From Thermodesulfobacteriota bacterium (lineage in GTDB: Bacteria > Desulfobacterota > Desulfobacteria > Desulfobacterales > Desulfosudaceae): a DNA stretch of 64,000 nt. Where the stretch lies: the NCBI GenBank assembly GCA_040753795.1, contig JBFMDX010000008.1, positions 1-64,000 on the forward strand, given 5' to 3'. This document shows, in pieces, positions 1 through 64,000 of the stretch. The notes under the pieces were generated by a model that had not been told where the DNA came from, made no database searches, and saw nothing but the letters and a program-made list of their open reading frames with translations. How positions within the stretch are numbered: position 1 is the first letter of the stretch; each line of letters opens with the position of its first letter. The position numbers and the translations under genes are program-made.

Positions 1-368
1 GGGGGTTGAGGGGCCTGCCATCTGCCATCATCACCGTCGTCAGGAAAACACGCCATCAATAGCACAAACAGCGATTTTCATATTCATTGACTGAAGTCTT
101 TTCTCCCCACCCTTCGGGTTTATGCTAACTAAACATTGATTATACATAATGTCAAGTGAAATATTATAATAAAAGTTTTTGTATTCGACGGGGGTAGGCA
201 GCACTATCCCGCGGCCGGGGACGTATTATTGTTGGGGACGGGTTCTGCCGGCGGGACGGCAGAAAAACGGACGGATCACTCCATATTGACGATGATCGGA
301 GAAGCGGGCAGCATGACGGAAATGGCGCCGGAGGCAGCGTTACGGCTGAAAAGACATCATGACGATTG
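1..368. other. non-coding stretch at window start
   Basis: No credible gene is visible. The first 60 bases could hold the start of a minus-strand frame running off the window edge, but it is too short to judge. Bases about 120-185 are AT-rich compared with the rest and could be a promoter or an intergenic spacer; no -35/-10 pair stands out. Confidence 0.4.
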
Positions 369-1133
369 TCAACCGGTCCTTTTTTTCAGGCCGGCCAGAA
401 GTTCCGTCACCCGCTGTTGATTGTCCGGGGAGCCGATGTAGGACCGGAACAACCACTCCTGGGTTGTCATGGCGCCGTCCAGATCCTTGTTCATCAGCAG
501 ATGGGTCAGTTGTTTGGTTTCCACAAGGCATTGCCGGTCGTACCCGGCCATGATCCTGGCGATCGGCATAACAGACTGGAGGAGTTCTCCCCTGGGAAAA
601 ACGCGGCTGACATAACCCATGCGTTCAGCTTCCGCGGCATCGTAAATGCGGCCGGTAAAGGCCACTTCCTTGGCACGGCCCAGGCCGATGATCCGCCACA
701 GGGGATCCATGATGGGCGGCAAAGACAGCGCCATTTCCCGCTGACCGAATTTAGCGTTTTCGGAGGCATAGCGGATGTCACACATCATGGTGAGGTCAAA
801 ACCGCCGGCGATGGCCGGTCCGCCGACCGCTGCTATCACCGGACGGCTGCAGAAAAGAATGGAGCGGTAAGCCCGGTGAAACAGGGCGATGAATCTTTCG
901 TTGGACACTTTCTCCATCTGCCGGACCACGTCCAGATCAAAGCCGGCGGAAAACATTTTTTCTCCGCCGGTCAGGACAATTACATTGGCCTGGGGATCGG
1001 CATCCAGGGTGGTAAACAGCGCTGTCATCTCTGTCAGGACTTCCGGGGAAAGGGCGTTGCCCTTTTCCGGCCGGTTGATGGTGATGACCGCGACCCGCTC
1101 CTCGACCGCCATGGTGTGGTATTTCAGTTCCAT
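369..1133 (-). CDS. enoyl-CoA hydratase/isomerase family protein
   Basis: A 254-residue crotonase-fold protein, the usual length for the family. Crotonases bind acyl-CoA thioesters and stabilise the enolate in an oxyanion hole. Visible marks are the first oxyanion strand (MFSAGFDL, about residue 60), the second (GGPAIAGGFDLT, about 105) and the FGQREM segment carrying the first catalytic glutamate position. The GAGGTQRL segment that follows in true enoyl-CoA hydratases is replaced by a PPIMDPLW stretch, so hydratase activity is uncertain and another crotonase reaction is possible. It is the last gene on the minus strand of this block, about 40 bases after a small membrane protein. The substrate cannot be told from the sequence. 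Confidence 0.85.
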   Translation of the reverse strand: MELKYHTMAVEERVAVITINRPEKGNALSPEVLTEMTALFTTLDADPQANVIVLTGGEKMFSAGFDLDVVRQMEKVSNERFIALFHRAYRSILFCSRPVIAAVGGPAIAGGFDLTMMCDIRYASENAKFGQREMALSLPPIMDPLWRIIGLGRAKEVAFTGRIYDAAEAERMGYVSRVFPRGELLQSVMPIARIMAGYDRQCLVETKQLTHLLMNKDLDGAMTTQEWLFRSYIGSPDNQQRVTELLAGLKKRTG

Positions 1134-1176
1134 AAATATTACCTGGTGTGTGTTGTTAGGCCTTGTCCGTTGCCGT

Positions 1177-1611
1177 TCAAGAGGACGGATTCAGGCGTTT
1201 CATCAGCGCCGGGGACAACAGCAGGATCAGGATCGTGCTCGGCGGTCCATTGATAGCAAAGACCGTTATTGAAAATGTATAGGCTACGGACGAAGTCGTA
1301 TTAAGGGCCAGCGACGCTCTGACCGAGGGAACGGTCAGATAAAACAGCAGGTCGGCGACAGCCAGGCCGACCAACCCCCAGGCCGCCCATTTTTTCATGT
1401 TCCAGGCGCCGATACCGCAAAAAAACAGGGGGAGCATAAAAAGGGCGTACTTGTATCCCATCAGTGTCATCTGGTTGGCGGGCAGGGCCGGGGGCTCCGC
1501 GCCGAGCCAGATAAACGCTTTTAAAATAGCGAGCCAGCCGATGGCCCAGACGGGCCATGGATAATCAACCCGCATTCGTTGCGACAGCAACCTAACCTGT
1601 TGAGTTTTCAT
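1177..1611 (-). CDS. small four-helix membrane protein, function unknown
   Basis: A 144-residue protein with four hydrophobic stretches (about residues 20-38, 54-72, 76-96 and 110-134) separated by short polar loops; it should sit in the inner membrane. No motif that names a family was recognised. It lies between the enoyl-CoA hydratase-like gene and the ABC importer, all on the minus strand, with about 200 bases to the last permease gene, so it may or may not share that transcript. Confidence 0.6.
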   Translation of the reverse strand: MKTQQVRLLSQRMRVDYPWPVWAIGWLAILKAFIWLGAEPPALPANQMTLMGYKYALFMLPLFFCGIGAWNMKKWAAWGLVGLAVADLLFYLTVPSVRASLALNTTSSVAYTFSITVFAINGPPSTILILLLSPALMKRLNPSS

Positions 1612-1818
1612 ACAGCGCCTGCTCTCCCGTTCACCGGTGCCCGGTTCTCCGGTCTATCGCGTAACGGACCCGCCGGCTGGCGGCGGTCTGCCCGGCGATC
1701 AAAATTCAAGTTATTCCGCCCCGGCCGGTTTGGTCTGTTTATAGCAAAGTATACGAGGCTTGACAATGGTCCGGAAAATTCTTCTGCCGGCATGAGGCTG
1801 AATCGGACGTTGTCCCAA

Positions 1819-2787
1819 TCAGCGGCCGCCGGGCCATGATCGCCCAAGGGCCGCCGGCATGCCTTCGCCCCGTCCGCGGCGGTGACCGGCTTCCAGTGGG
1901 GTCCGCACGCCTTTCCCGGGAGACAGATTCATAAGCAGCAGGGTAAAAATCATCAGCGGAAACGGCGCCACCTGGAAGACCTGTGCCGGGATCCTGGGAA
2001 CCTGCGTTTGCAGGTAAACGCCGCCGACCTGAAGAAAAGCGAAGAAGTACGCGCCCATAGCCGCCCGAATGACTCCCCAGCGACCGAAGATAACCAGCGC
2101 CAGAACAATCCAGCCTACCCCTTCCGCCCCCTGGGGATGTCCCCATCCGGCCTTCACGCACAATGAGTAGGCCCCGCCGCCCAGACCCGCCAGCAGCCCG
2201 CCTCCCGCGGCGCAAACCAGACGGATGGGTGTTGGATTGAGCCCCCTGGCAAAAGCCGCTTCCGGGTGTTCTCCCGTAGCCCGCAGATTCAGCCCGAAAG
2301 GTGTTCTGCTGATCAGCCACCAGACCGTAATTGCCATGCTCAAACTCAAATAAACCACCGGATTCTGATCGAACAAAACCGGACCGATCAGGGGCAGGCC
2401 GGACAATCCGGGGATGGCCAGGTGCGATACCCGGGGGCCGGTGATACCGGAAAAAGGGGCGCCGAGAAAATAGGCCATATCCCGCGTCATCAGGGACAAA
2501 ACAAAACCGGTCGCGATCTGGGATACGTTCAAATAGAGGGAAAAGACCGCCGCTACGGCAGCCACTCCGGCACCGATAAGGGCGCCCGCGATAAAACCGG
2601 CCAGCAGCGAGTCCGTCTGCACGGCGACGGCAAAAGCGCCCATGGCGCTAAACAGGATAGTGCCGTCCAGAGACAGATTGATGAACCCTGATTTTTCAGA
2701 GAGGGTCTCGCCGATCACGGCCAGCAAAATCGGGGTGGCGGAAAAGACCACGGCGGAAAAGAACAGGGTTACCGTCATACCGTCCAT
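1819..2787 (-). CDS. BMP-family ABC transporter permease, second subunit (YufQ-like)
   Basis: A 322-residue inner-membrane permease with about eight or nine hydrophobic segments. Its opening (EKSGFINLSLDGTILFSAMG, residues about 31-50) matches the conserved start of BPD_transp_2 permeases that import nucleosides or other purine-like ligands with a BMP-type binding protein. The chosen ATG follows a G-rich stretch. An internal ATG at 2778 would give the classical ATGA overlap with the upstream permease and is an equally good start. The gene overlaps the other permease by 13 bases, implying translational coupling. The last 20 residues are Arg/Gly-rich and look like a poorly conserved tail. Confidence 0.88.
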   Translation of the reverse strand: MDGMTVTLFFSAVVFSATPILLAVIGETLSEKSGFINLSLDGTILFSAMGAFAVAVQTDSLLAGFIAGALIGAGVAAVAAVFSLYLNVSQIATGFVLSLMTRDMAYFLGAPFSGITGPRVSHLAIPGLSGLPLIGPVLFDQNPVVYLSLSMAITVWWLISRTPFGLNLRATGEHPEAAFARGLNPTPIRLVCAAGGGLLAGLGGGAYSLCVKAGWGHPQGAEGVGWIVLALVIFGRWGVIRAAMGAYFFAFLQVGGVYLQTQVPRIPAQVFQVAPFPLMIFTLLLMNLSPGKGVRTPLEAGHRRGRGEGMPAALGRSWPGGR

Positions 2788-3824
2788 TCAGGCCCCCGTC
2801 TTTTCCGCCGGCGGCCGTAAACCGCCAGAGCGGTAAGAACCAGCGCGCCCTGGAGGATTCCCGACAGCGAGGAATCCAGGTGCATCACCAGGGGCAGTTG
2901 AACTCCGCCGACGTTCAACCCGGCAAACAGAAAAGCGACGACCGCCGCGGCGCCGATACGATGATCGGCCAGCATGACCACCAGCAGGGCCAGGTACCCG
3001 TAATTTCCGGAGATGGAGGGGATGAGGCAATGATACACCCCGGCCACCAGAACGGCGCCGGCCAACCCCGCGCATCCGCCGGAAATGGCCAAGGCTAACA
3101 GAAAATAACCGGACGGGTTCAGTCCCAGAACAAACGCGGCCCGCTGACTGCTTCTGACGGCCTGAAAATAGAGACCCAAATTGGTTCGCGTCAGGAGCAG
3201 AACCGTCAGGGCAAAAAGCATGACCGTTAGAAGAATGGCCGCTGGCGATATCCGGCCGGACAGCACCGTCGGCAGCCACAGGTCGGGGGAAAATATTTCC
3301 GTGCCGCTCATGGTCGCGACCCCGGGCCGCTTCCAGGGACCGAAAATCAGCCACAGCACGACGCCCTGGGCCACGAACGTCAGGCCCAGACCGCCGAAGA
3401 TTTCGTTGACGCCGCCTTTGATTTTCAATATACCGGCCAGCATCGCCCACAGGGCGCCGCCGGCAGCCGCCGCCGCGAAGGCCAGCATCACCGTCAGAGC
3501 CGGTGAACCCCATACTATTGCCCAACGGAGAACAACCGTGCAGCAGACGGCCCCCCAGATCATCTGTCCTTCCACACCGATATTTAAAAGCCCCGCCCGA
3601 AACGGATAAATCAATCCGCAGGCGCATATCGCCAGGGGCACCCAGGTCCGGACAACAAAAAAAAATTTGCCGGTCGACCCCAGAGCGCCTTTGATGATAT
3701 TGACGTAGCCCTCTATCGGCGAAGCGCCGGCCACCCATAGGAGCACCGCGCCGGCCAGAAGAGAGACGAGGCCAACCAGTCCTGGGCCGCTGATGATATG
3801 TCTCAATGTCCGCGGGTTTATCAT
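2775..3824 (-). CDS. BMP-family ABC transporter permease, first subunit (YufP-like)
   Basis: A 349-residue membrane protein of the BPD_transp_2 family with about ten hydrophobic helices. The segment IYPFRAGLLNIGVEGQMIWG (about residues 72-91) is the hallmark of this permease class; the NIGVEGQ core is diagnostic. Its ATG overlaps the stop of the ATPase gene as ATGA, and its own end overlaps the second permease, so the subunits are coupled in one operon. It ends in a basic tail (GRRRKRRGPEW). It is expected to form a heterodimer with the 1819-2787 product as the import channel for a nucleoside-type ligand. Confidence 0.9.
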   Translation of the reverse strand: MINPRTLRHIISGPGLVGLVSLLAGAVLLWVAGASPIEGYVNIIKGALGSTGKFFFVVRTWVPLAICACGLIYPFRAGLLNIGVEGQMIWGAVCCTVVLRWAIVWGSPALTVMLAFAAAAAGGALWAMLAGILKIKGGVNEIFGGLGLTFVAQGVVLWLIFGPWKRPGVATMSGTEIFSPDLWLPTVLSGRISPAAILLTVMLFALTVLLLTRTNLGLYFQAVRSSQRAAFVLGLNPSGYFLLALAISGGCAGLAGAVLVAGVYHCLIPSISGNYGYLALLVVMLADHRIGAAAVVAFLFAGLNVGGVQLPLVMHLDSSLSGILQGALVLTALAVYGRRRKRRGPEWTV

Positions 3825-5329
3825 TTTTGCGGAGGCTTCCTTTTAAAGGCGGCAGGGCCGATATCCCTATTTTTCCCGGACATCACTTTTCCCAAAGAAT
3901 CCAAAACGCTCTCTTCTACCGGAAATATCGCCGCCAGTTTTCCTTCGTAAAACACGCCAATGCGATCGGCCATGGTCAGCATTTCATCCAGGTCGGACGA
4001 AGAGAAAACGACGGAGCCGCCCTTATCGCAGAAGGTTTGCAGCCTTGACCAGACCAGAGCGGCGGACTCCGGGTCCAGCCCCCGGGTGGGGTTGTCGAGC
4101 AGAAGAAGCGCCGTTTTTTCAGGGATCAGGGCCAGCAGCAGCCGCTGCTGGTTTCCTCCGGACAGGAACCGGGCGGGAGTGTCCGGCCGACCTTTGATCT
4201 GAAAATCAGCAATGGCCGCGGCGGCCCGGTTCAGTGCCGTGGTTGAGCGATTTGCAAAAGGAGGCGCCCCTTCGGCGACAAGGAAATGGTCGGCGATGGT
4301 CAGATCCGGAGCCAGGCCGTCATACAGCCGATCGGAGGGAATATAGCCGACGCCTTTTTGCCGCAGCGCATGGTAATCCCGGCCGGTGACATCCTCCCCG
4401 CGAAGGACGAATTTTCCGGCTTTGGCCGGCGTCAGGCCGGCGGACGCTTTCAGAAAGAGCTCCTGCCCGCTTCCATCCAGGCCGGCCAGCCCGATCACCT
4501 CTTTCTGTTTGACCGAAAAATCGGCAACGAAAAGCCCGGCCCGTCCGCCGGACGCCCGGATTCCGGAGGCGGAGAAGACAATCTCGCCTGTCTCCCGGAG
4601 CTTTCGCCGTTGTGGTGCCCGTCCTTCCCCGAACATCAGTTCCAGAAGCTGATCCTCTGAAAAAGGGCGATCCTGCGCTCCGATAACAGCGCCCTGCCGC
4701 AGGACCGTCACCTGGTCGCATAACTGCCGTATGTCGGAAAGTTTGTGGGATACCAGGACGACGCTGTTGCCCCGGCCGGATACAAATTTTTGCAGCGCCG
4801 CGATCAGGACGTCCTTCTGGTCTTCGGACAGTCCGGTGGTCGGTTCGTCCAGAATCAGCAGCCGGGTCCCCGCCGACAGCAGCCGGACCATGTCCGCCTG
4901 CTGTCTTTCCCCTACGGTAAGTAAAACCGTAGGATCATCGGGCCTTATAGAGAAGCCAAGATCACGGGCGGTTTTCAGGAATATCCGGGAGAAGGCTTTC
5001 CGGTTGAGCCGCAGGCCGGGTGTCCGTCCCAGCATGAAATTTTCCAGCGCGGAAAACGCCGGCACATCCAGAACATCCTGATGCAAAAGCCCGATGCCCC
5101 GGGCGGCCGCGTCCCGGGGCGATGAAAAGGAAACGGCTTTGCCGTCGATCCGGATATCGCCGCCGTCCTTACCGGTATATCCGGCCAGAATTCGCATTAA
5201 AGTAGTTTTACCGGCGCCGTTCTCACCCAGCAGACCGTGGATCCGGTTGGGCGCAATGGTCAGCGAGACGCCGTTGCTGGCCGGAACCGGCCCGAAATAT
5301 TTTCTGATGTGGCACAGTTCAACTTTCAT
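3821..5329 (-). CDS. double-domain ABC transporter ATPase for the BMP importer (YufO-like)
   Basis: About 502 residues holding two fused ABC domains, as in sugar and nucleoside importers of the RbsA/YufO type. The first domain has Walker A (GLLGENGAGKTT) and Walker B (LLILDEPTTGLS). The second has a degenerate Walker A region (GLAGLDGSGQELF), a signature SGGNQQRLLLAL and Walker B LLLLDNPTRGLDPE, the pattern typical of these half-active pairs. Start: the ATG at 5329 was preferred to a TTG at 5347 because the residues after it begin the family alignment. It lies 22 bases after the stop of the binding-protein gene and overlaps the next permease as ATGA. Substrate by family: nucleosides; the exact ligand is unknown. 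Confidence 0.92.
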   Translation of the reverse strand: MKVELCHIRKYFGPVPASNGVSLTIAPNRIHGLLGENGAGKTTLMRILAGYTGKDGGDIRIDGKAVSFSSPRDAAARGIGLLHQDVLDVPAFSALENFMLGRTPGLRLNRKAFSRIFLKTARDLGFSIRPDDPTVLLTVGERQQADMVRLLSAGTRLLILDEPTTGLSEDQKDVLIAALQKFVSGRGNSVVLVSHKLSDIRQLCDQVTVLRQGAVIGAQDRPFSEDQLLELMFGEGRAPQRRKLRETGEIVFSASGIRASGGRAGLFVADFSVKQKEVIGLAGLDGSGQELFLKASAGLTPAKAGKFVLRGEDVTGRDYHALRQKGVGYIPSDRLYDGLAPDLTIADHFLVAEGAPPFANRSTTALNRAAAAIADFQIKGRPDTPARFLSGGNQQRLLLALIPEKTALLLLDNPTRGLDPESAALVWSRLQTFCDKGGSVVFSSSDLDEMLTMADRIGVFYEGKLAAIFPVEESVLDSLGKVMSGKNRDIGPAAFKRKPPQK

Positions 5330-5351
5330 GAGGTTCCCGGCCGGCAAAGGA

Positions 5352-6539
5352 TCATTGATCGCCGCCCGTTCCCGTCATTCCGGCCAGCAGTTTGCTGACG
5401 TACCATATCTGCCGGTCGGTGGCGATTTCACCGTCCTTGAGAAACACGGTGCCGTCCTGGTAGAGCAGCGGCCCCCGGAACAGTTCAATTTTTTTGTCAG
5501 CCAGTCCGGCGGAAAATTCATCCAGCGCCTTTTTCACCTCCGGCGCCATGGCCGGGCCCGGTTTAAAGCCGATGGCCCCGGTGTCCGGGTTGTTCATGTC
5601 CGTCCAGTCCGGGGACGACCAGATGAACCGGCTCTCCCACTGACCGGCCATGGACTGCCGGATCAGGTTGAGATAGTCCGGCCCCCAGTTGAAATAGGGA
5701 ACACCCAGACAGACTTCCGGTCCGGTCTGACAGGCGTTGATATACTCATAAGGCATGGCCCAGACCATCCGCCCCTGATCCCGCTTCTGCCTGGCGACGG
5801 TGACCGCTTCGGTGGTATCCAGGCCGGAAACGATCACGTCATATCCCGTGTCATAGAAATTTCCGGCAACGGCCGTGGGGTCGGCGGTAACGCCGGGGAT
5901 GTTAAACCAGAAACCGATCCAGGAGACCCGGAAACGGAACAGGTCCAGCGGCTTTTTTAAAATGTTTTCCCAGGCGTATTTCGCTCCCAGAAAACAGGCC
6001 ACGGCCAGTCTCCGGGTCTCTTCGTTTTCCAGCGGCCCCAGATAGGCGATTTTCCCCGTCCGGGTGGTCAGCGCCGCCACGAACCCCGCCATCATTTTGG
6101 CGTATTCCATTTTTCCCATGAGATTGGTCAGGTTGGGCGGTGCCTTGCCGGTCAGCACATCGTCTCCGGAAACATGAATGAAATGGATGTCCGGATGGGC
6201 CAGGGCCGCCTGCCGGATGCCATCCTTCATGTCATCGGAGTTGGCGATAATCAGCCGGGCGCCCTTTTCGGCCAGGTCTTCCACCAGCTGGGGTACGGTC
6301 ATGCCGGGACGGTCGGCCGGATTGACTTTATCAATGTAGAGCATGCGAGTGTTACCGGTTCTGGCTTCCACATATTTTCCAGCTTCGTAGTGGGACTGGC
6401 TCCAGCCGTGGTCGTTGTATGGCCCGACCAGCAGCATTCCAAAAACAAAAGGCTTTTCCGCGGCAGGCGCTGACGGGACAAATACAGCTGTCAGCAGTAT
6501 CAACGCTGCGGCCAGGGCCGCTTTGCGGAAAGATGGCAT
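5352..6539 (-). CDS. BMP-family substrate-binding protein of an ABC importer
   Basis: A 395-residue exported binding protein. The start at 6539 follows a clear AAGGAG and begins a signal peptide (MPSFRKAALAAALILLTAVF, cleavage likely after a PSAPAA segment). No lipobox cysteine is present, so it should be a free periplasmic protein. The mature start (FVFGMLLVGPYNDHGWSQSH) matches the PBP1 Med/BMP family, where the aromatic residue after a GPxxDxGW pattern stacks on the ligand base. It is encoded directly upstream of its ATPase and two permeases, completing the importer. The ligand is probably a nucleoside or purine derivative by family; residues alone do not settle it. Confidence 0.92.
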   Translation of the reverse strand: MPSFRKAALAAALILLTAVFVPSAPAAEKPFVFGMLLVGPYNDHGWSQSHYEAGKYVEARTGNTRMLYIDKVNPADRPGMTVPQLVEDLAEKGARLIIANSDDMKDGIRQAALAHPDIHFIHVSGDDVLTGKAPPNLTNLMGKMEYAKMMAGFVAALTTRTGKIAYLGPLENEETRRLAVACFLGAKYAWENILKKPLDLFRFRVSWIGFWFNIPGVTADPTAVAGNFYDTGYDVIVSGLDTTEAVTVARQKRDQGRMVWAMPYEYINACQTGPEVCLGVPYFNWGPDYLNLIRQSMAGQWESRFIWSSPDWTDMNNPDTGAIGFKPGPAMAPEVKKALDEFSAGLADKKIELFRGPLLYQDGTVFLKDGEIATDRQIWYVSKLLAGMTGTGGDQ

Positions 6540-6576
6540 GTTTTTCTCCTTGCTGATTGTCTGTTTGATACGATGT

Positions 6577-7266
6577 TCAGGCCAGCCGCAGCGCCCGGGG
6601 GGCGTGCCCCGGGGCGGCGACATAATTTTTGTTTTTTTCCCGGAACACGATCAGGCCTTCCAGATAATCCACTTTTTCCCGCGGATCCGGGAAGATGCCC
6701 AACAAGTACCACCGCAGCACGAACAGGTTCCAGTCGTGAGTCACGCAGACATCCACCTGGTCTGAAAGACGGCTGTCCGACAACCTCTCCTTCCAGAAGG
6801 CCATCATGGCCGCCGCGACCTGCCCGGGCGGCGTAATAACTTCCGACGGAATGTCGTTTTTGAACCATACCGTCAGAAAATCCGGCTGCCTGATATATTC
6901 CTCAAACAGCCGCAGGACATCCCGAACATAGAAGGGGGAGAGCGTGGCTTCAATCATATTATTGCTGGTAACGCCGCCGGCGGCCACGTGCCCCTTGTCC
7001 ATCAGATAGGCCGTTTCAATGCACCGGCCGATGAAGCTGGAAAAGAAATTCAGACGCTTTTTCGGCGACAGGGTATGGCCCCACTGGTAAGACAGCTGCT
7101 TGCCTTCTTCGGTCAGGCCCATAAAAGGCTCGTTGATGGGATTGTCCGTGTCATAATGGCGCACGGAATGCCGCAACACGATCAGACACCGGTTATTTCC
7201 GTTACTTAAATATTTTTCGGCCAGCTGCCTGGTCTTCATCCCATAATCTTCCGTTTCGATTTTCAT
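6577..7266 (-). CDS. histidine phosphatase superfamily protein
   Basis: About 229 residues. The catalytic motif is LRHSVRHY near residue 30 (the RHG-type motif with Ser in place of Gly), and the second catalytic His is in CVTHDWNLFVLRWYL near the C-terminus. These are the two histidines of the phosphoglycerate-mutase-like superfamily, with the first one phosphorylated during catalysis. Start codons at 7284, 7266 and 7239 are all possible; 7239 has the best-spaced GGAAG. It lies 37 bases upstream of the BMP binding protein and is probably cotranscribed with it, which would suit a phosphatase acting on imported or salvaged nucleotides. The divergent neighbour makes glucosyl-3-phosphoglycerate, so a role as its phosphatase is an alternative. 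Confidence 0.75.
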   Translation of the reverse strand: MKIETEDYGMKTRQLAEKYLSNGNNRCLIVLRHSVRHYDTDNPINEPFMGLTEEGKQLSYQWGHTLSPKKRLNFFSSFIGRCIETAYLMDKGHVAAGGVTSNNMIEATLSPFYVRDVLRLFEEYIRQPDFLTVWFKNDIPSEVITPPGQVAAAMMAFWKERLSDSRLSDQVDVCVTHDWNLFVLRWYLLGIFPDPREKVDYLEGLIVFREKNKNYVAAPGHAPRALRLA

Positions 7267-7409
7267 TCTCCAATTCCGTCTCATGCCGTTGGCGACATCT
7301 TTCGATTCGCTTTTCAGACGGTTTGCCTTGACTTAAAACCGCGATTCCCTCAATATGAACTTAAAGCCTGTTTCATCTGCAAATTAGAATAATTACAAGA
7401 TTACCCCGA

Positions 7410-8570
7410 ATGACTTCCTATCTCGACCAGATACCATCTTTCGTGGAAACAAGCAAATCCTTAAAGGACGTCATTATCACCAATATTATTATGACCGGCC
7501 AGATCCCGGCACCTACTTTTGCGGAAGAAAAACGGGCCAATATGCTTCTGGAAAGATTTTCCAGCGCGGGCGTTGACCGGTGCTGGCTGGACCCCCTCGG
7601 TAATCCTGTCGGGGTTATTCCCGGGACATCTCCGGACAAACCGCCGGTTTTTGTAGTGGCCCATCTGGATACCGCCGTGGACAGGGACGTGGATCATAAT
7701 TATACGGTTACCAGCAACGCCATCGTGGGGTCGGGAATAACCGACAATTCCACCGGCGTGGGCGTACTGGCCTCCCTGCCGGACATCATCGCGGCCGCGG
7801 GGCTCTCTTTTGTGTCGGATATTGTTCTGGCCGGTGTCGTCCGGTCTCTCGGCGCCGGAAACCTGGCGGGCATGAAACATCTGGTCGGCAACTGGAAAAC
7901 CCCCATCCGGGGGGCCATCATCCTGGAGGCATGCGAACTGGGCCGGCTCAGTTATTTTTCAGAAGGGCTGAACCGCTGCGAGATTGAATGCGCCCTGCCC
8001 CCCTCCCCTGGCGGCCGGCCGCGCGACACGGCCAACCCCATCCTGGTGCTCAATGAGGTCATCAACCAGATTCTGCGGCTTCGTCTTCCCCAGCGGCCGC
8101 GGTCCAGGATCGTCATGGGCAAAATAAGCGGGGGGTCCCGGCACGGAACGATCCCTGCCGATGCGGTCCTCGGCCTGGAAGTCCAGAGCGACTCACTTGA
8201 GGTGGTGCGATCCCTGTATACCGATATCCGGGATATCGTCAACGGCGTGGCGCATGAACTTCAGGCCGGGCTGAAGCTGAAAAGCATCAGCGAACAGGCG
8301 CCTGCCCGGCTCAAGTTCAGTCATCCCCTGGTCAAATCCGCCGCGGCGGTGATGAAAAAACTGCGACTGGAACCGGTTACCATGCCCAGCGAATCCGAAC
8401 TGTCCGTGTTTCTTTCCCGTCATATTCCGGCCATTACGCTCGGCCTGACCCATGGCGCCGACGCCTATCTACCGGAGCAGGCCCGGGTCAGGATCAGTCC
8501 CCTCTTCAAGGGGATCGCCCAGGTCGTCGGCGTCATGGCCGCCATGGACAGCGGGGTGTGCGATGGCTAA
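7410..8570 (+). CDS. M20/M28-fold metallopeptidase-like protein
   Basis: A 386-residue protein with the di-zinc aminopeptidase/deacylase fold. Metal-binding motifs are in order: VVAHLDTAVD (His and Asp), GSGITDNSTGVGVL (bridging Asp), the acidic EACELG segment in the catalytic Glu position, and GLTHGAD near the end for the last His. The reaction in such proteins is hydrolysis of a peptide or N-acyl bond. Its stop overlaps the start of the glucosyl-3-phosphoglycerate synthase gene, so the two are translationally coupled; this link to glycoside synthesis is unusual and hints at a non-peptide substrate. No signal peptide, so it is cytoplasmic. The substrate is unknown. Confidence 0.8.
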   Translation: MTSYLDQIPSFVETSKSLKDVIITNIIMTGQIPAPTFAEEKRANMLLERFSSAGVDRCWLDPLGNPVGVIPGTSPDKPPVFVVAHLDTAVDRDVDHNYTVTSNAIVGSGITDNSTGVGVLASLPDIIAAAGLSFVSDIVLAGVVRSLGAGNLAGMKHLVGNWKTPIRGAIILEACELGRLSYFSEGLNRCEIECALPPSPGGRPRDTANPILVLNEVINQILRLRLPQRPRSRIVMGKISGGSRHGTIPADAVLGLEVQSDSLEVVRSLYTDIRDIVNGVAHELQAGLKLKSISEQAPARLKFSHPLVKSAAAVMKKLRLEPVTMPSESELSVFLSRHIPAITLGLTHGADAYLPEQARVRISPLFKGIAQVVGVMAAMDSGVCDG

Positions 8571-9537
8571 ACCCTGGATCGAAACCCATACCTTTCATCA
8601 TTCGGCCTTTTCGGATCTGTCCCGGCTGATGGCGGCCAAGCAAAAGCGCCGCCTCTCGGTTTCCCTGTGTTTTCCCACCCTGAACGAGGAAGCCACCATC
8701 GCCAAGGAAATTGTCATGATGAAATCCGATCTGATGACGCGCCACCGGCTGGTGGATGAAATCGTGGTCATCGATTCCGGTTCGACGGACAACACCATGG
8801 AAATCGCCGCCCAATACGGGGCCGGCGTCTTCCGGGCGGATGATATTCTGCCCCAGCTGGAAAAGTTCCGGGGCAAGGGGGAAAACCTGTGGAAAGCGCT
8901 GTATGTCACTCGCGGGGATATCCTGGTGTACATCGACGCGGACATCAAAAATATCCACCCCCGGTTTGTTTACGGCCTCCTGGGGCCGCTGATTCAGCAT
9001 CAGGACATTAAATTTACCAAGGCCTTTTACGACCGATCCATCGCCCTGGATCACAACCGGGTTCTTCCCGGCGGCGGCGGCCGCGTGACGGAACTGGTGG
9101 TCCGCCCGCTTTTTTCCCTGTTTTTCCCGGAACTGGCCCAGATTTTTCAGCCCCTTTCCGGAGAGTACGCCGGGTTCCGGGAAATTTTTGAAAATATCCC
9201 TTTTCCCATCGGTTATGGCGTTGAAACCAGCATGATACTTGATATATATAGAAAGTGGGGCCTGAACGTCATGGCCCAGGTCGATATGGACAGGCGGGTC
9301 CATACCAATCAGGACACCCGGGCGCTGGGGAAAATGGCCTTTGTGATTTTGAAAACTTTTTTTAACCGCCTGGAAAAGATGGAGAGAATTGAGCTGGCCC
9401 GGGAACTGTTTCATGAAATGATCCGGTTTGACCGGAGAGCGGGTGAGTATGTCGCGGACCTGTTTGCCGTAAAAATGTCGGAGCGCCCGCCCATGATGGA
9501 AATCGAGGCATACCGGAACCGGCTCTTGAAGGAATAA
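8563..9537 (+). CDS. gpgS: glucosyl-3-phosphoglycerate synthase-like glycosyltransferase (GT81 type)
   Basis: About 324 residues. The N-terminal nucleotide-binding segment LCFPTLNEEATIAKEI and VIDSGSTDNT are GT-A fold marks; the metal-binding DxD is VYIDADIKNI. The sequence FQPLSGEYAGFREIF and the C-terminal MSERPPMMEI match the GT81 glucosyl-3-phosphoglycerate synthases that join a sugar from NDP-glucose to 3-phosphoglycerate, the first step to glucosylglycerate, a compatible solute. ATG at 8563 overlaps the peptidase stop, and the protein alignment starts there. The phosphatase for the second step is not next to it on this strand, but a histidine phosphatase lies divergently at 6577. A mannosyl-3-phosphoglycerate or related activity cannot be excluded. 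Confidence 0.82.
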   Translation: MAKPWIETHTFHHSAFSDLSRLMAAKQKRRLSVSLCFPTLNEEATIAKEIVMMKSDLMTRHRLVDEIVVIDSGSTDNTMEIAAQYGAGVFRADDILPQLEKFRGKGENLWKALYVTRGDILVYIDADIKNIHPRFVYGLLGPLIQHQDIKFTKAFYDRSIALDHNRVLPGGGGRVTELVVRPLFSLFFPELAQIFQPLSGEYAGFREIFENIPFPIGYGVETSMILDIYRKWGLNVMAQVDMDRRVHTNQDTRALGKMAFVILKTFFNRLEKMERIELARELFHEMIRFDRRAGEYVADLFAVKMSERPPMMEIEAYRNRLLKE

Positions 9538-9551
9538 GACAGGAATAAGAG

Positions 9552-10541
9552 ATGCAGCGGACACTGACCGACACGCACAACCGGAGTTTGAACTATCTGA
9601 GGGTTTCGATCACGGATCGCTGCAACCTGAACTGCATATACTGCCGCCCTGCGGGAACCTTTAATCTGCTTTCTCATGACGATATCCTGACCTACGAGGA
9701 AACTCTCCGGATCATCCGGACCGGCGTGGACCTGGGCATCACCAAAATCAGGATCACCGGCGGCGAACCGCTGGTCAGAAAAGGAGTCTGCGGTTTTATC
9801 GGCCAGGTCGCCGCTCTTCCCGGCATCACGGACATGGCGATGACGTCCAACGGCGTCTTTCTGAAGGAAAACCTGTCCGCGCTCAAGGCCGCCGGCATCC
9901 ACCGGCTCAACATCAGCCTGGACACCCTTGACCCGGAAAAGTTTAAGACCATCACCGGGCGGGATGCGCTTGCCGCCGTCTGGGAAAGTATCATGACCGC
10001 CCTGGACCAGGGCTTTTCTCCGGTCAAGGTCAATGCCGTGGCCATGAGAGGAATCAACGACGATGAATTGCCCGCCCTGGCCGCGCTGTCCCTGGATCTG
10101 CCCCTGCATATGCGGTTTATTGAGTATATGCCGTCGGAACGGGAAACCCTGAAGGCCGATGTCCAGATCCTTACCGCCGAGATAAAGCGACGGGTAGCCG
10201 TCGGCGGCGAACTGATCCCGGTCGAACGCACCGGATCAGGGGACACGGCCGAGCGGTTCCGCTTTCCCGGCGCCCGGGGAGAAGTGGGCTTTATCAGCCC
10301 CATCAGCCGGCATTTCTGCCGGACATGCAACCGCTTGAGACTGACCGCCGACGGCCGGCTGAAGCCGTGCCTGTTTTCCGATATCGCAGTGGACCTGAAA
10401 ACCCCTCTGCGGCAGGGCGCCAGCGACGACGATCTGGCCGGTCTTTTCCGTCAGGCGGTATTGAAAAAACCGGGATACTCCCACAATGAAGCCGGCAAAA
10501 ACAACGCCCTGACGCAGGTGATGTCCGCCATCGGCGGTTGA
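9552..10541 (+). CDS. moaA: GTP 3',8-cyclase MoaA
   Basis: A 329-residue radical SAM enzyme that starts molybdopterin synthesis by turning GTP into 3',8-cyclo-7,8-dihydro-GTP. The N-terminal SAM cluster motif CNLNCIYC (CxxxCxxC) follows NYLRVSITDR, typical of MoaA. The C-terminal cluster is HFCRTCNRLRLTADGRLKPC (CxxC plus a later Cys), which binds GTP. The protein ends in Gly-Gly, the MoaA C-terminal tail needed for catalysis. A good AGGAATAAGAG precedes the ATG. It lies 14 bases after gpgS and 6 before the HD-domain gene, with no other moa gene in the window. Confidence 0.97.
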   Translation: MQRTLTDTHNRSLNYLRVSITDRCNLNCIYCRPAGTFNLLSHDDILTYEETLRIIRTGVDLGITKIRITGGEPLVRKGVCGFIGQVAALPGITDMAMTSNGVFLKENLSALKAAGIHRLNISLDTLDPEKFKTITGRDALAAVWESIMTALDQGFSPVKVNAVAMRGINDDELPALAALSLDLPLHMRFIEYMPSERETLKADVQILTAEIKRRVAVGGELIPVERTGSGDTAERFRFPGARGEVGFISPISRHFCRTCNRLRLTADGRLKPCLFSDIAVDLKTPLRQGASDDDLAGLFRQAVLKKPGYSHNEAGKNNALTQVMSAIGG

Positions 10542-10547
10542 GAAACG

Positions 10548-11327
10548 ATGCAGCCAATTTATTCTCTTCTTCAGCAGGCGGCCCGGGAAATCGCCGCCGC
10601 CTGTCCGGAACCCGAATTTTACCGGGTTTTTTCCCTTTCCGTGATCCGGTCCCGGGAGATGTTCCGGGACAACCCGATGATCCGTGACCTGTCCCGGTTT
10701 GTCCGGGAGGAAACCCGCAGCAACCTGGGCCACGGACTGGGGCACGCGGAAAAGGTCGCCCTGGACGCCGGCGTCATCGCGGCCGTGGAGGGGACCCGGG
10801 CCAGTCTTCCGGACCGGCAGGTGGGGCGGCTGGTGCTCATGGCTCATTGCGCCGGGCTGCTGCACGACATCCGCCGCCGGCACCGCCAGCACGCCATCAT
10901 CGGCGCCGAAGCGGCTCGGGAAAAGCTGAAACGGGATCATCTGCTGGACGAAGACAGTATCGACTGCGTGGTGTTTGCCATCCGCAACCATGAGGCCTTC
11001 AAGGACGTTCAGTCGCCTCAATCCGTTGAACAGGACATTATTGCCGGCAGCCTGTACGATGCCGACAAGTTCCGCTGGGGGCCGGACAACTTCACGCACA
11101 CCGTCTGGAAGATGATCGCGGCCGCCCCCGTTCCCCTGCCGCCTTCGCGGTTTTTCAGCCTTTATCCCGGCGCCCTGGAATACATCGCCACCATCAAAGC
11201 CACGTTTCGCACCTCCGTGGGAAAAGAATACGGCCCGCAGTTTATCGATATCGGACTGGAGATCGGCCGGCGGCTGCTGGAAACAATCCAGTCTAAATAC
11301 AAGGACTGCCTGTCAGATAACCGGTAA
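10548..11327 (+). CDS. HD-domain phosphohydrolase family protein
   Basis: A 259-residue cytoplasmic protein. Metal ligands of the HD fold are visible: His in GHGLGHAEKV (about residue 66), the HD pair in GLLHDIRRRHRQHA (about 103), His in IRNHEAF and a late Asp in YDADKFRW. HD proteins hydrolyse nucleotides or phosphate esters, but nothing here tells the substrate. It starts 6 bases after moaA and is likely cotranscribed with it. A gap of about 100 bases follows before the antiporter gene. Function inferred only to fold level. Confidence 0.75.
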   Translation: MQPIYSLLQQAAREIAAACPEPEFYRVFSLSVIRSREMFRDNPMIRDLSRFVREETRSNLGHGLGHAEKVALDAGVIAAVEGTRASLPDRQVGRLVLMAHCAGLLHDIRRRHRQHAIIGAEAAREKLKRDHLLDEDSIDCVVFAIRNHEAFKDVQSPQSVEQDIIAGSLYDADKFRWGPDNFTHTVWKMIAAAPVPLPPSRFFSLYPGALEYIATIKATFRTSVGKEYGPQFIDIGLEIGRRLLETIQSKYKDCLSDNR

Positions 11328-11432
11328 CATTATCGTAACCCTTCCGGTGGGCAAAAGATTTGCATTTTCCTTTGCGTGCTGTTAGGGAAATGAGCGTAAC
11401 GGTTTTAACTTTTTTTAGAATGGAGAGAACCC

Positions 11433-12500
11433 ATGACCATTCTGCTTCTCATCCTGGGTTTTGTTCTGCTGGTTGGGGGCGCGGAAATGCTTGTCCGCGG
11501 CGCCTCCGGCATCGCCATTGCCATGAAGATTCCGGCCCTGATCATCGGCCTGACGGTGGTGGCGTACGGAACCAGCGCGCCGGAACTGGCTGTAAGCGTT
11601 TTTTCGGGTTTCAGCGGCCAGGCGGACATCGCCCTTGGTAATGTGGTCGGCAGCAATATCGCCAACATCCTGCTGATTCTCGGCCTGTCGGCCCTGATCG
11701 CCCCACTGGCGGTTTCCAGCCAGCTGGTCCGCTTTGACGTTCCAGTCATGATCGGGATTTCCATTCTGACCTTTGTCATGGCCATGGACGGCAAGCTCGG
11801 ACGGCTGGACGGCGCCGTTCTTTTTGCCGGCGCCATCGCCTATACGGTTATCCTTATCCGCATGGGGCGCAGGGAGGGACTTTCGCAAGCGGACAATGAG
11901 GATGGGTCGGACGCAGCGGCGGATTCCTCCTCCCGATGGATGCGCAACGTTCTCTATGTTCTCACCGGGCTGGGACTTCTGGTTCTGGGCTCGCACTGGC
12001 TGGTTACCGGCGCTACGGCGGCTGCCCGGTATCTGGGCGTCAGTGAACTGGTGATCGGGCTCACCCTGGTCGCGCTGGGCACCTCCCTGCCGGAACTGGC
12101 CACGTCCGTCGTCGCCAGCATCCGCGGTCAGCGGGACATTTCGGTGGGCAACGTGATAGGCAGCAATATTTTCAACATCCTTTTCGTGCTGGGTCTGTCA
12201 AGCCTGGTATCTCCCGCGGGCATCCCGGTATCACCGACGGCCCTGCGGTTCGACATTCCGGTCATGATCGCCGTGGCGGTGGCCTGTCTGCCCGTTTTTT
12301 TCACGGGGTCTAGCATTTCCCGCGGAAACGGCCTGCTTTTCCTGTTTTATTACGTGGCCTACATTCTTTACCTCTTTCTGGCCGCGTCCCAGCATTCGGC
12401 CCTGGACGCCTTTGACCGGGCAATGACCTATTTCATATTTCCGCTGACTGCCGTCACCCTCGCCATCCTGGCCTGGCGTGAGATGAAAAGCGCAAAATAA
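11433..12500 (+). CDS. CaCA-family calcium/sodium antiporter (YrbG-like)
   Basis: A 355-residue inner-membrane exchanger with the two inverted alpha repeats of the cation/Ca2+ exchanger family. Repeat 1 has GTSAPELAVSV and GNVVGSNIANI; repeat 2 has GTSLPELATSV and GNVIGSNIFNI. The acidic residues of the two PEL motifs bind the cation. About ten hydrophobic helices are present. A GGAGAG precedes the ATG at good spacing. It sits 9 bases before a SERCA-like P-type ATPase, so the two probably form a calcium-export unit; K+-dependence or another divalent ion cannot be excluded. Confidence 0.93.
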   Translation: MTILLLILGFVLLVGGAEMLVRGASGIAIAMKIPALIIGLTVVAYGTSAPELAVSVFSGFSGQADIALGNVVGSNIANILLILGLSALIAPLAVSSQLVRFDVPVMIGISILTFVMAMDGKLGRLDGAVLFAGAIAYTVILIRMGRREGLSQADNEDGSDAAADSSSRWMRNVLYVLTGLGLLVLGSHWLVTGATAAARYLGVSELVIGLTLVALGTSLPELATSVVASIRGQRDISVGNVIGSNIFNILFVLGLSSLVSPAGIPVSPTALRFDIPVMIAVAVACLPVFFTGSSISRGNGLLFLFYYVAYILYLFLAASQHSALDAFDRAMTYFIFPLTAVTLAILAWREMKSAK

Positions 12501-12509
12501 GGTTTTCCC

Positions 12510-15230
12510 ATGCGGCCCTGGTGGTCCTTATCCACGGATGAACTCTGCGCCACAATGCGGACGGACTGCGCCTGCGGACTGTCGACGGCGGAAGCGCGGG
12601 AACGCCTGGCAAGCAGCGGCAGAAACGAGCTGGCCGTTGAGAAAAGAAAAAGCGCCCTGGGGCTTCTGGCCTCCCAGTTCACCGGGTTTATCGTCTGGGT
12701 CCTGGTCGGAGCGGCGGTGGTGTCCGGGCTCCTGCGGGAATGGGTCGACGCCCTGGCCATCATCGGAATCGTCATCCTCAACGGGATTCTGGGCTTTATC
12801 CAGGAGTATCGGGCCGAAAAAGCCATGTCGGCCCTGAAGAAACTGGCCGCCCCCTCCTCGAAAGTGATTCGTGAGGGCAAGCCGGCGGTTATCCCTTCGA
12901 CCGAACTGGTGCCCGGAGATCTTCTGGAGCTTGAGTCCGGCGACATGGTCCCGGCGGACGCCCGGCTGATTTATGTCACCTGCAATTTCAGCACCCGGGA
13001 AGCCAGCCTGACCGGCGAATCAACGCCGGTTGCCAAAACCGCTCTTCCGGTATCGCAGGAAACCCTTCCTCTGGCCGACCGGGCCAACATGGTTTTTATG
13101 GGCACTTCGGCCGCCGCCGGAAAAGCCAGAGCCATCGTGGTGGAAACCGGGCCGCGCACGGAACTGGGCCGGGTGGCGGGGCTGATCGCCAGCATGGAAG
13201 ATGAATCCACGCCCCTGCAGAAAAGGCTGGCGGCGTTCGGGCACTGGATCGTTTATTTCTGCTTTTTCCTGGTTTTTCTGGTCTTCGGCCTGGAGCTGCT
13301 GCGCGGCGGAAACCCCCTGGACATGTTTCTTACCGCGGTCAGCCTGGCGGTGGCGGCCATTCCCGAAGGGCTGCCGGCGGTGGTGACCATCGCCCTGGCC
13401 CTGGGCGTGCAGCGGATGGTCAAACGGAACGCCCTGATCCGGAAGCTGCCTTCGGTGGAAACCCTGGGGTGCACGACCGTCATCTGCTCCGACAAGACCG
13501 GCACCCTGACCAGAAACGAAATGACCGTGCAGCGAATTTTTGCCGGAAACACGATCGTTGCCGTCAGCGGCCTGGGTTACGATCCGGCAGGCGAGTTCTT
13601 CACGGCGGAAGGCCGGCGGCTGGGGATAGCGGATCTGCCGGAGGCGCGGAAGGCGATTCTCTGCGGGGTTCTGTGCAACGGCGCCGCCCTGACCAATGAA
13701 AATGGCCGATATGCCGTCATCGGTGATCCCACGGAAGGGGCGCTGCTGACCCTTGGCGGAAAAGCCGGATTATGCAAGCAAGCGCTGGAGGCTGAATATC
13801 CTTTTGTCGCCGAGATCCCTTTCGATTCTGAGCGGCGGATGATGACCATGATGCGACGGCACGGGCAGTCAACGGTCGCCTGGGTCAAGGGGGCGCCGGA
13901 GGCAATGCTGGCCGCCTGCACCCGTATCGAGCAAGGGGGACGGGTGGTGCCGCTGACCGACGGAGAAAAATCCCGGATTCTGGAGGTCAATGCCGGCTTT
14001 GCCGGTGAGGCGTTGCGGGTTCTGGCGGTTGGCTGGCGCGATCTGGAACCGTCTCCGGCGGCTGGTGAGTCCGCCGCCGTGGAAACGGACCTGGTTTTTG
14101 CCGGACTGCTGGCCATGATCGATCCGCCGCGGGAAGAAGCCGGGAGAGCCGTTCAGGCGTGTGCCTCGGCCGGCATCCGCACGGTGATGATCACCGGCGA
14201 CCATAAGCATACCGCCCTGGCCATTGCCCGCCGGCTGGGCATAGCCGCCACGGATTCGCAGGGCCTGAGCGGCGATGACCTGGACGGTCTTTCCGACCCG
14301 GAACTCGATCGGTATACGCAACGGATCTCGGTTTACGCCCGGGTGTCGCCGGAACATAAATTGCGGATTGTCCGTTCGCTGAGAAGTCAGGGGCAGGTGG
14401 TGGCCATGACCGGAGACGGCGTCAACGACGCCCCGGCGGTCAAGGAGGCGGATATCGGGGTGGCCATGGGCATCACCGGCACGGATGTGACCAAGGAAGT
14501 CGCGGACATGATCATCACCGACGATAACTTCGCCTCCATTGTCGCGGCCGTGGAAGAGGGCCGGGGCATCTACGACAACATCCGCAAATTCATCCATTAC
14601 CTCCTTTCCTGCAACATCGGCGAGATCCTGGTGATGTTTGTCGCCGCCCTGTTCGGTTGGCCGGTTCCCCTTCTGCCGGTGCAGATCCTCTGGGTCAATC
14701 TGGTTACAGACGGCCTTCCGGCCCTGGCCCTGGGCATGGAGCCCATTGATCCGGATATTATGAAGCAGAAACCGCGACCGGGAAACGAACCGGTGGCGAC
14801 CCGTTCAGCCGTATTGCAAATGCTGGCGCAGGGGGCGTTTATCGCCCTGTGCGGTCTGGGTGCCTTCGGCTTTGTCCTTTATATCGAGCAGGGAAGCATT
14901 GACCGGGCCCGGACCGCGGCCTTTATTGTGCTGGCCTGCAGCCAGCTGTTTCATGCCTTTAACTGCCGCAGCCGGGACAAGTCCCTGTTCCGGATGGGGG
15001 TTTTTTCAAACCGGACCCTGATCCTTGCCAACGGCATATCCTTCCTGCTTCAGCTGGGCGTTGTTTATCTCCCCTTTCTGCAGCACATTTTTCGAACCAC
15101 CCCCCTGACCCTTTCCGACTGGGCCATGATCATCATGGTTTCGTCTTTCCCTCTCTGGGCCGTGGAGATGGTCAAGCTGGCCCGACGACGGACGGCCATC
15201 AAGCAATCCGGGATCGCGCCGACGCCATAG
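12510..15230 (+). CDS. P-type Ca2+-transporting ATPase (SERCA-like, type IIA)
   Basis: A 906-residue cation pump in the inner membrane. In order: N-terminal actuator with LTGES (about residue 168-172), TM4 IPEGLP, the phosphorylation motif DKTGTLT with Asp328, KGAPE in the nucleotide domain, [17 protein letters not shown] hinge, then the transport helices. The Ca2+ site residues of SERCA are all matched: Glu of PEGLP in TM4, Asn and Glu of NIGE in TM5, and Asn730 and Asp734 of NLVTD in TM6. It follows the Ca2+/cation antiporter by 9 bases with AAGG before the ATG. Calcium export is therefore well supported by residues and by context. Confidence 0.93.
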
Positions 15231-15293
15231 CCCGATGACTTTCCCATTATCGCTCATCAGCCAGATCCAGTCCTGAACCGTCATCCATTGATA

Positions 15294-15317
15294 TTTTCTA
15301 TAGCCAACCATAGAAAA
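15294..15317. other. AT-rich inverted repeat upstream of the rhodanese lipoprotein gene
   Basis: An 8-base perfect inverted repeat, TTTTCTAT and ATAGAAAA, separated by 8 bases, about 110 bases before the rhodanese lipoprotein start. It lacks the GC stem and T-run of a terminator, so it could be an operator or chance. The surrounding 15231-15424 stretch holds no gene. Confidence 0.3.
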
Positions 15318-15424
15318 ATTGAAATTATGTATTTGACGAAAGAAAGGGTTTGCTGGAAAGTGAGGCCCTGTGCGGCAGGACATTTCGCGGGTTACCATGA
15401 CAAAAGGAAAGGGAAAGGACAAAG

Positions 15425-18358
15425 ATGGAGAAGAAGAATATACCGTATCTTTTTTTGGCGCTGGCTTTCGCTATCCTGATCACCAGCGGGTGCGATAGCT
15501 CCAGCAGCAGCCACTCAAAAAACCCGACGGTCACCCCGTCCGAACCCCTGACCGGGGATGTATCCCTGTTTCCCAACGCCGGTCTGCTGGCTTCGGCCGA
15601 AGAATTGCTGGCCAAACGCGCCGTCAGCAAGGACCCGATCATCATCGATACCCGCGCGACCCAGGCCTATGCCGCCGGCCATATCCCCGGCGCCATCAAC
15701 CTCCAGTGGGGCGATTTTTCCGTCTGGGACGGGTCGGCCACGGACGGAACCCTGCTGCCCCGGGCCGAGCTGGAAGCCGCCCTGGGCGCGGCCGGGCTGA
15801 CGCGCGACACCGATATTGTTGTATATGACGACACCACCGCTTCCTGGGGATCGGCCGGACGTTTTTTCTGGATGCTGGAATACATGGGCAACACCCATGT
15901 CCGTATCCTCAATGGCGGCTGGGACAAGTGGGCCGCCGACGGGCTTCCGACGGAAACCACAATCAACAACCTGCCGGCGGCGCAATTCAATGCCAGTGTC
16001 AACGCCGGCGTTCTGGCTGACAAGGAAGATATCGCGGCCAGGCGCGGCGATGGTGATTTTTTGCTGGTAGACACGCGGACCGACGAGGAGTTCAACGGCT
16101 GGCAGCTTTACGGTGAGGCCCGGGGCGGGCACATTACCGGCGCGGTTCATCTGCCTTATGAATGGCTCTACAATTCCGACAAGAGTATTTTGAGTTACGC
16201 GAATTTAAAATCACTGTTCGACGAGCGGGGCATCACCGCCGACAAGGAGGTGGTCGGCTACTGCACCGCCGGCATTCGCAGCGGCTTTCTGTATTTCCTG
16301 GGCCGTCTGATGGGATTTACCCGGGTCGCCAATTACGATGCTTCCATCTGGGACTGGGCCGCCGCCGATGAGGCCGCCTATCCCATGGACAGGCTTGAAA
16401 ACTACCAGGCCCTGGTTTATCCGGCATGGGTGAAAGCGCTGATTGATTATCATGCGTCGGGCAGTTCCACCTCCCCGCCCCCCGGGTACGGATATGATCG
16501 CAACCATCGCTATCTCATTTTTGAAACCCAGTGGGGCAGTTTTGAAGACATGGCCAAGGGGTGGGCGGACGATTCCTATTTGAAAGGCCATATTCCCGGT
16601 GCGTTTCATTCCAATTCCGACACGTATGAAAACGGCTATCCGAGGTGGTTTTTGCTTCCGGAAGCCGAATTGAAAGCAGCCGTCGGGGGCATGGGGATTA
16701 CGGCCGATACGACGGTCGTCGTTTACAGCAACAGCCCCATATTCGCCGCACGATTGTGGTGGATTTTAAAATATGCCGGTGTGCAGGACGTGCGCTTCTT
16801 AAACGGCGGCATAGCGGCCTGGGAAGCGGCCGGATACGCCACGGAAACCGCAATCAACGAGCCGACTGCCGTGACCTACACCGGCACGCTTCAAGCGGAG
16901 ATGATTGCGAGCACGGCGCAGGTTGAGGAGGTCTATAATAATGAGGGCACGATTCTGGCGGATGTGCGCACTTACCCGGAATACACCGGGGACACCAGCG
17001 GCTATAGTTATGTGGTTCAAAAAGGCCGAATTCCGGGCGCCGTGTATGCATTTAATGCGGACACCCCGGACCTTGAGTATCTCGATGCGGACGGCTCGCT
17101 GAAAAACTTCGCGGACGTGAGACGGATGTGGGAAGAGATCGGCATCGAATCTTCAGACAGCAACACCTTCGAAAAAGATGTCATTTTTTATTGCGGCAGC
17201 GGTTACCGGTCCAGTTTAAGTTTTTTGTATGCCTACCTGATGGGCTATGAAAATATCCGGAATTACTCGGACGGCTGGGAAGGCTGGAGTACCGACTATA
17301 TTGAAGATGCCTCCTACACGGCGCCGGAAGACCTTCCCGGTGCTACGGACGGCTGGATCCAGGATCCATCCGGTCGACCCGTCGCCTTTGGTGTCTATCC
17401 CGAATATGACTTCGATGGATATCCAAATGTCAATCGGCTTGTTAATGCAAAATGGATTAAAACCGTGTTGATGGATAACGACAATTTTGGAAAACCCTAC
17501 ACCATAGTGTTTACATCCTGGTATCCCCGTTGGGAAACAAATGAGATATCCACGACCGGTGCAGGGCTTCCCTTTGCCACGGAAGGACACATCCCCGGCG
17601 CCGTATTCCTGGACACCTATTCGGTGGAAACCGGACCGACTTCAGAGTATGGTGACGGGTATGCGGATCCGAGCCATTCGTATGTCAAATCACTCCCCGT
17701 TCTGCAGGATTTTTTTGCAGGCATGGGAATTACCAAGGATAAAACGGTTGTCGTTTATGCGGATGACGATATTTCAATGATGACGGCCGGGCGTATTGCA
17801 TGGGCGTTACTATACGCCGGGGTAGCGGATGTCCGCATTCTTAACGGAAGTTACAAAGCCTGGACGGAAGCCGGATACCCGGTTGAAACAGGCCCCACCT
17901 CATGGACCCCGGTGGTAAGTTTCGGCGAGTCTTCGGGGCGCCCGGAATTTCTCGCCACCACCGAAGATGTCCGAAACGTGATCAATGGAACGGACACCGA
18001 TTCAGTCGTCGTCGACGACCGGGAGTGGACGGAATTCACCGGCCAATCCAATTCCTATTACTGGTGGTTTGAAGAATATGGCCGTATTCCGACCGCCAAA
18101 TGGATAGGCGACTGGGTTGATGTCGTAAGTGAGGATCACCAGTCCTTTATTTCTTTTAAAGATGCGGAAAACAACTGGACACGGGATGGATTTACACCGG
18201 ATAAAAAAATGTATTTCTACTGCGGCGGGGGCGCCAGGTCGGCCATGTATACCTTTTACGCCTATATGATGGGATGGCCGGCCGCAAACTATGAAGGCGG
18301 GTGGTACCTCTGGTCGACTGATGATTCAAACCCAAGGGAAACCGGAATTCCAGAATAA
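15425..18358 (+). CDS. lipoprotein made of three tandem two-domain rhodanese (thiosulfate sulfurtransferase-like) units
   Basis: A 977-residue exported protein. The N-terminus is a hydrophobic signal with a cysteine at position 23 followed by a Ser-rich linker, a lipoprotein layout although the lipobox (TSGC) is not ideal. Three units follow at about residues 50-325, 355-640 and 670-975. Each has an inactive N-terminal rhodanese half and a C-terminal half with an active-site loop: CTAGIRS (Cys280), CGSGYRS (Cys590) and CGGGARS (Cys933). A normal TST of this class has one such unit in about 280-300 residues, so this is a triplication. Rhodaneses move sulfane sulfur via a cysteine persulfide; the acceptor here is unknown. 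An AAAGGA lies before the ATG. The anchoring side (periplasm or outer membrane) cannot be told. Confidence 0.9.
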   Translation: MEKKNIPYLFLALAFAILITSGCDSSSSSHSKNPTVTPSEPLTGDVSLFPNAGLLASAEELLAKRAVSKDPIIIDTRATQAYAAGHIPGAINLQWGDFSVWDGSATDGTLLPRAELEAALGAAGLTRDTDIVVYDDTTASWGSAGRFFWMLEYMGNTHVRILNGGWDKWAADGLPTETTINNLPAAQFNASVNAGVLADKEDIAARRGDGDFLLVDTRTDEEFNGWQLYGEARGGHITGAVHLPYEWLYNSDKSILSYANLKSLFDERGITADKEVVGYCTAGIRSGFLYFLGRLMGFTRVANYDASIWDWAAADEAAYPMDRLENYQALVYPAWVKALIDYHASGSSTSPPPGYGYDRNHRYLIFETQWGSFEDMAKGWADDSYLKGHIPGAFHSNSDTYENGYPRWFLLPEAELKAAVGGMGITADTTVVVYSNSPIFAARLWWILKYAGVQDVRFLNGGIAAWEAAGYATETAINEPTAVTYTGTLQAEMIASTAQVEEVYNNEGTILADVRTYPEYTGDTSGYSYVVQKGRIPGAVYAFNADTPDLEYLDADGSLKNFADVRRMWEEIGIESSDSNTFEKDVIFYCGSGYRSSLSFLYAYLMGYENIRNYSDGWEGWSTDYIEDASYTAPEDLPGATDGWIQDPSGRPVAFGVYPEYDFDGYPNVNRLVNAKWIKTVLMDNDNFGKPYTIVFTSWYPRWETNEISTTGAGLPFATEGHIPGAVFLDTYSVETGPTSEYGDGYADPSHSYVKSLPVLQDFFAGMGITKDKTVVVYADDDISMMTAGRIAWALLYAGVADVRILNGSYKAWTEAGYPVETGPTSWTPVVSFGESSGRPEFLATTEDVRNVINGTDTDSVVVDDREWTEFTGQSNSYYWWFEEYGRIPTAKWIGDWVDVVSEDHQSFISFKDAENNWTRDGFTPDKKMYFYCGGGARSAMYTFYAYMMGWPAANYEGGWYLWSTDDSNPRETGIPE

Positions 18359-18455
18359 CCGTTCCGTTTGCAGCGGTAGAAACCCTTCGTGACCCGTGCA
18401 TACGACTATCGCATGCAAGGATGATAGAAACACATAGACAGGAGGGCGGCCCTCC

Positions 18456-19931
18456 TTATTGGATCATCTCGTGCAGGTCTTTTCCGATGGCCAGCAGAAA
18501 CCCCAGGGGAAAAAGCAGCAGAAACGGCAGGGCGCCCCAGGTCTGACGTTCCATGGCCCAAGCCAGGGGGGCAATAGTGTAGACCAGCAGGATCAGGTTG
18601 ACAAGGAGCGGGATCGGTATCACGGGCGATGATTCCCGGACAACGGTTTGTTTCCGGCGTGATTTTTCCACCAGTCCCAGTTTGGGCGTCCGGTTGAAAT
18701 ATCCACCCCTTGCGAAAAGGCCTTCGACAACGGACAATGACAGTGCCGGCGCCAGCCCGATGCTGAAGGCCGGAAGAATCGGCAGCATCAGCAGCAGGCT
18801 TTTCTGCCGGGAAAAAAAGGCAAAGCAGCAATAGTAAGCCAGAAAAGCCCCTCCGGACAGCAGAAACACCGGCACATCCACGGTCAGGATCTGCCAGGGC
18901 CCGATACCCACCCGAAAGACGATCAAAGGGAAAAGCGTCAGGGTGGCGATAAATCCAAACAGCCAGCAGAAATTGGCCAGCAGGTGCACAGCCGCTTCAA
19001 TTTTGACGGAAACAGGCAGCCGGGAGAAAAACAGGACCGGCAGAATCTTCCGGGCGGTCTGAATGGACCCCTTGCTCCAGCGCTGCTGCTGGCCCCGGAA
19101 CCCGGACAGGGTGACCGGCAGCTCCGACGGCACCACCACCGAATCCAGATATACGAACCGCCATCCGGCCATTTGCGCGCGGTAGCTCAAATCCAGGTCC
19201 TCGGTGACCGTGTCGGCCTGCCAGCCGCCCGAGGATTCAATGGCTTCTTTCCGCCAGACGCCGGCAGTGCCGTTAAAATTGAAGAAAAGACCGCGGCGAT
19301 GGCGGACGTTATGCTCGATGTAAAAGTGGGGGGAAAGCAGCAGGGCCTGGATCCGGGTCAGCCAGGAATAGCCGGCGTTGAGAAAGCCCCATCGCGTCTG
19401 CACCAGGCCCACTCCCGGATCGGCAAAACAGGGGATGGTTTTCTCCAGAAAATCCGGTGGCGGGATGAAATCCGCGTCGAACACGGCGATAAATTGTCCC
19501 CGGGCCGACCGCAGGCCGTTGGCCAGGGCGCCGGCTTTATAACCCCGGCGCGACGGCCGGCGGATGACCCGGACGGCATGCCCCCGGTCCCTCCAGAAGG
19601 CGGCCCGTTCGTTCACGATATCTTTTGTCTCATCGGTGGAATCATCCAGCACCTGAATGTCGATCCGCGCGGCCGGCCAGGCGATTCTCGCTACGGCATC
19701 GATCAGCCGGGCGGCCACCCGGCTTTCGTTGTACAGCGGCAGTTGAACGGTCACCCGGGGCGGATGGTTAAGCAGGGCCGAGACGCAGGGATATTCTCCG
19801 GTGGTCTTCGGCCAGCACGCCAGAAGCCAGAGCCGGTGACATCCGAACAATACCAGGCCGGCCATGCAGACAATGTGCAGCGCCACGCCGATATGAATAA
19901 GGATATCCATCATGGACAATGGAATTAACAT
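18456..19931 (-). CDS. family 2 processive glycosyltransferase, membrane-bound (cellulose-synthase-like)
   Basis: About 491 residues. One N-terminal helix precedes a GT-A domain with the D,D,D,QxxRW signature: DDSTDETKD, VFDADFIPP, VTEDLDLSYR and QQQRWSKG. Several hydrophobic helices follow at the C-terminus, as in glucomannan/cellulose synthase-like and ceramide glucosyltransferase-like enzymes that polymerise or add a sugar and pass it across the membrane. Start is uncertain: ATG at 19931 was chosen because the membrane helix follows closely; 19913, 19910 and an upstream 20033 are alternatives and none has a clear Shine-Dalgarno. It is divergent from the Fe-S/VTT gene and convergent with the rhodanese lipoprotein gene. 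Confidence 0.85.
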   Translation of the reverse strand: MLIPLSMMDILIHIGVALHIVCMAGLVLFGCHRLWLLACWPKTTGEYPCVSALLNHPPRVTVQLPLYNESRVAARLIDAVARIAWPAARIDIQVLDDSTDETKDIVNERAAFWRDRGHAVRVIRRPSRRGYKAGALANGLRSARGQFIAVFDADFIPPPDFLEKTIPCFADPGVGLVQTRWGFLNAGYSWLTRIQALLLSPHFYIEHNVRHRRGLFFNFNGTAGVWRKEAIESSGGWQADTVTEDLDLSYRAQMAGWRFVYLDSVVVPSELPVTLSGFRGQQQRWSKGSIQTARKILPVLFFSRLPVSVKIEAAVHLLANFCWLFGFIATLTLFPLIVFRVGIGPWQILTVDVPVFLLSGGAFLAYYCCFAFFSRQKSLLLMLPILPAFSIGLAPALSLSVVEGLFARGGYFNRTPKLGLVEKSRRKQTVVRESSPVIPIPLLVNLILLVYTIAPLAWAMERQTWGALPFLLLFPLGFLLAIGKDLHEMIQ

Positions 19932-20011
19932 GATTGATGAGGACGGTCCAAGGGAATTATGGCCTATCGAAATAATGTATGGATGAAGAAATTCGGATAG
20001 ATAATATCGAT

Positions 20012-20041
20012 TTGACAGGGTGCGGGCCGGCATCTTATCAA
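20012..20041 (+). promoter_or_regulatory. candidate sigma-70 promoter for the Fe-S/VTT gene
   Basis: A perfect TTGACA at 20012-20017 and TATCAA at 20036-20041, 18 bases apart. The predicted transcript would begin about 25 bases before the GTG at 20074. Only the -35 box is at consensus. Confidence 0.4.
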
Positions 20042-20073
20042 TAAATTTTGTTTAATGAAAAAAAGGGGATAAA

Positions 20074-21993
20074 GTGACAAAGCAGACGACGGTCCGCCTG
20101 GAAAACCGCGACCATGATCTTTCTTTGCGGCCGGCACTCCAGGAATGCCTGCGGTATATCGGGAAGGTGTGTATCGACTGTCCCAAGTGCCGGGAAGAAT
20201 GCGCTTTTCTTAAAAAGTACGGTACCCCGCTTGAAATCGCCACCAGCCATGACCCGTCCGATCCCAGATGGCTGATGCTGGCCTATGAATGCAGCCTGTG
20301 CGGTCTCTGCGCCGCCGTCTGCCCGATGGCCCTGCGGCCGGAAGAGATGTTCCTGGAAATGAGGCGGGAGGCGGTGAATCGCGGTATCGCTCCGCTGCCC
20401 GAACACCGGGCTTTATTGTCTTACGAGCGGCGGGGTGTCTCCAGGCGCTTTTCCTGGTACGCCCTTCCCCCGTCCTGTCATACGGTTTTTTTCCCCGGCT
20501 GCGCCCTGCCCGGCACCCGGCCGGACCAGACCATCCGGATTTACGAGCATTTAAAAAAGTCCGATCCCGCCCTGGGCGTGGTGCTGGACTGCTGCTGCTG
20601 CCCCTCCCATGACCTGGGCCGGGCCGACTTCTTCTCGGCCATGTTCGACGAAATGAAGTCGTTTCTGGTCGACCATGGCATCAAACGGGTCATCACCGCC
20701 TGTCCGAACTGTCACCGGATGTTCCGGCTGCATGGCGCACCCCTGGAGGCAATGACGGTTTATGAAACGCTGATTCAAAATGGAGTACCGGAAACCGGCG
20801 CCACCGGCGGTGATTTTTCCGTGTCCATTCATGACCCCTGCGGGGTGAGGCAGGAAAAGGAAGTACATGCGGCGGTGAGAAGGCTGGCCGCTGAAAAAGG
20901 ATTTTCGATCGTAGAAATGGTTCATGCCGGAGAGAAAACCCTCTGTTGCGGCGAGGGAGGCAACGCCGGGGCCGTGGCGCCTGAGTTTGCCGATGCCTGG
21001 GCCGGGCGCCGCCGGAAAGAGGCCGGCGGCCGGGTCCTGCTGACCTATTGCGCCGGATGCGCCCCCCGGCTAACCGGCCGGACTCCGGTCTTTCATATCC
21101 TGGACGCGGTTCTGGAGCCGCGAGCGGTTGTTTCCGGGAAAGTCAAAACATCCCGCTCGCCGATGACCTATATCAACCGTCTCCGCCTTAAACGATATCT
21201 GCAAAAGCAGAACCCGGGAGGGGTCGTTCGGGAACGGACCTGGTCCGCTGATCCGCCGGCAAAGGCTAAAAGCCGGGGGCGGATTGGACTTCTGCTTTTA
21301 CTGGCGGCGCTGATCGGCGTGGGGCATGCCGCCGGGGGTATCCGGGTCCTAGATCCGGAATTCCTGCGTCAGTGGGTCCAGTCCTGGGGCGTTTTCGCTC
21401 CTGTGCTATATATCCTGATTTATACCATAGCGCCGGTTCTGTTTCTGCCCGGTCTTCCCATCACCATCGCCGGCGGCATCATCTTCGGTCCGGTTTGGGG
21501 CGTGGTCTATACCATTATCGGCGCCACCGCCGGCGCCTGCGCGGCTTTTCTGGTCGCCCGTTACGCGGCCGGTGACTGGGTCCGGCGGCGGCTGACCAGC
21601 CCCCGATGGAAAAGGCTGGACGAAGGGGCCTCCCGGCATGGCTGGAAAATCGTCGCCTTTACCCGGCTCATCCCCGTCTTTCCCTTCAATATGCTCAATT
21701 ACGCCTTCGGACTTACCGCCATTCCTTTTGCCCACTATGCCGCCGCATCGTTTATATGCATGCTGCCCGGCTGCATCGCCTTTATAGTTTTTTCAAGCTC
21801 CCTGCCGGACCTGATTCGGGGCAGGATATCGCCGACCTTCGCCCTCGGGCTTGTTCTGATCGGGGCGCTGATGCTGCTGCCCATTCTATATCGATATGCG
21901 CGATCAAAAAATCATCATAAACAGGAAATCAGGCAGGTAGATTCCACAAAAGCTACAAGGAGAAATCAGAAATGTCGATCAAACAACTTATGA
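20074..21993 (+). CDS. fusion of a [4Fe-4S]/CCG heterodisulfide-reductase-like protein and a VTT (TVP38/TMEM64) membrane domain
   Basis: A 639-residue fusion. Residues 33-43 (CIDCPKCREEC) and 73-83 (CSLCGLCAAVC) are two ferredoxin-type [4Fe-4S] motifs. CCG-type cysteines follow at 173-176 (CCCC) and 291-292 (LCCGEGG), as in HdrB, GlpC and LldE, where they bind a non-cubane cluster or act on thiols. From about 403 the protein is hydrophobic, and 450-500 carries the VTT motif LPGLPITIAGG followed by FGPVWG, as in TVP38/TMEM64/DedA-like proteins. GTG start with AAGGGG before it. The last 22 bases overlap the next gene. The fusion puts a redox/thiol domain on a membrane scaffold; the substrate is unknown. 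Confidence 0.88.
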   Translation: MTKQTTVRLENRDHDLSLRPALQECLRYIGKVCIDCPKCREECAFLKKYGTPLEIATSHDPSDPRWLMLAYECSLCGLCAAVCPMALRPEEMFLEMRREAVNRGIAPLPEHRALLSYERRGVSRRFSWYALPPSCHTVFFPGCALPGTRPDQTIRIYEHLKKSDPALGVVLDCCCCPSHDLGRADFFSAMFDEMKSFLVDHGIKRVITACPNCHRMFRLHGAPLEAMTVYETLIQNGVPETGATGGDFSVSIHDPCGVRQEKEVHAAVRRLAAEKGFSIVEMVHAGEKTLCCGEGGNAGAVAPEFADAWAGRRRKEAGGRVLLTYCAGCAPRLTGRTPVFHILDAVLEPRAVVSGKVKTSRSPMTYINRLRLKRYLQKQNPGGVVRERTWSADPPAKAKSRGRIGLLLLLAALIGVGHAAGGIRVLDPEFLRQWVQSWGVFAPVLYILIYTIAPVLFLPGLPITIAGGIIFGPVWGVVYTIIGATAGACAAFLVARYAAGDWVRRRLTSPRWKRLDEGASRHGWKIVAFTRLIPVFPFNMLNYAFGLTAIPFAHYAAASFICMLPGCIAFIVFSSSLPDLIRGRISPTFALGLVLIGALMLLPILYRYARSKNHHKQEIRQVDSTKATRRNQKCRSNNL

Positions 21994-22817
21994 AAACATC
22001 TTTTTTGCAGGCGCTGATTGTATTGTGCGTATCAGGAACGGTTTTCGCCGGGGCCTGGACCCGGGACAAGGGCGGGTTTTATGCCCAGCTCACGGGCAAT
22101 CACTATGCGGCGGATGAATATTTCGATGAAGACGGGGACAAGGAAAACTTTCCTTTTGACGGCGAGTTTACGGACAAAAACGCCGGCTTGTATATGGAAT
22201 ATGGCCTGCGTGACGATCTGACCGTAGTCGGCTCGTGGTCCTACAAATGGCTGGAGTATGAAGATGATGTAATCGTCAACAAGACCGACGGATGGTCGGA
22301 TCTGGAGCTGGGCCTGAAATACCGCCTGCTGACCACGGGACATGGCGGCGTTTTTTCCGCCCAGGCCCTGGTGAAAATTCCCGAGGCCTATGACGAGGAC
22401 GATGCCGTCCCTCTGGGCAACTGCCAGTACGACTATGAAGCCCGGGTCCTTTACGGGCAGTCCCTGTATCCCCACTTCCCCGGTTATGTCAACGCCGAAC
22501 TCGGGTACCGGTTCCGCGCCGAGGATCCGGCCGATGAATTGAAGTATCTGATCGAAGCCGGCGTGGATTTTACCAAAACGCTGTACGGCCGCGTCAAGCT
22601 GGACGGCATCCTCGGCATGGATAACGCGGAGAAAGGGTCCGGCGACAACACCAATCCCAGCGCCACCAATGATTATGACCTGGGCAAGCCGGAGGCGGTG
22701 CTGGGGTGGAAGTTTATGAAAGACTGGGGCCTGGAGCTGGGGTATCGCCCGGAAATCTACGGTAAAAACATCAGCGCCGGAGAAAACGTTTCGCTGGCGC
22801 TGATTTATCAGCGATAG
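21972..22817 (+). CDS. predicted outer-membrane beta-barrel protein, function unknown
   Basis: A 281-residue protein with a signal peptide (cleavage near the VFAGAW segment, about residue 26) and many alternating aromatic/polar strands such as GLYMEYGLRDDLTVVGSW and LELGYRPEIYG, the look of a small beta-barrel. No transmembrane helix beyond the signal. It overlaps the end of the Fe-S/VTT gene by 22 bases, so the two are coupled. It ends tail to tail with, and overlaps by 10 bases, the minus-strand GT87-like gene. No C-terminal Phe typical of many barrels is seen. Role may be a pore or a surface sensor; only location is proposed. Confidence 0.65.
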   Translation: MSIKQLMKTSFLQALIVLCVSGTVFAGAWTRDKGGFYAQLTGNHYAADEYFDEDGDKENFPFDGEFTDKNAGLYMEYGLRDDLTVVGSWSYKWLEYEDDVIVNKTDGWSDLELGLKYRLLTTGHGGVFSAQALVKIPEAYDEDDAVPLGNCQYDYEARVLYGQSLYPHFPGYVNAELGYRFRAEDPADELKYLIEAGVDFTKTLYGRVKLDGILGMDNAEKGSGDNTNPSATNDYDLGKPEAVLGWKFMKDWGLELGYRPEIYGKNISAGENVSLALIYQR

Positions 22818-24214
22818 CCTCTATAGCAGGCCGGCCGGGTGATAAGCCCGGCCGCCAGAGCGCCGGCCGGAGCCGCCATAATCAGAAAAGGGATAAAATC
22901 GCTTTCAATCCACTGTCCGGTCATTGCGTATAAGATGACCACCCGGTAAGAGAGAAAAATCGACCAGGACAGGACAATCCCGGCGGGTCCGGCGGCAAAG
23001 GGGAGGAAGGCGACCAGGTAGAGGCCATACCAGGGATGAAGGGTGGGGTTCAGAAAAAGGAACAAGACGGCGGTGGCGTAAAAGCAATGGAACACATCCC
23101 TGGCATGAGCAGGAGATGTCCGGCGCGCAAGCTGGATGCGCCGGAAATAGATCGCCCCCATGGCGGCCACAAAAGTTCCGGCAATGATCAGCCTGGCCGT
23201 GTTCCCTGATCCCGTCGCCGACCGCAGCCGGCGGAAAACAAACCCGGAAAATTCCCAATTGGCCACGTATACGGACAGGGTGTAAAATGCGTTTTGAACT
23301 TCCGGCCAGAAAAGACCGATCATGACCGCGACGGCGGTCAGAAAGCCAAGTCCGGCATATCTTCTATTGTTTGAAGTCGTCAGCGGCAAGAGGCCCGGCG
23401 CAAAGATCAGGGGCGTCCATTTGGTTAAAACCGCCAGGGCAAAACAAACACCGGCGGTCCATCCGGCCAATCCCGGCCGGGTAAAAACAGTCGCTTGCTT
23501 TCCGGTTTTCACCGGGTCAAACGAAGAAGGCCGTTCGGGAACTGATTCCGCCAGAAGGAAAAAGAGGGCCAGAAACGTCAAGGCAACGGCAGCGGCGTCA
23601 ATGTGTCCGGAGGCGGCAATCTCCATGACCGGCAGGGGATGCCAGGCATAGATGACGGCGTTGTTGCGGGGAAGACGGAGCCGGTCAAGCAGTTTAAGGA
23701 TCAGGGCGCAACCGGCCAGATCGACCAGAACCATTGCCAGTTTCATGCCGCCAACATTCCCCAAGACCGCGCCGAAGGCAAACACGAACTGGGCGGCAGG
23801 CGGGTAAATGGTGGGCAGCTCGGCGTGATTGACGCGGCCGGCCAGAGCCGACAACGCCGGCATTGCGGTTGCCGCGTCGGCCGGAGCCAGGGCATAAGGG
23901 TTGCGGCCATTGACGAGGATCAGGCCGTCAAACAGGTACCGGTAAATGTCGTCCGACAACTCCGGCGCTCGCCACAGGAACAGGCCGCGCAGAACGGCGG
24001 CCATCAGCAGGATAAAACCGTCCGACCATTGGTTTTCAATGGACGGGGCCAGGAATAAAATCAAGGACAGGAGAATGACGATGACGGCGGTAAACCCGAT
24101 CCACTCCGGGACGGCCAGCCTCAAATCCGGCGCGGCCGCAATGGGCAGATATAAAAGGAAGATGGCCAGCGGCGGGACAGTCCGGCGCCATTGGCCGCAT
24201 CCGGTAAAACGCAT
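22808..24214 (-). CDS. GT87/DUF2029-like polytopic membrane protein, probable mannosyltransferase family
   Basis: About 468 residues with ten or more hydrophobic helices. The early loop LWRAPELSDDIYRYLFDGLI carries acidic residues in the position used by GT-C enzymes to hold the metal and polyprenyl-phosphate sugar. Later NPYALAP and HPLPVMEIAASGHIDA segments fit GT87-like proteins. GT-C enzymes transfer a sugar from a lipid-linked donor on the outer face of the membrane. The start at 24214 is directly back to back with the rhodanese start at 24213, sharing the same few bases; an ATG at 24262 would make a longer overlap. Family assignment is by general look and is moderate. Confidence 0.7.
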   Translation of the reverse strand: MRFTGCGQWRRTVPPLAIFLLYLPIAAAPDLRLAVPEWIGFTAVIVILLSLILFLAPSIENQWSDGFILLMAAVLRGLFLWRAPELSDDIYRYLFDGLILVNGRNPYALAPADAATAMPALSALAGRVNHAELPTIYPPAAQFVFAFGAVLGNVGGMKLAMVLVDLAGCALILKLLDRLRLPRNNAVIYAWHPLPVMEIAASGHIDAAAVALTFLALFFLLAESVPERPSSFDPVKTGKQATVFTRPGLAGWTAGVCFALAVLTKWTPLIFAPGLLPLTTSNNRRYAGLGFLTAVAVMIGLFWPEVQNAFYTLSVYVANWEFSGFVFRRLRSATGSGNTARLIIAGTFVAAMGAIYFRRIQLARRTSPAHARDVFHCFYATAVLFLFLNPTLHPWYGLYLVAFLPFAAGPAGIVLSWSIFLSYRVVILYAMTGQWIESDFIPFLIMAAPAGALAAGLITRPACYRGYR

Positions 24215-25034
24215 GGTTTTTTCCGTTTTATGCTTTCTGTTTCTTATTTTATTTGCCGGCATATCGCCGGCCGCGGACATTGCCCTGATGGAAGCGTCCA
24301 CCCTGCGTCAAGTCCCTTCGGCCTGGGCGGTTCTGGACGCCCGGCCTGAAAAAGAGTGGCAAGCCGGCCATCTTCCCGGGGCCCGGTCTTTTTCCTGGGA
24401 GAACTATACCAGAACCGATGACAAAGGGGTACAGTATCGGACCCTGCCGCCGGCGGACCTGGCCGCGGCCCTGGGAAAGATGGGGATAGACGAGAATACG
24501 CCGGTGGCGGTTTACGGCGATGCCGACACCAGTTGGGGCGGGGAGGGATGGGCCTGCTGGGCTCTTGTCTGGCTCGGGCACAAGGGGCCGGTGCGACTGG
24601 TCAATGGCGGCATCCAGGCCTGGCGCGCCAACGGCTTTCCCGTTAAGAAAGGTGACGAGTTGCCCAACGACGTTCCCAAGACCTATCATTTTCAGATTCA
24701 GCCTTCGGTCAATACCAGTGCCGGTGATATCCGTAATAAATTACCGTCGTCGCAACTGGTAGATACCCGCTCAACGCGGGAGTGGATCATGGGCCATATC
24801 CCGTCCGCGACGCATATTCCCTGGGAAAAGTTTTATGCCGGCAAAGACCGTCGACCCGTCAGCGCCGCCGAGGTCAGAGACCTGCTCATAAAGTACGGCG
24901 TTGATCCCGGCCGGCCGGTGGTTTATTATTGCACCGGCGGCATTCGGTCGGGATATGCCTGGCTGGTTCATCACCTGGCCGGTTTACCCGAAGCAACAAA
25001 CTTTGAAGGCGGCACGGAGGAGTGGTACAAATGA
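24213..25034 (+). CDS. exported two-domain rhodanese (thiosulfate/3-mercaptopyruvate sulfurtransferase-like)
   Basis: A 273-residue protein. It begins with a signal peptide (MVFSVLCFLFLILFAGISPA, cleavage about residue 21), then an inactive rhodanese half (residues about 28-135) and an active half with loop CTGGIRSGY and catalytic Cys240. This is the normal length for a double-domain TST, a one-unit relative of the triple-unit lipoprotein 6 kb upstream. Start choice: the reading frame is open far upstream over the antisense gene, but the ATG at 24213 begins a clean signal peptide. It ends about 50 bases before the radical SAM gene, so the two may be cotranscribed. Confidence 0.88.
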   Translation: MVFSVLCFLFLILFAGISPAADIALMEASTLRQVPSAWAVLDARPEKEWQAGHLPGARSFSWENYTRTDDKGVQYRTLPPADLAAALGKMGIDENTPVAVYGDADTSWGGEGWACWALVWLGHKGPVRLVNGGIQAWRANGFPVKKGDELPNDVPKTYHFQIQPSVNTSAGDIRNKLPSSQLVDTRSTREWIMGHIPSATHIPWEKFYAGKDRRPVSAAEVRDLLIKYGVDPGRPVVYYCTGGIRSGYAWLVHHLAGLPEATNFEGGTEEWYK

Positions 25035-25085
25035 TGACATCAACCGGAAAGGACGGCACATATTTGGAAGTAGAAAGGGCAAGAC

Positions 25086-26099
25086 ATGAAGATCGATGAC
25101 CTGGAAAAAAAATCAAGAGACGGGTTGAGCTTCACTAAAGATGAACTGACAGAGATGCTCGCCTGGCCGCCGGGTTCTCCGGAATCCTACCGGATCATGG
25201 CCGAAGCCAAGCGGATATCCAGGGAGCTGTCCGGCAACCGGGCGGAAGTCCACGCCCAATTTGCCTTGAATCTTGCCCCCTGCCCCTGCAATTGTTTGTT
25301 TTGTTCTTTTGCCCAGAGCAATGGCGTGTTTAAAGATGAAACCCGGATCAGCGTGGCAACGGCCGTTGCCTATGCCCGTCAATTCGAAACCGACGGCGCC
25401 AATGCCGTTTACGTCATGACCACGGCCCATTATCCGTTTTCCGAATTCCTGGACATTTCCCGGGAGATCCGGCGGCATCTCAAACCGGAAACCATGATGA
25501 TCGCCAATGTCGGCGACCAGTCCCTGGAGAACGCCCGGAAGTTAAAAGAAGCCGGGTATACCGGGGTTTATCATGCCCGGCGGTTACGGGAAGGAAAAGA
25601 CACGGGGCTGAATCCAACGGCCAGGATTGAAAGCCTGCGAAATTTTAAGGAAGCCGGACTGGTGGTCGGCACTTGCGTGGAGCCGGTGGGACCCGAACAT
25701 TCCAACGAAGAACTGGCCGATATGATACTGTTTACCGCTTCTCTTAACCCGGCCTTCAGCGGCGCCGCCCGGCGGATATCCATTCCGGGCACGAAAATAG
25801 CCGAACGGGGCATGATTACCGAACTGCGCATGGCCCAGATCGTGGCGGTCACCCGCCTGGGCATGCCCCGGACCGTGGCCGGTAACTGCACCCATGAGCC
25901 CTGCACCCTCGGTGGGCTGGCCGGGGCCAATCTGTTCTGGGCGGAGGTCGGCGCCAACCCCCGCGATACCGAGGAAAAAACCGAAGAGGGCCGGGGCGAA
26001 ACCGTGGCCGGCTGCCGGAAGATTTTTGAAGAATGCGATTGGGGCACCAGTCAGGGCCCGTCCCGGTTTTTCAGCGACAAGGTGCCGGGTGGTGCTTGA
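25086..26099 (+). CDS. BioB-like radical SAM protein, function unknown
   Basis: A 337-residue radical SAM enzyme. The SAM cluster motif is CPCNCLFC with Cys66, Cys70 and Cys73 in CxxxCxxC spacing, in a BioB/HydE-like setting with the barrel complete to about residue 280. Cys that bind the sulfur-donating auxiliary cluster of biotin synthase are not conserved in the expected positions except one near Cys197, so it is not biotin synthase. Extra conserved-looking cysteines are in NCTHEPC (268, 273) and at 310 and 317, which could hold a second cluster. AAAGGG precedes the ATG. It is between an exported rhodanese and a TIGR04283-like glycosyltransferase (3-base gap), which suggests a modification of a glycoside; the substrate is unknown. 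Confidence 0.85.
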   Translation: MKIDDLEKKSRDGLSFTKDELTEMLAWPPGSPESYRIMAEAKRISRELSGNRAEVHAQFALNLAPCPCNCLFCSFAQSNGVFKDETRISVATAVAYARQFETDGANAVYVMTTAHYPFSEFLDISREIRRHLKPETMMIANVGDQSLENARKLKEAGYTGVYHARRLREGKDTGLNPTARIESLRNFKEAGLVVGTCVEPVGPEHSNEELADMILFTASLNPAFSGAARRISIPGTKIAERGMITELRMAQIVAVTRLGMPRTVAGNCTHEPCTLGGLAGANLFWAEVGANPRDTEEKTEEGRGETVAGCRKIFEECDWGTSQGPSRFFSDKVPGGA

Positions 26100-26102
26100 T
26101 TC

Positions 26103-26966
26103 ATGAAAGATGCATTTGCCCGCAGGCTGAACAACTGCGTCCGCGATCTTTTCATCTGGGCGCAGACGGCAACCGGATTTGCTTTCCGGCTTCTGGCCCC
26201 GCCAAAAGACCGGTGGACAACCCCCTGTCGTTCCGTGTCCGTCGTCATCCCCGCGCTTAACGAAGAGAAAACCATCGTCGACTGTATCCGGTCGGTGGCC
26301 GGCAACCGCTATGTTATTGAAGTCGTTGTGGTGGACGGTGGATCCAGCGATCAGACCTGTCTGCTGGCGCGTCAGAACGGCGCCCGGGTGCTGGTTCATG
26401 AGCGGCCGGTGGAAAACGGCGGCGGACGGGGCGGGCAGATCAAGCGCGGCATCGAGGCGGCCGGCGGGGACGCGGTGGCAATCCTTCATGCGGATTGCGT
26501 ATTGCCGGGCGAAAACGTGGACCGGATTGTCGCCCTGCTCAATCATCATCCGGACGTTATCGGCGGATCGGTGGGGGGACAGTTTGATTCCCCAAAGCTT
26601 CGGTTCCGGATACTTGCACTGGCCAATGATTTGAGGGCCGCGTTTTTAAAAATCAGCTTCGGCGATCAGGTCCAGTTTTTCCGCCGCCGACCGGTTGTTG
26701 CCCGGGATTTGTTTCCGGGCATTCCCCTGATGGAGGATGTGGAGTTTTCCATCCGGCTTCACCGGCTGGGGCAACGGGTGCATCTGCTCGGCAGCGCCCG
26801 GGTGTCCACCCGGCGATGGAGGAAAATTGGATTCCGGAACGCGCCCTGGGTTATCATAACGGTGGCAAAATACCTGATCCGCCGACTTGTCGCCGAACCG
26901 GACACGGCCGCCTTGTATAAGCATTATTATAAGCCCGGGGAAGGCCGTCTCCCGGGCCGGGTCTGA
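26103..26966 (+). CDS. TIGR04283-like family 2 glycosyltransferase
   Basis: A 287-residue GT-A enzyme: SVVIPALNEEKTIVDCI, VVVDGGSSDQT, the LHADCVLP metal-binding segment in place of DxD, and LMEDVEFSIRLH for the acceptor-side acid. The combination of GRGGQIKRGIEAAGGD and ILHADC resembles TIGR04283, a family NCBI labels for arsenosugar biosynthesis because members often lie near arsS; that label is not proof of function. A 45-residue N-terminal extension precedes the domain. It starts 3 bases after the radical SAM stop and must be coupled to it. No arsM or arsS is present in the window. Confidence 0.83.
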   Translation: MKDAFARRLNNCVRDLFIWAQTATGFAFRLLAPPKDRWTTPCRSVSVVIPALNEEKTIVDCIRSVAGNRYVIEVVVVDGGSSDQTCLLARQNGARVLVHERPVENGGGRGGQIKRGIEAAGGDAVAILHADCVLPGENVDRIVALLNHHPDVIGGSVGGQFDSPKLRFRILALANDLRAAFLKISFGDQVQFFRRRPVVARDLFPGIPLMEDVEFSIRLHRLGQRVHLLGSARVSTRRWRKIGFRNAPWVIITVAKYLIRRLVAEPDTAALYKHYYKPGEGRLPGRV

Positions 26967-26978
26967 CCGAGAGCCTGC

Positions 26979-27668
26979 CTACCCGCTTTCGCCTTCCCGG
27001 ATAATTTTCGCATAAGAAGAATCCGGGTAATCTTTGAGAAGGCGGCTGAACATGGCCTGACTGTTTTCTTTATCCCCTTTCAACGCGTACAGACGGCCCA
27101 GATGAAACAGGGGTTCATCCTTGATCATGGCCTCGGGGTCATCCAGAATCTGTTGAAAGCAGGTTATCGCCTGGTCATATTCGCTCCTGGCCTCATGGGC
27201 GTATCCCAGGCCGTTTAAGGCCAGTGCCCGCAGAAAGGCGTTGCCTTTGAAGTCGGATAATGCCTCCCGGTAAGCGGTAATGGCCTTTTCATAGTCGCCG
27301 GCCTGATAGACGGCCTCGGCGTATTTCAAGCCGGCAACTTTTCCGGCATACGTGCGGCCGTATTCTTCGTTGAGCTGTCGATACGCTTCCATGGCCTTGT
27401 TCTGTTTGTCGGCATCGGCGGTGGTTTTATCAAGGGCAGCCGGGCTGATACCGGCCAGGCGGTCAAAGGCGACTTTTTCGGTCCTGGCGAAATAATAAGC
27501 CCCCCCCACGATGATCATCACCGCGGCCAGAAAGGCACCGGCCGAAATCAATATCTGCCGTCTATGAAGAGAAACCCATACGGTCGCGCGCTGCAGAAAG
27601 CTCAAGACCACATCCGGTTCTTCCAGCTCCCGTTTTCTGGCCAGCGATACCCTGTTCATTTTTGCCAT
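26979..27668 (-). CDS. membrane-anchored TPR protein, YfgM-like
   Basis: About 229 residues. A cytoplasmic N-terminus (about 35 residues) is followed by one membrane helix (RRQILISAGAFLAAVMIIVG) and an outward TPR domain; helix pairs can be seen from about residue 90 to the end, including ALNGLGYAHEARSEYDQAIT and LYALKGDKENSQAMFSRLL. This layout matches YfgM, which works with SecYEG and periplasmic chaperones. Start at 27668 has AGGAG upstream; its ATG follows the PfkB stop by 5 bases, so both belong to one transcript. It ends tail to tail with the glycosyltransferase gene. Confidence 0.8.
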   Translation of the reverse strand: MAKMNRVSLARKRELEEPDVVLSFLQRATVWVSLHRRQILISAGAFLAAVMIIVGGAYYFARTEKVAFDRLAGISPAALDKTTADADKQNKAMEAYRQLNEEYGRTYAGKVAGLKYAEAVYQAGDYEKAITAYREALSDFKGNAFLRALALNGLGYAHEARSEYDQAITCFQQILDDPEAMIKDEPLFHLGRLYALKGDKENSQAMFSRLLKDYPDSSYAKIIREGESG

Positions 27669-27673
27669 ATGCC

Positions 27674-28669
27674 TTACTCCTCGCTCAAAGATGCTATCAG
27701 TGCTCTGATCCGCTCCCAGCCGGCATCGGGAATCTTCGCTCCCACCACCTGGCACACCTCATACCCGCAGGCCGATCCCACGGTGCCGCTTTTATCCACC
27801 GGATATCCGTTAACCAGGCCGAAGAGAAAACCGGCCGCCCACAGATCTCCGGCGCCGGTGGTATCAACCGGCGGCCGGTGGGTATGGGCGTCGATCCGGA
27901 AGATCTGACTGTTATAGCTGATGCGACTGCCCCTTTCCCCCAGTTTCAGGGCCGCCAGGGGAGCCCGGTCCAGCAGGTGGGCCATTACCTTCTGTTCATC
28001 ACGGTGTCCGCAAAACGCCTCCGCCTCGTCTTCGTTGGCGATCAGAATATCCACGTAGTCCCGGATGATGTCGTTCAGCAGCCCCTTGGAGGCATGCACC
28101 ACTTCAAAGCTGGCCAGGTCCAGGGAAACGCGGGCACCGGCTTTTTTGGCCGCCTGAACCGTGGCCATGACCAGGTCGGGGTTGAACAGCATGTATCCTT
28201 CCAGCACCAGGACGGCGGTGTCCGTGAACAGCTCCGGGGTGATAACCGCCGGGTCCAGCTCGGTGGAAGCACCCAGGTAGGTGAACATGGTCCGCTGGGC
28301 GTCGGGGGTGATGACCGACAGCACCCGGCCGGTGGGTGAAGAGGAAGTAAACAGCAGGGGATCCACGGCGCTCTTTCTCAAATCCTCTGCAAAGATCTGC
28401 CCGAATTCGTCATTGCCGAGCTTGCCGATGAACGAGGCGGACCCACCCAGCCTGCCCACGCCGATGACCGTATTGCAGGATGACCCGCCGGAAACCACCC
28501 GCGGCGCCTGTTTGGCCGAACTGGCCACATTATGGATAAAATGAGGATCGACCAGGGTCATCCCACCCTTTTCAGCGCCCAGGGCCGCCACAAAGGCGTC
28601 CTCCTCGTGCAGCAGCAGATCCACCAGGGCCGACCCGATGCCGACTATTTTTTTTCTTCCGTCAAACAT
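27674..28669 (-). CDS. PfkB-family sugar/nucleoside kinase (adenosine kinase-like)
   Basis: A 331-residue kinase. The N-terminal PfkB signature GGSSCNTVIGVGRLGG and the C-terminal DTTGAGDLWAAGFLFG are clear; the Asp of GAGD is the catalytic base, and the anion hole is formed by the Gly-Ala-Gly turn. Family members phosphorylate adenosine, ribose, fructose or similar substrates. The N-terminus (GIGSALVDLLLHEED) looks like the adenosine kinase-like clade often found in Desulfobacterota, but the substrate is not proven. It lies about 60 bases after serA and 5 before the TPR gene. AAAAGG precedes the ATG. Confidence 0.88.
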   Translation of the reverse strand: MFDGRKKIVGIGSALVDLLLHEEDAFVAALGAEKGGMTLVDPHFIHNVASSAKQAPRVVSGGSSCNTVIGVGRLGGSASFIGKLGNDEFGQIFAEDLRKSAVDPLLFTSSSPTGRVLSVITPDAQRTMFTYLGASTELDPAVITPELFTDTAVLVLEGYMLFNPDLVMATVQAAKKAGARVSLDLASFEVVHASKGLLNDIIRDYVDILIANEDEAEAFCGHRDEQKVMAHLLDRAPLAALKLGERGSRISYNSQIFRIDAHTHRPPVDTTGAGDLWAAGFLFGLVNGYPVDKSGTVGSACGYEVCQVVGAKIPDAGWERIRALIASLSEE

Positions 28670-28732
28670 GGCCTTTTATCCCGCCATTGGTTCGTTGTCC
28701 GTCACGGTCTGAAGGACCAGGCATCATTCCGT

Positions 28733-30328
28733 TTAAAACAGGACCGGCGTCACGGACATGACGCTATCCTGTTTTCTCAGCTTGTCCACAACCGCGTCCG
28801 GCATGGCCTCCCCGGTTCTGACCAGGATCAGGCTGGTATCCGCGGGTTCCTCTTTCTGGCCGATGGTCATGCCGGCAATACGGATACCGGCCTCTCCCAG
28901 CAGCGTTCCAACCCGGCCGATATCGCCGGGCTTGTTGGCCGTCAGGATCATCAGCACGGCGCCGACGGGAGCCAGATCCATCCGGAAATCGTTGACGCGC
29001 ACGATCCGGGGCTGTGTTTTCCCGAAGACGGTGCCGGCCACGGTCTGGTCTCCCTCGGTGGTGGTGACCCGGACGGTCATCAGATTGATAAAGTCGCAAG
29101 GCTCGGCGCTGGCGCTCTCCGATACCCGGATGCCCATTTCCTGGGCGATGGCCGGCGCGTTGACGGCATTGACCGTGTCCGTGACCAGGGGATCCAGCAG
29201 GCCGTTCAGCAGAGAGGTGGTGACCGGTTCCATCTGCAGACCGGAAAAGTCGCCGCTGTATTCAACGGTCACTTCCTTGAGTTTTCCATGAATGATCTGG
29301 GCCTGGAGACGGCCGACGCGTTCGGCCAGATCCAGGTAGGGCTTGAGCTTTTTCAGCCGCTCCCCGATAACGGACGGGGCGTTGACGGCGTTAATGATGG
29401 TCCCTTCCGTTAAAAAGGCGACAATCTGGTTGGCCACGTCCACGGCCACGTTGGTCTGGGCCTCCCGGGTGGACGCGCCCAGGTGGGGGGTGCAGATCAG
29501 GTTGTCAAAAGCCAGCAGCGGGGAATCACCCGGCGGTTCCACGGCGAACACGTCCAGGGCGGCGCCGCCGACCTTGCCGGATTTAAGGGCCTCGCACAGA
29601 TCGTTTTCGTCAATGACCCCGCCGCGGGCGCAATTGATGATCATGACCCCGTCCTTCATACGGGCAAAAGCGTCCTGGTTGAGCATGCCCACGGTTTTTT
29701 TGATTTTGGGGACATGCACCGTAATATAATCCGCCTGCTCGTACAGCTCCTCCAGGGAGACGCTGACAAAGCCGCCCTGTTCGATCCGTTCGGGATTGAC
29801 GTTGGGGTCGTAGACAATCACTTTCATCTTCAGGCCCCGGGCCCGGTCGGCCACGATGGAGCCGATCTTGCCGAAGCCCAGAAGTCCCAGGGTTTTGCCC
29901 ATGAGTTCCCGGCCCTCGAGTTTTTTCTTTTCCCATTTTCCGGCCCGCAGGGAGGCCGTGGCCTGGGGGATCTTGCGCGACAGGGCCATCATCATGGCAA
30001 TGGCATGCTCGGCGGTGGTGATGGTGTTGCCCGTGGGCGTGTTCATGACCACCACGCCTCTCTGGGTGGCGGCGGGAATATCCACGTTGTCCAGCCCGAT
30101 GCCGGCCCGGCCGACCACTTTCAGATTTTTGGCGGCGGCCAACAGATTGGCGGTCACCTTGGTGGCGCTCCGGATAACCAGCGCATGATAAGGAACAATC
30201 TCCTCCATCAGTTCTTCGGGCGTCAGATCGGTGTGGACATCCACTTGAATCCCCGGCGCGTTTTCAAATATCTTGATTCCGGCCTCACCCAGCTTGTCAC
30301 TGACCAGTACTTTCCAGGTTTTTTCCAT
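28733..30328 (-). CDS. serA: D-3-phosphoglycerate dehydrogenase
   Basis: A 531-residue enzyme of the long SerA type, catalysing NAD-dependent oxidation of 3-phosphoglycerate to phosphohydroxypyruvate, the first step to serine. Rossmann motif GLLGFGKIGSIVADRA (about residues 143-158), catalytic Arg in NCARGGVID, the Glu in the segment after it and the His in CTPHLGAST are all visible. After residue 320 come the intervening ASB domain and a C-terminal ACT domain, the usual serine-binding regulatory module. GGAGG lies before the ATG. It sits downstream of a DUF1015 gene on the same strand, a pairing also seen elsewhere in Desulfobacterota. Confidence 0.97.
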   Translation of the reverse strand: MEKTWKVLVSDKLGEAGIKIFENAPGIQVDVHTDLTPEELMEEIVPYHALVIRSATKVTANLLAAAKNLKVVGRAGIGLDNVDIPAATQRGVVVMNTPTGNTITTAEHAIAMMMALSRKIPQATASLRAGKWEKKKLEGRELMGKTLGLLGFGKIGSIVADRARGLKMKVIVYDPNVNPERIEQGGFVSVSLEELYEQADYITVHVPKIKKTVGMLNQDAFARMKDGVMIINCARGGVIDENDLCEALKSGKVGGAALDVFAVEPPGDSPLLAFDNLICTPHLGASTREAQTNVAVDVANQIVAFLTEGTIINAVNAPSVIGERLKKLKPYLDLAERVGRLQAQIIHGKLKEVTVEYSGDFSGLQMEPVTTSLLNGLLDPLVTDTVNAVNAPAIAQEMGIRVSESASAEPCDFINLMTVRVTTTEGDQTVAGTVFGKTQPRIVRVNDFRMDLAPVGAVLMILTANKPGDIGRVGTLLGEAGIRIAGMTIGQKEEPADTSLILVRTGEAMPDAVVDKLRKQDSVMSVTPVLF

Positions 30329-30396
30329 CGGGTTTTTCCTCCGGGCCGCTTCTTTCAGGCGCGTCAGCGGCCGCTTTTTTCATATGGTTTTTACCA

Positions 30397-31749
30397 TCAA
30401 TTATCTTCCGCTATCCGCCGCCTGGTCTGATCGCTGAACACCAGCCCGGTCAGGGTCTTGGGATAGTAGTAAGTCGATTTTCTCGGCATGATTTCTCCGC
30501 CGGCCGCCGCGGCCTGCACCTGTTCGCTCCGGGTCGGATTCAGGAGGAACGCCGCCCGGCACTTTCCGGACAAGGCCGATTCAACGGCCCGGTCAAACTG
30601 GCTGGTGTAAGCGATCGCCTCTTCTTCATCCAGTTCCGCCTGGCTGTATCCCAGCAGCGCCTTTAATATCAGCTGCGTCAGAACCGTCACATCCAGATCA
30701 CGAAGCACGGTTGGAATGGAGTCTCCAAAAACTTTTTCCATGGCCCCCGGCCGCAGGGTCAGCAGATAAAAGACCGGCCGGCCGTTGATGATCGCGCCGA
30801 AGGTGTTGTCCATGAACCCGGCCCGCAGCCGGTCCCTGAATTGCCTTTCCGCCTCTTTTCGTCCGGCCGGATCAAACGGGATTTCCCGGATATCAAAATA
30901 TCCGGCCGCCCGGCTGACCAGTTCCTCGATTCGGCCCGGATCGGCTGTAAGCAGCAGGCGATGGCTGGGCAATATGACCAGACCGGGGTCCGAGATGCTG
31001 CTTAAACTCATCATGACATAATTGGCGGCATGGTTTTCCGAAAAATTCGGATCGTTTTCCGCCACCCAGGCGCGGTAGTTCAAGGCGGTTTCGTAGCGGT
31101 GGTGTCCGTCGGCGATATAAAGGCGCCTTTCTTTTAAGGCCGCCGTTACCCGGCCGGTCACCCGGCTGTCGGTAATCCGCCACAGCCGATGCCGCTCGCC
31201 GGCGTCATCCACCAGGTCGATATCCGGCGGCCGGTTACCCACCGATTCGGTCAATGTGCCGGCAACCACCTGTTCCGGGTCCGTGTAAAGAGAGAAAATC
31301 TGGCAGAAATTGGCGCCGGTTGCCTTGGACAGATTCAGCCGGTCGGTTTTGACCTTGGAAGAGGTCCGTTCATGGGGAAGGATCACTTTGTTGGCAAACG
31401 GCTCCAGTCGAACATAGGCGATCAGCCCGTTCCGCAGAAAACGTCTGCCGTCAAGGGTAAACTCAACCGAGGTCAGGTACATGGCGGGGGCGTCATCGGT
31501 TACCAGCGTACCGTCGGCCATCCAGGACCGGAACCGGTCGGCCGCATTTTTGTAAAAGACGGAATTGTCGCCGGATCGCTCTCCGGGTTCACCCAGGACC
31601 AGCCGCACCACATTCCGGGGGTGCCGGCCGCAGAATTTGACCATTTCCTCTCCGGAAATCACATCATACGGTGGAGCCACCACCGAAGAGAAATCGGAGA
31701 TTCTTTCCTTATTATATAATATTCCCTTAAAGGGGATGACCAGGGCCAT
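30397..31749 (-). CDS. DUF1015 family protein
   Basis: A 450-residue soluble protein. The opening (MALVIPFKGILYNKERISDF, then SVVAPPYDVIS) and the motifs ILPHERTSSKVKTDR and YIADGHHRYETAL with its His cluster match DUF1015, a family often found beside serA. Its biochemical role is unknown; the GHHR motif and neighbourhood have led others to propose a link to serine metabolism, which cannot be tested here. It is about 70 bases upstream of serA and is likely the first gene of a DUF1015-serA-pfkB-TPR operon. AAAGGA lies before the ATG. Confidence 0.9.
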   Translation of the reverse strand: MALVIPFKGILYNKERISDFSSVVAPPYDVISGEEMVKFCGRHPRNVVRLVLGEPGERSGDNSVFYKNAADRFRSWMADGTLVTDDAPAMYLTSVEFTLDGRRFLRNGLIAYVRLEPFANKVILPHERTSSKVKTDRLNLSKATGANFCQIFSLYTDPEQVVAGTLTESVGNRPPDIDLVDDAGERHRLWRITDSRVTGRVTAALKERRLYIADGHHRYETALNYRAWVAENDPNFSENHAANYVMMSLSSISDPGLVILPSHRLLLTADPGRIEELVSRAAGYFDIREIPFDPAGRKEAERQFRDRLRAGFMDNTFGAIINGRPVFYLLTLRPGAMEKVFGDSIPTVLRDLDVTVLTQLILKALLGYSQAELDEEEAIAYTSQFDRAVESALSGKCRAAFLLNPTRSEQVQAAAAGGEIMPRKSTYYYPKTLTGLVFSDQTRRRIAEDN

Positions 31750-31905
31750 GGGAATCCTTTACAATTCTATGAATTTATTAAATCAAAAAACACGTTCTTA
31801 AAAAATAAAGACCATGCCCGATTTGCCGGAAAAACGTTGCGATTTTTCTAACATAAAGGTTTTACTATTGCAATAAGTAAGACCCCAATATTTTTACCTT
31901 CGCCC

Positions 31906-31985
31906 CCTCGACCCTTACCCTTTTTTCCCCTGTACCCTGCACCTTGAACCTTACGCCTTAAACCTTGTATGCCTTAACCCTTCCG
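31906..31985. repeat. degenerate CCTTRAA-type tract upstream of panC
   Basis: About 80 bases made of loosely repeated 6-8 base units of the type CCTTAAC, CCTTGAA and CCTTGTA, with strong C/T strand bias. It resembles the GTTAAGG tracts after panC (33038-33063) and before the FecR gene (33634-33668). No gene is seen between 31750 and 32113. Confidence 0.5.
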
Positions 31986-31988
31986 TTT

Positions 31989-32017
31989 TTGACAAGCCCG
32001 CCGACCCTGACTATAAT
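31989..32017 (+). promoter_or_regulatory. consensus sigma-70 promoter for panC
   Basis: TTGACA at 31989-31994 and TATAAT at 32012-32017 separated by exactly 17 bases: a perfect match to the housekeeping consensus. Predicted transcription start about 32024, so the panC leader would be about 90 bases if translation begins at 32114. It lies just after a pyrimidine-rich repeat tract. Confidence 0.8.
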
Positions 32018-32113
32018 CAATCCAGATTCCCACGATTGCCGGCGGTGTCCGGCCCGTGTTTTCAATTAACTTCAAAATCAATCACTTGGTGTTCAGCCAG
32101 GGAGGAGGAGGCC

Positions 32114-32956
32114 ATCGACATCATCACCACTCCGGAAGAAATGCAGCAACGCGCCGACCAACTGAGGCGCTCGGGGAAAACCATCGCTTTCGTACCCACC
32201 ATGGGCTGTCTTCATGACGGCCATATGTCCCTGCTCCGGCTGGCAAAAGAGCGCGGGGACCATACCGTGCTCAGCATCTTCGTCAACCCGACCCAGTTCG
32301 GACCGAACGAGGATTTTGCCAGCTACCCCCGGCAGTTTGAACAAGACGCCAGGGCCGCGGAAAACGAAGGAACCGACACCATTTTCGCGCCGGAAAAAGC
32401 AGGCCTCTACGAGAGCGGTTTTGAAACCTATGTTTCCCTGGAGCAACTGCCCAACCACCTCTGCGGCCTTTCCCGCCCCCACCATTTCCGGGGCGTGGCC
32501 ACGGTCGTTTCCAAGCTGTTTAACATCGTCAAGCCCCATGTAGCCATCTTCGGCCAGAAGGACTATCAACAACTGGCCATCATCCGGCGCATGACCATCG
32601 ACCTGAATTTCGACATCCGCATCATCGGCGCGCCCATCATCCGGGAAAAGGACGGACTGGCCATGAGTTCGCGCAACATCTACCTGACGGAAGCCCAGCG
32701 GCCGTCGGCCCTGTCGCTTTACCAGTCCCTGCTGCTGGCCGCGGGAATGATCCAGGAAGGGGAGACCGACGCCGCCCGCATCATCGAAGCGGTCCGCCGC
32801 CACATCGCCTCCTTTCCGGAAACCGAGATCGATTACGTGACCCTGTGTGATCCCGACCGGCTCACCGACGTTGACGACATCTCCGGCCCGGTCCTTCTGG
32901 CCCTGGCCGTGCGCGTGGGCGGCAAGACGCGGTTGATTGATAATATGGTTATTTAG
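32114..32956 (+). CDS. panC: pantoate--beta-alanine ligase with apparent ATC start
   Basis: About 280 residues. PanC joins pantoate and beta-alanine with ATP to give pantothenate. Visible: PTMGCLHDGHMSLL (HIGH-type motif), FGQKDYQQLAIIRRM, the GLAMSSRNIYL loop (KMSKS-like). Family members start right before the IITTPEEMQQ-type opening. Here that position is ATC, with a GGAGGAGGAGG just upstream, and no in-frame ATG lies nearby until 32141, which would cut into the first strand. TTG at 32036 and GTG at 32045 are in frame but lie within about 20 bases of the predicted transcript start with no ribosome site. ATC as start is therefore the best reading; a base change or sequencing error from ATG is the alternative. 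Confidence 0.9.
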   Translation: MDIITTPEEMQQRADQLRRSGKTIAFVPTMGCLHDGHMSLLRLAKERGDHTVLSIFVNPTQFGPNEDFASYPRQFEQDARAAENEGTDTIFAPEKAGLYESGFETYVSLEQLPNHLCGLSRPHHFRGVATVVSKLFNIVKPHVAIFGQKDYQQLAIIRRMTIDLNFDIRIIGAPIIREKDGLAMSSRNIYLTEAQRPSALSLYQSLLLAAGMIQEGETDAARIIEAVRRHIASFPETEIDYVTLCDPDRLTDVDDISGPVLLALAVRVGGKTRLIDNMVI

Positions 32957-32971
32957 GGGCAGGGGGGGACG

Positions 32972-33019
32972 AAGTGATTAAGTGGTTAAGTGGTTAAGTG
33001 ATTAAGTGGTTAAGTAATG
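32972..33019 (+). repeat. left array of 8-bp units AAGTGRTT
   Basis: Five consecutive 8-base units at 32972-33011 (AAGTGATT, AAGTGGTT, AAGTGGTT, AAGTGATT, AAGTGGTT) and a degenerate sixth. The same unit recurs in inverted orientation at 33699-33745, so the pair brackets about 730 bases holding an AT-rich gene and an attC-like site. Confidence 0.85.
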
Positions 33020-33037
33020 GAAGGCTTCGGCCTTTCA
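33018..33037 (+). terminator. stem-loop with TTCG loop after panC
   Basis: TGGAAGGC and GCCTTTCA pair as an 8-base stem (one G-T) around a TTCG tetraloop, a very stable RNA hairpin. No T-run follows, so it may be a processing or stability element rather than an intrinsic terminator. Confidence 0.35.
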
Positions 33038-33063
33038 GGGTTAAGGTGTTAAGGTTAGGGGGG
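33038..33063 (+). repeat. telomere-like GTTAAGG/TTAGGG tract
   Basis: A short run of GGGTTAAGG, TGTTAAGG and TTAGGGGGG with strong purine/T bias. Its reverse complement resembles the CCCTAACACC tract at 33634-33668, extending the inverted symmetry of this region beyond the 8-bp arrays. Confidence 0.45.
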
Positions 33064-33122
33064 AGGAGAAGGGTTCGAAGGGCCGAGGGGACCTTCAACC
33101 GTATTGCATCATAATTATAATG

Positions 33123-33615
33123 TTAAATGCCAATTCAATGAACTTATGAACCTCGAAGCCAAAAAATCTTTTCCAGTTTTTGCGACCATATCGAGTATAC
33201 CAGTGCTATTGGGGCTTATTTGGTTTGCATTAATTATGAGTGAATTGATTTTGGGGCCACCCGAAGGAGTTGAAGACGAAGGCGCACCATTTGTATATAT
33301 TTTTTGGCTTGCGGTACAGTTTTTACTGTCTATTACGGCAACACTATTGTTGAATCGCAGCAGTTCACGAAAAGAAAATTATAAAAAATTGCGAATAGCT
33401 TTATTGTCTTTTGGTTGGCTGCCTATTTTCGTATTTGTATTATTATTTTTGGTTGCGGTTGCAATTTAATAAAATAGCTCGTTTTTCTATTGACATTTAA
33501 CAAAGAAGCTCAAGTGGACCGCCAGGGCACTCGGGTTTTGATAAGTCGGGGGAAATGAACAAACTGAATCTTTACTCAAGTCGGTAGAAGCCCTGGCTGC
33601 CATTTGCTTCAGACG
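33123..33615 (+). mobile_element. probable single integron gene cassette (about 493 bp)
   Basis: The left edge is GTTAAAT at 33122-33128 (matches GTTRRRY, cut after G). The right end is an attC-like palindrome that starts with ATTTAAC (matches RYYYAAC), the exact complement of the left-edge motif, as expected when a circular cassette closes. Within are one small AT-rich gene and a short spacer before the attC, the normal cassette layout. No integrase gene is in the window, so this would be an isolated cassette inserted at a secondary site. Recognised from motif geometry, not from a database match. Confidence 0.6.
33146..33469 (+). CDS. small AT-rich membrane protein in a cassette-like segment
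   Basis: A 107-residue protein with three hydrophobic helices (about residues 8-30, 44-64 and 80-104) and short polar loops, ending VAVAI. No family recognised. The gene is far more AT-rich than its neighbours, a sign of transfer. ATG at 33146 follows a weak ribosome site; a TTG at 33104 would lie outside the proposed cassette and is less likely. The stop is 25 bases before the attC-like element, as in integron cassettes, where the gene is usually promoterless; no strong promoter is seen here. Function unknown. Confidence 0.6.
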   Translation: MNLEAKKSFPVFATISSIPVLLGLIWFALIMSELILGPPEGVEDEGAPFVYIFWLAVQFLLSITATLLLNRSSSRKENYKKLRIALLSFGWLPIFVFVLLFLVAVAI

Positions 33616-33621
33616 TTCACT
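33495..33621 (+). other. attC-like recombination site
   Basis: R'' box ATTTAAC at 33495-33501 and R' GTT at 33615-33617. The arms pair imperfectly: AAC with GTT, GAAGC with GCTTC, AAGTGG with CCATTT and an uninterrupted GCCAGGGC with GCCCTGGC, with unpaired bases between the blocks. Total about 120-127 bases, in the range of long attC sites such as those of vibrios. The right GTT is followed by CACT rather than RRRY, which fits an insertion at a secondary target. Confidence 0.6.
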
Positions 33622-33633
33622 CGACTCCTTGCT

Positions 33634-33668
33634 CCCCCTAACACCCTAACACTTTAAAACTTTAACAC
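33634..33668 (+). repeat. telomere-like CCCTAACACC tract
   Basis: Repeated units CCCTAACA, CCCTAACACTTTAA and CTTTAACACCC. It is the rough inverted counterpart of the 33038-33063 tract. It lies between the attC-like site and the right 8-bp array. Confidence 0.45.
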
Positions 33669-33698
33669 CCTTTGAATGGCTGAACCCTTCCGCTTCAT

Positions 33699-33745
33699 AA
33701 CCACTTAACCACTTAATCACTTAACACTTAACCACTTCATCACTT
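33699..33745 (-). repeat. right, inverted array of 8-bp units (AAYCACTT on plus)
   Basis: Six units on the plus strand, AACCACTT, AACCACTT, AATCACTT, AACACTT, AACCACTT and CATCACTT, the reverse complement of the AAGTGRTT units at 32972. The array runs into the last codons of the FecR-domain gene (stop at 33740). Confidence 0.85.
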
Positions 33746-34471
33746 CCCCCCCCCATCCCTTTCCCGGTTCCACTTGACCCATTCAGTCAGGTCCTCATCG
33801 TAGGAAAAGGCGAAAGGCGCGGCGGCGGAGCCGTCGGTATGGATGGCCATCTCCTGGCCCGGCTCCAGAATACGGGCAGAGTCCAGGGAATCGGCGGTCT
33901 GGTCGCTGTCGAGGGACGCTGAACCCGGTGCCGGTGAAGAGGTGCTTTTCACTTCCACGGCGCCGTCATATACCTTGATCACGGCCGCCTGGTCGTCGTT
34001 GACGTTCATGCGGAAAACAGCCCCCCGTCCGGAGACAACGGTCGTCCGGGTGGAAACATCAAAGCGGTCTTCAACGGAAGGGGACTTGGCAACCGAGGCC
34101 CACAGCTTGCCCATGATGATGCCGATGTCAACAAACCGGAGGCCGGTCGAAGGATCAAGGGACAGGGATGTGATCACGGCAACCGAACCGGCGTCAAGGC
34201 GGACCAGGCTGTCGTCCCCCAGGCGCAATTCTATTTTTGAACCATCGGCGACCCGTAACCGGTCTCCCTGTGCCAGGCGGTCGCCGGCCGCCAGGGCGCG
34301 GACCGGTTCCAGGCCAGGGGTTACGACAAAACAGCGCCCGACCAGGCAGGTGACTTCCGCTCCGACACCTTCATTTTCCCCATTTATCATTTCGACGCCG
34401 GCCGCGGCCGGGAGCGATGCCATCAGGACAAGCCCTACAAAAAAAAAGACGCGCACAACAGAAATAGACAC
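33740..34471 (-). CDS. FecR-domain protein
   Basis: A 243-residue exported protein with a signal peptide (cleavage near the LPAAAGVEM segment, about residue 24). The FecR-type beta domain spans about 40-190: RLAQGDRLRVADGSKIELRL, a DDSLVRLDAGS strand, then a VSGRGAVFRMN strand. FecR domains sit in the periplasm or on surfaces as sensor or scaffold modules; no anti-sigma helix is attached here. GTG start directly abuts the SpoIID gene stop (TAG then GTG). The 3' end overlaps the inverted 8-bp repeat array by six bases. FecR plus CHASE2 cyclase is a known neighbourhood in several proteobacteria and suggests extracytoplasmic signalling. Confidence 0.85.
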   Translation of the reverse strand: MSISVVRVFFFVGLVLMASLPAAAGVEMINGENEGVGAEVTCLVGRCFVVTPGLEPVRALAAGDRLAQGDRLRVADGSKIELRLGDDSLVRLDAGSVAVITSLSLDPSTGLRFVDIGIIMGKLWASVAKSPSVEDRFDVSTRTTVVSGRGAVFRMNVNDDQAAVIKVYDGAVEVKSTSSPAPGSASLDSDQTADSLDSARILEPGQEMAIHTDGSAAAPFAFSYDEDLTEWVKWNRERDGGGK

Positions 34472-36115
34472 CTACCAAGTTCCTTTTGCAACCTGCAATG
34501 GTTTTTGGTTTTCCGACTGACGGGGGGCGGACAGAGCGGCCACCCGGGTGCCGGTATAATAATGGCTCAAGATACTTTTATAATCATGGCCCTGCAGGGC
34601 CATCTGGTAAGCTCCCCACTGGCTCATGCCCACGCCGTGACCGTAACCCTGGCCCTGGAAATGGATGCCGTCTTTGCCGGCGGCGACCTGAAAACAGGTA
34701 CTTTTCAACTGGGTGCCCCCGAGGGCCAGGCGGAAATGGTTGCCGGCTATTTTCCGGACACCCTTGTCCGACACCACGGTTACCTCGCGGACCCTGCCGG
34801 ATCGCGTTCGGCTGTTCAGTTGGATGGATTTGATGTTTCCGGCGGCCACGCCAAACTGCCTCAACCGCCGCCTGATGTCCGAAAAAGGCAGGAAGCATTC
34901 CCAGGTACTGCCCGGCGTGTCTTTGCTGTACTCGTCCGGCTGGTCCTTCAGGTAGGGAAGCCGGGCGCCCCAGACATGTTCCGGACATTCCGTGTAGCCG
35001 CCGCTGTTGGCATGGAAATAGGCCACGATCAGCCTGCCGTTAAACGTCAGCACCTGACCCCGGGTCCGGTCGACGGCGGTCCGGGCCGACGCCTTTTCCG
35101 CGTCCAGCCCGCCATACACCTGTGACTCGGTGGTCGCCTTGACGTCAAAATATTTTTCGGGGCTTCTCTGCTTGATATACAACGCGTAAGTGCGCGCGGC
35201 CACGGCCTGGGCCATTAGCGCCTGCGCGGGCCAGGAACTGGGCACCTCGGAAGGCACCACTCCGTAAAGATAGCCCTCCACGTCCACGTGATTGATGGCG
35301 GACAGGCTGTCTTCATCGGCCACGACAATAAAATGTCCACGGTAACGGGTATTGTTCAGCGCCAGGCTGGCGCCGGTGGATTTGACCATCAGGGGTTCGC
35401 TCTCCGGCCAGGCCTTGCCATTGACCGTTATCTTCTGGCGGGAGAGGGAAAATTCCGCTGTTTTTATGCCGGAAGAAAAAACCTTTCCGGAGGTCACGCC
35501 CGACAGGACCAGTGATCCGTCAGCGGTCAGGGTCAGCTCTTTTACCTTATCGGCCAGCAGGACCCGGACGGTGGTATCTCCGGTAAAGGTCCAGAGCCCG
35601 TCCGCCGACCACCCGGACGCCCCGGACGAGGCCAGGTTCGTGGTGGTTTCCTGCCAGGCCCGGGCGGACTGGCGCCACCGGCCATCGGGATATTTTCCCA
35701 GGTAATCGGAAAAGGCGTCATGGGCAGCCTCGTATTGCCGCAGCTGATAAAGCACCATGCCTTTTTTGAACAGGGCGTCTCCGGCTGCCGCTGACCGGGG
35801 GTAGGTTTCCGCCACATAGTCATAATTTTTGAGCGCCATGTCCGGCTGATCCAGGAACTGCGAGTAGATGTAGCCGATCATGACCATGGCATTGGCTTTG
35901 TCGTCGGGCCGCGGGGCATTGTCCGCCACCGCCTGGTATAACCCCAGGGCCTCGAGGTATTTCCCGGACGCCATAAAAATCTGGGCTTTGTTAAAGAGGA
36001 AATCACGGTCGGTGCCCGCCCGGGCGACCGTTATAAAAAGAAAAAAACAGACCGGGACTACCGTTAACAGACAAGCCGGAAATCGAAGAAAACCCTTCCG
36101 CCGTATTGGGAGCAT
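34472..36115 (-). CDS. SpoIID/LytB-domain protein with N-terminal TPR region
   Basis: A 547-residue exported protein. Signal segment (about 10-30) is followed by TPR-like helices at about 35-150 (ALGLYQAVADNAP, ALFKKGMVLYQLRQYEAAHDA), a beta-rich middle part, and a SpoIID/LytB domain from about 260: LYGVVPSEVPSSWPAQALMA with catalytic-site Glu, AYFHANSGGYTE, and QGYGHGVGMSQWGAY at the end. SpoIID-type enzymes cleave bare glycan strands of peptidoglycan as lytic transglycosylases; relatives outside sporulation remodel the wall or assist amidases. It is 9 bases after the CHASE2 cyclase gene and abuts the FecR gene. Confidence 0.9.
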   Translation of the reverse strand: MLPIRRKGFLRFPACLLTVVPVCFFLFITVARAGTDRDFLFNKAQIFMASGKYLEALGLYQAVADNAPRPDDKANAMVMIGYIYSQFLDQPDMALKNYDYVAETYPRSAAAGDALFKKGMVLYQLRQYEAAHDAFSDYLGKYPDGRWRQSARAWQETTTNLASSGASGWSADGLWTFTGDTTVRVLLADKVKELTLTADGSLVLSGVTSGKVFSSGIKTAEFSLSRQKITVNGKAWPESEPLMVKSTGASLALNNTRYRGHFIVVADEDSLSAINHVDVEGYLYGVVPSEVPSSWPAQALMAQAVAARTYALYIKQRSPEKYFDVKATTESQVYGGLDAEKASARTAVDRTRGQVLTFNGRLIVAYFHANSGGYTECPEHVWGARLPYLKDQPDEYSKDTPGSTWECFLPFSDIRRRLRQFGVAAGNIKSIQLNSRTRSGRVREVTVVSDKGVRKIAGNHFRLALGGTQLKSTCFQVAAGKDGIHFQGQGYGHGVGMSQWGAYQMALQGHDYKSILSHYYTGTRVAALSAPRQSENQKPLQVAKGTW

Positions 36116-36123
36116 ACGCAGGC

Positions 36124-38382
36124 CTATTTCGTATCCATGGCAAAGGATCCGTCCCAGTCGTCAGCGGGCGGGTTTTCCATGTAGGTCCGGCAGCGGGTTA
36201 TCATGGCGGTGCTGGGGCCGTCTCCCGGCGTTACCTCCAGGGCCATCTGAAAGAAAGCCACGGCCCGGGACCAGTTGCGCTGACGATATTCGGCCAGGCC
36301 CCTGGCATAGAGATCAACCGTATCGGCCAGCGCTTTGGGGATTTCGCCTTTTCTGCCCAGCACTTCATAAATAATCAACGGCTTGTCCTTGCCGATAACT
36401 TTGACGGCATCCAGTTCCCGGGCGGCAATGGTGCCGGCGGCCGCCTGATAGGTGGCGTCGCCGACGAGGATATATGTCCCATAGCGCTTATTGACGCCTT
36501 CCAGGCGGGCGGCGGTATTGACCGTATCTCCCATCATGGTGTAGTTCATCCGGTTTCTGGAGCCCATGTTGCCGACAACCGCCGGGCCGGAATAGAGGCC
36601 GATACGGACTTTCAGTTCCGGTTTTCCCCGCTGCTTCCAGCCTTCGCGGAGCGCCACCAGGCGGGCCTGGATATCAATGCAGGCCAGGCAGGCCGCTTCG
36701 GCGTGATCTTTCAGCTCGTTGGGAGCGCCAAAGAAGGCGATGACCGCGTCGCCTTCATATTTATCCACGCCGCCCTTGTACTTCATGATGATGTCCGACA
36801 CTTCCGTCAGGAATTCATTGAGCAGTTCCACCAGTTCTTCCGGGCCCAGTTTTTCGGAAATACCGGTAAAGCCCTGGACATCGGAGAAGAAGGCCGTGAT
36901 TTCCCGCCGCTCGCCGCCCAGCACCAGCTTGTGGGGAGAGGCGATGAGCTGGTCGACCACTTCCGGAGCCAGATATTTTGAGAAGGCCGCCCGGATGAAT
37001 TTTTTCTGCCCCTCCTCGGAAAAGTACTTGTAGGAGGTTACCGCCAGGTAAATGGCCAGAAAGACGCACAGGGGATAGACCATGTTCAGCATCCAGCCCA
37101 TGTGTGAGAAAAAATACTGGCACAGCCAGATATAGCCACCAAACAGGGCGACCGCCGCCACGCCGCCGCTGAAAGCGCCTGTCCGGGACAGAACTACCGC
37201 CAGCAGCATGCCGCCCAGTACGATGATCATCAGATCAAATATAAACGCCCAGACCGGGTGGAAAATGAAGTCTCCGGCCAGAATACTGTCCATAATGTTC
37301 AGATGCACTTCCGGCCCCGGGAACACCTTGGCCAGGGGGGTGACGCACTCGTCATGAATGCCGATGGCGGTAGCGCCGATCAGGACGATTTTGTCCCGCA
37401 GCGCCTCTTCCGGTACCCGGTCGTTGAGAATATCGGTGGCGGGAATATGGGTGAAGGTCTGTTCCGGTCCCCGGTAGTTGATGATCATTTCGCCCCGGTC
37501 ATCCACCGGAATGGACAGGTCACCGACCCGGACGCTTTCTATGCCGCTGTCCCCGACCCGGATGGCCAGAGGGGCGTCCAGATAGGCGCTGACGGCTTTA
37601 AGAGAAAGGGGCGCGTAAAGCGTTTCCCTGAAACGGATGGCCATGGGGATTTTACGGACAACCCCGTCCGGATCCGTCAGCTTGTTGAAAAATCCGGACA
37701 GGGAAGTGCTTTCGGTTATCAAGCGGATATTGGACTGGGGGGAGATGGCTTCCGTCATGTCCGTCGTTTTCGCCCCTTCCGAGGTGAGCTGGCTCATGGT
37801 AAATTCGGCGCCGTATATATTCTCGCCGTGCATGAGGATCTCGTCTTCACTGATGTGGGACGCGTCTTCGGGATTGATCTGGAAGAAAAACCCCAGCACC
37901 ACGCGCGCTTTTGATTTGCGAATGGCTTCGGCCAGGATGCGGTCGTTGTCATTCTTAAACTGCAGGGTTTCCAGGTAGTCGACGAACCGGTTGCCGCCGG
38001 GAGCGCCGGTCCTGGCGGCGTTTTTTATTTCCTCGATGGTGTTGATGATGAGCGTGCTTTCAGGTTCAAAAAAGCCCACATCAAACGCGATGACCCGGGC
38101 GCCCTTGTCGGACAACCGGGTGACGAGGTCGGCTATCTTTGACCGGGGCCAGGCCCAGCGGCCCTGCTCTTTCAGGCTTTTTTCGTCGACGGCTACCAGG
38201 ACCACCGCGTTTCCGATGTCCTTCCTGCCCCGGAAGATGAACCTCATATCGATGGTTTTCAGTTCCATGATGCTTAAAAAGGAAATGGCGGAGGAGATGA
38301 ACAGCCCGGCACCAAGCACAACGAGGATGATCGACAGGGTCAGGGGCCCCCGGAACAGGGTCTTTTTCAGTAACGACACCAT
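36124..38382 (-). CDS. CHASE2-domain class III adenylate cyclase
   Basis: A 752-residue signalling enzyme. One N-terminal helix, an extracytoplasmic CHASE2 sensor (about residues 35-345), three close membrane helices (about 355-440) and a cytoplasmic class III cyclase domain (about 485-660), then a TPR-like tail. Catalytic metal Asp are in AFFSDVQGFTG and YEGDAVIAFFG; the Lys before the second (VDKYEGD) and the Asp in MGDTVNTAARL are the ATP-selecting pair, so cyclic AMP is the expected product. It is the first gene of a three-gene minus-strand unit with SpoIID and FecR proteins, suggesting that envelope state is sensed and passed on by cAMP. Confidence 0.92.
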   Translation of the reverse strand: MVSLLKKTLFRGPLTLSIILVVLGAGLFISSAISFLSIMELKTIDMRFIFRGRKDIGNAVVLVAVDEKSLKEQGRWAWPRSKIADLVTRLSDKGARVIAFDVGFFEPESTLIINTIEEIKNAARTGAPGGNRFVDYLETLQFKNDNDRILAEAIRKSKARVVLGFFFQINPEDASHISEDEILMHGENIYGAEFTMSQLTSEGAKTTDMTEAISPQSNIRLITESTSLSGFFNKLTDPDGVVRKIPMAIRFRETLYAPLSLKAVSAYLDAPLAIRVGDSGIESVRVGDLSIPVDDRGEMIINYRGPEQTFTHIPATDILNDRVPEEALRDKIVLIGATAIGIHDECVTPLAKVFPGPEVHLNIMDSILAGDFIFHPVWAFIFDLMIIVLGGMLLAVVLSRTGAFSGGVAAVALFGGYIWLCQYFFSHMGWMLNMVYPLCVFLAIYLAVTSYKYFSEEGQKKFIRAAFSKYLAPEVVDQLIASPHKLVLGGERREITAFFSDVQGFTGISEKLGPEELVELLNEFLTEVSDIIMKYKGGVDKYEGDAVIAFFGAPNELKDHAEAACLACIDIQARLVALREGWKQRGKPELKVRIGLYSGPAVVGNMGSRNRMNYTMMGDTVNTAARLEGVNKRYGTYILVGDATYQAAAGTIAARELDAVKVIGKDKPLIIYEVLGRKGEIPKALADTVDLYARGLAEYRQRNWSRAVAFFQMALEVTPGDGPSTAMITRCRTYMENPPADDWDGSFAMDTK

Positions 38383-38479
38383 GGCGTCAATCCACAGGGC
38401 GGAATAGGGTTATTGATTAAAGAATATCACTAAAATATTATTATATAAAATACCTGTGGAATCAAAGTCAACGCATGTA

Positions 38480-38965
38480 TCAGATTTTATCCTTGATCTG
38501 ACTCCAGAATTCGTTCACCCCCTCCTTCCACCCCTCCAGAAAGGTCCTGGCGAATTCATTGATGCAGACCGGGTCAGTGCCTACGGCATAGTCCATGATA
38601 TCGTCCTGTTCGATTTTTTCCTGGAAATAGTGCCCCAGCACCTTGTCATGGGTTGGCTTGTCGTCCGGTATCCAGAGAAGCGCGTACTGGAGGTCATTAT
38701 AATGGGCGCTTTTTGCCCATTGTACGCCCTCCTTTTTGCCGACATCAAAATAGTTGTTTTGCGCCTCGGCTTTTTCATTTTTCAGCCGTTCAATCACCGC
38801 GGTCTGATCCAGCTCCTGCTGAATTCTGGCCTGAAAATCCTCTTTTTTCTGAATCAGCGCGGACATGGCCCGCTGAAACACTTTTGAAAAGTTGAAGGCG
38901 TCTTTCCACTTGAGCATTTTTTCATAGAGATCATCCGGCACACTGAGCGTCATTTTTTTAGCCAT
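38480..38965 (-). CDS. ribbon-helix-helix-like protein, function unknown
   Basis: About 161 residues. The first 45 (MAKKMTLSVPDDLYEKMLKW and on) look like a ribbon-helix-helix DNA-binding module. A charged helical part (about 45-85, likely coiled coil) and a C-terminal domain rich in aromatic and acidic residues follow. It could be a small regulator or an antitoxin-type protein, but no toxin gene adjoins it. The start at 38965 has a G-rich ribosome site; an upstream frame to 39013 is also open. It stands alone between the CHASE2 cyclase and acnB genes. Confidence 0.6.
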   Translation of the reverse strand: MAKKMTLSVPDDLYEKMLKWKDAFNFSKVFQRAMSALIQKKEDFQARIQQELDQTAVIERLKNEKAEAQNNYFDVGKKEGVQWAKSAHYNDLQYALLWIPDDKPTHDKVLGHYFQEKIEQDDIMDYAVGTDPVCINEFARTFLEGWKEGVNEFWSQIKDKI

Positions 38966-39043
38966 AGTACACCCCCCTGTGTTTGTTAGGTAATTTGTTT
39001 TATACCATAACAAATAGTAAGATATGTGTCAAATGGGAAATAC

Positions 39044-41500
39044 CTACCAGAATCTCATATACTCATCAACTGTGGGAATACGGCCTAGTATGGCGCAAAC
39101 GGCGGCTATTTCAGCCGAACCCAGGAAAACCCGAGTGTTGTCGCCCATGCGGTGGGGAAAATTGCGGGTGGAGGTGGACATGACCGTGGTGCCCGGCGAG
39201 ACCCTGGCCTGATTGCCCATGCACAGGGAGCAGCCGGGAATTTCGATCCTGGCGCCAAGCCGCTGGAAAACGGCCAGTGCCCCTTCGGCGGCCAGGGCGT
39301 CCCGGTCCATTCTGGTCGGCGGCGTCACCCACAGGCGGCTGCTGAGTTTATCCACCCGGCTCAAGATCCGTGCGGCCTGACGGAAATGGTCAATACCGGT
39401 CATGCAGGAACCGATAAACACCTCGTCGATGCCGGTACCGGCCACGGCGGACAGGATACGGACATCGTCGGGATCATTGGGACAGGCCAGCACCGGTTCC
39501 CGCAGGGCGGACAGGTCAACATCGACCACGGCCGCGTAAGTTGCGTCCTCATCGGCGGCCAGCAGGTCCGGGTCGGCCAGCCAGGTATCCATGGCCGCCA
39601 TCCGGCGGCGGATGGCGGCGGCGTCCTGATATCCTGCCGCCAGCAATTGCTCCAGAAAATTCCGGCAGGCGCACGTATACTCCCTCACCTGCTCCGGATC
39701 GAGACGGATGGCGGCAGCGGCCGCAGATCGCTCGGCCGATGCGTTGGTCAGCTCAAAGGCCTGGGGAACCGTCAACGGCTGGTCGCTTTCAATTTCCATG
39801 ATGCGGCCGGAAAAGATGTTCTTCTTGTTCTCCTTGGCCACGGTCAGCAGACCCTTTTCGATGGCCGTCAGGGGAATCATGTTGACCACGTCCCGCAGGG
39901 TGATGCCGTTATGCCGCTTTCCGGTCAGCCTGACCAGCACGGACTCGGGCATGTCCAGGGGCATTTTGCCCATGGCAGCCGCGAAGGCCACCAGTCCGGA
40001 ACCGGCCGGGAAACTGATGCCCACGGGAAAGCGGGTGTGGGAGTCACCGCCGGTGCCGACGGTATCGGGAAGGATCAAGCGGTTGAGCCAGGCGTGAATG
40101 ACGCCGTCACCGGGTTTCAAGGCAATGCCGCCGCGTTCTACAAAAAAGGCCGTCAGGTTCCGGTGCATGGCCCGGTCCCGGTCCGTGGGATAGGCGGCCG
40201 TGTGACAGAAAGACTGCATGACCAGATCCGCGCCAAAGGAAAGGCAGGCCAGTTCCTTGAGTTCGTCCCGGGTCATGGTGCCGGTCGTGTCCTGGGAGCC
40301 CACCGTCGCCAGGACCGGCTCGCAATACTCTCCCGGAACCACGCCTTTTTTGCCGCAGGCCCGGCCAACAATTTTCTGGGCCAGGGTGAAGCCGCCGGTC
40401 TTCTCCGCCGGACGGGGAGGTCGGGCAAAAACGTCTGATTCAACCAGCCCCAGATGACGGCGGGCGGTAGCGGTCAGGGTGCGGCCGACAATAAGGCGGA
40501 TTCGTCCCCCGGCCCGAACCTCATCCATCAGTACGGGGGATCGGAGATAAAACGGAACTTCCCGGTTTTTCTTGCTTTCAATGATAATTCTGTTTTGCCG
40601 GGGGAAAACGGCGATGATGTCGCCGGTCTCCAATGCGGTCACGTCGCACTCGACCGGCAGGGCGCCGGCGTCTTCCAGGGTATTATAAAAAATCGGCGCG
40701 ATTTTACCGCCCAGCACCAGGCCGCCCCGCCGTTTATTGGGAATACCGGGAATATCGTTGCCGATATGCCAGACAAGGGAGTTTACAGCGGATTTCCGGG
40801 ACGATCCGGTTCCGACCACGTCACCGGCAAAAACTACCGGCAGGCCTTTTTTCTTCAGGTCGGCGATGGTTTCAAGCGGCGAGTCCACCCGGCGCCGGAG
40901 CATGGACAGGGCGTGCAGGGGGATGTCCGAGCGGGTTCCGGCTTCCGCGGCCGGGGAAAAATCGTCCGTGGTGATTTCGCCGTCCACCCGGAAGACGATG
41001 CCGCTGATTTTTTCAGGCAGGCCGGGGCGGTTTAAAAACCATTCCGCCTCCGCCCAGGAGACCATGACCTGCCCGGCCCAGGGATTGGTCCCCATCCGGT
41101 CCGCTACCTTTTTATAGCCGTCGCCGATAAAAACGGCATTTTTCAGCTGAACGGCGGCCAGGGGCGCCAGCCGGACATCCTCCAGAAAGGTTGTCAGATA
41201 TTCAATATTATATCCGCCCTGCATGGCGCCCAGAAACTCGACTGCTTTTTCAACGCCGATCAGCGGGGAACCCGCCTTTCCGACGGCCAGGGCACCCAGG
41301 AAAGCGGCTTTGATTCTGGCCGCCGGATCGACTCCCGGCGGCACCCGGTTTTCCATCAGATCCAGCAGCAGCGCTTCGCTGCCTGGCGGCGGTTGTTCCA
41401 GGAGCCGGCACAGCTCGCTGGCCTGCTCCTCATCCAGAGGCAGGGGAGGCAGTCCTTTGGCCCTTCGGGCTTCGGCTTCCTGCCGATATCGATCAAACAT
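39044..41500 (-). CDS. acnB: bifunctional aconitate hydratase 2/2-methylisocitrate dehydratase
   Basis: About 818 residues, slightly shorter than E. coli AcnB. AcnB turns citrate into isocitrate through cis-aconitate using a [4Fe-4S] cluster. The N-terminal HEAT-like part starts with MFDRYRQEAEAR and GLPPLPLDEEQA, typical for AcnB. The cluster cysteines are in GSCMTGIDHFR and PGCSLCMGNQARV near the C-terminus. SGDSHTRF-type binding residues (GGDSHTRFPVGIS) are present. ATG at 41500 follows AAAGG and matches the family start; 41521 is an alternative. It is divergent from sat with about 230 bases between them. Confidence 0.95.
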   Translation of the reverse strand: MFDRYRQEAEARRAKGLPPLPLDEEQASELCRLLEQPPPGSEALLLDLMENRVPPGVDPAARIKAAFLGALAVGKAGSPLIGVEKAVEFLGAMQGGYNIEYLTTFLEDVRLAPLAAVQLKNAVFIGDGYKKVADRMGTNPWAGQVMVSWAEAEWFLNRPGLPEKISGIVFRVDGEITTDDFSPAAEAGTRSDIPLHALSMLRRRVDSPLETIADLKKKGLPVVFAGDVVGTGSSRKSAVNSLVWHIGNDIPGIPNKRRGGLVLGGKIAPIFYNTLEDAGALPVECDVTALETGDIIAVFPRQNRIIIESKKNREVPFYLRSPVLMDEVRAGGRIRLIVGRTLTATARRHLGLVESDVFARPPRPAEKTGGFTLAQKIVGRACGKKGVVPGEYCEPVLATVGSQDTTGTMTRDELKELACLSFGADLVMQSFCHTAAYPTDRDRAMHRNLTAFFVERGGIALKPGDGVIHAWLNRLILPDTVGTGGDSHTRFPVGISFPAGSGLVAFAAAMGKMPLDMPESVLVRLTGKRHNGITLRDVVNMIPLTAIEKGLLTVAKENKKNIFSGRIMEIESDQPLTVPQAFELTNASAERSAAAAAIRLDPEQVREYTCACRNFLEQLLAAGYQDAAAIRRRMAAMDTWLADPDLLAADEDATYAAVVDVDLSALREPVLACPNDPDDVRILSAVAGTGIDEVFIGSCMTGIDHFRQAARILSRVDKLSSRLWVTPPTRMDRDALAAEGALAVFQRLGARIEIPGCSLCMGNQARVSPGTTVMSTSTRNFPHRMGDNTRVFLGSAEIAAVCAILGRIPTVDEYMRFW

Positions 41501-41614
41501 ATTCAAGCCTTTGATTGTCATAATATTTCTGTTTCACGCGGCCGCTTCGGGCCGGTTATGGCGGGATGATTATCGCAAAAACGCCTTCACTCAACAAGGG
41601 GTATAAGATTTATA

Positions 41615-41643
41615 TTGACAAAAAAAACAACAAACTCTATTTT
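41615..41643 (+). promoter_or_regulatory. sigma-70 promoter for sat
   Basis: TTGACA at 41615-41620, a 17-base A-rich spacer and TATTTT at 41638-41643, in the AT-rich gap between acnB and sat. Predicted start about 41650 gives an 80-base leader. The consensus -35 fits a highly expressed gene. Confidence 0.65.
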
Positions 41644-41729
41644 CTTTGTCTTTAGTACAGAAAAACCAAACGGCATCGATGATTTGCCTTTTCGGATAAC
41701 CCAAGAAACGTTGAAAGGAGATTTTAAAA

Positions 41730-43010
41730 ATGAGTAACTTGATTGCGCCGCATGGCGGCAAAGGTTTGACCGTATGTCTTCTGGAAGGCAGCGCCCTGGA
41801 AGCGGAAAAGAAAAAAGCCGCCGGACTGAAGAAAATCCCCCTGAGCCCCCGGGCCAAAGGCGACCTGATCATGATCGGCATCGGCGGTTTTTCCCCGCTG
41901 ACCGGTTTCATGACCAAGGCTGACTGGAAGAGTGTCTGTGACAATTACCTGCTGGCCGACGGCACCTTCTGGCCGGTTCCCGTCTGCCTCGACGCCTCCA
42001 AGGCAGATGCCGACGCCATCAAAGCGGGGGAGGAAGTCGCCCTGGTGGACCCTGAGAACAACGAAATCATGGCCACCATGAAAGTCACCGAAAAATACGA
42101 AATGACCGACGCCGACAAAAAGTACGAGTGCGAAAAAACCTTCATGGGCGAAGGCACCAAGACCACCGAAGAATTCTGGAAGATTGCCGAAGCCGATCAC
42201 CCCGGTGTCCAGATGGTTATGAAACAGCAGCCAATTAACCTGGCCGGCCCGGTCAAGGTCCTGTCCGAGGGCGAATATCCGGTAAAGTACAAGGGTGTTT
42301 ATCACCGGCCGGCTGAATCCCGGAAAATTTTCGAGGAAAGAGGCTGGAAGGAAATCGCCGCCCTGCAGCTCAGAAACCCCATGCACCGCTCCCATGAGCA
42401 TCTGTGCAAGATCGCAGTGGATGTCTGCGACGGCGTTTACATTCACTCCCTGGTCGGCAACCTCAAGGCCGGCGACATTCCCGCCGAAGTGCGCGTCCGC
42501 TGCATCGACGCCCTGGTGAAAAACTACTTTGTCGAAAAACACGTTGTCCAGGGCGGTTATCCCCTTGACATGCGTTATGCCGGTCCCCGGGAAGCGCTGC
42601 TGCACGCCACCTTCCGCCAGAACTACGGCTGCTCCCGGATGATCATCGGCCGGGATCACGCCGGCGTAGGTGATTTTTACGGCATGTTCGAAGCCCAGAC
42701 GATCTTCGACAAAATCCCGCACCCCAAAGAGCCGGGCAAGGCCCTGCTGTGCACGCCGCTGAAGATCGACTGGACCTTCTACTGCACCAAGTGCGACGGC
42801 ATGGCCTCCCTGCGGACCTGCCCCCATCCCAAGGAAAACCGGGTTATGCTGTCCGGCACCATGCTTCGCAAGGGCCTGTCCGAAGGCACCCCGATCGCCG
42901 ACCATTTCGGCCGGGAAGAAGTCCTGGATATCCTTCGTGAATACTACGGCGGCCTGACCGAAAAAGTCGCCATCAAGACCCACGCCGCGGCCACCGGCAA
43001 GGGCCAGTAA
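41730..43010 (+). CDS. sat: sulfate adenylyltransferase (ATP sulfurylase)
   Basis: A 426-residue enzyme of the single-domain type used by sulfate reducers. It activates sulfate with ATP to adenosine 5'-phosphosulfate, the substrate of APS reductase. Motifs: [13 protein letters not shown] (the HxxH nucleotide site), [12 protein letters not shown], and the [13 protein letters not shown] cysteine set which often binds zinc. GAAAGGAG precedes the ATG. It is a single-gene transcript between its own promoter and a strong terminator, in line with high expression. Its presence, without a PAPS-forming kinase fused to it, points to dissimilatory sulfate metabolism. Confidence 0.97.
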
Positions 43011-43032
43011 AACCTGACGTTATTTAAAAACC

Positions 43033-43070
43033 AAAAAAGCGCCGGAGGATTTTTTCTCCGGCGCTTTTTT
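43033..43070. terminator. strong bidirectional-type intrinsic terminator after sat
   Basis: A perfect 15-base inverted repeat AAAAAAGCGCCGGAG / CTCCGGCGCTTTTTT around an 8-base loop, with a 6-base A run before and T run after. It should end the sat transcript and can work from both sides. Confidence 0.92.
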
Positions 43071-43175
43071 GTTCCACACCATGCGTCATGTCGACTCCGG
43101 TTTATGTCGCGTTGCCCTTTTCCTGGCGGCGGCGTTGTGCTACATTGATTTTCCCTGTTTTTGAAGGAAGAACAA

Positions 43176-43724
43176 ATGCTGTGGCAGTGGCTTAAAAGGT
43201 GGCGTCGCAAGCTCGAACGCATGCGGCATACGCTGAAGGGCTCCCTGGCGCACCGCCTGCTCGGTGAACGTCTTTTTCATCCCCATATCTGGGGGTTTGA
43301 CGTCAACTCTCTGGCCAACGGGCTGTCGGCCGGGTTGTTTATCGCTTTTACCCCGACCATTCCGTTCCAGATGCTGCTGAGCGCCATCGTCGTTATCGCC
43401 TTGCGCGTCAATCTGCCCATCGCCCTGGCCGCCTGCTGGTTGACCAATCCCGTTACGGCGGTGCCGGTCTTTCTGGCCGCCCACAAGCTCGGCCAATTTC
43501 TGCTGGGAGATTCCCCCCTCCTGACACGGTTTCTGCTGAATATGTTCGGCGTTGAAACAAGGATGGGAAACTTTATGGAAAACTCTCTTTATCTCTGGGC
43601 CGGCTCGCTGATTTTCGCGATTACCGCCGCCGTGGCGGGAAATATAATCGTCCGCGCCCTCGGGCTGGTGGCCCGCTGGTTCAGAAACAGGGTCATTCGT
43701 CATGATGATGACCGGATTATTTGA
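43176..43724 (+). CDS. DUF2062 family membrane protein
   Basis: A 182-residue inner-membrane protein. The conserved middle is GLSAGLFIAFTPTIPFQM, followed by NLPIALAACWLTNPVTAVPV, both characteristic of DUF2062; four hydrophobic segments can be seen from about residue 45 to 170. The N-terminus is strongly basic (KRWRRKLERMRH). Function unknown; some relatives are fused to glycosyltransferases. GAAGGAAG precedes the ATG at 43176. It follows the sat terminator and precedes a small conserved gene. Confidence 0.85.
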   Translation: MLWQWLKRWRRKLERMRHTLKGSLAHRLLGERLFHPHIWGFDVNSLANGLSAGLFIAFTPTIPFQMLLSAIVVIALRVNLPIALAACWLTNPVTAVPVFLAAHKLGQFLLGDSPLLTRFLLNMFGVETRMGNFMENSLYLWAGSLIFAITAAVAGNIIVRALGLVARWFRNRVIRHDDDRII

Positions 43725-43822
43725 TACGTCTTTTACAACCGGGAGGAACTGACCTGACGGGCTGCCGCCGCGACAAGGCGGCGCGCGCGCGAACAGTTCT
43801 TCCGGACCCAGGGAGAATCGCC

Positions 43823-44179
43823 ATGATGACACTGGATCAGCTCAAGAAAGAGAAGTCTCTTATCAATGAAATAGACTGGGACATGACCCCCGAGGAAGCC
43901 GTCCGGCTTTATCTGGAATGGGGCAACAACTGGTCCGGTGGAAATTATGTGATCCGGTCCAAAAATGACGTCTCGTTTTATTTTGTCGTCAATACCTGGA
44001 AGGAAGAGCCGCGGGTGTTTCTGGTGAAACGGAGCTCGGAAACCGCCGAGGAACTGGCGGCGTTTCCGTTGCCGGAAGGGGTCAGAGAGCCCTTTCTCGA
44101 GTCCGTCGGCCGTCAGAAAGGGGTTTACGCCATTAGCGGACCGGTCCGGGAGTGGCTGGAAAAGGAGCTCGGTCAATAA
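43823..44179 (+). CDS. small conserved soluble protein, function unknown (perhaps DVU0772-like)
   Basis: A 118-residue protein with a clear opening motif, IDWDMTPEEAVRLYLEWGNNW at about residues 17-37, which from memory resembles the small protein DVU0772 of Desulfovibrio and its relatives in sulfate reducers; this cannot be checked here. No signal peptide, membrane helix or cofactor motif. The chosen ATG at 43823 has GGGAGAA upstream; an upstream open stretch is Arg-rich and looks non-coding. It is close to sat, though a terminator lies between. Confidence 0.7.
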   Translation: MMTLDQLKKEKSLINEIDWDMTPEEAVRLYLEWGNNWSGGNYVIRSKNDVSFYFVVNTWKEEPRVFLVKRSSETAEELAAFPLPEGVREPFLESVGRQKGVYAISGPVREWLEKELGQ

Positions 44180-44270
44180 AAAACAGGGGCATCCCCGATT
44201 CGTTGCGACACACAAAGGCCGGATTGTTTTGTCAGGGTTCAAGGGACAAAGAGGTCAAGCGAACCGCCAC

Positions 44271-45008
44271 TTAAAGCCGGCAGACCAGGGGCCGGTTCAG
44301 GGCAATACCCTTCAGATCCATGGCCACGTCCCAGGCCATAACCTCCACCCCTTTTTGGACCGCTTTTCTCAGGGCCTTTCCGTACGCCGGATCAATATGA
44401 TCCGCCGGCCGGAAGGAAACCGCATCCATCCGCTGGATCAGAAAGAACATGACACAGCGGTTTTGCGCTGCGACCAGCGCCATTAACTCGTCTAAATGCT
44501 TTCTCCCCCGGTCGGTCACGGCATCCGGAAAACAGGCCGTCCCTTCAATCACGAGGGTGCAGTTTTTGACTTCCACATAACAGGGGGGGCGGTTCGTGGC
44601 GGTCAGCAGCAGATCCAGCCGGGACCGCTCTCCGACCCTGACCTCCGGCGTCACGGTATCATAGCCGGCCAGCGGTCCGACGACGCCGGCTTCGACGGCC
44701 CGCTTCACCAGCCGGTTTGGAACCTGGGTATTCACGCCCACCAGCGAATCCGGCATGTCGATCATTTCCCAGGTGAACTTCAGCTTCCGGCCGGGGTCAT
44801 CATGGCGGGAAAGATAAACCGGTCGTCCCGGTTCAGAACAAGTCAGCATGGCGCCGGAGTTGGGGCAGTGGGCGGTGACCACCCGGTTGTTTTTCAGCCG
44901 CACATCCGCCAGGAACCGCTTATAACGTTTGATCAATGTGCCGGCGGTAAGCTTCGCCCAGGACAATCCTCCAGACGGGTCGGGTGAACGCGAATTCTTT
45001 GTGTTCAA
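44271..45008 (-). CDS. sfsA: DNA/RNA nuclease SfsA family protein
   Basis: A 245-residue protein. Motifs TLIKRYKRFLADVRL at the start, VTAHCPNSGAM, and the PD-(D/E)xK nuclease core SRLDLLL with EVKNCTL identify SfsA, first named for sugar fermentation stimulation. The start is unclear: the frame opens at a TTG (45008), and alignment to E. coli SfsA suggests a TTG near 44966, right after GGAGG but at very short spacing. Single gene facing the sigma-54 activator gene's 3' end; no operon partner. Confidence 0.9.
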   Translation of the reverse strand: MNTKNSRSPDPSGGLSWAKLTAGTLIKRYKRFLADVRLKNNRVVTAHCPNSGAMLTCSEPGRPVYLSRHDDPGRKLKFTWEMIDMPDSLVGVNTQVPNRLVKRAVEAGVVGPLAGYDTVTPEVRVGERSRLDLLLTATNRPPCYVEVKNCTLVIEGTACFPDAVTDRGRKHLDELMALVAAQNRCVMFFLIQRMDAVSFRPADHIDPAYGKALRKAVQKGVEVMAWDVAMDLKGIALNRPLVCRL

Positions 45009-45058
45009 AACGGGGGCACCCTTTTTAGCCCTTCTTCGTTTAAGGTTATCCTTCGGGG

Positions 45059-45083
45059 GATTTCTCGCTATGCTCGAAATGAC
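45059..45083. repeat. REP-like palindromic element
   Basis: The 21-base core 45060-45080 begins ATTTCTCGC and ends GCTCGAAAT around TAT, flanked by G and GAC. This GATTTCTCGC...GCTCGAAATGAC type of palindrome is a well-known dispersed intergenic repeat in many bacterial genomes. Only one copy is in the window. Confidence 0.5.
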
Positions 45084-45114
45084 ATGGGAAAGCGGCTCAC
45101 CTGGCCCCTTGAAC

Positions 45115-46890
45115 CTATTGATCGGCGATGTCCAGCTCCGGATGGATTTCCAGAAACCGGTACAGCGTCGCCCGGCCCACGCCCAGCAGCCGGGCGGCCT
45201 TGGACTTGTTCCCCCCGGCCTTCTCCAGGGCTTCTTTCACCGATCGGCCGTCAAGCTTCGGGACAGGACCGCGCTGGCCGGAACGTTCGCCGGACCGGAC
45301 CAGTTCCATGGGCAGATCGGCGGGCTTGATAATGTTGTTGCGGCATTTGATAACGGCGAACTGAATGGTGTTTTCCAGCTCCCGGACATTTCCCGGCCAG
45401 GAATAATCCATGATCGCGGCCAGGGCCTCGTCGGAAATCTCCGGCCGCTTGCCGTTGTGACGATTATGTTCGGCATTCAGGAAATGGCGCACCAGCAGGG
45501 GAATGTCGTTTTTCCGCTCGCGCAGGGGCGGCAGCACGATGGGAATGACGTTGATGCGGTAATAGAGGTCATCCCGGAAGGTGCCTTTCTCCACCTCTTT
45601 TTTCAGATCTTTGTTGGAGGCGCTGACGATCCGCACGTTGGCGGTCAGAATTTTTTCGCTGCCCACTTTTTCCAGGATGCCTTCCTGCAGGAAGCGCAGC
45701 AGCTTGACCTGGGCAGTCTTGGGCAGTTCGGCGATTTCGTCCAGAAACAGGGTGCCCCTGTCGGCCAGTTCAAAGCGGCCCTTTTTGTCGCGCACGGCCC
45801 CTGAAAACGATCCCTTGATGTGGCCGAACAGTTCGCTCTCCACCAGGCCTTCCGGCAGAGCGCCGCAGTTGATGGGAACAAAGAGGTTGTCCCGGCGGGT
45901 ACTTTCGCTGTGAATGGCCCTGGCCACCAGCTCCTTGCCGGTACCGGTTTCGCCGGAAATATGAACCGGCGCGTCATAGGCGGCCAGATCACGGATCTGT
46001 TGAAAGACCTGCTTCATGGCCGGGGTCTGGCCGATGATACCGGCAAAGCTCTGGAGCCCGTCTTCCCGGTCGTAGCTGCCCCGTTTCCAGGCTGTCTTGT
46101 CGATCAGGGAAGCCACCACCCCGCGCATCTTGCCGTCCGCCCCCGTCATGGGCACCACCGTCACGTCCAGTTCCTTTCTCTCCCCCCGGGCCTCGGGCAA
46201 CACGGTGGTGTAGCACTTTTTCCTGAATTCCGGAATGTCGCCCGGATCGCAGAAAGAACACTTGTCGCCGCACAACCGGGGGTTGAAAATCTCGTGGCAG
46301 TCCTTGCCGATGACCTCGGTGGCCGACAGGCCGGTCAGGCGTTCGGCGCCGCGGCTGAAGAAGAAGATGGTCCGGTTCAGATCGTGGGCAATGACCCCTT
46401 CGGCCAGGTTGTCGATAATCCGGTCCATATTCTGCTTCTGCAGGGCAAAAGCCTCAAAGTAACCCCGGTCAAACAGGCCGGACACCAGATCACGGATCTG
46501 CGGCGCGGAGTTGCGGAAGGATGCCATTGCTTCCGGCCCGTTTTCACCGTTAACCGCCGGATCATCGAGATTCCAGTGGACATTGGCCGGAGACCCGGCG
46601 ATGGCCAGACTGGCAAGTTCCGACGCGACGGATGAACAGAGGGTTACGGCCAGGTCAAACCGCAGGGGGGGCAGGTCCTGGATCCGCTTGGGACGCTGAC
46701 TTGAGATATCGATGCCGAACTCGGCCATCACGGCCACGGCCAGCGGATGAATTTTTTCGGCCGGCGCCAGACCGGCGCTGAATATGGTCAGTCCCTTCGG
46801 TGCCAGTTGCTTGGCGAATCCTTCCGCCATCTGGCTCCGGGCGGAGTTGCGCCGGCAGATAAAAAGAATGGCGCCGTTATCCATGGTCAC
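45115..46890 (-). CDS. sigma-54-dependent activator with N-terminal ArsC/LMW-PTP-like and PAS domains
   Basis: A 591-residue fusion. Residues 1-140 are a low-molecular-weight phosphatase/arsenate-reductase-like domain: CRRNSARSQMAEG (Cys12, CX5RS loop), Cys85 in VTLCSS and the acid loop LDDPAV. Residues about 150-260 are a PAS domain with a cysteine set at 198, 207, 211, 214 and 226. Then the AAA+ domain (GETGTGKE Walker A, LFLDEIAELP Walker B) with GSFSGA where GAFTGA is usual, and a Fis-type helix-turn-helix at the end. The second relay Cys of true ArsC is missing. Likely senses a redox, thiol or oxyanion signal; targets unknown. GTG start with AGG upstream; ATG at 46884 possible. Confidence 0.9.
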   Translation of the reverse strand: MTMDNGAILFICRRNSARSQMAEGFAKQLAPKGLTIFSAGLAPAEKIHPLAVAVMAEFGIDISSQRPKRIQDLPPLRFDLAVTLCSSVASELASLAIAGSPANVHWNLDDPAVNGENGPEAMASFRNSAPQIRDLVSGLFDRGYFEAFALQKQNMDRIIDNLAEGVIAHDLNRTIFFFSRGAERLTGLSATEVIGKDCHEIFNPRLCGDKCSFCDPGDIPEFRKKCYTTVLPEARGERKELDVTVVPMTGADGKMRGVVASLIDKTAWKRGSYDREDGLQSFAGIIGQTPAMKQVFQQIRDLAAYDAPVHISGETGTGKELVARAIHSESTRRDNLFVPINCGALPEGLVESELFGHIKGSFSGAVRDKKGRFELADRGTLFLDEIAELPKTAQVKLLRFLQEGILEKVGSEKILTANVRIVSASNKDLKKEVEKGTFRDDLYYRINVIPIVLPPLRERKNDIPLLVRHFLNAEHNRHNGKRPEISDEALAAIMDYSWPGNVRELENTIQFAVIKCRNNIIKPADLPMELVRSGERSGQRGPVPKLDGRSVKEALEKAGGNKSKAARLLGVGRATLYRFLEIHPELDIADQ

Positions 46891-46917
46891 ATATGCCTGT
46901 TTTTTAAAGTTTCCGCG

Positions 46918-46998
46918 CTATAAAGAGTCCGAAGGAACGCGGCTAGGATCACCGGAGATCAAGACCAGAATCATCAGGCAGACAACAATCTTTTTCAT
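46918..46998 (-). CDS. 26-residue hydrophobic peptide upstream of the sigma-54 activator gene
   Basis: MKKIVVCLMILVLISGDP and a short polar tail, like a bare signal/lipoprotein-type leader. AAGGTG stands 5 bases before the ATG, a good -35/-10 pair lies upstream (47050-47078) and the stop is 28 bases before the activator start, so it should be on the same transcript. It could be a leader peptide, a small membrane protein or a relic. No gene other than this is seen between 46891 and 47191. Confidence 0.4.
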   Translation of the reverse strand: MKKIVVCLMILVLISGDPSRVPSDSL

Positions 46999-47049
46999 GG
47001 TACACCTTGACTTCCGATTAAAGATAACATTTGCTTTTATTATTCTTTT

Positions 47050-47078
47050 CAAATAGCAAAACCGGTCTTGTGTGTCAA
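47050..47078 (-). promoter_or_regulatory. sigma-70 promoter for the small ORF and activator gene
   Basis: On the minus strand TTGACA (47073-47078), 17 bases, then TATTTG (47050-47055). Predicted start about 47043, about 45 bases before the small ORF at 46998. Confidence 0.55.
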
Positions 47079-47191
47079 TGTTTTCCGGGCCACCAGGCAG
47101 GGCAGCATCCGCCCTTGACACCCGCCATGAATGTTGTCATAGATGGCCATGCGTTCAATCCGTCTGACCGTTATCGTTACGAGGAGATATC

Positions 47192-48400
47192 ATGCTTCGC
47201 CTTTGTTTTTACAGAATCAGCACATGGCTGTGGGTCCTGTTTCTGCTGGGGGGGGGGACGGCCCACGCTTATTCCCCGGGTGTCTGGGATCTGGATCTGC
47301 CCCTGCCGTCCGATGATTCCCGCTGGCAGGAAGTAAAGGCCCTCTGGGACGATCACTGGGACGGGAAAAATATCGATCGGATCATCGGTCTTATCCACGA
47401 ACTGGAGAAAACCGGCGCCAACCCCATGGCGGTTTGCCTGTGGCTTTCGCAAAGCTATTACCTCAAAGGCCGATTTCAAAAAGACGGCCGGGTTGAAAAC
47501 TGGAAAAAATCGGAAACGTATGCGTCCAGGGCCGTGTCTCTTGACGGCGACAACATGACGGCTATGAAACTGCTGATCACCTCGGTTTCCTCATACGCGG
47601 ATCTGGATTATATCAAAAAAACCTACGGGGCCTTATGGGCCAGTAAGCTGCCGGTCCCCGTGGGCCGGGCCCTTCCCGTGCCGGACGACATCCCGGAATT
47701 TACGGAAGCCCTGGCCGTCTGGGATCAGCGGGAGGATATTGAAAAAGGAAAAACAGCGGTTTCGATGTTCAAAAGAATCGCGGAAGCGCATCCGGACCAT
47801 CTGGTTGCCCAGACCTGGGTGTCCCGGGGCAGCTATTACCTGGGATATTACTACCTGTCCTTCGGAGAAAACGAAACCGCCCTGCCCTTTTTCCGCGAGG
47901 GCAATGTTTACGGGCTCAAAGCCCTTTCCCTTGATCAGCACTATGTGCCGGCCAATTACTGGCGGCAGCTCAACCTGGCCCGCTCCATCCAGGACGCCAA
48001 TATCGTCGTCAAGGCCAGTTACATGAATTCCATCATGGACCACCTGGTGCTGACCGCCAATGAAAACGCCACCTATTTTTACTCCGGCCCACTGATTTCC
48101 ACCGCCACGATTATTGAAAAAGGGGGCTGGCTGGCGGAAAAAGGGCTCGGCCTGGCGGGCTATACCATTGAAACGGTGGCCATGGGCCTGGAACTGGCGA
48201 CCATCGCCTTTCCCACCTATTTTTATACCCATTTCGCCAAGGCCGAGGTTCTGTTTCATATGGGCAGAAAAGAGGAGGCGGCCGCCCTGCTGCAGGCCAT
48301 TCTCAAGATGGATCCCCGGCAGAGCCCTTTCCACGCGCCGGAAAACCTCTGCGTTCAGCGGCTGGCCGGCGCCTTTCTCAAGGAACATTTTTCGGGGTAA
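47192..48400 (+). CDS. exported TPR-like protein, possibly TatT-related
   Basis: A 402-residue protein with a signal peptide (WVLFLLGGGTAHA, cleavage about residue 26). The mature part is mostly helical with TPR-like pairs (AVCLWLSQSYYLKGRF, SYYYLGYYYLSFGENETAL, FAKAEVLFHMGRKEEAAALL). A general likeness to the TatT component of TRAP transporters is seen, but no transporter gene is nearby and the assignment is weak. A GAGGAGA precedes the ATG. It is convergent with clpB, 31 bases apart, and divergent from the small ORF/activator unit. Confidence 0.7.
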   Translation: MLRLCFYRISTWLWVLFLLGGGTAHAYSPGVWDLDLPLPSDDSRWQEVKALWDDHWDGKNIDRIIGLIHELEKTGANPMAVCLWLSQSYYLKGRFQKDGRVENWKKSETYASRAVSLDGDNMTAMKLLITSVSSYADLDYIKKTYGALWASKLPVPVGRALPVPDDIPEFTEALAVWDQREDIEKGKTAVSMFKRIAEAHPDHLVAQTWVSRGSYYLGYYYLSFGENETALPFFREGNVYGLKALSLDQHYVPANYWRQLNLARSIQDANIVVKASYMNSIMDHLVLTANENATYFYSGPLISTATIIEKGGWLAEKGLGLAGYTIETVAMGLELATIAFPTYFYTHFAKAEVLFHMGRKEEAAALLQAILKMDPRQSPFHAPENLCVQRLAGAFLKEHFSG

Positions 48401-48431
48401 GGGCCGGCCAGGCCGCTTTCTTCGGTTTCCC

Positions 48432-51014
<2,583 letters not shown>

Positions 51015-51079
51015 GGTTTTCTCCTGTAATTTTATATGGTTTCAGTGCCGATCTCCCCGACGGCGCTGGCATGACTTAA

Positions 51080-51107
51080 ATTATAATCATGAAAACAGGA
51101 GGTTCAA
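51080..51107 (-). promoter_or_regulatory. sigma-70-type promoter candidate for clpB
   Basis: On the minus strand TTGAAC (51102-51107), 16 bases, then a perfect TATAAT (51080-51085). Predicted start about 51073, leader about 60 bases. Confidence 0.55.
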
Positions 51108-51130
51108 TGGGGATGACAGCGAAAAACAAG
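51107..51130 (-). promoter_or_regulatory. sigma-32-type heat-shock promoter candidate for clpB
   Basis: On the minus strand CTTGTTT (51124-51130), 11 bases, then CCCCATT (-10 core CCCCAT at 51107-51112). The -10 matches the heat-shock consensus fully and the -35 in its CTTG core. It overlaps the -35 of the sigma-70 candidate. Confidence 0.5.
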
Positions 51131-51201
51131 GCGACAAGCAACGGTTTATTGATTGTTCGGCACCATGGTTGTGGCGGACAGGATTTGTGTAATTGAATCA
51201 G

Positions 51202-51324
51202 CGTCGCCGGCGGATTGCCACCGGCTATCGTCGCCGGCGGATTGCCACCGGCTATCGTCGCCGGCGGATTGCCACCGGCTATCGTCGCCGGCGGATTGCC
51301 ACCGGCTATCGTCGCCGGCGGATT
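51202..51324. repeat. 27-bp tandem repeat (about 4.5 copies) derived from the smpB 3' end
   Basis: Four full, apparently identical 27-base copies at 51202-51228, 51229-51255, 51256-51282 and 51283-51309, and a partial fifth at 51310-51324 that is the smpB coding end. On the minus strand each unit repeats the last codons of smpB, including its TAG, so the array looks like expansion of the gene end. No spacers, so not CRISPR. The 51015-51305 gap holds only this array and the clpB promoter region. Confidence 0.9.
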
Positions 51325-51767
51325 TCCCGGTCCAGGTCCCGCTTGGCGTCCCGGTTCTTGATCTCTTCCCTCTTGTCGTATTTCTTTTTTCCCCGGGCCA
51401 GGCCCAGCAGCACTTTGGCCTTGCCGGACTTGAAATAGACTTTCAGGGGGATGAGGGAGAATCCCTTTTCATTGATTTTACCGAACAGCCGTTTGATTTC
51501 CTGTTTGTGGAGCAGCAGCTTGCGGGGTCTCTCCGGCTCGTGGTTGTCGTAATAGGCAAACGTATAGGCGCTGATGTTCATCTGATGCAGATACACCTCG
51601 CCGTTTTTGATCCGGGCATAAGCGTCCTTGAGGTTGGCCCGGCCCTGCCGCAGGGACTTGACCTCGGTACCTTTCAGTACCAGCCCGGCTTCCATGGTGT
51701 CTTCGATGAAGTATTCGTGCTGGGCCTGTTTGTTGACGGTGATGATCTTGATGTGCTGATCGTTCAA
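51306..51767 (-). CDS. smpB: SsrA-binding protein SmpB
   Basis: About 153 residues, the normal SmpB length. SmpB brings tmRNA to stalled ribosomes. Family marks are VNKQAQHEYFIEDTMEAGLVL, GTEVKSLRQGRANLKDAY, and RDAKRDLDREIRRRR, the basic C-terminal tail that acts in the decoding centre. The best start is TTG at 51767 with GGGAG 7 bases before it; an open frame further upstream has no ribosome site. Its last codons and stop form the first unit of a 27-bp tandem repeat that continues downstream. The ssrA gene is not in the flanking bases. Confidence 0.95.
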   Translation of the reverse strand: MNDQHIKIITVNKQAQHEYFIEDTMEAGLVLKGTEVKSLRQGRANLKDAYARIKNGEVYLHQMNISAYTFAYYDNHEPERPRKLLLHKQEIKRLFGKINEKGFSLIPLKVYFKSGKAKVLLGLARGKKKYDKREEIKNRDAKRDLDREIRRRR

Positions 51768-51826
51768 GGAGGCGCTCCCGGCCTGATGTTTGACTGCGGA
51801 AACAAAGTCATTTCCGTTAAAGGGGG

Positions 51827-53602
51827 TTAGTGACCGGTTCCCGGCATGTTCAGAAATATGTCGCCGAATTTCTTCTGGATCAGGTCGCTGATGTCCGATG
51901 ACGAGGTCTGCTTGAGGACATCGACAATGAATTTTTCCGACGTTTTCACATCCAGGGCGCGCAGGGTGTTCTTGACAATGGGGATCGACGGCGGATTCAT
52001 GCTCAAATCCCTCATGCCCAGTCCCAGCAGGATCGGCAGGTTGATCGGCGCGCCGGCCATTTCCCCGCACATGACCAGTTCCACCTCTTTCTCCCGGGCG
52101 ATTTTCACGATCTGCCGGATCATGCGGATAATGGCCGGGTGCAGGGTCTGAAAGAGATGGGCCACCTTGCGGTTGCCCCGGTCGATGGCCAGGGAATACT
52201 GAACCAGGTCATTGGTGCCGATGCTGAAAAAATCGACCATGTCCGCCAGCAGATCGGCGATGATTACGGCCGAGGGGACCTCGATCATGATGCCCACATC
52301 GATATCCCGGTTATATTCCAGTTTGTCTTTTTTCAGGGACGCCGCCGCCTGATCCAGGTGGCTGATGGCTTCGGTGGTTTCATCGACGCTGGAGATCATG
52401 GGAAACATGATTTTGACGTTGCCAAAGACGGCCGCTCTCAAAATGGCCCTTAACTGGGTTCTGAAAATATCCGGCCGCTTGAGACAGAAGCGGATGGCCC
52501 GAAGACCCAGGGCCGGGTTGGCCTCGTCTTCCGTCTGGTTATAGGCGATGGCCTTGTCGCCGTTGATGTCCAGGGTGCGGATGGTCACCGGCAGGGGCGC
52601 CATTCTCTGGGCGATTTCTTTATACTGCTCGAACAATTCCTCTTCCGAGGGGAAGGAGTTGCGGCTCAAGTAGAGAAACTCCGTCCGGAAAAGGCCGATG
52701 CCGTCGCCGCCGTAGCGCTTGACCTGATCGATGTCGTCGGGCAGTTCGATGTTGCCCAGTATCCTTAAGGTAACGCCGTCGGCGGTTGTCGATGGCAGCA
52801 GGGCGCCCTTGATGATGTCGGTTTTATAGGCGTAATAGGCTTCCTGCCGGTTCTGATAATCAATCAGGGTCTCTTCGGTGGGGTTGATGATGACCATGCC
52901 GTTGTCGCCGTCAACGATGATGATATCATCGTTCCGGATGACCCAGGTGGCCCGCTCCAGACCTAAAACAGATGGGATTTCAAGCGTCTTGGCGATAATG
53001 GCGGTGTGGGAGGTGCGGCCGCCCTTGTCGGTGATAAAACCCTTGATCCGGTTGAGCTGGATCTGGCTGGTATCGGCCGGGGAGAGGTCATGGGCGACCA
53101 GAATGACCCGTTTATTGATCTTGCTGATTTTGACGTTGGGGGTTCCCACCAGATGCTGCATGATCCGGTCGGACACATGAACGATATCGGCGGCTCTTCC
53201 TTTAATATAGGGGTCGGCGATTTCCCGGAACATGGCCTTGATATTGGACACCACCTTTTTCAGGGCCCATTCCGCGTTGACCTGCTCTTTTTCAATGGTC
53301 TCGATGGCCTTTCCATAGAGCATCTTGTCCTTGAACAGAACCTTGTGGGCCTCCAGAATGTGGATGTGATCCCGCAGGTCTCCCGGGATGTCGCGGATGA
53401 TCTGAGTGAGCTCTTCCTTGGCGCTTTTGACGGCGGCCCTGAACCGGTTCACTTCGGCGGTGATATTGTCCGAATCGATAAAATACTTTTCCACCACTTC
53501 CACACCGGGGCTGTCGGTGTCCACCAGGTAGGCCTTTCCGATACAGATTCCCGGGGAACCGCTCACGCCGACGAGGGCGATCTGTTTGTCACTCCCTGAC
53601 AT
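51827..53602 (-). CDS. ptsI: phosphoenolpyruvate--protein phosphotransferase (enzyme I)
   Basis: About 591 residues. Enzyme I takes phosphate from PEP and passes it to HPr. The phosphorylated His is in GGRTSHTAIIA; the PEP-site segments (LFRTEFLYL, MFPMISS, VMCGEMAG) are visible. The start at 53602 was chosen because the preceding Lys-rich residues are not part of the family. HPr lies 26 bases upstream. No EIIA, EIIB or EIIC gene is in the window, so the pair may serve a regulatory (nitrogen-type) PTS rather than sugar uptake. Enzyme I lacks the extra GAF domain of PtsP. Confidence 0.95.
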   Translation of the reverse strand: MSGSDKQIALVGVSGSPGICIGKAYLVDTDSPGVEVVEKYFIDSDNITAEVNRFRAAVKSAKEELTQIIRDIPGDLRDHIHILEAHKVLFKDKMLYGKAIETIEKEQVNAEWALKKVVSNIKAMFREIADPYIKGRAADIVHVSDRIMQHLVGTPNVKISKINKRVILVAHDLSPADTSQIQLNRIKGFITDKGGRTSHTAIIAKTLEIPSVLGLERATWVIRNDDIIIVDGDNGMVIINPTEETLIDYQNRQEAYYAYKTDIIKGALLPSTTADGVTLRILGNIELPDDIDQVKRYGGDGIGLFRTEFLYLSRNSFPSEEELFEQYKEIAQRMAPLPVTIRTLDINGDKAIAYNQTEDEANPALGLRAIRFCLKRPDIFRTQLRAILRAAVFGNVKIMFPMISSVDETTEAISHLDQAAASLKKDKLEYNRDIDVGIMIEVPSAVIIADLLADMVDFFSIGTNDLVQYSLAIDRGNRKVAHLFQTLHPAIIRMIRQIVKIAREKEVELVMCGEMAGAPINLPILLGLGMRDLSMNPPSIPIVKNTLRALDVKTSEKFIVDVLKQTSSSDISDLIQKKFGDIFLNMPGTGH

Positions 53603-53627
53603 TATTCCCGTCTCTTCCTGTTTTTTC

Positions 53628-53909
53628 TTATTCGTCAAAACCCCTCGCAACCAGATCTACCAGCTTTTCCAGAAGCAACGCATCCGCCGGGTTATCCGCT
53701 TCAAAACGGATTTCCGCCCCCTTGGCACAGGCCAGGGTCAGGATGTCAATAACGCTGCTGGCGTCCACTCTTGTTCCGTTTCTGACCAACCAGACGGGGC
53801 CCCTGGCCCCGGCGGCGGCTTTAGCCACCTTGGCGGCGGCCCGGGCATGCAGTCCGAGTTCGTTGACGACAACGGTGTCTATGCCGTGCCTCCCGGAAGA
53901 GGTATGCAT
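53628..53909 (-). CDS. ptsH: HPr family phosphocarrier protein
   Basis: About 93 residues. The active His lies in NELGLHARAAAKVAKAA, the HPr His15 motif. The second region VDASSVIDILTLACAKG holds the Ser in the place of Ser46, the site of regulatory phosphorylation in some bacteria. The start is the ATG at 53909; a TTG at 53924 is in frame. Directly upstream of ptsI on the same strand, so both work as one phosphorelay start. An EIIA partner is expected elsewhere. Confidence 0.9.
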   Translation of the reverse strand: MHTSSGRHGIDTVVVNELGLHARAAAKVAKAAAGARGPVWLVRNGTRVDASSVIDILTLACAKGAEIRFEADNPADALLLEKLVDLVARGFDE

Positions 53910-53985
53910 GATTTTTTCATCCAATCTATGTACTATATGCCCGAAATCAAACTAATATGAACGAAAACGCACAAAAAGAAAAGAG

Positions 53986-54000
53986 AAAACCGGTGGTTTT
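53986..54000 (-). terminator. weak hairpin after the winged-helix-like gene
   Basis: AAAACC/GGTTTT around a 3-base loop, followed on the minus strand by a CTCTTTTCTTTTT run. It lies 15 bases after the stop of the gene at 54015. Short stem, so only a weak terminator at best. Confidence 0.3.
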
Positions 54001-54014
54001 ATAAAAAACTAATT

Positions 54015-54437
54015 TTATTCGGTATTATTATGATCAGATGGTGGTTTCTTCTTGAACTGCTGTTCAATCTGCTTGAACAGCTCCTTTTTCCTGGTCTCTT
54101 CCTTCTGTTTTAAATCCTCGATGGTCTTGTTCCGGCTCTGCTGTTCCTGTTTGAACCGGGCCAGCTCGTCGCCCATGCCACTCCTGGGCGCGTCATCCGG
54201 CAAATGCTCGATGGCCGTGTGATCCCGGATAAAAACACGGACCCCGTAAGCACCGCTGGCCATTTCCACGATTCCCTGCTGCTCCAGCTTGCGGCAGAGC
54301 CGGTGAACCTGTTCGACGGAAACGGCCAGAATCTCTCCTATGGCCTCCACGGACGGCGGGTGACCATCGCGGTGCTCCAGGATCCGTATGGCCGCCACCA
54401 CCAGATGGGCGCTATGATAAGGTGAAAGGTTGTTCAT
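54015..54437 (-). CDS. winged-helix-like protein with coiled-coil tail, function unknown
   Basis: About 140 residues. A helix-turn-helix-like part spans about 25-70 (PSVEAIGEILAVSVEQVHRL, then LEQQGIVEM), the look of a small MarR/GntR-type reader domain. A charged, Lys/Glu/Gln-rich helix forms the last 60 residues. ATG at 54437 has AAGGAG at good spacing. It is divergent from eno and lies upstream of HPr on the minus strand but about 90 bases apart. May be a transcription factor for nearby genes; no target evidence. Confidence 0.6.
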   Translation of the reverse strand: MNNLSPYHSAHLVVAAIRILEHRDGHPPSVEAIGEILAVSVEQVHRLCRKLEQQGIVEMASGAYGVRVFIRDHTAIEHLPDDAPRSGMGDELARFKQEQQSRNKTIEDLKQKEETRKKELFKQIEQQFKKKPPSDHNNTE

Positions 54438-54445
54438 CAGTCTCC

Positions 54446-54474
54446 TTGACATGAACCTGAATAGATAGTAGCAT
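54446..54474 (+). promoter_or_regulatory. sigma-70 promoter candidate for eno
   Basis: TTGACA at 54446-54451, 17 bases, then TAGCAT at 54469-54474 (four of six). Predicted start about 54481, 53 bases before the eno ATG. It overlaps the ribosome site region of the divergent gene. Confidence 0.4.
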
Positions 54475-54530
54475 CCTGCCTGAATTTGTCAAGGCAGGGC
54501 CAACCGTCAACAACCTTTCCGGGAGGATGA

Positions 54531-57506
<2,976 letters not shown>

Positions 57507-57639
57507 TCAACCCGATTTGCATCTTGTCGTAATTTGATCCCGCAGGCTGACGGAAGCCGTCCGTCGGAACAGGCCGTGTTCTGCTGACGAGCCCCTGTCG
57601 ACGCGTCCGCGGCAGCCGAATTGGAAAACGGAGATTGAT

Positions 57640-60363
57640 ATGAAGAACCTCCCCGAAAACGCGTGGCACGGTTTGACGGTCCGGGAAACCGTCACCGCTT
57701 TTGAATCCCATGAAGACAAGGGCCTTTCCGAGACGGAAGCCCTGGCCCGGGCGGAACGCTTCGGCGCCAACGAACTGACCCGGTCCTCGGGCCAGAGCCC
57801 GCTGGTCCGGTTTCTGCTTCAATTCAAACAGCCCCTGGTGATCATTCTGCTGGCCGCGTCTCTGGTCACCCTGATGCTGGCCGAATATATCGACGCCGGG
57901 GTCATTTTCGCCGTGGTGCTGGTCAATGCCATCATCGGATTCGTGCAGGAGTCAAAAGCCATCCGGGCCATCGAGGCCCTGTCCCGGGCCATGACCAGCG
58001 AGGCCACGGTGGTACGGGACGGCCGCAAACAGCGGTTGCCTGCCCGGCAGCTGGTGCCCGGCGACCTGGTCCTGCTCCAGTCCGGGGACAAGGTGCCGAC
58101 GGACCTGCGCCTGATCCAGAGCCGGGAGCTGCAGATCGACGAGAGCGCCCTGACCGGCGAAAGCGTGCCGATTCAGAAGGCGGAAACCGTGCTGGCCACG
58201 GACATAGTCGTCGGGGACCGGCGCAATATGGCCTATTCCTCCACCCTGGTCACCTACGGCAGCGGCCGGGGCCTGGTGGTGGCCACCGGCGACCGCACCG
58301 AAATCGGCCGCATCAATCAGCTCATTGCCGCGGCCGATGTGCTGGAGACCCCCCTGACCCGCAAAATTCACCAGTTTTCCAACATTCTGCTGTATGCCAT
58401 TCTGGCCATGGCGGTCCTGACCTTTGCCGTCGGTTTTCTCCGGGGGCAGGATCCGGTGGAGATTTTCATGGCCTCGGTGGCCCTGGCGGTGGGCGCCATC
58501 CCCGAAGGCCTGCCCGCGGCCATTACCATTACCCTGGCCATCGGCGTTTCCCGCATGGCCCGGCGTCACGCCATCATCCGCAAGCTTCCCGCGGTGGAGA
58601 CCCTGGGGTCGACCATGATTATCTGCTCGGACAAGACCGGCACCCTGACCCAGAACCAGATGACCGTCACCGATATCCTGGCCGGCGGCCTGCGGTACGA
58701 AATTTCCGGGACCGGTTACGCGCCGGAGGGCGCCATCATGCCGCGGGACGACGCCGTTGAGCCGACCGCCAACATGGACCTGGTCGAACTGGTCAAGGCC
58801 GGGCTGCTGTGCAATGACTCCCGGCTCAAGAAAACCGAAACCGGCTGGCAGGTGGAAGGCGATCCCACCGAGGGCGCGCTGATCGCCGCGGCCATGAAGG
58901 CCGGGTACGATCCTGAAGCGCTGGAAAAAGAAATGCCGCGCGTCGACGCCATTCCGTTTGAGTCGGCCCGTCAGTATATGGCGACATTGCACGACCAGGG
59001 AGAGGGAAAGCCCCGGGTTCTTTACGTCAAGGGCTCCATTGAGAGTATCTGCGTGGAATGCGCCGCCATGATGGGCGCGGACGGAAAACCGCAGGTGCCG
59101 GCCCCGGGGACCGTGGCCGAATGGGTGGAATCCATGGCCGCCAGGGGATTGCGGGTGCTGGCCTTCGCCCGCAAGGAGATGCCCCCCGGCACGACGCATA
59201 TTACCCATGCCGACGTGGAGAGCGGTGCCCAGTTTATCGGCCTTCAGGGCATGATCGATCCGCCCCGGCCCGAGGCGATTGAAGCGGTGGCCGCCTGCCA
59301 GGCGGCCGGCATCCGGGTCAAGATGATTACCGGCGATCACGCCGGAACCGCCGCCGCCATTGCCCGTCAGATAGGCCTCTGCGGTGAAACCTGCTCCTGG
59401 CATACCCGGGAGGTGCTCACCGGACGGGATATCGCCGAGCTGGCGGGTGAACAACTGGTGGAAGCAGCGGACCATACGGCCGTGTTCGCCCGGGTTTCAC
59501 CGGAGCAGAAACTGCGGCTGGTGGAGGCCCTGCAGAAGCGGAACTACGTGGTGGCCATGACCGGGGACGGCGTCAACGATGCCCCGGCCCTGCGTCAGGC
59601 CGACATCGGCGTAGCCATGGGGCTGGCCGGCACCGAAGTGTCCAAGGAGGCGGCCGACATGGTGCTGACCGACGACAACTTCGCCACCATTGAAGCCGCC
59701 GTGGAAGAAGGCCGGGGCGTTTTCGACAACCTCATTAAATTTATCACCTGGACCCTGCCCACCAACGGCGGGGAAGGACTGGTGATTCTGACCGCCATCC
59801 TGCTGGGTACGCGACTGCCCATCCTGCCGCTTCAGATCCTCTGGATCAATATGACCACGGCCCTGCTGCTGGGGCTGATGCTGGCGTTTGAACCGAAAGA
59901 AGCGGGCCTCATGCAGCGGCCGCCCCGGGAACCCGGCAGGCCGCTTCTCACGGCTCCCCTGATCACGCGCATCGTCATGGTCAGCCTGATGCTGGTGGTC
60001 GGCTCCTTTGGTCTGTTCCAGCTGGAATTGAGGCTGGCCGGGCATAACGAAGCCCTGGCCCGGACCGTGGCCGTCAATGTGTTTATCTTCGGGGAGATGT
60101 TTTACCTGTTCAACTGCCGTTCGATCACCCGCCCGGTCTGGGCCCTGGGCCTGTTCAGCAACCCCCTGCTCTGGGCCGGGGTGGCCGCCATGACGCTGTT
60201 GCAGATGCTCTATACCTACCTGCCGCTGTTTAACACCGTCTTCCAAAGCACGCCCATGGGATGGACGGAATGGGGTCTGGTGCTGGGCACCGGTCTGGTG
60301 ATTTTCACGGTGGTGGAAATCGAGAAGGGGATTCGCCGCGGCGCGGGAGGCGGAGCCGGTTAA
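57640..60363 (+). CDS. P-type cation ATPase, Ca2+-pump-like but with altered ion site
   Basis: A 907-residue membrane pump. LTGES, IPEGLP in TM4, DKTGTLT with Asp331, [18 protein letters not shown], and [17 protein letters not shown] are all present. In TM6 the SERCA NLVTD is replaced by NMTTA: Asn737 is kept but the Ca2+-binding Asp is Ala741. TM5 reads NGGEG, keeping Asn and Glu. A full two-Ca2+ site is thus unlikely; one Ca2+, Mn2+, Na+ or another cation may be moved. It is a paralogue of the pump at 12510. ATG with GGAG before it. It overlaps the stop of the minus-strand hydrolase gene by 4 bases. Confidence 0.9.
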   Translation: MKNLPENAWHGLTVRETVTAFESHEDKGLSETEALARAERFGANELTRSSGQSPLVRFLLQFKQPLVIILLAASLVTLMLAEYIDAGVIFAVVLVNAIIGFVQESKAIRAIEALSRAMTSEATVVRDGRKQRLPARQLVPGDLVLLQSGDKVPTDLRLIQSRELQIDESALTGESVPIQKAETVLATDIVVGDRRNMAYSSTLVTYGSGRGLVVATGDRTEIGRINQLIAAADVLETPLTRKIHQFSNILLYAILAMAVLTFAVGFLRGQDPVEIFMASVALAVGAIPEGLPAAITITLAIGVSRMARRHAIIRKLPAVETLGSTMIICSDKTGTLTQNQMTVTDILAGGLRYEISGTGYAPEGAIMPRDDAVEPTANMDLVELVKAGLLCNDSRLKKTETGWQVEGDPTEGALIAAAMKAGYDPEALEKEMPRVDAIPFESARQYMATLHDQGEGKPRVLYVKGSIESICVECAAMMGADGKPQVPAPGTVAEWVESMAARGLRVLAFARKEMPPGTTHITHADVESGAQFIGLQGMIDPPRPEAIEAVAACQAAGIRVKMITGDHAGTAAAIARQIGLCGETCSWHTREVLTGRDIAELAGEQLVEAADHTAVFARVSPEQKLRLVEALQKRNYVVAMTGDGVNDAPALRQADIGVAMGLAGTEVSKEAADMVLTDDNFATIEAAVEEGRGVFDNLIKFITWTLPTNGGEGLVILTAILLGTRLPILPLQILWINMTTALLLGLMLAFEPKEAGLMQRPPREPGRPLLTAPLITRIVMVSLMLVVGSFGLFQLELRLAGHNEALARTVAVNVFIFGEMFYLFNCRSITRPVWALGLFSNPLLWAGVAAMTLLQMLYTYLPLFNTVFQSTPMGWTEWGLVLGTGLVIFTVVEIEKGIRRGAGGGAG

Positions 60364-61208
60364 AGCCTTGCCTGAATCCAGGTTGAGATGACGTCCAGGA
60401 CCACTTGCCTGTCCTTCGGCAGCTCGTTCATGGTTTCGTGGAAGAGCCCGCCGAACAGTTTCAGTGTTTTGGCGCTGCTGCCGGCCTTGTCGAAAAACAT
60501 CCGGCTGCCTTCGGCGGAAACCATTTTGTCGGCCGTGCCGTGAACGACCAGCAGGGGCAGGGTCAGCTCTCCGGCCCGCTCCAGGCACTTGGCGGCCGTG
60601 GCCTGAAACGACACAAACCAGGCCGTGGAAACGCGGTCGTGAACCAGGGGGTCGGCCTGATAGGCCGTCACCGTTGACGGGTCGTGGGACAGGTCATCGG
60701 CGCAGAGCTTGTTGCTCTGGGTCAGGCGGGGCAGGATCCGGGAGATAATCCGGGCGGCGGCCGCCTGAATGGCCGGCACCTTGACGGCCGGCACAAAGGC
60801 CGGCGCCGAGAGAATCAGGGCGGTGATGTCCTGCGGGTGGGTGAGGGCAAACAGCGCCGCGATCAGGCCGCCCATGCTGTGCCCCAGGCAGATCAGGGGC
60901 AGGCCGGGGGCTTCTTTTTTGACGATCTGATCGATGTACTGCTTGATATCGGCCGCGTAATCCGCGAAGTCGTTGACATGTCCCCGCTTGCCGCCGGATT
61001 TCCCGTGGCCCTGGTGGTCCAGGGCGAAGAAGCAGACCCCCGCGCCGGACATGGTCTCGAGCAGATGGCCGTAGCGTCCGGAATGTTCACCCAGACCGTG
61101 CACGATCAACACGGCCCCGCGCGGATCGTCTACCATCCAGCGCTGGTGGAAAATCTCCAGGCCGTCTTTGTTGGTGAAGGTGCCGGTCAAGGGCTGATAG
61201 GGTGCCAT
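60360..61208 (-). CDS. alpha/beta hydrolase, monoacylglycerol lipase-like
   Basis: A 282-residue serine hydrolase. LIVHGLGEHSGRY (oxyanion region), the nucleophile elbow CLGHSMGGLIAALFA, the acid in VVHGTADKMVSAE and the His in GGLFHETMNE are typical for the monoglyceride lipase/lysophospholipase clade. No signal peptide, so it is cytoplasmic or membrane-peripheral. GGAGGGGAAA directly before the ATG at 61208. It follows the transglutaminase-like gene by 10 bases and is likely its operon partner. The substrate is probably a monoacyl lipid. Confidence 0.9.
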   Translation of the reverse strand: MAPYQPLTGTFTNKDGLEIFHQRWMVDDPRGAVLIVHGLGEHSGRYGHLLETMSGAGVCFFALDHQGHGKSGGKRGHVNDFADYAADIKQYIDQIVKKEAPGLPLICLGHSMGGLIAALFALTHPQDITALILSAPAFVPAVKVPAIQAAAARIISRILPRLTQSNKLCADDLSHDPSTVTAYQADPLVHDRVSTAWFVSFQATAAKCLERAGELTLPLLVVHGTADKMVSAEGSRMFFDKAGSSAKTLKLFGGLFHETMNELPKDRQVVLDVISTWIQARL

Positions 61209-61218
61209 TTTCCCCTCC

Positions 61219-62991
61219 TTATTTATCAATCGGTTTATCCGTCCCCATCCCCTGGATGCGGTAGTTGAACTCAAACGCCAGGCGGTGGCCCCAGTTCTTG
61301 TCAAACAGGGTCTGGAGGCGGGTACCGTCCATAAGGCCGGAAGGTTTGCCGTAGGTGAAAAACCAGTTGATGATCGGTCCGCCGGAAAATCCAAGGGCCA
61401 GCCAGTAGCGGCCGGGAGACAGGGCGATGTCCTGGCCGCCGAAAACGAAATCCACCCAGTGGTAGCCGGGACCGCGGTCAATTCCGCTGGCCGGCAGGCT
61501 GTCACTGACGGCCAGGCGTTGATCCGGCAGGCCGTTGTTGTCGCTGAAAAGCTCCGCCCAGATCTGACCGTCGGCGCTGAAATTGCGCAGGGCCAGACCG
61601 ATGTTTTTCGCTTTGACCGGCTCGGTCAGGATAAAGGATTGGGCGTATTTATTGCCCTGGGCGGTGACATATTCGGCGGTTTCCGCCAGGAAACTTCTGG
61701 CTGTCTCCATGGCGCCGTCGGCGACCTGCCGGACCGGTTCACGGGGGTCGGTAAAATCGTGGTGCTCCGGGAACTCAAGATTGCCGGTCAAAAACGGCTT
61801 AACGTATGACAGTCGCTGCATTTGTTCGGCGGTCAGTTGAACCGGTTCCGGTTCCCCGGCAGCCAGCGGGGTTTTCTGGAATTCCGCGGAGACTTCCGGG
61901 CAAAGCAGGCGCTGGCGGGGACCGTAGCCGCCGGCCCGGCCTGATATTTTGACGCTGTCTGACACGAATTCGGCACTGATATCTTCCGTGTATGATAATT
62001 TGCCCGGCACTCCTTCTTGTGACCGTTTGCCCGGTGGCTCATCCTGTGACTGTTTGTCCGGCGGCGTCTTTATCTCAGACCATTGGATCAGGCCGTGTTT
62101 TTCCGCGTCGCCGCAGTCAAGCCCCACGGCCATCCGGATAAACCGGCTGCCGACAAACATTTCCGTGCCCTGGGGATCAAAGGGCATCCAGTTTAAATCC
62201 GGAAACCAGACCTCTATCCAGGCATACCGGCCCTGGGCGTTCTTCATCACCAGGGTGCCTCCGGAAGCCAGCCGGATCTCATAAGGCTGTTTCAGGGTCA
62301 CGCCGGTGACGATTCTGACCGGAATGCCGACGGCCCGCATCAGGGCGGCGGATAAGCGGGAAAAGCTCTGACAGTTGCCTTTGCCGGTGCGCAAGGCGGA
62401 GAGGGCGTCATGTTGGTCCGGAAGCTGGGCATAGCGCACGTTGTCAACGACCCAGGACAGGATTCGCTGAACCGCGTCAAACTGGCTGGCGGCGCCGGCG
62501 GTCAGTTCCCGCGCTTTGGCCTGAATTTCCGGATTGTTGGACGGCGCCTGGGCGGTGGCGGCAAGATAAGGGACTATGTCCGGGGCCGGCTCTCCGACGG
62601 GGAAGGGCGCCGCGGTTGTCAACGGTTCCAGCCGCACACCGGTGTTGACGGCAAGATCAATGGTCGCGATCAGTTTTGGCGGCGGTTTTTCCCAGACGGC
62701 TTCAATGATGTCGTTGCCATGAGCATCGGTCCGTTTTTCTTCCCTGTCCGGCGCGGTGGAGTAATTGACGTAAAATTTCTCCACCGTCTGGTTGTACGTC
62801 GGCGAGCTGAAATTCACCGGCTGGATGAAATTCAGCGCCAATTTTTGCGCGGTTTCCGGGATGCCGATTGATTGGGCGATATGTAAACGGATGGCCGTTT
62901 GCTGGCCGCCGTTGAGCAGCAAGGTCTCCGCCATCGCCGGCACGGCCGCGAGCATCAGGCACAAGATGATGAAACCGGTTTTCCTGCTCAT
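61219..62991 (-). CDS. exported transglutaminase-fold protein with Cys-Tyr-Asp in place of the triad
   Basis: A 590-residue protein with a signal peptide (cleavage about residue 21, PAMAETLLL). The transglutaminase-like core (about 165-280) has the nucleophile Cys207 in GKGNCQSFSRLSAALM, but the usual His of the HAWVEV motif is Tyr256 (RYAWIEVW); the Asp is in PFDPQG. Without His the Cys protease/ligase reaction is unlikely, so it may be a binding protein or use another base. A Pro/Lys/Ser/Gln-rich linker (about 305-335) with short internal repeats leads to a beta-rich C-terminal half (PGYHWVDFVFG, PGRYWLALGFSG). Coupled to the lipase-like gene. Confidence 0.85.
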   Translation of the reverse strand: MSRKTGFIILCLMLAAVPAMAETLLLNGGQQTAIRLHIAQSIGIPETAQKLALNFIQPVNFSSPTYNQTVEKFYVNYSTAPDREEKRTDAHGNDIIEAVWEKPPPKLIATIDLAVNTGVRLEPLTTAAPFPVGEPAPDIVPYLAATAQAPSNNPEIQAKARELTAGAASQFDAVQRILSWVVDNVRYAQLPDQHDALSALRTGKGNCQSFSRLSAALMRAVGIPVRIVTGVTLKQPYEIRLASGGTLVMKNAQGRYAWIEVWFPDLNWMPFDPQGTEMFVGSRFIRMAVGLDCGDAEKHGLIQWSEIKTPPDKQSQDEPPGKRSQEGVPGKLSYTEDISAEFVSDSVKISGRAGGYGPRQRLLCPEVSAEFQKTPLAAGEPEPVQLTAEQMQRLSYVKPFLTGNLEFPEHHDFTDPREPVRQVADGAMETARSFLAETAEYVTAQGNKYAQSFILTEPVKAKNIGLALRNFSADGQIWAELFSDNNGLPDQRLAVSDSLPASGIDRGPGYHWVDFVFGGQDIALSPGRYWLALGFSGGPIINWFFTYGKPSGLMDGTRLQTLFDKNWGHRLAFEFNYRIQGMGTDKPIDK

Positions 62992-63044
62992 GGTTCTGTC
63001 CTCAGGCCGGGCTTTATTTCAATCCGTAACCGCCGAATCCGGCG

Positions 63045-64000
63045 TCAACCAAGCTCCTGGACGCCTTTTAACACGGTGTCAAAAAGGAGCTGAACGTCCT
63101 TTTCCTCGATGCAGGAGAAGGCCACGCGCAGGTCGTGATCCCCGATGGAAATGAGGCCCACGCCGTACTTGTCCAGCAGGTGAACCCGCAGCTTTTCGGC
63201 ATTGACGGTTTTCAGCCGGATGCACATGAAATAGCCGGAGTTAAACGGATAGACATCCCAGGCGGCGGCGTATTTCGGGTCGGCCAGTACCGCTTTGACG
63301 CGGGCCGCCTTGCCCTTGAGAATCTCGTATTTTTCTTTCTTCTCCTTCTGGTAGGAGTCGCTCTGCAGGGACTTTAACGTGATGGTCTGGCTCAGGTGCG
63401 AGGCGTTGGAAATATTGCCCCGGATACAGCCGGCCGTCTTTTTCTCCAGGGCGTCGAAGATCCCGGCCAGGTTGCTGTCTGCCGCGCAGCCGTAGGTGAT
63501 AAATCCCACCCGCAACCCCCAGACATAGATTTCCTTGGTGGCGCCGTCGAGTTTGATCGGCAGCAGCCGGGGATGGCGGTTGCACAGTTTGGCAAACAGG
63601 GATTCCTTCATGACGTCCGGTTCATAGAAAAGCCCGAAATAGGAGTCATCGCAGACGACGATGACGTTGCTGCCGCTTTCGGCAATCCCGGTCAGGATCG
63701 CGGCCAGGTCCTCGCCTTCCTTTTCCCGGGCGGTATAGCCGGTGGGGTTATGGGGAAAGTTCATCAGCACGATCAGCTTTCCGTCTTTATTGGCCAGTTC
63801 TTTCGCCCTGGTTGCAAAAGCGTCCAGGTTAAAGCCGCCCTTTTCGTCAAACAGCTTAAATTGCGCGATCTTGACGCCCTTGCGGACGGACAGGATCATG
63901 TTGTAGTTGCCCCACATCATGTCCGGCAGCAGCACCGTGTCGCCGGGGTTGGTCCAGACATCGGCGAAAATACTGATGGCATGGGTAATGCCACAGGTAA
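63045..64000 (-). CDS. pyridoxal-phosphate aminotransferase class I/II, N-terminus beyond the window
   Basis: The gene enters from the right edge; about 318 residues are in the window, reading without a stop to 64000. Visible are the substrate-arm segment NFPHNPTGYTAREKEG (the Asn-Pro-Thr-Gly of fold type I), CDDSYFGLF (the Asp-x-x-Tyr that holds the cofactor ring), and the expected Lys region SKEI-like (ATKEIYVWGLRVG, Lys that forms the Schiff base). A late Arg in HDLRVAFS binds the substrate carboxylate. Which amino acid it uses is unknown. No operon partner is seen here. Confidence 0.85.
   Translation of the reverse strand, partial: TCGITHAISIFADVWTNPGDTVLLPDMMWGNYNMILSVRKGVKIAQFKLFDEKGGFNLDAFATRAKELANKDGKLIVLMNFPHNPTGYTAREKEGEDLAAILTGIAESGSNVIVVCDDSYFGLFYEPDVMKESLFAKLCNRHPRLLPIKLDGATKEIYVWGLRVGFITYGCAADSNLAGIFDALEKKTAGCIRGNISNASHLSQTITLKSLQSDSYQKEKKEKYEILKGKAARVKAVLADPKYAAAWDVYPFNSGYFMCIRLKTVNAEKLRVHLLDKYGVGLISIGDHDLRVAFSCIEEKDVQLLFDTVLKGVQELG

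Follow-up and report, generated by a model that had tools for sequence, protein, structure and literature searches.

An integron gene cassette outside any array, most likely inserted at a secondary chromosomal site in a Desulfosudaceae-type bacterium

Integron integrases (IntI) reportedly drive the insertion of gene cassettes into chromosomes at attG sites, and in such insertions, as apparently at the locus described here, the cassette stands in the chromosome outside attI and attC and is joined at G^TT. For IntI1, recombination of the folded bottom strand of attC with a double-stranded target is established. According to passages in papers citing the attG work of Loot et al. (2024, Nat Microbiol 9:228), attG sites are unlike classical att sites, whereas the target at our locus resembles the core of resident attI sites over about 16 bp; furthermore, attG insertions were placed by IntI, while here a role of IntI is deduced from sequence and three IntIs are candidates. 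Single attC sites without an integrase nearby have a term and a category of their own, as SALIN or one-site CALIN of IntegronFinder (PMC12690207, PMC9024848). Like a SALIN, our locus has one attC-bearing cassette without an adjoining intI in the window, by which the whole 64-kb stretch of DNA analyzed is meant; it does not differ in kind, and in addition we traced the edges of the cassette, the core of its target and the integrases resident in the genome. Precise insertion of one complete cassette outside any att site is likewise known from aadB at a secondary site of the plasmid RSF1010 (Recchia and Hall 1995, as cited in a passage of PMC10127599), but cases of this type are class 1 resistance cassettes on plasmids, whereas the window harbors an environmental chromosomal cassette. 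A literature search for integrons of Desulfococcus oleovorans found no paper. Cassettes that stand singly off the array have been described before, as SALINs or attG insertions, and the present case is a further instance; less usual are the attI-like core of its target, its location at the apex of an inverted repeat, and the fact that singletons are scattered through both the host and an integrase-less relative.

The host is a Desulfosudaceae-type bacterium in which the cassette lies alone between panC, encoding pantoate--beta-alanine ligase (32141..32956, plus strand; TIGR00018 327 bits, cut-off 213), and a convergent gene for a FecR-domain-like protein (33740..34471, minus strand; matches only below curated cut-offs), the start codons of both neighbors being uncertain. 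The cassette comprises 493 bp (33123..33615, plus strand; TTAAAT ... CAGACG) and its body has a G+C content of 35% compared to 57% in the flanks. Its left edge is formed by the heptamer GTTAAAT (33122..33128, plus strand), the R' of the circular form, with the crossover between G33122 and T33123. As had been noticed in a preliminary description of this DNA, the exact reverse complement, ATTTAAC, is found at 33495-33501. In the 64 kb the heptamer occurs on both strands in just two copies, at 33122 (+) and 33495 (-), where shuffling expects 5.1, and both fall at the predicted box positions. Complementarity extends past the box, with 11/12 matches between TTAAATGCCAAT and the complement of ATTGACATTTAA. 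The right end had been placed at the GTT at 33615: G33615 indeed closes the cassette as its final base, but the TT that follows (33616-33617) is contributed by the target DNA. One ORF (33146..33469, plus strand; ATG at 33146, TAA at 33467-33469) runs toward attC, starting 23 nt past the left edge and ending 25 nt before attC, the latter distance as previously given. Such a unit, bounded by G^TT on either side and with a left heptamer complementary to R'', is what is expected of an integron cassette, which usually holds one ORF directed toward attC and little non-coding DNA, as found here. Most attCs of the host genome and of G002, a complete genome of the same family, likewise have the exact reverse complement of R'' 318-602 bp upstream, which marks the start of the cassette, and at C10 and G002:3148k such an edge falls where the attC before it ends, as in arrays. 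The window unit fits this pattern of paired edges with one intact ORF.

The attC site (33495..33617, plus strand) was delimited by a covariance model, family covariation and folding, and consists of R'' (33495-33501), L'' (about 33505-33509), an inner stem formed by 33521-33528 and 33590-33597, L' (about 33606-33610) and R', with its GTT at 33615-33617. The paired blocks pointed out earlier were recovered, with GAAGC at 33505 facing GCTTC at 33606 and GCCAGGGC at 33521 facing GCCCTGGC at 33590. Covariance model R1, built from an alignment of 16 other attC sites from which that of the window was left out, matched the window site over its full length with 111.4 bits (E 9.4e-26). This was its only match in the 64 kb at E up to 10; a very different type of attC might have escaped this search. 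The family alignment without the window site holds compensatory changes at 11/23 stem pairs, and the bottom strand of the circular-form attC folds as single-stranded DNA with -17.4 kcal/mol (z -2.5). At the DNA level, 12 further matches to the palindrome with up to 82% identity were detected in the host genome, and matches with up to 86% identity in G002. With a degenerate attC-core pattern, a single named record was retrieved, a Desulfobacterales MAG in which sites of this type stand in tandem. The four boxes together with the conserved imperfect stem identify the site as that of an integron cassette, and the attC model and the cassette edges jointly bear out the original proposal of such a cassette standing alone outside an array.

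The cassette gene encodes a protein of 107 aa with three hydrophobic segments, predicted to be membrane helices, and structure prediction from the single sequence likewise yielded three helices at low confidence (pLDDT 67), in agreement with the three-helix membrane protein proposed before. No relative was detected in the genome contigs or plasmids searched, and across 389 genomes of the order of the host no convincing relative was found, as no match fell below E 0.006. Looking for the 493-bp unit or its protein in other arrays, as had been suggested, gave a negative result, and the window cassette was not encountered in any array. In NCBIfam the protein weakly matches the toxin TsaT (18.9 bits against a cut-off of 80), a hit that was not used for an identification. 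Small membrane proteins are also present in other single cassettes (C3, G002:1652k), and the payload is taken as a putative cassette-borne membrane protein.

The absence of an integrase, as first described, holds at the locus itself, where tblastn detected no intI fragment within the surrounding 12 kb and no intI adjoins attI and cassettes as in a complete integron, but it does not hold for the genome, in which three integron integrases are encoded and attC sites form several arrays. The three intI genes exceed the TIGR02249 cut-off (434, 423 and 406 bits), contain no stops and are located at both ends of contig C11 and at the start of C33, with no other contig above the cut-off. All three IntIs carry catalytic-type motifs of tyrosine recombinases (GKGGKDR or GKGDKDR, HTLRHSFATH, LLGH, IYTHV) as well as the integron-specific stretch YPxA...W. 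Sites of attI were assigned by their position beside intI and by sequence; two predicted attI are readable, ...CACATAATAACATTG^TTCAAGTAAGC at the end of C11 and ...CACAATAATATTAATG^TTCAAGTAAGC on C33, with a probable third one at the start of C11. Several GGAAAATTTTCCAT-like palindromes, perhaps regulator sites, are situated there upstream of one intI (L015, 1-366). The arrays are interrupted by the assembly, with attC sites located close to the ends of contigs C10, C16, C20, C28 and C1, and the attC family of the window is also present in the arrays near the ends of C10, C16 and C1.

Joining of the flanks gives CATCATAATTATAATG^TTCACTCG as the pre-insertion sequence, the left half of which is attI-core-like (CATCATAATTATAATG, 33107..33122, plus strand) and is followed by TTCACT (33616..33621, plus strand) as right half. 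In its shorter form, CATAATTATAATG^TTCA, the reconstructed empty site agrees with both readable attI cores at 14/18 positions, a score that was reached by 0/1698 GTT sites of the window. A PWM of four attI cores placed the left flank within the top 0.1% of 5239 GTT sites; among AT-matched GTT sites its rank dropped to the top 3% (about 0.03). The attI-like signal is therefore in part AT-richness, and with AT content matched it appears moderate. In comparisons with the three attI regions, the left flank scored no better than shuffled sequence against two of them and was only weakly similar to the third (9/300 shuffles as good), and the right flank departs from the attI sequence after TTCA. Since the core matches attI without longer attI homology, the target looks like a secondary (attG-type) site and not like a relic integron. 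The edges and flanks fit precise joining at G^TT, and the reconstructed empty site is consistent with the secondary-site insertion already suggested. A TATAAT before the crossover was considered as a promoter, for which a simple scan gave no support.

The order of panC and the FecR-like gene is also kept in the sister genus G001, where the two genes (ending at 2070 and 2067) overlap by four bases and no insert is found; therefore, the family does not carry the segment invariably at this junction. The DNA of G001 has diverged too far to show a base-exact empty site, and the nearest genomes belong to other genera, one of them lacking synteny. G002 was rejected as an empty-site control, as panC and the FecR-like gene are about 5 kb apart there.

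These observations make it probable that a host-type cassette, excised as a circle, was inserted between panC and the FecR-like gene when IntI recombined its attC with a secondary site there. The source would be a cassette of the kind borne in the integron arrays of the host itself, and the circle would have been recombined by one of the resident IntIs, presumably with the folded bottom strand of attC acting on a double-stranded target, into a chromosomal G^TT preceded by the attI-like core; the membrane protein may be expressed and useful. This origin is supported by the completeness of the cassette, an attC of the host-array family, correct crossovers on both sides and three uninterrupted intI genes, and further by the junction without a cassette in the sister genus and the attI-like pre-insertion sequence. 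Because the lone complete cassette is found in a genome with three intact integrases elsewhere, natural insertion outside the array, of the kind already described, is its most likely origin.

Single cassettes are not confined to the window, as with one attC model at least five were found in the host genome and at least six in G002, in whose complete genome no IntI was detected above the cut-off. At C5:157000-166000 (L014, 4421-5084), a single cassette stands at an extended attI copy without intI, and this singleton (C5:161420) shows 76% identity over 188 nt to the attI region at the start of C11. At C3:282000-291000 (L012, 4257-4817), the left flank of a single cassette (C3:286691) is like the attI at the end of C11, again without intI. 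Judged by sequence, both singletons are apparently relic integrons. Directly downstream of each lies a toxin-antitoxin-like pair, an RHH-like protein with PemK on C5 (L014, 3797-4497) and HigB with an HTH protein on C3 (L012, 4857-5450). A three-attC array in G002 (G002:C1:511000-518000, L045, 1757-4100), preceded by a 338-nt match of 77% to the attI region of C33, reads as an integron that lost its intI. Another G002 cassette, ending near 4086 of G002:C1:3348000-3356000 (L121), encodes an M50-family metalloprotease-like membrane protein (PF02163, 41.7 bits). Two G002 cassette ends (L049 at 1652k, L048 at 3149k) adjoin the identical sequence GTTCGCCGAGCGYGCAGCGGACTTCGTCC, and two cassette ends on C2 (L114, C2:37996; L115, C2:50058) adjoin GTTGCAAAAAGYGTGGTTGTG; in both cases repeated targets or attI copies may be involved. 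One target motif common to all singleton left flanks was considered and cut back after closer comparison.

Other explanations for the window locus were weighed against insertion by IntI. The palindrome might be a chance or unrelated hairpin, for instance a terminator or a repeat, without any cassette, for which it could be argued that the attC consensus is generally weak by eye and that an Rfam scan of 32900-33800 gave no match; yet the score against a model made from other attC sites was judged refuting already, and together with the paired edges and the occurrence of this type of site in tandem arrays it leaves this explanation a negligible probability. It is also very unlikely, if somewhat less so, that the cassette arrived within a larger segment by homologous recombination or another mobile element and not via IntI. 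The idea draws on an imperfect inverted repeat of AAGTGGTT octamers between the convergent genes, whose arms of about 120 bp (left, 32962..33078, plus strand; right, 33621..33753, minus strand) could pass for the ends of an element, with the cassette at the apex and the target at the inner edge. Similar octamer arrays, however, occur without a cassette elsewhere in the host genome (C3:126034-126302, C15:79516) and in G012, panC and the FecR-like gene, both core genes, follow directly outside, and both crossover points are exactly those of IntI.

The remaining alternative, which we regard as improbable but as the most serious of the three, is that a complete integron once stood here and lost intI and all of its cassettes but this one, so that the attI-like flank would be a true relic attI. 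The C5 and C3 singletons of the same genome, which stand at extended attI copies, and the G002 array that retains its attI-region match without intI speak in its favor. At the window locus, however, no fragment of intI is found, the flanks show at most weak similarity to the attI regions beyond the core, as given above, and the left repeat arm, a type of sequence known elsewhere without cassettes, ends 44 bp upstream of the cassette. As the window site lacks the extended attI homology seen in the C5 and C3 singletons, insertion at a secondary site is preferred.

For the scattered singletons as a group, the flanks at C3, C5 and G002:1652k are not independent because of their extended homology with attI copies, which leaves five independent sites (the window, C1:7105 and G002:1767k, 3279k and 3352k), of which G002:3279k misfits the motif. 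Several flanks from other genomes may be true attI and were therefore not counted as evidence. Five sites with one misfit are too few to claim attI-like targeting of scattered singletons.

The window offers a clean natural off-array cassette in a genome that still carries the presumed machinery, with both crossovers and the target core readable. Several such sites, in the host and in its integrase-less relative, would allow comparison with attG sites mapped in the laboratory, and would let one ask whether the IntIs of this clade favor attI-like cores. We tentatively consider, as a possibility that is rather less probable than its opposite, that the integrons of this family seed the chromosome with single intact cassettes at many loci, some of them inserted by IntI at attI-like cores that resemble a -10 element. 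If true, the integron would be a disperser of genes whose products outlive the integrase.
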